Shown: positions 1-29,623 of the stretch, one piece after another
Layout of the letters: every line of letters starts with the position of its first letter
How positions within the stretch are numbered: position 1 is the stretch's first letter
DNA from: Saccoglossus kowalevskii
Lineage: Eukaryota > Hemichordata > Enteropneusta > Harrimaniidae
NCBI RefSeq assembly: GCF_000003605.2
Contig: NW_003151258.1
Span: forward strand, 322,083-351,705
Length of the DNA: 29,623 nucleotides
Reading direction: 5' to 3'
The notes under the pieces: model-generated
What the model was told of the DNA's origin: nothing
The model's input: only the letters and a program-made list of their open reading frames with translations
Databases searched by the model: none
Translations under genes and position numbers: made by a program

Positions 1-1
1 T

Positions 2-181
2 GGTGACCCTAATCATCACCACGCCGATCCCAGCATTGTAAATTCCAATATTTACCAACAATTAACGCCGAATGATAAAGCTTTAAAGGATTGCGTTAAT
101 TCGGAAATGTCAGCGACATACATGATTTCTCAAGCAGATGGTGAACATACAGAGAACATTTATAATGCCGTTGTCGTTTGA
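2..181 (+). CDS. C-terminal end of an LRR-Ig receptor paralogue (partial, 5' part outside window)
   Basis: The first 60 codons read to a TGA at 179-181 and align residue for residue with the C-terminus of the complete receptor at 9808-11928. Shared blocks include SNIYQQLT, VNSEM and DGEHTENIY. It is the cytoplasmic tail of a single-pass receptor whose ectodomain lies left of the window. Two tyrosines present in the complete copy are changed: the YADL motif reads HADP here (codons 20-31), and YVNS reads CVNS. A tyrosine absent from the other copy appears in TYMIS. The YQQL and ENIYNAV tyrosines remain. The reading frame is open to the stop, so this may be a functional but diverged paralogue rather than a pseudogene; the missing part decides that. 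Confidence 0.85.
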   Translation, partial: GDPNHHHADPSIVNSNIYQQLTPNDKALKDCVNSEMSATYMISQADGEHTENIYNAVVV

Positions 182-1320
182 TATCGCCGTAATGATAACA
201 TATTATTCATAATAATGACATCTATGTGAGCACTAAAATAATCAAAGTATTCAGAGTTACATTAATATTTGAGGTGAATATAAATGTAATTATTGTTCTC
301 AGCTAATAGTGAGAATATATGCTTACAGTTATCTATACGTACACTGTAATAGCACTAATCTTTATCCTGCCAGCCCCATGTACCCAACTACAGAAGAGCA
401 TAAATCTTGTTAAGAAATCGACTACCACATAATATTGTTGATATCACAGCGACTGTTTAGGTTGTATTAAGATTGCAACGAGTGGTATATTATATTTTAT
501 GTTCTTGAAATTTAAATCATGACAATTTTCTCTAAGCATCTAACTTTTCAAACGATAACTTTTAATCTTACAACCATTGTAATCAGATTTGTTTCTTTTT
601 GTTAAATTTACTTTTAAAGGGGAGTTAACAAGAAATATCTAACTAACTTTTTTAATGTATTGGAAAAAAGTCTTGCTAAACTACGGTGCTTATCAGCGAG
701 AACTTTTTCATAAATTACCACTCTGGCCACACCCCTGGAGTGAAAATTGTGTACCCATTCTTGAATGTTTTATTATACCCAAAGCTCATTCTGACAAATA
801 TATACCTTATCTTAAAATAGCGAGACAGCAACGCCCAATCTTAAATTCACTAACCGCTTATTTGAAAAACTTAAGTCGATTGGTTGTAATTTTGGTATTA
901 AGATTATACATGTATAATGTATATCTGATGTATGTTCATAATATAGGATTTCGTTGAAAAAGCCTGTTTTCGCTCATTCAATTTTTCTTTATTTTTGTTG
1001 TCACTTTACAAGATATAATTACGTGCGCTATCCGTTATTGAAATGTCGCATTGTCATTGGTAGATCAGTAACACGTGCATAGCTGATAACTGGGTAGTGC
1101 TAGATCAAAATGGTAAATATGTGTGTGTGTCGTGTCAGTGATCTATATTTAATGTCGTATGAACATGTTAAACAACAAATGCAAGGTCTATATGACGCGC
1201 TAATTAGACTTTCCATTTCTCAAGCCACCACTGCACATATATTCCATGCGTCATTCAGTTTATTGTATTATAAATAAAACAAGGACTTCAATCTTCTTTG
1301 CATGTTATAATTCACCACTA
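182..1320 (+). other. 3' flank of the upstream receptor copy, paralogous to 11929-12990
   Basis: From the stop codon to about 780 this sequence is clearly similar to the DNA after the second receptor (11929-about 12585), for example the stretch ending AATATTTGAGGTGAA in both. A candidate polyadenylation signal AATAAA lies at 1273-1278. The two AATAAA signals of the second copy (12212, 12233) fall in a roughly 60-bp segment missing here. No gene is recognised; an open frame at 655-957 is discussed under rejected items. Confidence 0.7.
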
Positions 1321-1880
1321 TCAGAATTAGAGTAAAATTTGGTACCCATTTTTGAATGATTTTAATTCAAAATCTACGACTGGCGACCATTTTGTTTCAT
1401 GGTTTTGCTTGTCTGGAGTCATTTCTAAGACATGCTCGTGTCAAAATATAGACTTCCATTGGATAAGCGTTTTTTTGCTCATTCAATGTTTTTGTTGTTT
1501 TTTGATATAATTACTTGCGTTGCCGTTATTGAAATGTCGCTCTGTCATTGGTCTATCAGTACCACGTGCATATAACGATAATTGGGCAGTGTTTGAGGCC
1601 AATGCACGGAAATACGATCAAAATGATAAATCTGTGTGTATGTCATGTGAGTGATTAATGACGTATATCTATGTCACAGTGTAGGGCCTGCTTATCGCAA
1701 TCCAGTGCTTATCCAGTGTGAGTTCTGTAGGTGGCTCTCTCAATTGCGATAAGCAATTACACTGTGACAATCTAATTTGTTTAACCATCAAACCCACCAA
1801 CACTTTTTCAGAAATGCCGGTAATTTTTTATCATGATCTAAAATGCGTAACTAAAATGCAATATCTATGACGCGCTGATT
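957..1880. repeat. Direct duplication of a flank module (two diverged copies, third copy near 12588)
   Basis: A module beginning GCTCATTCAATTTTT and running through TTATTGAAATGTCGC and TCATTGG occurs at about 957-1320 and again at about 1463-1880, an offset near 500 bp. A third copy of its later part lies at 12588-12990. The second copy (1536 onward) is closer to the 12588 copy than the first is, for example CACGTGCATATAACGATAA in both. It is a non-coding duplication; borders are approximate. Confidence 0.65.
1673..1768. mobile_element. 96-bp MITE-like hairpin insertion
   Basis: The ends are perfect inverted repeats in two blocks: GTCACAGTGTA (1673-1683) with TACACTGTGAC (1758-1768), and GCTTATCGCAAT (1690-1701) with ATTGCGATAAGC (1743-1754). 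The central 41 bases do not pair. The paralogous module at 12588-12720 lacks this block while matching on both sides, so it reads as an insertion into one copy. No clear target-site duplication was found and no coding capacity exists, so the family is unknown. Confidence 0.6.
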
Positions 1881-2890
1881 CCATTGTCACAATAGGGTAG
1901 AACTATTTTGAACATATGTAATTTGCATCTATGGCGGAGGCTGGCCTCTCATAGTCAACTCACGCAATCGGAAAAACAATACCACCAGCACTGGTTCTCG
2001 ACGACCTACAAAGACGAGTCCACTGTTTGTTCATACAAGATTCTCATTGTAATTTCAGAAATGCTTGTTTTGTAAAATTATTCAGTTTTATTTTTATATT
2101 TATTAATTGTCCTCCATTTGTTGTATATTTATTTAGACAAAGCAATTTTGTTTTATGTTTTTGTTGTCTCCTATTTACTGTTATTAATAATTTATATAGC
2201 CAAGATTTCGGACTCATAAAACATAATTGTTTTAATGCATGTATTGAAGAGCTGTATGTATGTTTTGTCGTCTGTATTTGTGGGCAATGACTACTTTAGA
2301 ATATACACAGCCTGGATTGCCTCATCTGCCATAATGTTTCTTGCAAAGACAAAGACTTCTCAAGTTCTGGTAAATCCAGAAAATGTAGCTGTGTATAAAT
2401 ACTAGTAGGTATTTACTGGAAAATACCACGCTATTAATTTCTGAATAAATACTTTCACCGTGGAAGTTATGTTTTGCCAATTTTGATTTGTACTATTAGC
2501 AGGCTATCTAAAATATTTGTTGATTAATTTTCAATGAAATCTTATTGGTAGGGTCCAATCGAATATGTTTCAGGTTATTCTGTATTCTGTAACATTTTGT
2601 CATTGAATTAACTAAAAATTACCAATAGTAAGAATTTTTAAATAACTTTAACCGATTTATAAAAATAAAAAAAAACAAAAAAAAAACATAAAATATTTTG
2701 TCATTGACGTTCAAGTGTATTCGTCATAATAGATTTGTATTGTTTTTGTCCTCAAATGACAAATTTAAACTTCCCGATACATCATTTTTCACAATTACAT
2801 ACGATTGTACATAATATACTTCAAAACGTTCTTACCTACGCATTAGCTGCTTGCCTATGCATAAATGTTCAACATATATACTAAAAGTTT
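1881..2890. other. AT-rich intergenic sequence, no gene seen
   Basis: Open frames here are short and T-rich on one strand and show no domain. A short A-rich tract lies near 2665-2690. Nothing else is supported. Confidence 0.5.
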
Positions 2891-2898
2891 GGTACTGT

Positions 2899-3375
2899 AG
2901 GGCGATTCTTATTGACGACGGGAATGTGTATGCAAGTAGAATAAATACTGGCTATTGAAGGACTTATAATAATATATATCATCTCTTCACACACAAAGAG
3001 ACTTAAAATTGTGTGCTTGTACATCTATAAGTATACTGAATGCAATATCCGATGGAAACATTCCAGATTATTAGATATAAATGTTCATAAAAAGGACAGT
3101 TAGGTGCTGTCGTGCAATTCTTATCGACGATGGGAGTTTGGATACATGTTGAATAAATGCTGACTAATGAAGTTCTCATGAATAATACCATCTCTTCAGG
3201 AAGACACTGAAAATTGTGTGTTTGCACATCTATAAGTATACTGAATGAAATATCCGATGAAAACATTCCAGATTATTAGATATAAACGTTCATAAAAAAA
3301 CAGTTAGGTGCTGTCGTGCAATTCCTATTGACGATGGGAATATGGATACTACAAGAGAAACAAACTATGTGGAAT
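2899..3375. repeat. Tandem repeat, unit about 204-212 bp, two full copies and a partial third
   Basis: Copies start near 2899, 3111 and 3315 at the block CGTGCAATTC followed by TTATCGACGATGGGA (first copy GGCGATTCTTATTGACGACG). Long stretches such as CATCTATAAGTATACTGAAT and ATTCCAGATTATTAGATATAA are nearly identical between copies one and two. Read on the minus strand, the most conserved block translates in all three copies to a similar short peptide (about IPIVNRNCTTAPN), but there is no continuous gene. Confidence 0.75.
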
Positions 3376-4052
3376 AAAGTTCCTATAATGCCACCAAGAT
3401 GATCACCAATACCAACAACAGCAGTATTCTTATTGATTGACCATTTTTTATAATTATCCACTTTCGATTTGTTCATTATCTACATGGTTTATAAAAATTG
3501 TTGCATGTATAGTAGTTGATTCTGCTTCAATTAAATTAATTTCAACTGCAGTTGTACTTCCCCCCGAATAGGTTCAATCAAAATGTTATTTGCCAATCAA
3601 TATATGAAACAACAAATGAAAAATGGTTTCAAAGAATGTTGAATTCACTTCACGTGAGGGGCTCTCTAATTTAACTTACTATAGTAATAGGCATTTTCGC
3701 AACGGCAACTATGCAAATATTTCATTATCAGTACTTGCATTCTTTAAGAGATATAGATAAGCTGTAATAGTGTTGTCATCGAGCCAATCATTTTGTATTA
3801 TTGCAAATGATTTGTTTGATTTTTTAAATGATCAGGAAACGTGTCTGAACGATGTTATTAGGTAAATGCCTTTTGAACGATATATGACCCATTTGTTATT
3901 CACAATATGTATAGATAAAGATGTATGGTCATCTTGATCTAATAATATTAAGCAGCTTATTTTGAAAAAAAAACATAATCAGACGTCGTCAAACTGTTTT
4001 CATGAGTTGAAACTTGCAAATGCTTGAACAGATTCTGACAATTCCGACTTTC
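3376..4052. other. Intergenic, no gene seen
   Basis: AT-rich unique sequence. The minus-strand open frame at 3276-3476 overlaps the tandem repeat and shows no recognisable domain. Confidence 0.45.
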
Positions 4053-4603
4053 CTAGACTTTTAACTTAGATGATAATTTTGTCATTAAAATCAATATTTT
4101 TGAAGCACATTTTTTGGACAAGGAGGTCCTCTGATCATAACTATTTTCCATGCCAATTTTATTGAGTAGTATTAAACTCATTTGGTCTAGATAACTAGAT
4201 GCACGTTCTGTGAGTTCATTCAATGCAAAAATAGTTTCACTCTTAAATGTGCATCCTGCTAATTTTTTGCATCCTTGGCAAGTAAAAAAGAGATGTAATG
4301 TTTTGCAAAATGTATTATTATATTCTCTATATCTATGTTATTGAGTGAGCCTCTCTGAATAATTAATTGTTTTGATGCTGTTGTCATAGCATCATTTACC
4401 TCATGCGTTAACTCATCTTCAATGGTATTGGCTGGCTCTGTTTCACTAGAAATTATCAACGAAGCAAATAGTGGCTCAATCCATACTGGTATTGCCAACG
4501 TTGTTGACGAGTCAAGTGTGTAAATGAGAATATAGACAGTTTTAATGATATTTAAAAAATGATGGACAAAGTATCTTCTTATTGCAAGATATAGCATATT
4601 CAT
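4053..4603 (-). pseudogene. Possible degraded coding sequence, unknown family, with one frameshift
   Basis: On the minus strand an open frame runs from 4603 to 4259 (114 codons). Its second half has a balanced, protein-like composition (for example IEDELTHEVNDAMTTASK). Just before its stop, another frame overlaps it from about 4340 down to a TAG at 4053-4055. That frame reads CQGCKKLAGC and then a helical-looking, charged stretch (ALNELTERASSYLDQM). The two together look like one diverged reading frame broken by a frameshift. I recognise no domain with confidence. Chance open frames in AT-rich DNA remain a real alternative. Confidence 0.25.
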
Positions 4604-7212
4604 CGTGCGGTGATATGGTAGTGTAATGCCTGTGTGTACAGAGATGGTTAGTAATTAACTATTGACAGTATCCCCTTATGTTTAACATCAATATTGGAGG
4701 AGATTTTGGAATGTTATTTCATACATGTTCTCATACGTCCTTCGCACACACAACATTCCCACATTCTTTTCAATTTTATTCGTTCCGTGGGAATTTGAAC
4801 TGCACTGCAGGCACCTTGTTTTAATCTGTGATTATATAGTTACAGTCAGTGCATACTCTTTTAAGCACGATTTGTATTGTCAGTTTCAATGCCAATTGTT
4901 TTGAGCCAATGAAAAACACCGGAAAAACTCGAATGCATCAACTTGATTCTCTAATTGAATATCTAGAGGGTATACGCACTTTGCAATGTCATTTCAAGCA
5001 TAAATTTACTTAGAAGAAATATGTTGTACCAAACAGTGAATGTGTTCTACCAAACGTGCTGTCAATTCGTAAGTCTGTAACGTGTGCACCTAAGTTGAAA
5101 TAAACTGCTTGTTTAACTAAATTTATATTAATTACGAAACCCTGTATAAATGAATTAAACATTCATTTAACGTTCATTCTTCATTTGGTTTGGGGGAATG
5201 GTAGCATGTTTATTGCAATCATTTATAGTCATGTTATAATTACTCACAATAACAGATGTCCGTTTATGAAAGGGGACATTTTGATAGCTACGATATTGAA
5301 TTTTCTTTTCTAGTCCCAGCCATCGACAACCAGTTTAAGGCAATCATGTCTAGTTTCTTTTTTCTGTTTCAATGTTTTTTTATTATGACTCATGCTATAA
5401 CCTAATGCCTTGCTTGATATTGTTGATAAAGTCTTACAATGAATTCAAGATTTGTACTTCCTTGTTCTTGAAAACTGAAAATCGATGCTCACATAAACCT
5501 GTGGTTTGGTAAACTTTTGTTTTTAAAATGTCCGTTTTGATTGAAAACATCTAGTGTTTTGTAATATGTCCACGCAATAGCTGGCACCAAAACGGAACGG
5601 ATTGAATTATGGTTTTCAGAAGCTGTTGAAAAAAATGTTGGGGAATAATGTTCATTTGGATGACGTGAAGCATCGCTTTCATTACCTGACTATTTCTTTG
5701 CACTTTTTAATTGCTTTTGGGAATAGAAAGAAAAAGACTAATATCTAGCTGTAAGGAATTCATCTTCAGCTATGTCACAGTGTATTGAGAGGAAAATCCA
5801 CAGAACATACACTGAACAGGAGTTATGTCACTGCTAGAACGAGGTAGACAAGACAATAGTACTGGAAATAAAATACACATACACCAAAATATTAGGTTAA
5901 AGCTCATGGCTTTAATACTTCTTAAAATAAATAAAAGAAACAAAGCACAGAAAATACAATGAATAAATTCACTAAAAATAGGGGATTGCATAGGGATGTA
6001 TGCATTGGTTATAACTCACGATTCCAGGATGTGGAAATAAATGACAGTCAATGGCTTCTGCAACACAACAACGAAGAAATACAGGAATCTTGCTTGAACG
6101 GCTTTCAAACTGTGGTTGTGATCACCCGAATTCGGAAGGAATGTTATTGTGTTTTATGAATTTGATCTAAAAATCGTCATTATGATCTCAAATTGCAAAC
6201 AAAATAATGATTTCGTCAAAGGTCTAAAATAATGTTTATATAATATAAATATTGGTGATTGTGTACATTGTCCCAGTGAATATTTATTTTAGTTAGTGGT
6301 GCTTTATAGGTGCAGCCACTGTGTTTCGGTACTTGTATATACTTATACTTTCATACATTTTTTACTCAAGCATTCAACTTATGTTAATAGTTTCCAAATC
6401 CGCATGAAGTAGCGACTATAAATTGAGATTACGTTTTTATTTTGTATGAACAATAACACTTTTGACTGCCGGATTGCGACTGGCGGATGGCTTCACTTCT
6501 GTCTTTGAGTGTTTTTCATTTAGCTAACAACTTCAATAACCCAATTAGTTGCATGCGAAAGCCTAAAAGATTGCTTTGGTTCCGGTGAGTGTTTATCTAG
6601 TTAGATTCGAACTCTTTGGATTTGTTTTAGACGTTTTGTCATTTCCCATGTTTGCTACGCCGTAATAGGCGACCACTTCCCCGTTTTATTGTGATTTTGC
6701 TGGTATTGAATGTTTTCCTCGCGTGTCACGCAATGACCGAGTTTCAATCACACGGACATTTTGCAACGCAGTGCGTGGCCCTTGGTGTGACCCCACTGAC
6801 TACTGTCTGTTTAACAAGCTAGTATTTGTTACCTTTAATAACATTATATTACCATGTGATTATTGTAATGTCTTAAGTATCTGTATTGCCATTTGTATAT
6901 ACCAATTCGTATAACAATCAGCCCCGATTGAAGATCATGTTTATTATGACACTAATTCGGGTGTAGGTACGGCTCCTGGAATTGTGCCAACAATATTTTC
7001 TATACACTGTTTCTGACGTCAGACTTGCAAATTGCTCATTTACTACACGCCATTTCTAGCTGCTTTATTTGGGGACAATAAGTCTAGAGGTAACTGTGGG
7101 TGCGTTTGCTTACAGTGACAAAGCGCAAAGAACTGTGTTTGTTAGCGTCAATCGTCATAACTATCGCTAACACTGTCAAACTGTAAGTTGTGTATATTCG
7201 GATTGGTTTAAC
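4604..7212. other. Intergenic, no gene seen
   Basis: About 2.6 kb of AT-rich DNA. The open frames at 5770-5991, 5959-6159 and 6723-6914 are below 75 codons, mutually overlapping or low-complexity, and show no family motif. The last part (about 7080-7212) may belong to the untranslated leader or LTR of the retroelement that follows, but I could not find matching LTRs. Confidence 0.45.
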
Positions 7213-7640
7213 ATGGCAACATATCAAATACCAGCACCGCAGCCCATGAATGTGAAAAGAGACGTCCCTGCAAATTGGAAACATTGCAAGGCATCATGGT
7301 AATATTATGCTACAGCTACTGAGTTGAAAGATAAAGTTGATCTTATTCAGGCAGGTGCTTTGTGTAGTATTATGGGACTGGATTATGTGAAAATAATGAA
7401 CAGTCTAGCCACATTGTCTGAAGCTGATAAACAAGACCCCAAGACAATTCTGAAAGAATTAGATGAATATTCCTTGCCTCAAAAACATCTTTTGTTTGAG
7501 AGAGTGAAGAGTGCTTAGGCTAATCAAACAGAACATGAATCTGTGGATCAATATGTCGTGAGATTACGCCAGTTAGCAGAAATCTGTGAATTTGACAATT
7601 TTTGTGAAAGTCTCCTGAGAGATAGACATGTTACGGGTAC
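7213..7640 (+). pseudogene. gag-like pseudogene of the Ty3/gypsy element
   Basis: From ATG 7213 one frame reads a gag-like polyprotein start (QIPAPQPMNV, then ESVDQYVVRLRQLAEICEF further on). The ESVDQYVxRLRxLxExCEF pattern is typical of capsid-area gag proteins of metazoan Ty3/gypsy elements. In-frame stops at 7300-7302 and 7516-7518 break it, and the frame is lost after about 7640. Downstream, near 7857-7925, only part of a CCHC knuckle survives; its final cysteine position reads Asn. Confidence 0.75.
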
Positions 7641-8319
7641 ACATACGTGCACCAGAGATAGATTACTGAGGGAACCACCTGTACCAGATTTGAAGAGATG
7701 CATTTAATCCTTTTGTGCAAGCAAGTTGTCAAAAGTACACAGAAATCAGATCATATTAGAGGTGTAGCAAATGATACAACTGATACAGTACATGCAGCAC
7801 GAAAACAGTTATAACATGGTAACAAACACAAAATCAGTGGAAATCAAGAATCCAAATGTCTAGGATATGGTAAAAACATGCAAAAAACGTGGTAAGAAAA
7901 ATCACTTTGCCACTAAGAATAAGACACCTACACATGGAAAGAAGACAGTACATTATACTACTGAACAAGAAAAATATGAAGAGGGGTCAGATGGATTTAT
8001 ATTTGCAGCTCGTCGAATAGGTGCAATATCAGACAATAAGAACAGTTCTGAGTTTATGATACCTTTGACCTTTCATACTGATTACTTATGTACAAAGACA
8101 GTACAGTTAGATATGTGCCACTTGTGCTATAGCGTACTCAGATTTTCTCAGTGTTATATCTTCTTTGGGAACTTACATGTTGACTGTCGGTCAGAGGAAT
8201 AACCCTTGGCATAGAATAGTTGTTGATACATTGGAGAAAGCTCCTTGGCCAATCATAGATGGCAATACTTTTGATAAACATGGTTGTTAAGACTGAGCAG
8301 TATATACAAGTAATGTAAA

Positions 8320-8938
8320 GCAGATAGGGGGAAAGCCCTATGAGCCAGTCACTAGAGAGGAAATTATGAGGCAATATGATGATGTTTTCAATAGTTTAGG
8401 TTGCCTACCAGGTGAATATCATATAGAGATTGATACATCTGTTAAACCAGTTGAACATGCTCCACGTTGTGTGCCATACCGCTAAAGGATAAAGGCGTTA
8501 TAAAGAAAGTAAAAAAATCAACAGACTGGATATAAGCAGTCTAGTAGCAGTACAGAAGCCAAATAAGATCCATGAGATCATGACAGGAATCTTCTGCCAT
8601 TGCTGAAACGAGCACGCGAAGTCAATTTGAAATAAATTCAAGCTGAGACAGCAGCAGGTTCCATATATGGGTCAGCTACTCACGGGCAATGGATTGATAC
8701 CAGATACTATGAAAGTCTCTGCTATCGCTAAAATGCCACGTCTGACTGATAAGAAAGCAGTACGTTTGTTAGGTTCCATGGATTATTTGTCACGAGTTAT
8801 GCCAAATCTTTCTAAGGTATGTGAGCCACTTCCTCAGACTCCTGAGAAAAATGTAGAATTTATGTGGGAAAGTCACCAAGCTGAAGCCTTCACCACATCA
8901 GCACCGTTATTTCAATGTATGCGAGAACATTTAGCTTA
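8320..8938 (+). pseudogene. pol pseudogene: RT N-terminal part joined to the RT/RNase H connection
   Basis: The first part resembles the RT entry region of Ty3/gypsy pol (REEIMRQYDDVF, then GEYHIEIDTSVKPVEHAPR, and after a stop at 8484 a KKVKKSTDWI-type segment in a shifted frame). The second part carries LLKRAREVN, PYMGQLL and a frame at 8667-8939 with RLLGSMDYLSRVMPNLSKV and CEPL, which match the thumb/connection area where family members read GHxLTxxGLxPDxxKV and LGxxNYLxxFxPNLS. The palm with the catalytic aspartates that should lie between them is missing. Confidence 0.78.
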
Positions 8939-9793
8939 GGCTAAATCAATCAAGCACTAGAGACAATGTTTGTCGGGGAAAAAATGAACTGACGATGATA
9001 TACTGCACTATATCCTGTTATTCTTCAATTTCTGAAATTGTCATACGCATATCGAATAGATCCAACTGCGTTCATGCATGGGAGGATACCACGCGGACTT
9101 GTTAAGAATATGCATACCTTCCGTCCTTTGACTGTGATTACTATGTACAGTGACCAAAGATGTATACAAGTTAGTTCTAAAATTATAAACAATGCCAAAG
9201 CAAATACAGAAAGTGCAGACTAACAGCAAGTAGTACTCAACGTCAGTTAATTTTTTCAATGTCCCTAGATGTGCTTGCGTTAATTTTCATGTAGGAAATG
9301 GCATACTGGCATACTTGACAAGCTGTTTACGGTATTATTTGAAATAACTTCTCATGAATTACATGCCACAGAAGGAACATTATTTAACAACATATTAGCA
9401 TCTAGTAGGTTTGTTTGATTATCAATCGCCTTGGTAACATGCTTAACACCTACTTTGGGTGATACGATGTACTATTTATCAATATGTTATTGTGTTATTG
9501 TATTAAAAAGAGAAAACCTGCATGTACTGTAGATAAACCCATGTGTGTATTTGTATTTATTCAATTACGATGGGTACATATCGCCACTATGAGTTTCAAA
9601 AACCGATCCAACAACCCCATTTATTGTCATCTTCGGGAAAGAAAACTAATTTCCATTTCCCACAAATATTTCGTATTTCAGTATATTGTGAATGATAGTA
9701 TTGTGTTCCTTCTAATGGAAATAAGCTCTCAGACACAATATGCATGTGTATGATACTTAGCTTCCAATAAAATAATATTATTTTTTATTACAG
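8939..9793 (+). other. Upstream region of the complete receptor gene; ends at a splice acceptor
   Basis: No coding sequence is recognised. The stretch ends in a pyrimidine-rich tract and CAG at 9791-9793, just 14 bases before the receptor start codon. This suggests that the receptor's 5' UTR is spliced and that its promoter and first exon lie further left. I could not locate that exon. Confidence 0.5.
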
Positions 9794-9807
9794 ACCATCA
9801 TATCAAA
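9794..9807 (+). other. Short 5' UTR segment between splice acceptor and receptor ATG
   Basis: The sequence TTTTTTATTACAG ends at 9793 and is a good 3' splice site. The ATG at 9808 is preceded by TCAAA, with A at -3, a favourable context. The upstream exon was not identified. Confidence 0.6.
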
Positions 9808-11928
9808 ATGAGTTGGCAAATCACTCTCTTCATATATGTGGTGCCTATATTGCTGATGAATTCTGGTACACTGAAAGGATGTCCATCGGAATGCAGTTGT
9901 GAAGACAGTGACGGAGAGTTGCATGTCGATTGTAGTCACGGTGATATGTCTGAAATTCCTTCAAATATTCCATCTGATACTACGAGATTAGTATTGGAAC
10001 ATAATGATTTGACAACAGTACCGGAACATGCTTTTATCGAATTGTATGCGCTGGTTCACATAAACCTCGGATGGAACGAAATTACAGAGATTTCACCAAG
10101 TGCTTTTGCTGGCGTAACCAGACTAACAGAACTGTTGTTGCATAGGAACAGATTAACATCGTTACCGGAAACTGTTTTTAAAGAGTTACCAAACCTCGGG
10201 AAACTCGATATATCCTACAATTCGTTGACATCTTTACCAAGTGAAATATTTCACAACTTGACTGATTTAACAACACTTGACTTGTCCTATAATAATCTTC
10301 AATCACTGAATACATCAATATTCAATAGGTTATACAATCTACTTGAGTTACGTCTCCACACTAATGACATAACATTCTTACCATCATCGATATTCCATGC
10401 ACTGACAAAACTAATATACCTGAGCGTTAGTTATAATGAACTGACATCTTTATCAACCACTCATTTCAGTACATTGACAAGTCTAAGATCTCTCCAACTT
10501 TATAATAATAAATTAACTGCGTTGCCACGTGACATATTTAAACCATTGACTGAATTGACATCGTTACATATAGGTTCAAATCAACTACATTCTCTAACGA
10601 TCCATAATTTAACACAGTTGGTCACCTTGCATGCGTCACATAATAGATTCACAGATATATCTTTTCAACAAGAATTAACAGAGAATGCAGTAAATATTTT
10701 TGGATTGCCAAACTTACGTTATTTATATTTGCAAAATAATGACATTACACATGTACATGGAACAATTGATATTTTCTCCGGAATAAATAGCTTGATGCTC
10801 GGATTCAATAAACTTACGTTTTTACCTCGGCTTCCTTCAGGACTACGTCATTTATACCTCGAAAATAACAAATTTGCACATTTGCCTGACACTATTCAGA
10901 GTTTATCGAATCTCCACAGACTAACTCTTAATAGCAATGAACTAAAACATTTACCAAATTTTCACAATCTAACAGCACTACAAGTGTTAAAGCTCTCAGG
11001 TAATCCCTGGTCATGTGACTGTCACATGACTGCTTTCAAGAGATGGATACACAATAACACACAAGTAGATACCCAACTAATCTGTCAATATCCAATCGAG
11101 TATACCGGAACAAACATTGTCAATTTAACAGTATCAGATCTTCAGTGTCTTCCACCGAAATTTAACAGCCCATTTGAATGGGTGTATGTTGGGATAGGTG
11201 AATCCATAACACTGACTGTTAATGTTAATGTCCCACTTCCACATATCCAGTGGATACCTCCTAGTGGCATTGTAATTGGTACTGAGCGTGATTCTGTAGT
11301 CCGTCTTGAATCAGACGGCAGTCTTTTCATCCCATCTGTACAGAATGACTTAGTTGGGTCATATGTGTGCATTGCGAACTACGATAAGGACCAAGCAGTA
11401 GCAGTACGATATCTACAAATACGTTCTCCACCACGAGCCACGACCACATATGCGACTGGCTTACCGCCCACTACCTACATACCTGAGACGACCAGTGAGA
11501 ACACCTCTCGTAATATATTATTCACAATAAATACCAGAACAAAGGATGCCCATGAAACAGCACCAACTAAACAAGATTATTTACCAACTTATGTAGGATA
11601 CGTTGCATCATTTATTATGGGGTCGGTGATTGGAACAGTTACGATAGTGTTTATACTTTGCTGTCGACGCCATCGTGGTCGTAAACAAAATACAACACCG
11701 GAGAGTACAGAAGTAAACATCGATCTTCCTTCTCGCAATAATTTGAATGATGATCCTAATCTCCACTACGCGGATCTCAGCAATGTAGATTCCAATATTT
11801 ATCAACAATTGACTACGATTAATAACGTCACTGGGGGTTATGTTAATTCAGAGATGTTAGCGACACAAGTGGTTCCTCAAGAAGATGGTGAACATACAGA
11901 GAACATTTATCATTCCGTTGATGCTTGA
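9808..11928 (+). CDS. LRR-Ig single-pass receptor with ITAM/ITIM-like cytoplasmic tail
   Basis: A 706-residue type I membrane protein in one coding exon. Order: signal peptide (about 1-24); LRRNT with C25, C29, C31, C42; about thirteen LRRs (58-400); LRRCT with C403, C405, C426, C447; one Ig domain (449-540) with W482 and C521; a Thr/Pro-rich stalk; a transmembrane helix (about 594-618) followed by CCRRHRGRK; and a tail of about 86 residues. The tail holds LHYADL (Y654) and IYQQL (Y665), seven residues between the two YxxL blocks, then YVN (Y678) and IYHSV (Y701). The start follows an acceptor AG at 9793. In the Ig domain the usual B-strand cysteine is Val471. The architecture suits a cell-surface adhesion or immune recognition receptor; the ligand is unknown. 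The paralogue at 2-181 lies about 11.7 kb upstream. An AMIGO/LRRIG-type neural adhesion role is an alternative. Confidence 0.93.
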   Translation: MSWQITLFIYVVPILLMNSGTLKGCPSECSCEDSDGELHVDCSHGDMSEIPSNIPSDTTRLVLEHNDLTTVPEHAFIELYALVHINLGWNEITEISPSAFAGVTRLTELLLHRNRLTSLPETVFKELPNLGKLDISYNSLTSLPSEIFHNLTDLTTLDLSYNNLQSLNTSIFNRLYNLLELRLHTNDITFLPSSIFHALTKLIYLSVSYNELTSLSTTHFSTLTSLRSLQLYNNKLTALPRDIFKPLTELTSLHIGSNQLHSLTIHNLTQLVTLHASHNRFTDISFQQELTENAVNIFGLPNLRYLYLQNNDITHVHGTIDIFSGINSLMLGFNKLTFLPRLPSGLRHLYLENNKFAHLPDTIQSLSNLHRLTLNSNELKHLPNFHNLTALQVLKLSGNPWSCDCHMTAFKRWIHNNTQVDTQLICQYPIEYTGTNIVNLTVSDLQCLPPKFNSPFEWVYVGIGESITLTVNVNVPLPHIQWIPPSGIVIGTERDSVVRLESDGSLFIPSVQNDLVGSYVCIANYDKDQAVAVRYLQIRSPPRATTTYATGLPPTTYIPETTSENTSRNILFTINTRTKDAHETAPTKQDYLPTYVGYVASFIMGSVIGTVTIVFILCCRRHRGRKQNTTPESTEVNIDLPSRNNLNDDPNLHYADLSNVDSNIYQQLTTINNVTGGYVNSEMLATQVVPQEDGEHTENIYHSVDA

Positions 11929-12587
11929 TGATAACACATTATTCATAATCATGACATCTATGTATACATGAGAATAATCAACGTATTCAGAGTTACATTA
12001 ATATTTGAGGTGAAGGGAAATGTAATAATATTGTTCTCAGCTAATAGTGGGGATATATGAGTAATCTATACGTATTAGCATTAATCCTACCAGCCGCATG
12101 TACTTTTACATTGATTTGACCAGATAAGTGTTACATTTATCCATCTACAGAAGACCATGAATCTTGCTAAGACGTAGAGTTGATATTTGCTCCTGAGATG
12201 ACATTGAGCTCAATAAATACCACTGATATCAAAATAAATCAACTACCACAGAATATTGTTGATATCATAGTGACTGTTTAGGTTGTATTCAGATTACAGC
12301 GAGTGGTATATTATATTTTCTTTTCCTGAAATTTAAATTATCACAATATTCACTAAACATTTTACTATTCAAACGACAACTTTTAATATTAAAACCATTG
12401 CGTAATCAGGTTTGTAATATTTGTAATTTACTTTAATCGAATATTAACCAGAAATATCTCACTGACTCTCTCAGTGTATTGGGAAAATACATATCCATTG
12501 ATACAGAATCGAGTTGATAAATGTTATAAACTTTTTCATATTATACCACTAAGGCAACGCTCTTGGAGTGTAAAAGATGGTACTCAT
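11929..12587 (+). other. 3' UTR and flank of the complete receptor, paralogous to 182-780
   Basis: Strongly similar to the flank of the upstream copy through the duplicated segment. Candidate polyadenylation signals AATAAA lie at 12212-12217 and 12233-12238, inside a segment of about 60 bp (about 12175-12238) that the other copy lacks. Confidence 0.65.
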
Positions 12588-12990
12588 TCATTGGTCGATC
12601 TGTACCACGTGCATATAACGATAACTAGACAGTGTTTGAGGAGAATGCACAGAAATACGATCAAAATGATAAATCTGTGTGTATGTCATGTGAGTGATCT
12701 ATATTTAATGTTGTATGAAAAGTTTAATCATCAAGCCCACCAATATTTTTTCAGGCTTGGAAATGCCAGGTCATTGTTCTCTTGAAATGTGCCTGTTTAC
12801 GTGTTTTTTGCATTTTTGCACATGATCTAAAATGCGTAACTAAAATGCAAGGTATGTGACGTGATAATTACACTGTCCATTTCTAAAGCTACCACTTCAC
12901 ATATATTCTATTTGTCGTCAGTTCATGGTATTATAATAAGGAATTCGCACTGACCATCTTTGCATGTTATAAATCATCAAAATTGGTAAT
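12588..12990. repeat. Third copy of the flank module, lacking the 96-bp hairpin
   Basis: Matches 1536-1880 closely (CACGTGCATATAACGATAA, then AATACGATCAAAATGATAAA) and 1054-1320 less closely. It continues to TCTTTGCATGTTATAA, as the 1054 copy does. The hairpin at 1673-1768 is absent at the matching position. Confidence 0.7.
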
Positions 12991-13794
12991 AATACGATAA
13001 TAAGATTCATTTCAACTAAAACAAATTTAACAACGATAATGACTTTTTCTCTATCAGTATGTCTTGGTCATAAGATGTCGATATTTGAAAAATGCAAAGT
13101 AAAAAAAAAAGTATTATAAAAAAACAAAACAATGGTTGTGTTTTCTGCTGGCGTTGTATGCGTTGCATAAAACCAGTGTCGAAAACTGTGCGTTGTGACG
13201 ACAGTAGTGGATTTTTATAGATAAATATATATATCAGTTCTTAACGTAAGTTATGGCAAATTTTGGGTCAGAGCGCCCTCTGATATTTATGGGTAATCAT
13301 CTTTATTTGGAATGGAAGTTTGAGCCCAGCAAGGTGTGATATAACTGGCATAAGCATGAACAACTAATTTGACAGGGAAGTTCTAGTTTTTATATTTACC
13401 TGTCAAATGCATTTATCGGTCCACTGATAAATCTAAATATTGTTTTTCTGTAATTTAGATATATATATATGTATGTATATGGCGGACAGAAGTTGAGTCC
13501 CCCACGGAGAAGAATAAAAAAATGGCAGCGTAGTGATATCATATGGTAACAGCATCGGCAAACGATTCCTTGCTTTAATCGACAAGTGCTTCCCGACTGG
13601 GAATAATCTCAGGAATTTTTTCAACAAAAATGTATGAACAATTTAAAGGATACAATTAACAATAAAAACAAACGTCAACTTACGAACGATAAGAACACCA
13701 CGACCGACATAACAAAAGTAAATAAGCTATGCATTTGACAGAAAAAAACGGCATGCCCACTGAACATGAAGTGTTTGCAGCCTGGTGTCATATA
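12991..13794. other. Intergenic, with a small inverted repeat; no gene seen
   Basis: Contains the inverted repeat TTTGACAGG (near 13369) and CCTGTCAAA (near 13400), and a TTTATC...GATAAA palindrome just after it. Its right end may belong to the Penelope-like element that follows, but the reading frame there is decayed. Confidence 0.45.
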
Positions 13795-14016
13795 CCAAGC
13801 GAAACTTACGCGGTTACCTGAAATGGATTCTAAACAAGGTACAGAAACCAAACAGGCTCATTTCGTAATCGGCCCTTTAGAAATGCGACAGAACTAAGCA
13901 AGCATGTTTGGTCACTCAGAGAAAAAAATATTGAGCATAGAATAACATGGAAAATTTTTGCTCACGGTAGCCCATACAATAGCTCTATCAATATTACTAT
14001 TTATTATGTTATTTAG
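13795..14016 (+). pseudogene. GIY-YIG-type endonuclease relic of a Penelope-like retroelement
   Basis: One frame ending at TAG 14014-14016 reads TYAVT, a stop, NGF, a stop, then TRYRNQTGSFRNR, ATELSKHVWSLREKN and ITWKIFAHGSPYNSS. This matches the pattern Y-x-G-L-T-x-x-x-F-K-x-R-Y-x-N-H-x-x-S-F followed by T-x-L-S-K-x-(I/V)-W-x-L-K found at the C-terminus of metazoan retroelement proteins. I attribute it to Penelope-like elements, which carry a GIY-YIG endonuclease after the reverse transcriptase. Two in-frame stops (near 13822 and 13834) and a His-to-Gln change at the usual NH position show it is dead. The reverse transcriptase itself is not seen. The hammerhead motif 75 bp downstream supports the assignment. 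Confidence 0.62.
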
Positions 14017-14090
14017 TACAAAATAAACCCGTATTTTAATTTGCGAAGTTTATAATGTATGCTCGTTGGTGCAGTGAATTATTAAACATA

Positions 14091-14143
14091 AAACTCCTGA
14101 TGAGTGAGGTACTTGTACCTTACGAAACAGTGCTGTCGAGTTT
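14091..14143 (+). ncRNA. Type I hammerhead ribozyme motif
   Basis: All conserved parts are present in order. Stem I 5' strand AAACTC (14091-14096); core CTGATGA (14097-14103); stem II GTGAGGTAC (14104-14112) with GTACCTTAC (14115-14123), nine pairs with one G-U; core GAA (14124-14126) and A15.1 (14127); stem III CAG/CTG (14128-14130 with 14133-14135) with a two-base loop; U16.1 (14136) and C17 (14137), forming a GTC cleavage triplet; and stem I 3' strand GAGTTT (14138-14143), which pairs perfectly with the 5' strand. Predicted self-cleavage is between 14137 and 14138. A very short stem III is the known hallmark of hammerheads in Penelope-like elements and retrozymes, where they usually act as dimers. 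Confidence 0.85.
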
Positions 14144-14453
14144 CAATATTCATGTAGTTGTGTATTAATTCCGTCTATTATCATATCTCTCTTGTTTTGG
14201 AATAGTCGATTCTCATATCTACATTTATTGCATAACAGTGTTTGCAATACAAAAAATAAGAGAAACATAGCTTTATTATATGATTATATTCACATAAATT
14301 GTTTTAACTCACTTCGATTGTATGTACGAATATTTGTTGATGGATGTTTTCTCAAACACCCTCTGTCGGTGGTACACAAATAATTTGAAAAAAAAAGTTA
14401 AAGAAAAAAAATGTCATGAACTACCAGCACAACCTTACAGTGCCCTTTGAAAT
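14144..14453. other. AT-rich spacer, no gene seen
   Basis: Contains short A-runs near 14388-14412. Its start may still belong to the tail of the Penelope-like element. Confidence 0.4.
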
Positions 14454-14994
14454 ATGTACGCTCGTACTACTATCCTCGGGGGCGGAGCTACGTCACAGAC
14501 GTTCCACGTTGCTAAGACGCGCACCACTGTACATGCATTTCTATGGGCTCTGTGCGCGATGCTGTGGAACGCCGGTCGAGCCGGTGAAAATTCGAAAAAA
14601 CAACACAAACTCGACTTTGAAGTAATCCTGAACAACCAAATTTATATATGTTACACACGTAGGGCTAATCTTGTTATACTGTTCAGAGGAGTCTCAACAG
14701 TCATCCCAAAGTACCGTTTTCCGCGAGTCTTGCGCCTTTGTTTTCACCGCCGTGGGTTGCCAGGCGGTGAAAATGCCCGGATGTCCGCCCCCGAGGATAA
14801 AATGGAATGCTATTCTTAATTTTTGTTACATGTACGCATGTTTTAGCGCACGTAGCAGTGACAATGTTTTATGTCATAATCTGTTACATTCAATCGTTTT
14901 AGTATTAGTCATCGTCGCAAACCACGCCCTCTTCCGGCAACTGATGGCTGCCTCCAAGCGGAAAAAATACTCTGGCGGGCGAGAATGCTATTAG
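14454..14994. promoter_or_regulatory. CpG-rich block with inverted repeats, function unknown
   Basis: GC- and CpG-rich compared with its surroundings. It holds a GC-box-like GGGGGCGGAG (14478-14487), ACGTCAC near 14490, and CTTCCGG at 14931. A perfect 16-bp inverted repeat pairs 14471-14486 with 14784-14799, and an 11-bp hairpin TTTTCACCGCC/GGCGGTGAAAA lies at 14741-14773. The block could be a distal or alternative promoter for SSBP1, a divergent promoter, or an old repeat element. The open frames here are a by-product of the base composition. Confidence 0.4.
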
Positions 14995-15360
14995 TCAACA
15001 TATGGTACGATAAAAAACACACATTCCAGTTAAACCCCAAATAAAAGTTTTGCCAATTTTTGTAATACATGTATATCGATATCTAAATATATCCTTGCCA
15101 TAGGAAATAATGGTTAAACAACCTAAAACAAAACATGATATTTTTACTGTATTTTTTTTCTGAACCGAGTATGGTGACACCATATTTCTAATTCATTTTC
15201 TCCATCATCCGATCAAATATATAAGGAATAAAGAAAATAACAATATTTTTTTTTTAGTTTTGTTAGCGATTTTTCAGAAAAAAATATTTTCTTAGTAAAA
15301 ATGGATGGATAGAAAGGACATATATTTGTTTTTAATCAAAATTTATTCTAACTCCAAGTG
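14995..15360. other. AT-rich spacer between the two CpG-containing blocks
   Basis: No gene or strong motif seen; T- and A-runs near 15148 and 15247. Confidence 0.4.
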
Positions 15361-15397
15361 GTTCTACCATAGTTCTACATTGCGACAGACTACTTTC

Positions 15398-15667
15398 CCG
15401 GAAGTAGGAGACTGAAATGCGGAAATACTCCTGCTTTGTCATGGCGAAAACCCGGGCGGAAAATACAAGGATGTAAGTTTGCTTAATCTCGATGGAAAGA
15501 AATGTTATTTTTGTGACGTCGGATTGGTACGCCAACGAAATATCACGCGCGTTTACGTTACACACCGGGTTCAGTATGCGTGCGCATGCGAAACGTCGTA
15601 TCTTCGACTTTCGGGAAAGTGGTCTACCGTGAAAAAAGGGAGTAAAGTTTTGTTAGACCTTTGACCT
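15398..15667 (+). promoter_or_regulatory. Candidate SSBP1 promoter region
   Basis: Within 570 bp upstream of the SSBP1 start codon lie CCGGAAGT (15398-15405, ETS/GABP type), TGACGTCG (15514-15521, CRE-like) followed by an inverted CCAAT box (GATTGG, 15522), TGCGCATGCGAA (15581-15592, 10 of 12 to the NRF-1 consensus), and AGACCTTTGACCT (15655-15667, a DR1-like nuclear-receptor element with one mismatch). ETS/NRF-2 and NRF-1 sites are typical of nuclear genes for mitochondrial DNA maintenance in animals. The transcription start was not determined. Confidence 0.5.
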
Positions 15668-15965
15668 TTGTTATCATCGACTGATATCCGGTCTCCGCGG
15701 ACGTCTGTGCGTTGATAGTTTGCATGGCAATTGATGTATGCTCACGAATACTGGCATGGTAGATGTCTACGCTTACATTAAGCACCACCACACGTGGGAT
15801 GAAAATCCAAAAAATCTATCACACCCGAGGGATGGAGCCCAGGACGATTTTGATTATAAAATTTTGTGCGCATGAGCAATGACCGAGCGGTCGTAATAAT
15901 AATCAGTTTGAGAAGCATGGCTTGCTTCTGCTGAAGGAGTTCCCGCAGATCTGAAGACTACAAAG

Positions 15966-18900
15966 ATGCTTCGTTCAGCGATCAACCGGGTAAGACACTG
16001 ATTAGTCTCCCTCAATGAGGGGTGGGGTGAGGGGTTACTCCTGCGTTGACACGCGTGTTTAGCTGCTGGATGACAAGGGTTTTCTGACAAACATAGATGG
16101 GGGGGGGGGGGTCAACATTAATTGTGACTGTACTCAGGAAACGTGCATTATTCTATAGCCGATAGATTATCTATTAAATGCAACACGTACATTCATCTAG
16201 GTGTATGAATGTATGAACTACAGTGGTGAGAGATGGAATAAGGAGTGGGTGAATAATTATTCGGGGGGGAGGCTTTGCTTGGTTATAGTAATGAAATATG
16301 TACCCATTCAACCAGAGCTTGAATTAACCTAGTCGAAGGTTACATTGAGCATATGTTATTTGCATTGTCATTACATTTACGGCATAGTTTAATACTAAAA
16401 AGAGTCTATTTTGTTGTATATGTGTTTGTCTGATGCTAATCGGGGCGGGGGGGGGGCAAGGGTTATTTTCGTTCAACGTAATTGCAATATTTTATTGTTC
16501 GTACAACGTAAATTGAAAAAATAAATTCCCTAATTCTGTAATCACAGGCTAGACGTACAACATAATCAATCAAATATTTATTTCGTACACTGTAAAAATG
16601 TGTCATTTTTTCATGGTAGGTACAAGAATTTACATCCAATTAAAAAAAGTCATAAAGAATAATCCAGGGCAATTACAGTTTTGAAACTGTAGAACGACTG
16701 GATGACACAATTCACTGCAAAATTCAATTTTCACTTTAAACTTTTTTTTTTCCTTGTAACTTGTAAAAAGCCATTTTCATTTCCCGTAAAACTGTACCAG
16801 CTACCCCCCTCCTATCAATAAAAATCCTACCCTCAATAAAAATCACTAGAATTGCTAAATACACTATGCCCACCTCCTGGGATAGAACAAAAGTGCCTTA
16901 TCACTTTGATATCCCTACCCTACCCTACCCTACCCTATCCTACCCTACCCTACCCTACCCTACCTTACCCTACCCTACCCTACCCTACCCTACCCTACCC
17001 TACCCTACCCTACCCTACCCCACCTCTACCCCTACCCCTACCCTACCCCACCTCTACCCCTACCCCTACCCTACCCCTACCCTACCTTACCATACCATAC
17101 CATACCCTATCTCTACACTACTGTCCTAAGGTTTTAACCCCAGGTGGGAAATTTCACAAAAACATGCCAGACGCTTTCAAGCTTCTCTGATATTTGCCTG
17201 ATAATTTCCCCTATACCTTTGATGTGTTGGGTGTCAGAGTTTCTATTGACTTGTGCACTATTGACAAAAATAAAATAAAAATAATTTATATGAACTGCCA
17301 TCAATCAGATTTCCTATGCATCCCTGTTAGTGGCAAATTTAGTAAATTGTATTTTTGTTTTCCAAATTTACTAAAAATCTGAAGATAAATTAGTGAAAGG
17401 TAGATTACAATGGATGTGGGAAATAGTTGCCATTTTCTTTTTCATTGTTCAAGTATCATATTTACTCTGTACAGTGCCCGGTTTACAATGATGTTACAGT
17501 GATTTCTAGCGTTCATGTACCGGTAGTTGCCATTCAAGACCATACACATAATAAATGATAATATGAAGTTATTATGAGGATACTGCAAAGTATGCATGCA
17601 GACAATACAGCAGGAGTATTGATAGATGGTACGCCCAGCGGAGGTCGATGTGACCACGTACTGTCTGCGTGCATACTTTGCAGTATCCTCGTATTAACCT
17701 TATTATTAGTCCTCGTTCGGACGCAGTCCGAAAATGGGGACTTATGTTTTGACCTCCGTGTGTGCGTCTGTGCATGCGTCCGGACCTGTATCTTAGAAAT
17801 GCCTGGACCAATCACAATCAATCTTCACACATACATCATACATGATATTATACATATGCACATCAATTTGTTTCACAATCTGATTCAAGATGGCCGAATG
17901 GCGGCCATTTTTGTTCTAAAAATCATCAAAATCAAGCATTTCTCGGCTGTTTACAGATGGATTTTGTTTAAACTTGGTATATACATTAGACATTATGGGA
18001 CCTTGATGCAAATAATGTTGTTTTTCAGATAAGATTCAAAATGGCTGACTGGTGGCCATTTTGTTTTAATGAATGTGGCTCTCGTGCCATATCTCTGACT
18101 TGCTTTCACTGATTATATTCAAATTTTAAATATTCATTATACATCATGTCATAGATAAACAGATATATTGGTTTGACGATCCTATTCAAAATGCCTGAAT
18201 GGTGGCCATTTTTGTGCTAAAAAATCATCATATATCAAGCATTTCTGGCATTTATGAATGGATTTTGTTCAAACTTGTTATACATCTTTTCCTTCCAGGT
18301 ATACAACATTGGGAATGCCGAAATCTAAAAGGTTTAGAACAGATTTAGCAACCTTCTTTGTGTGGGGCCCGATAAAACCCTGGGGGCAGCCATGTTTGTT
18401 TTTATTATTAGGGGACGCTTAGGCACATAATCGTTCCGTATTTGGAATTTGAGTTTTCTTATGTGGTAGGATAAAAATACCCAGTGCAATACCGCAAAAT
18501 GACGGCATGCTGTAACTTATGGCATCATGTGTGTAATGTAGTATAAACATAATGCATCAACCTCACCAAGATGTAAATAAGTCTAATATTCCAATCATTG
18601 TGCAGTTATATCCATAATTTTCTCACACTCAACTTTCATGAAAAAAGGTACATGCATTTACCTATGAAGTTATCAAGTTTCAATAAAGATTAATAAGTCA
18701 AGTCAAATAAAATCAGGTTACCAGTGACTTAACATTATATTTTATTTTGTTTTCAGTTGATGCCACCACTAGTGAGAAGTTGCACCACGTCAAGCGAAGC
18801 CCAAATTCGCAGGTTTGAAAAATGTAAGTTGATAATTGTTCACTGCAGAAATGTGTGTGGTACATAGCAAATACACTGATTGGCTGGCTGTGTTTCTATG

Positions 18901-21900
18901 CAAATTTATTGACATGTGGTACCTAGCATATACACTGATTGGCTCGCTGTGTTTCTATGTAAATTTGTTGACATATGGTACCTTGCTAATACACTGATTG
19001 GCTGGCTGACTGCTTCTATGCTAATAATTATAGGAAGCCAATTTACCACATGAAAATTGTGTATATTTGGTTCAAAAGAATTTATTGAACAATTTGTAAA
19101 ATTTTGGCGGGAATGATCATGAAATCTAAATAGTTATAATAGCTTATTTTGTTTCAGTGGTGTTTTTACCAAGATGATTTACAAGATCATTCTTTTTGTT
19201 TTCCCTGTGTATAATATAGGTGTGAATAAAGTAACATTGGTTGGTCGGGCAGGTCGTGGCGCTGAAGAGAAAGGTTTGGAATCCGGTAGACCTGTTGTAC
19301 AATTTACACTAGCGACTTCTGATGTCTATAAAGATAATAGGACGGATCATGAAGGTGTGTACACAATATCCTCATTTGGTAAATGGATGAAACTGTGGTG
19401 GTTCACATGGATTAAAAAGCTTTGTTTTCAATGTTTTGCCATTGACACACTCAACCTAAAAAATGGGCAAATGTGTGTGAATCTGAGATCCAGCCTATAT
19501 TTTGTATATGCATTGTAGTTTTCCCCCTGAGTCTCAGTTTTTCAAAATCTTCTTTGTTATCTTCCCGGATTTCTCAGTGAAATTAAACAATATGAGAAAC
19601 ATTTGTTGTAATTTTATGCAAACTGTATTCAAATACTCATTCAGAGTGTTTGTTGAGAGGAAAATGTGACATTTCTTTGTGCCAAATTCCTAGAAGGAAC
19701 TGAGGCATCTGACACCTGACCGGATTCAGCATAGTGGTTGTTGTGATCTATAGGACCCACAATCATATCTGTACCCTGTGACCCACACAACTCATTTACC
19801 GCAGTGCATTCAGTAACAGATGTGACTTTGAGGGAACCTTGGTTGAGATGCTTGTGTTCAATCAGACCTCAGTCATAGCACACTAAACTTGCTTTGCATG
19901 TCATTTCAAATATAGATTATGTTTTTAGTCCCAAAATTGAGTGTACACCACACTTTCCCAGCATGCTAAACAGGATGATCCATTTTTTGTGTTCATATCC
20001 TGGGTAAGATTTGACCTTTGACCCACCAATCAACGATCACTATGCGATACAGGATGATCCATTTTTTGTATTCATATCCTGGGTAAGATTTGACCTTTGA
20101 CCCACCAATCAACGACCACTACACTAAACAGGATGATTCATTTTTTTGTATTCATATCCTGGGTAAGATTTGACCTTTGACCCACCAACCAACGACCGCT
20201 ATACTAAACAGGATGATTCATTTTTTTGTATTCATATCCTGGGTAAGATTTAACCTTTGACCCACCAATCAACGACCACTATACTAAACAGGATGATTCA
20301 TTTTTTTGTATTCATATCCTGGGTAAGATTTAACCTTTGACCCACCAATCAACGATCGCTATACTAAACAGATGATTCATTTTTTTGTATTCATATCCTG
20401 GGTAAGATTTGACCTTTGACCCACCAATCAACGACCACTACACTAAACACGATGATTCATTTTTTTGTATTCATATCCTGGGTAAGATTTGACCCTTTGA
20501 CCCACCAATCAACGACCGCTATACTAAACAGGATGATTCATTTTTTGTATTCATATTCTGGGTAAGATTTGATTGTATAAGGTGTTCAATTTCAGTCATG
20601 ATATTCCCTCTCATCATGGTCTATCAAGAGTCAATGTAGAGGATACAAAAATGTATAAACAAATACAATCACTTTTGAATGAAATTATATTGCTCTAGTG
20701 CATTCACTATTGTAAATAACAGTTGTGTCTATTGTCAATATAAAACATATTTCAATGTTCTAGGAAACAATAAATGCAATTTGGGGTTTGGCTTCTGTTG
20801 GAAATTTGATTCTATTAGAGCCAATATGGTGGATGCTACAATATCGTGGTCACTGACGAGTGACCAGTGACGAAACTGGTTGGGAATACTTGGTTCCAAA
20901 TCAAATGTTTAGTAAATGTGCTTTTAGGTTCCATACACATATTTGGGCTGTTCTCATTGCCTTCCTGTCCTATCTTTTTGCTCCACTGACATCAAAGGTG
21001 ATAGAGCATCGCTGTTCATATAAGTGAATGTCATGAAGAATTACATTTCTATCTTTATCTTGAAAACTACCGGCTCAATTGCTTTGATACTTTGTAGGTA
21101 GCTTGGGTAGACCTTTACTTTAGGTGATGGTATGTCATTAATCATCCGTCCGTCTGTCTGTCTGTTGTCCATCCTCCAATACCATTTCTATTTTTGAATT
21201 ATTATTGGAAACTACCTTCTCAATTGATTTGATATTTGGTATGTATGTAGCTTTGGTGGACCTCAGATTTGTTCATTTCATGACAATATCTTCAATTCTC
21301 TATTTTTAGCAAGTATTTTTGTCATTTTTGATCAAAAATGTTATTATTGCCTTTCTGGAAAACCACTACTCAATTGCTTTGATACTTGATATATGTGTGA
21401 CTTGCATGGACTTCTATGACATCAGTTGTTTTTGTGCATTAGGGTAACATTCAAGGCTCTCATAAAACAGCAGAGCTACATGTATTTCAACTGTCAGGTC
21501 ACTTGATTACTATTAGTAAACATCATTTTTTCACAGTTTACAGTTAGTTTTACATTATAGAACAGTTTTCATCAGTTGAATAAAGGATCTTTTCACATTA
21601 ACACATACACTGTATCATATTTTTCCTTCATCTTACATTGTAACAAAATGAGATACTATTTTTCTACTTTTAGGTGAATACCGTGAGAAGACACAGTGGC
21701 ATAGGATCAGTGTATTTTACTCGCCTGCACTCAGAGAAACGGTTTTAAAATATGTCAAGAAAGGGTTTGTAAAGATTATAATCAAAATGTTTCTGTTTTG
21801 TTATGTTAGTTTTATCATGGTGAGGAATTACAATCATGGGATTCCTCGCAAAAAGTTGTTTTGAAAATAAAGGAAAATATACACTCATGTGACCTCACAT

Positions 21901-22586
21901 CTTGGGTGATAATGTGACCCTACCCATGATGCAATTTCATATTGTGGTATTTAAACCTGAGCCAATCAAAATGATTTGATTTCTAATTTTGTTTCATTTT
22001 CAGTTCTCGTTTGTACATCACTGGTAAGTTGGAATACAGCGAGTACATCAACAGAGATGGAGGCAAAGTCTTTTCTACCAATATTGTTGCAGGTATTTGT
22101 GAATATCAGTTGAACTTTGAAAAGTGATGTGTTGTGGCAATAAACTTGTATTGTTGGCAAAATTTTAGATAAAGCTTTTAACATATTAAGTACCTAATAT
22201 GCATACTGTAATATATACTATAGCTATGTTGCTTCGAAGATACGAGTAAGACTCCCTTAGGGCTCCCCTCAACCTCAACTGTAATTCTAACCTTGGTGCC
22301 CCTCCCATATTTTAATTGTATGCATGTGCCTCTCTTCAAGACTGATATATTTATTTGGAGGGGCGTATACAATAAGTAAAGTAAATGTTGTGGGAGACAA
22401 GAATATGCATGTATAGATTGCATGAAGTCAGAATTCAAGGGTCAGATGATTGGACTTCATTGATAGATTTGATAATCAGGTTTATATTTAATTACAGATG
22501 ATGTCATCTTTCTATCTACTCGAAGCTCTGAGGATGACCAAATTGAAGATGATGATGACGATGATGACGATGATGATGAACACTAA
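15966..22586 (+). CDS. SSBP1: Mitochondrial single-stranded DNA-binding protein, six coding exons
   Basis: Exons: 15966-15989, 18757-18823, 19220-19354, 21674-21764, 22004-22092, 22498-22586. All introns are GT-AG and the phases agree across every junction, giving 495 coding bases and 164 residues. The protein coats single-stranded mitochondrial DNA as a tetramer during replication. The N-terminus MLRSAINR then LMPPLVRSCTTSS is arginine-rich without acids, as for a matrix-targeting presequence. The OB-fold follows: VNKVTLVGRAG, VVQFTLATSDVY, TQWHRISVF, YVKKGSRLYITGKLEY and VIFLSTRS. The start was chosen because ATG 15966 has A at -3, an in-frame TGA precedes it at 15909-15911, and its eight codons end at a good GTAAGA donor in phase 0. 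The tail is unusual: ten consecutive Asp then Glu-His, making the protein longer than vertebrate homologues (about 148). Exons 2 to 6 are secure; exon 1 is a little less so. Confidence 0.93.
16099..16111. repeat. 13-base G run
   Basis: Homopolymer in SSBP1 intron 1. A second G-rich run lies at 16442-16456. Confidence 0.8.
16913..17109 (+). repeat. CCCTA pentanucleotide microsatellite
   Basis: Nearly 200 bp of CCCTA units, pure at first, then mixed with CCCCACCTCTA and CCATA variants towards the right. It lies in SSBP1 intron 1. Five bases per unit means all three forward frames read the same five-residue cycle (TLPYP), which explains two apparent open frames here. It is not the animal telomere repeat, which has six bases per unit. 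Confidence 0.95.
17576..17690. repeat. Inverted repeat with 29-bp arms
   Basis: GAGGATACTGCAAAGTATGC plus nine more bases (17576-17604) is the reverse complement, with one mismatch, of 17662-17690, which ends TTTGCAGTATCCTC. Weaker pairing continues outward by about 15 bp. It has the form of a MITE or a foldback element, and lies in SSBP1 intron 1. A short palindrome TTCGGAC/GTCCGAA follows at 17716-17732. Confidence 0.75.
17740..18300. repeat. Diverged tandem repeat, unit about 150 bp
   Basis: Three copies of a unit marked by GATTCAAGATGGCCGAATGG occur near 17882, 18033 and 18183. Each is followed by a GGCCATTTT block; the first and third also share ATCAAGCATTTCT and GGATTTTGTT. A CTGTGCATGCGTCCGG stretch precedes the array. 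Located in SSBP1 intron 1. Confidence 0.7.
18301..18756 (+). other. End of SSBP1 intron 1, no other feature seen
   Basis: Unique AT-rich intronic sequence ending in the acceptor TTTGTTTTCAG at 18756. Confidence 0.6.
18856..19026. repeat. 59-bp tandem repeat, three copies
   Basis: Copies start at 18856, 18915 and 18974. The shared core is TACACTGATTGGCT followed by GCTG-rich sequence and TTCTATG. Each copy carries an inverted CCAAT box (ATTGG). Located in SSBP1 intron 2. Confidence 0.85.
19355..19970 (+). other. Start of SSBP1 intron 3, no other feature seen
   Basis: Begins with the donor GTGTGT. An open frame reads through from exon 3 to a stop near 19516 but shows no conservation beyond the exon border. 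Confidence 0.5.
19971..20572. repeat. 79-80 bp minisatellite, eight copies, most with a DR1 nuclear-receptor motif
   Basis: Copies start at 19971, 20050, 20129, 20209, 20289, 20369, 20448 and 20529 (last one truncated). Copies are highly alike (CATATCCTGGGTAAGATTTG, then CCACCAATCAACGA). The segment TGACCTTTGACCC, whose complement GGGTCAAAGGTCA is a DR1 element, is intact in copies 1, 2, 3 and 6 (20012, 20091, 20171, 20410). It has one substitution in copies 4 and 5. Copy 7 has one inserted C, giving two-base spacing, and copy 8 has lost it. Located in SSBP1 intron 3. Confidence 0.93.
20573..21040 (+). other. SSBP1 intron 3, unique part
   Basis: Contains overlapping palindromes GGTCACT/AGTGACC and GTCACTG/CAGTGAC near 20848-20872. 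No gene is seen. Confidence 0.4.
21060..21420. repeat. Diverged tandem repeat, unit about 148 bp
   Basis: Three copies of GAAAACTACCGGCTCAATTG-like sequence followed by TTTGATACTT and a GTAGCTT/GACTTGCATGGAC block start near 21062, 21208 and 21358. A CCGTCCGTCTGTCTGTCTG stretch lies between copies one and two. Unit length and layout resemble the array at 17740-18300, so both may be one repeat superfamily. Confidence 0.65.
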
Positions 22587-22716
22587 ATGTAACAATCATT
22601 TCCTCAAAATATACTGAATCTAAAAATGTTAAACAATATTTTATTTAATCAAGACGAATAATCAGTTGACTCGAAGTATATATACAAGGCAGAAATTGAT
22701 CACTGAAAAAACAAGC

Positions 22717-22780
22717 AAACTGTTCTCTGATTGGTCTGATTGTTAGGTGTTAGGGTTGGGTAGCCAATCAGGAACAGTTT
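22717..22780. repeat. Imperfect inverted repeat with CCAAT boxes in the SSBP1 3' region
   Basis: AAACTGTTCTCTGATTGG (22717-22734) pairs with CCAATCAGGAACAGTTT (22764-22780) with a one-base bulge. It would form a 17-bp hairpin in the SSBP1 3' UTR if transcription reaches the AATAAA at 23098. Confidence 0.65.
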
Positions 22781-23097
22781 TGTATGTAGTTGCTAAAACA
22801 AAACTTTTACCTAATAGAGAGTACGATGATCTGCTTTAGTCTTGCGACAGTCAGTGTAAATCCTGTAATTTTGTAGCAGTGACAAGTTTTCAGGGGTACT
22901 ATGACATGAGTTTTGTCTTTACCAATGCCATAAAATCAGCACAAAGCCAAAATTTCTAGCAGTGAAAATTAGGCAGTTTATAGTAAATCAAACTTGGTTA
23001 AAAGTGTGAGACTATAGTAAGAATCTGACACTTTTTTTCATTTCGCCAAAACTTTTGTTCTCATCATTATTTGTGAGAAACCTATCTCTTGGTGTGA

Positions 23098-23103
23098 AAT
23101 AAA
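23098..23103 (+). other. Candidate SSBP1 polyadenylation signal
   Basis: AATAAA 512 bp after the stop codon, the first clear canonical signal downstream. Confidence 0.45.
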
Positions 23104-26100
23104 ACATGCAGGCTAGATTATTGTTTATCCTTTTCACCACCAGACTTCCTTGCCAAAATTTGTCTGCACTTTTTTCTTATATTCTTCAATATTTCTAGAA
23201 GTGAACACGAATTTTGGAGCCAACAGACAATATTTGAGTCAATATTCAGTTTTTACTCAAAAAACTTGGCTATTTTCGTCCCAATCTTTTGAAGGAAAAT
23301 GCAGACTATAAAGGAAACTTGTGATGCAAAGAGAGAACTGTTGGTGAAAAGGTTAATGACAGGAATCTAGATCGGTAAGACACGAAAATCTTAGAATTTC
23401 GTCAATCCCGTGTTTAAATGGTGAGATTATCAGACAATTCAAAGACAATCAAGTTTGCAGTTCTCACTTCGAGGTACATTTATCATTATCCCATAGTGAG
23501 AATTACTGTGTTAAAAATAACCTCAATTTATGATTCAAGTCTCACTCTATTTGACATGATTATATCATGGATTACCTATTGCCAACCAAAATTTTGAAAT
23601 ATTTTATTTAATCATAGACCTCTTTTCTAAGGTCTATGATTTAATTTTGTGTGCAACAAGGAGGGTCAACAATACTGCCCTCATGCATTAACTTTGACAG
23701 TTCTTTTGTTTTTCTACTAAATTTTGTACTTACCATTTTACTATTACTGTTGTCTTTTTTTTTTTTCACTGTAGGAGTTCATGATGTTTTAAGATTTATC
23801 TGAAATCACACTGCCACCAAATTCTTTTTTTTGTGATAAGAAAACTTTGGTATTGTTTTCTCAATTTCAACAATCATGACTATAAATTATTTTTAGGTGA
23901 TATCATGCAATATCCCTTTATTTTAAGGAATTATTTTCTCACTCGTTTTCCACTGCCACTGTATAATTTAAATTTAAGTTCCATCAAGCACACTTCTTTT
24001 TTATTTGACCAAATCTACTCTCAGTACTGTACAGTTTGAATGTCAATGTCCCAAGAAACTGAAATGCTGAAAAACTTGATCGCAAAATACAATTCAAAAC
24101 TTGTTATTTTATGGTTGTCTTTGTTAATTTAAAGCTACATTCTGTTCTCGCACATATTTATGAATTCATGTACGGCAATACTGGTTCGTAATTGTGGAAA
24201 TGAACTTTCGTTCAAACAATATTTACTTCCGGTTACCAAGGTGAAAGTTACATACACGTATGCATATTATCCTAACATTTTACCACATACATGTTCATTT
24301 ATTTGCAAAGGTCATTTTGGGCTTAGGATTATGTGAATTAAAAAACACAAAGTTCTTAAAGATTGAAAGGAAAATGACAGCAATTTTGAGTTTGCATAGC
24401 TTAGGCCTTCATTTCTATTTTGGAGGATGTTGACTACAAATATTTATCTACATTATTTTTACAGCAAGTGACAGTGATATGTATTGTTCTATATCTATTC
24501 CATTTATTTTATGAAACAGGGTATTAAGATCATGATTCAAATTATAGAAAGAAATGTAACTTTCTAAAATGTTTTGCATATAATAAAAAGAAAACATATT
24601 CTGCATGATTCTATATTCTGCGTTGGAGAGAAAACTTGGAGACAAGTTAAGAAGATGTGTGTGTATGAGGCGGATTGGCCCGTAAGAGTGCTATAGTTAT
24701 ATTACATGTATATCATAGTGGTGGAATTTGATTGAAAAAACAAGTCCTTGGTCAAAATTGCTCCCAGTTCCGAATTACGTTCAACAGGGACTATAAATAA
24801 TTGGTCTTAAAAAGACCATGATAGTCTTGATATTGATGAGCCATTACCTAATAGGAAGACATAATATGATGGGTTGTGGAGATGGATCCAGGGTTAAGAG
24901 TAAAACAATTAAATCTCACCCAGGGTTACCCTACTTTGTAATATAATATGCTGATAGAGACAATATTGGTTAAACCTTTTTATTGCTTCTTGGTTAAGTA
25001 AGTACATGACAACTGAAATTTAATTAGTAATTCACAAAGAGCATTAGAATCATGGCAGTTGAAAACAAAAACATGGATTTAGTGTGTTATCTCCTTGTAC
25101 TGGTATTCAGAAGTGTCCACTTGTTAAAAAAAATGTACCATTACAGTATATTGTAGCTATAAATGACTTTAATTTTTACAAGACTACAACTTTTTGTCTA
25201 TTTCACTGGGTTCCTAAAAAATGTTTTGTGAAATGTTCCCTTTTGGCACAACCAATGTTGGGACAGTTACCCGGTAGCTATTTTTGTTTTCAACAAACAA
25301 AAGAAACACTGAGAACACAAAAAAAAAAAATGTACATCAAAAGATATGAAAGACAATTTTAATTTAAATCAAATCAACAGACGAGATACCTATGACTGAG
25401 ATGTGAAGTACTGCATATGACTAACACGACGGCATAACTTGCACACCTATACATGCATGCATAGTATGTATTTCTTGAAAGATAAATGTGAGCACTTATA
25501 CATATTTTTTTGCAATATATATACATTGTATATTAGCACTAAATATTAAATCTTGGTTACTATGGAAATGATTAAATCTAGGTTTCACCATACTTTAGAC
25601 AATTTGTAAGATAGACACATTAAAGTACTACATCACCATGGCAACAATTAGATACCTGAGCTCAGATAACCCATTAGGTTTCTGTCACATGGCAATTCTA
25701 CAACAGTCATGGTAAACATATACAGTTTCATTTAAAAACAAGATTTACACAAGTCCACCAAAAAACAAGACAGCTCAAACATGTGTTGAACCAGAAATAT
25801 ATGTACAACCAAGGACAATATGGTGTGTGTATTTGGTATCATGCTTTTGTATGACTATTGTAGTCTGGTCTATAGTACCTGGTAGTTCAAACGACAGCTG
25901 TGGGTGCCAAGTTTATTGTGACAAGTAAACCGTACAATATAAATGTATTTAAAAATGATAGTCGAAATATATGAACAGAATATCTGGGAACATATTTTCT
26001 AGAAACCAGTTTCTATTCTCATGATAAAATTACCACAAGATTGGATTATTTAAATCTGGGTTGAACTTTTCCATTAAATTTTGTCAATTTCACAAAAGAA

Positions 26101-27236
26101 AATTCCATGAAAATTTTCAAAACTGAATAAAATATGTTTGAGGCAAAATCATGGTGAATAATATATTTTCCCTGTGATTATAGTGTATTTTTATTAATTT
26201 TGGGTATTAGCATAATTAATAAGCCATCAGAGGTCATTGACCTGCATAAACATACACATTTAAATTCAAATATACATTGCATGATAAAAATCACAAAATA
26301 TTAATAAAAAAATATTTACAAACCAGCATTGTTACAAAAATTTTAAAAACATAATAACATGATATGTACGCAACATTTATATAATAATCATCCAAACCCA
26401 GAAACATTAGTACCAAAAATATATACATCTGCTTAATATTATACAATTTTTTAATTCTGTTTTGATTAATAAGCAAATTATCTTAAAGACTCATAAATAT
26501 ATTTTTTTTTTAAATATTAGTAAAATTACCATGCGTAATGGAAGAGCTGAAAGCTCGTTAATGTGTGTGAAATGAGGAATACTCAAGGAATGCATTTCTA
26601 TTTTACTCTGAAAAGCAATCAGAAAGAAATTTGTAGGTATGTATTTAATGTATTTGTGTGAGAAAAAAATGATTTCTATACTTGGTCTAGCAGAAGTGTA
26701 AAACGAACCAGCCACTGTGGTCAACAGAGTGCAGAACTGACCAACCGCTGTGGTCTAGAGAATTTCAAAAAATATTTGTCATTTTGTTTGTGTACAGGGA
26801 TAGGATACTTTTATCATACACTACTGGTAGTATTTGACTTGAATTTCACAGAGATAGTGCAGGCAATTACTTTGCCTCTTGCAAAGGCAATTTTACTAAT
26901 TTTGGCTTTATAAATCAGTGCCCTCTCAACTCAGAAATTCAAGCCCTGATGAAGTGTTTTTCTGTAATTCCCATTGATGCTGGGTCTGCTATTTTGACCA
27001 AAATTTTGAATATAATATACACATCAATCTGCGAAAACTTATCAGTGCATTTTAAAATAACTTATAAAGTTTTCATAATCTTGTTATCATATTTAGAATA
27101 TTATAATTAGTTTGAAAAAATACCTGATTGTGTATCAATACACATGAAGTGAAAAATCTTTTGTTAATGCTAGTAAATGCTTTGAGTTAAAAAGAGATGA
27201 CCTTACATAAGGATGAATGCAATAGGACAATAAAAG
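23104..27236. other. AT-rich intergenic, no gene seen
   Basis: Open frames are short and low in complexity. A weak long-range inverted repeat (CCTTTTCACCA near 23130, TGGTGAAAAGG near 23342) is present. CCACTGTGGTC-type blocks repeat near 26711-26755. The region could hold the 3' UTR of a minus-strand gene beyond the right edge, but nothing proves it. Confidence 0.4.
23610..23641. repeat. 12-bp perfect hairpin
   Basis: AATCATAGACCT (23610-23621) pairs with AGGTCTATGATT (23630-23641) around an eight-base loop. After one mismatch, three more pairs extend the stem. It lies downstream of the SSBP1 polyadenylation candidate. Confidence 0.7.
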
Positions 27237-27539
27237 TACTGTAAAACATCTTTTTCACAAGCATGTCTTTTTAGCGAGAGAACTGATTCGCTAATTTAAG
27301 ATGTCGCTAATGACTTTATTATAAATTCAAAATGGCCAAGGCTTGGGGTGCTTCCTAATTACACTTGTTTTTATGGAGGTGATAACTGCCAATTTGTTTT
27401 GGCCCGCGACAGACAGGTATTGTGAAAACAGGAAATCAACAATGACAAGAGAGATTCGCTAAATCAACATTTCGTTATTATGTCATTTTACCACAATTCG
27501 CTAAAATTGCATGTCGCTTTTTCAACATGTTTTACAGTA
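27237..27539. mobile_element. MITE-like element of about 300 bp
   Basis: The ends TACTGTAAAACAT (27237-27249) and ATGTTTTACAGTA (27527-27539) are perfect inverted repeats. Inside both ends, blocks with ATGTCTTTTTAGCGA and AATTCGCTAAAATTGCATG pair approximately. If TA is the target duplication, this would fit a Tc1/mariner-type MITE, but TA may equally be part of the repeat. There is no coding capacity. Confidence 0.6.
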
Positions 27540-29623
27540 TGTTAATTAGGAAAACAACTTAAATCTCACTAACTATGAGCTGTCTTGAAATGTAAAAATT
27601 AATAATATTACAAAACAGGTAGAGGGCGCTATAACATATATCAAAGTTGATCAGGAAAGTAGCAATATACAATTTCGGAAAGTTTCCCGGAATACAGATT
27701 GAGAGTTTCCTGATTCATATTATGAAATATCATGCTCAGTATAAGATTACTAGCAAAAAAAACAAAAATCTTAAATTCAATGAAAAAATATAAAATGTTA
27801 TATATTGATCGTATTAGCTGTATTAGAAAAGCATCACTAATAACAGTCAACATAAACCATAATTAGCATTATTATATGCTGAATTATGACTTATGTTGAC
27901 CAGAAATACACCTCTGTTTTTCACATGTGCTCCACCTATGAGGCAAATAAGCTATTTGGAAAACTATCAGATGTAATTAGGAAGTGTACTTTCACAATAT
28001 CTTGCTGGAATCTGAATTTCTAATATAGGAAGAAACTTTTTTATAAAACACGAAAGTCAAAATGAAATCAATTTTTTATGTTGAAACATTGTGAGTAATC
28101 TTGAACAGCAGAATAGAAATATGTATATTAAAATCAAGGTTTTTTCTGGATAAAATTGAAAATTATAAAACATTTCTGGATAGGAAAAAAACAACAATGG
28201 GAATTAATATTCAGATACATAATTCAAGGTCATTTGAAATACAGATAAAAGGTTGTAGCAAATTTAAATGCATGTTTAATAAAAAACTAAAATGAACAAA
28301 TTTATGGATCAGAAAAACACTATTTTTAGAGAAATTGTTGTCATGGTGTAAAATATACTTGTTTCTGGAATAAAATTCATAAAATATTAATCAGTTACAT
28401 TATTTCATATTTTGGTTTAAAAAGTATTGTTTCATAACTATATCTAAGAATATTTTATTTTGTAAATATACGCCATCACATTTTTAAAAAGTTAGTACTG
28501 TATCTTGATGATAAAAACATTTTCCCTTACAGAATCAAAATCGTGTGCCTTCCCTACTGATACATATTGTATGACATATATACAGACCTGTATGGTTAAT
28601 ACAGTATAATTAATATTATAAAAAAATCACATTTTAAAGCACACATCTGATCAGCAAATAAGTTTGCAACTTTATTAAACTGATCGTGGCCTTTTTTATT
28701 ATTAAGAGTCCATGATTAAATTTCTTGAAAGCAAAGTTTTTTAGCAAATTTAGTAAACTAGGAAAATATTGTAATGAACATTTCACAAAAAGTTATAAAA
28801 ACATCTGAAAATGAGACTCTCAAGCTGCAAGAGACAATTTGCTGCATACATTTTTATGGTTTTCACAAAATAATGCAAATAATAATAAAAAAGATTAGTA
28901 AAAATCTGTATTAGCCTAAAAAAAATCAAAACTTGTTCTGTCTCACAATTTTGTTTTCATAATTAGTAATGAATAACAGGATTTGAGAGTTACACAATCA
29001 TCACAACTAGGAAGTAAGTCTATTTTTTAGTGTTGTGTAGTTCAATTCCCAGTTCACCTCTTCTCAAATGCTTCAATTTTAACATTATTGTATAGATTTA
29101 TTTGGTGCCTTTGTTCTTTGTTTAGAGTTTCTTCAGTTTACAATTCAGTTTTTTCTATAGGGAAAATAAAAAGAAAAGCAAGAACACATTATTTGGAAGT
29201 TTATACATTTATACAGTACTTATAGTTGCTGTTAAACCCACGGGAAACACTAGAAAATGTCTATATTATTACATGATTCAACTAGAGGTACAGCAGGTGT
29301 CTTGGTCCATACTATTTCCATCTTGCTTACACTCTTTCATACAGAGGATTGATTTCCATACTGAGGACTGATTTATTTTTTAAATATTCCGAGTCAAAAT
29401 GGAAACCCCCCCCCCCCCCCAAATCAAATTGAGACAGTTTGTTGACTGCTTGTGGGAGATCAGTCTTTAAGAAAAAAATTGAATTGTATCCGACTATATA
29501 GATGACTTGAGGTATTCAAACAAGCAGCCTGTCGGCTGAGATAGCTCCGCTGTTAGCAATGCACATTTCAATTAAAGAACTGAAGACATCATTAGAAAAT
29601 GAACAATATGTATAGTATCAAAG
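27540..29623. other. AT-rich intergenic with a 15-base C run, no gene seen
   Basis: No coding sequence, RNA gene or clear repeat array is recognised. A C homopolymer lies at 29406-29420. Confidence 0.4.

Follow-up and report, generated by a model that had tools for sequence, protein, structure and literature searches.

Results

Features of the window

The window, by which we mean the whole 29,623-nucleotide stretch of Saccoglossus kowalevskii DNA that was analysed, contains a hammerhead motif within a decayed retroelement copy, together with several other features (Table 1). The original prediction had placed the motif in an intergenic region, which is not proven; the window also holds a gene for a protein with leucine-rich repeats (LRR) and an Ig domain and an exon resembling that of a single-strand binding protein. 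A tandem array and an inverted repeat, perhaps that of a small DNA transposon, lie 3' of the element, and a different dispersed repeat adjoins its 5' end; stretches similar to this repeat are found near the element in the genomic copies L011 and L014.

Table 1. Coordinates of features in the window.
Feature	Position	Strand	Basis or remarks
Open frame, 706 residues	9808..11928	+	Leucine-rich repeats and Ig domain
Different dispersed repeat	13382..13459		Just 5' of the element
5'-truncated, decayed retrotransposon copy, Penelope-like by its motifs	13493..14221 (approximate ends)	+	blastn against other genomic copies
Endonuclease relic	13557..13986	+	Stops and frameshifts; tblastn with pieces of L014 and L022, E 7e-28 and 3e-22
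Stem I, 5' strand	14091..14096	+	AAACTC; six pairs with 14138-14143 GAGTTT
Core CUGAUGA (CTGATGA in DNA)	14097..14103	+	Sequence reading
Stem II hairpin	14104..14123	+	14104-14112 with 14115-14123; nine pairs round UU, or eight round CUUG
Core GAA	14124..14126	+	Sequence reading
Stem III, ACAGUGCUGU	14127..14136	+	Nearly self-complementary; between molecules, 10 pairs, of which 2 are G-U
H17 = C	14137..14137	+	Predicted cut 3' of C, from hammerhead rules
Stem I, 3' strand	14138..14143	+	GAGTTT
3' tail of element	14144..14221	+	Internal deletion of ~27-30 bases compared to other copies
Inverted repeat, perfect, 16 bases	14471..14799		Arms 297 bases apart
Exon-like frame	19174..19518	+	Single-strand binding protein match, PF00436, E 5.7e-9
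Tandem array	19966..20572		Period 80, ~7.6 copies, 94% matches

The hammerhead motif

Read directly off the sequence, the plus strand at 14091-14143 carries a type I hammerhead motif in which the core and a GUC site are accompanied by all three stems. All of the core nucleotides that had been predicted, including the GTC triplet, are present: CUGAUGA, GAA, the A15.1-U16.1 pair, and an H17 that is not G. Stem I is open and loops close stems II and III, as in the type I layout. Stem I is also perfect, as claimed, because the window copy has an A at a position where 27/34 aligned copies carry G and form a G-U pair; an A-U pair is seen there in 5/34. The prediction of a stem III with three pairs and a two-base loop needs correction: a two-base loop would go with four pairs (ACAG/CTGT), and three pairs (ACA/TGT) leave a loop of four bases. 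The three-pair form with the four-base loop is the plausible one for a monomer. Across aligned copies, 93.7% of cells in the stems were paired, compared to 24.5-45.9% when slid, and covariation was weak: both partners had changed at a single pair (four cells), and 428/500 shuffles reached that number of pairs. Copies L080, L072, and L073 have additional bases in stem II, which in L080 are partly self-complementary. A distal extension of stem I past an internal loop, as found in full hammerheads, looked possible from the pairing in both ribozyme families described below, and was rejected because duplex energies were mostly no better than those of shuffles (p = 0.38 for the window, 0.39 for L019, 0.38 for L032, 0.04 for L053, 0.26 for L055, and 0.67 for L063).

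A full hammerhead descriptor matched once in the window, at this position, and had no match on either strand of 700 shuffled Markov-chain windows. A looser pattern matched twice in the window (0.12 expected); the additional match, at 9853-9883 inside the LRR gene, failed the full descriptor. The covariance-model hit proposed as a check of the original prediction was not obtained. No Rfam model matched the window at the gathering score, no hammerhead model was among the relaxed matches to a 401-base stretch or to the whole window, and on a 66-base slice RF03152 scored 12.9 bits (E 3.5), where its cut-off is 56.3. A search of the whole genome with RF00163 gave no matches and was likewise silent in control genomes (0/14), and is thus uninformative. 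A standard Rfam scan therefore misses this ribozyme family.

Genomic copies and the host element

In the genome searched (572 Mb in 4830 contigs), the exact 31-base ribozyme core occurs at 25 places and the reversed pattern at none. A loose hammerhead pattern was found at 47 places, compared to one for its reversed control; as judged by eye, 45 of these belong to the family of the window ribozyme, with C1213 a divergent relative and C2789 unrelated. At least 42 matches were returned by a DNA search with 14060-14190, in which 40 of 164 candidates were scored, and the true number of copies is probably larger.

Besides the window, we examined stretches of 7.5-9.5 kb round 24 exact copies, and shorter ones at 20 other places. 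Similarity among the 25 exact copies stops less than ~200 bases after the ribozyme, and its upstream reach is variable. For the window copy, blastn placed the left boundary at 13493, and the right-hand matches stop between ~14209 and 14229. Its endonuclease relic keeps VIY, has an altered YVG, and retains recognisable R and E positions; ~44 C-terminal codons of the L022 endonuclease are not recognisable in it. The motif had been predicted to sit directly after an endonuclease relic. At the level of motifs, it does lie behind a decayed PLE-like endonuclease (PLE, Penelope-like element), though not directly, as the last recognisable codons are near 13986, ~105 bases 5' of stem I.

In relatives, YRDDG is followed by CNC..CPL, VIY, YVG, R, and E, an order that we take to fit PLEs. 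L014 has the YRDDG stretch ahead of its endonuclease, that is, an RT-like part and then the endonuclease, and L069 contains an open frame of 473 residues that matches this stretch. Compared to the L069 frame, the longest available for RT, RT is present in only three of the 25 exact copies (L014, L020, and L027), and the first half of the frame is absent from all of them, short 21-residue antisense matches apart. Since few hold RT and none its first half, we consider the exact copies to be 5'-truncated inserts. None of the models in Pfam and NCBIfam recognised the endonuclease or RT pieces, and a PDB sequence search returned no nuclease or RT family for them. The element thus looks like a PLE with a GIY-YIG endonuclease on the basis of its motifs and of the GIY-YIG description in the part of PMC1564403 drawn on here, which the motif order of the relatives fits.

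The genome-wide count that had been suggested as a test of the link between ribozyme and endonuclease came out in its favour. Using 101 endonuclease matches, we found one upstream, on the same strand and within 1 kb, at 18/47 loose-pattern places, with a chance expectation of 0.004, and the spacing was 299-315 bp in 13 of the 18. The other 29 places had no endonuclease match within 1 kb, for which shorter truncated inserts would account. Retrozyme-like short tandem hammerhead repeats were not seen: among 25 stretches of ~9 kb, only L031 had a second ribozyme copy, direct, decayed, and ~160 bases away. No 5' ribozyme was present in the 25 exact-core copies, all of them 5'-truncated, within up to ~4.5 kb on each side, nor was an upstream ribozyme seen in L065-L068 (L066 being mostly N). 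None of the stretches examined yielded a full-length element carrying a ribozyme at each end.

Conservation between families and decay of single copies

A second family allowed us to compare the ribozyme with its surroundings. The endonuclease proteins of the two families are 57-65% identical over aligned parts. Between L055, of the second family, and L019, identity is 63-65% in the endonuclease DNA, 61% in the 3' UTR, 64% in the tail, and 38% in the bases just before stem I. From C3 to C17 of the ribozyme, 38/44 columns are alike, and an insertion in loop II makes up 3/6 misses; the stem I strands are alike at 4/6 and 4/7 positions. H17 is C in one family and A in the other, giving the second family GUA as its predicted cleavage site, and loops II and III differ. 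The hammerhead rule permits both the change of H17 and the loop differences. Because the second family keeps the core nearly unchanged amid diverged flanks, we conclude that the ribozyme is under conservation in the source elements.

Individual copies decay neutrally. Our decay set contained 39 copies of family 1, namely the 42 matches less two and one partial inverted piece, and was picked by overall BLAST score, a criterion biased towards well-preserved copies. Changes affected 11/504 sites-times-copies in the core (2.2%), including C17 in 4/39 copies, 41/1402 in the stems, and 30/1209 in the 3' flank (2.5%), so that the core and the 3' flank change at an equal rate. The upstream flank had 144/1520 changes (9.5%), a rate taken to be inflated by subfamily differences. 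An intactness pattern was passed by 33/39 cores, so that most dead copies still have an intact ribozyme. The suggestion that the window ribozyme may have been kept is not upheld by these rates, and nothing indicates that the window copy has an independent function.

Insert ends and inverted copies

We then used two patterns to read where inserts end, both of which demand an exact match and so favour young copies. A tail pattern starting from the fifth base after the cut found 36 copies, and 36/36 extend 5' past the cut site. A second pattern, whose last base immediately precedes the core, found 34 copies, 31 of which run well past the cut site; among the other three, L022 stops four bases past it, one hits N, and C3624 was read to the first base past the site. 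No insert end exactly at the cut site was read in either set, which suggests that inserts are derived from RNA uncut at the ribozyme. Exceptions are possible, since L012, which belongs to the exact-core set and is missed by the upstream pattern, has its break at the cut site or one base 3' of it. L054 and L056, of family 2, stop inside the ribozyme. The insert-end result agrees with the sections of PMC11167929 considered here, in which hammerhead mutants of an Anolis PLE still inserted in vitro and no RNA-seq ends lay at the cut site. By eye, the optional 3' tail was long in 15 of the 25 exact-core copies, short in seven, and ended <20 bases from the cut site in three.

Element pieces in both orientations occurred within the stretch examined in 10/52 copies, and in L072, L074, and L076 the inverted join falls inside the ribozyme. 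Rotifer PLEs with inverted copies and palindromic junctions, for which self-priming was suggested, are described in an excerpt of PMC3846280.

Predicted folding of monomer and dimer

The hammerhead fold of the monomer has a computed energy of -11.2 kcal/mol, compared to -14.3 kcal/mol for the predicted minimum. For two strands, the double hammerhead is at -37.4 kcal/mol and another fold at -40.3 kcal/mol. Folding alone thus favours a different fold by ~3 kcal/mol in both monomer and dimer. In family 2, stem III is ACAGUACUGU, a perfect palindrome. A stem III this short and close to self-complementary would fit cleavage by a dimer that forms between two molecules or within multimeric RNA, and an extract of PMC7761336 indicates that minimal type I hammerheads in PLEs may cleave as dimers. 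Computed energies and this literature together lend support to the predicted weakness of stem III in the monomer and the better activity expected of a dimer.

Discussion

The best explanation, to which we assign a probability of roughly 0.85, is that the motif at 14091-14143 belongs to a 5'-truncated, decayed PLE copy as its minimal type I hammerhead, with a double hammerhead as the likely working form. In the proposed mechanism, the ribozyme would sit downstream of the endonuclease stop codon and ahead of the element's 3' end, and reverse transcription would have brought it to the window locus. Two ribozyme copies, in one multimeric transcript or in two molecules, may associate by base pairing of their near-palindromic stem III, and both partners of the double hammerhead would then be cut after GUC (in the window, after 14137). 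Such cleavage could serve to trim multimeric PLE RNA.

By its sequence, the window ribozyme is a real hammerhead of the usual PLE type, in a dead copy and in an arrangement already known. PLE hammerheads are characterised as atypical minimal variants in the portions of PMC7229834 and PMC7761336 cited here. The minimal PLE type I hammerheads of Cervera and de la Pena 2014 and Luense et al. 2017, as relayed there, share its layout, very short stem III, and adjacent PLE endonuclease. According to the same portions, they usually lack helix III, whereas the window ribozyme allows three or four pairs, and the GUA site of our second family differs from those described. PAc, a PLE of Anolis that belongs to the Poseidon elements, likewise combines a PLE hammerhead with an optional 3' tail and insert ends off the cut site in the partial account taken from PMC11167929. 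Its ORF begins at stem II, whereas in the window and in L053 the frame opened by the core ATG reaches a stop after 22 and 13 codons, respectively. Metazoan non-LTR retrozymes, as outlined in part of PMC7229834, likewise have a type I hammerhead and many genomic copies; unlike them, the window family is linked to a coding endonuclease and showed no short tandem repeats.

That covariance models yield nothing above threshold would fit a chance match, a reading contradicted by the absence of matches in 700 shuffled windows, by the 25 exact cores against none for the reversed pattern, and by the linkage of the hammerhead pattern to the endonuclease. We give it practically no weight; in our judgement the negative Rfam result counts for less than copy number, linkage, and conservation across the families. 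It is also highly improbable that the host has retained the window copy and that it is active there as a ribozyme: its core and stems are intact beside a broken endonuclease, but so are the cores of 33/39 copies, and changes accumulate at the same rate in core and 3' flank.

More weight is due to a different role for the block conserved in source elements, for example as a binding or initiation site of the element's protein or in fold-back priming, with cleavage incidental or lost. This would suit the 36/36 tail-pattern copies that span the cut site, the 31/34 upstream-pattern copies that go well past it, the in vitro insertion of Anolis mutants in the material from PMC11167929, and the 10/52 copies with both orientations, including those joined inside the ribozyme (L072, L074, and L076). 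However, it is the hammerhead core, together with stems II and III, that the families conserve, H17 varies only from C to A, as the hammerhead rule allows, and the Anolis ribozyme does cut once protein is added, by the same material. On balance we regard this role as unlikely. We are more doubtful still of a specific form of it, in which the main reason for keeping the block is that it offers the element's enzyme a structured site and allows fold-back priming, cleavage being a side activity or a means of withdrawing RNA from the insertion pathway. If it were true, hairpins would shape the making of PLE copies, with inserts arising from uncut RNA and some inverted joins falling inside the hairpin.

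For the preferred reading, a minimal PLE hammerhead that probably works as a dimer, the context is a 2020 review that, in the text drawn from PMC7761336, calls the role of hammerheads in PLEs unknown. On this question the genome offers two diverged families with a near-identical ribozyme core and dozens of inserts, whose ends argue that RNA cut at the ribozyme is not what usually inserts.
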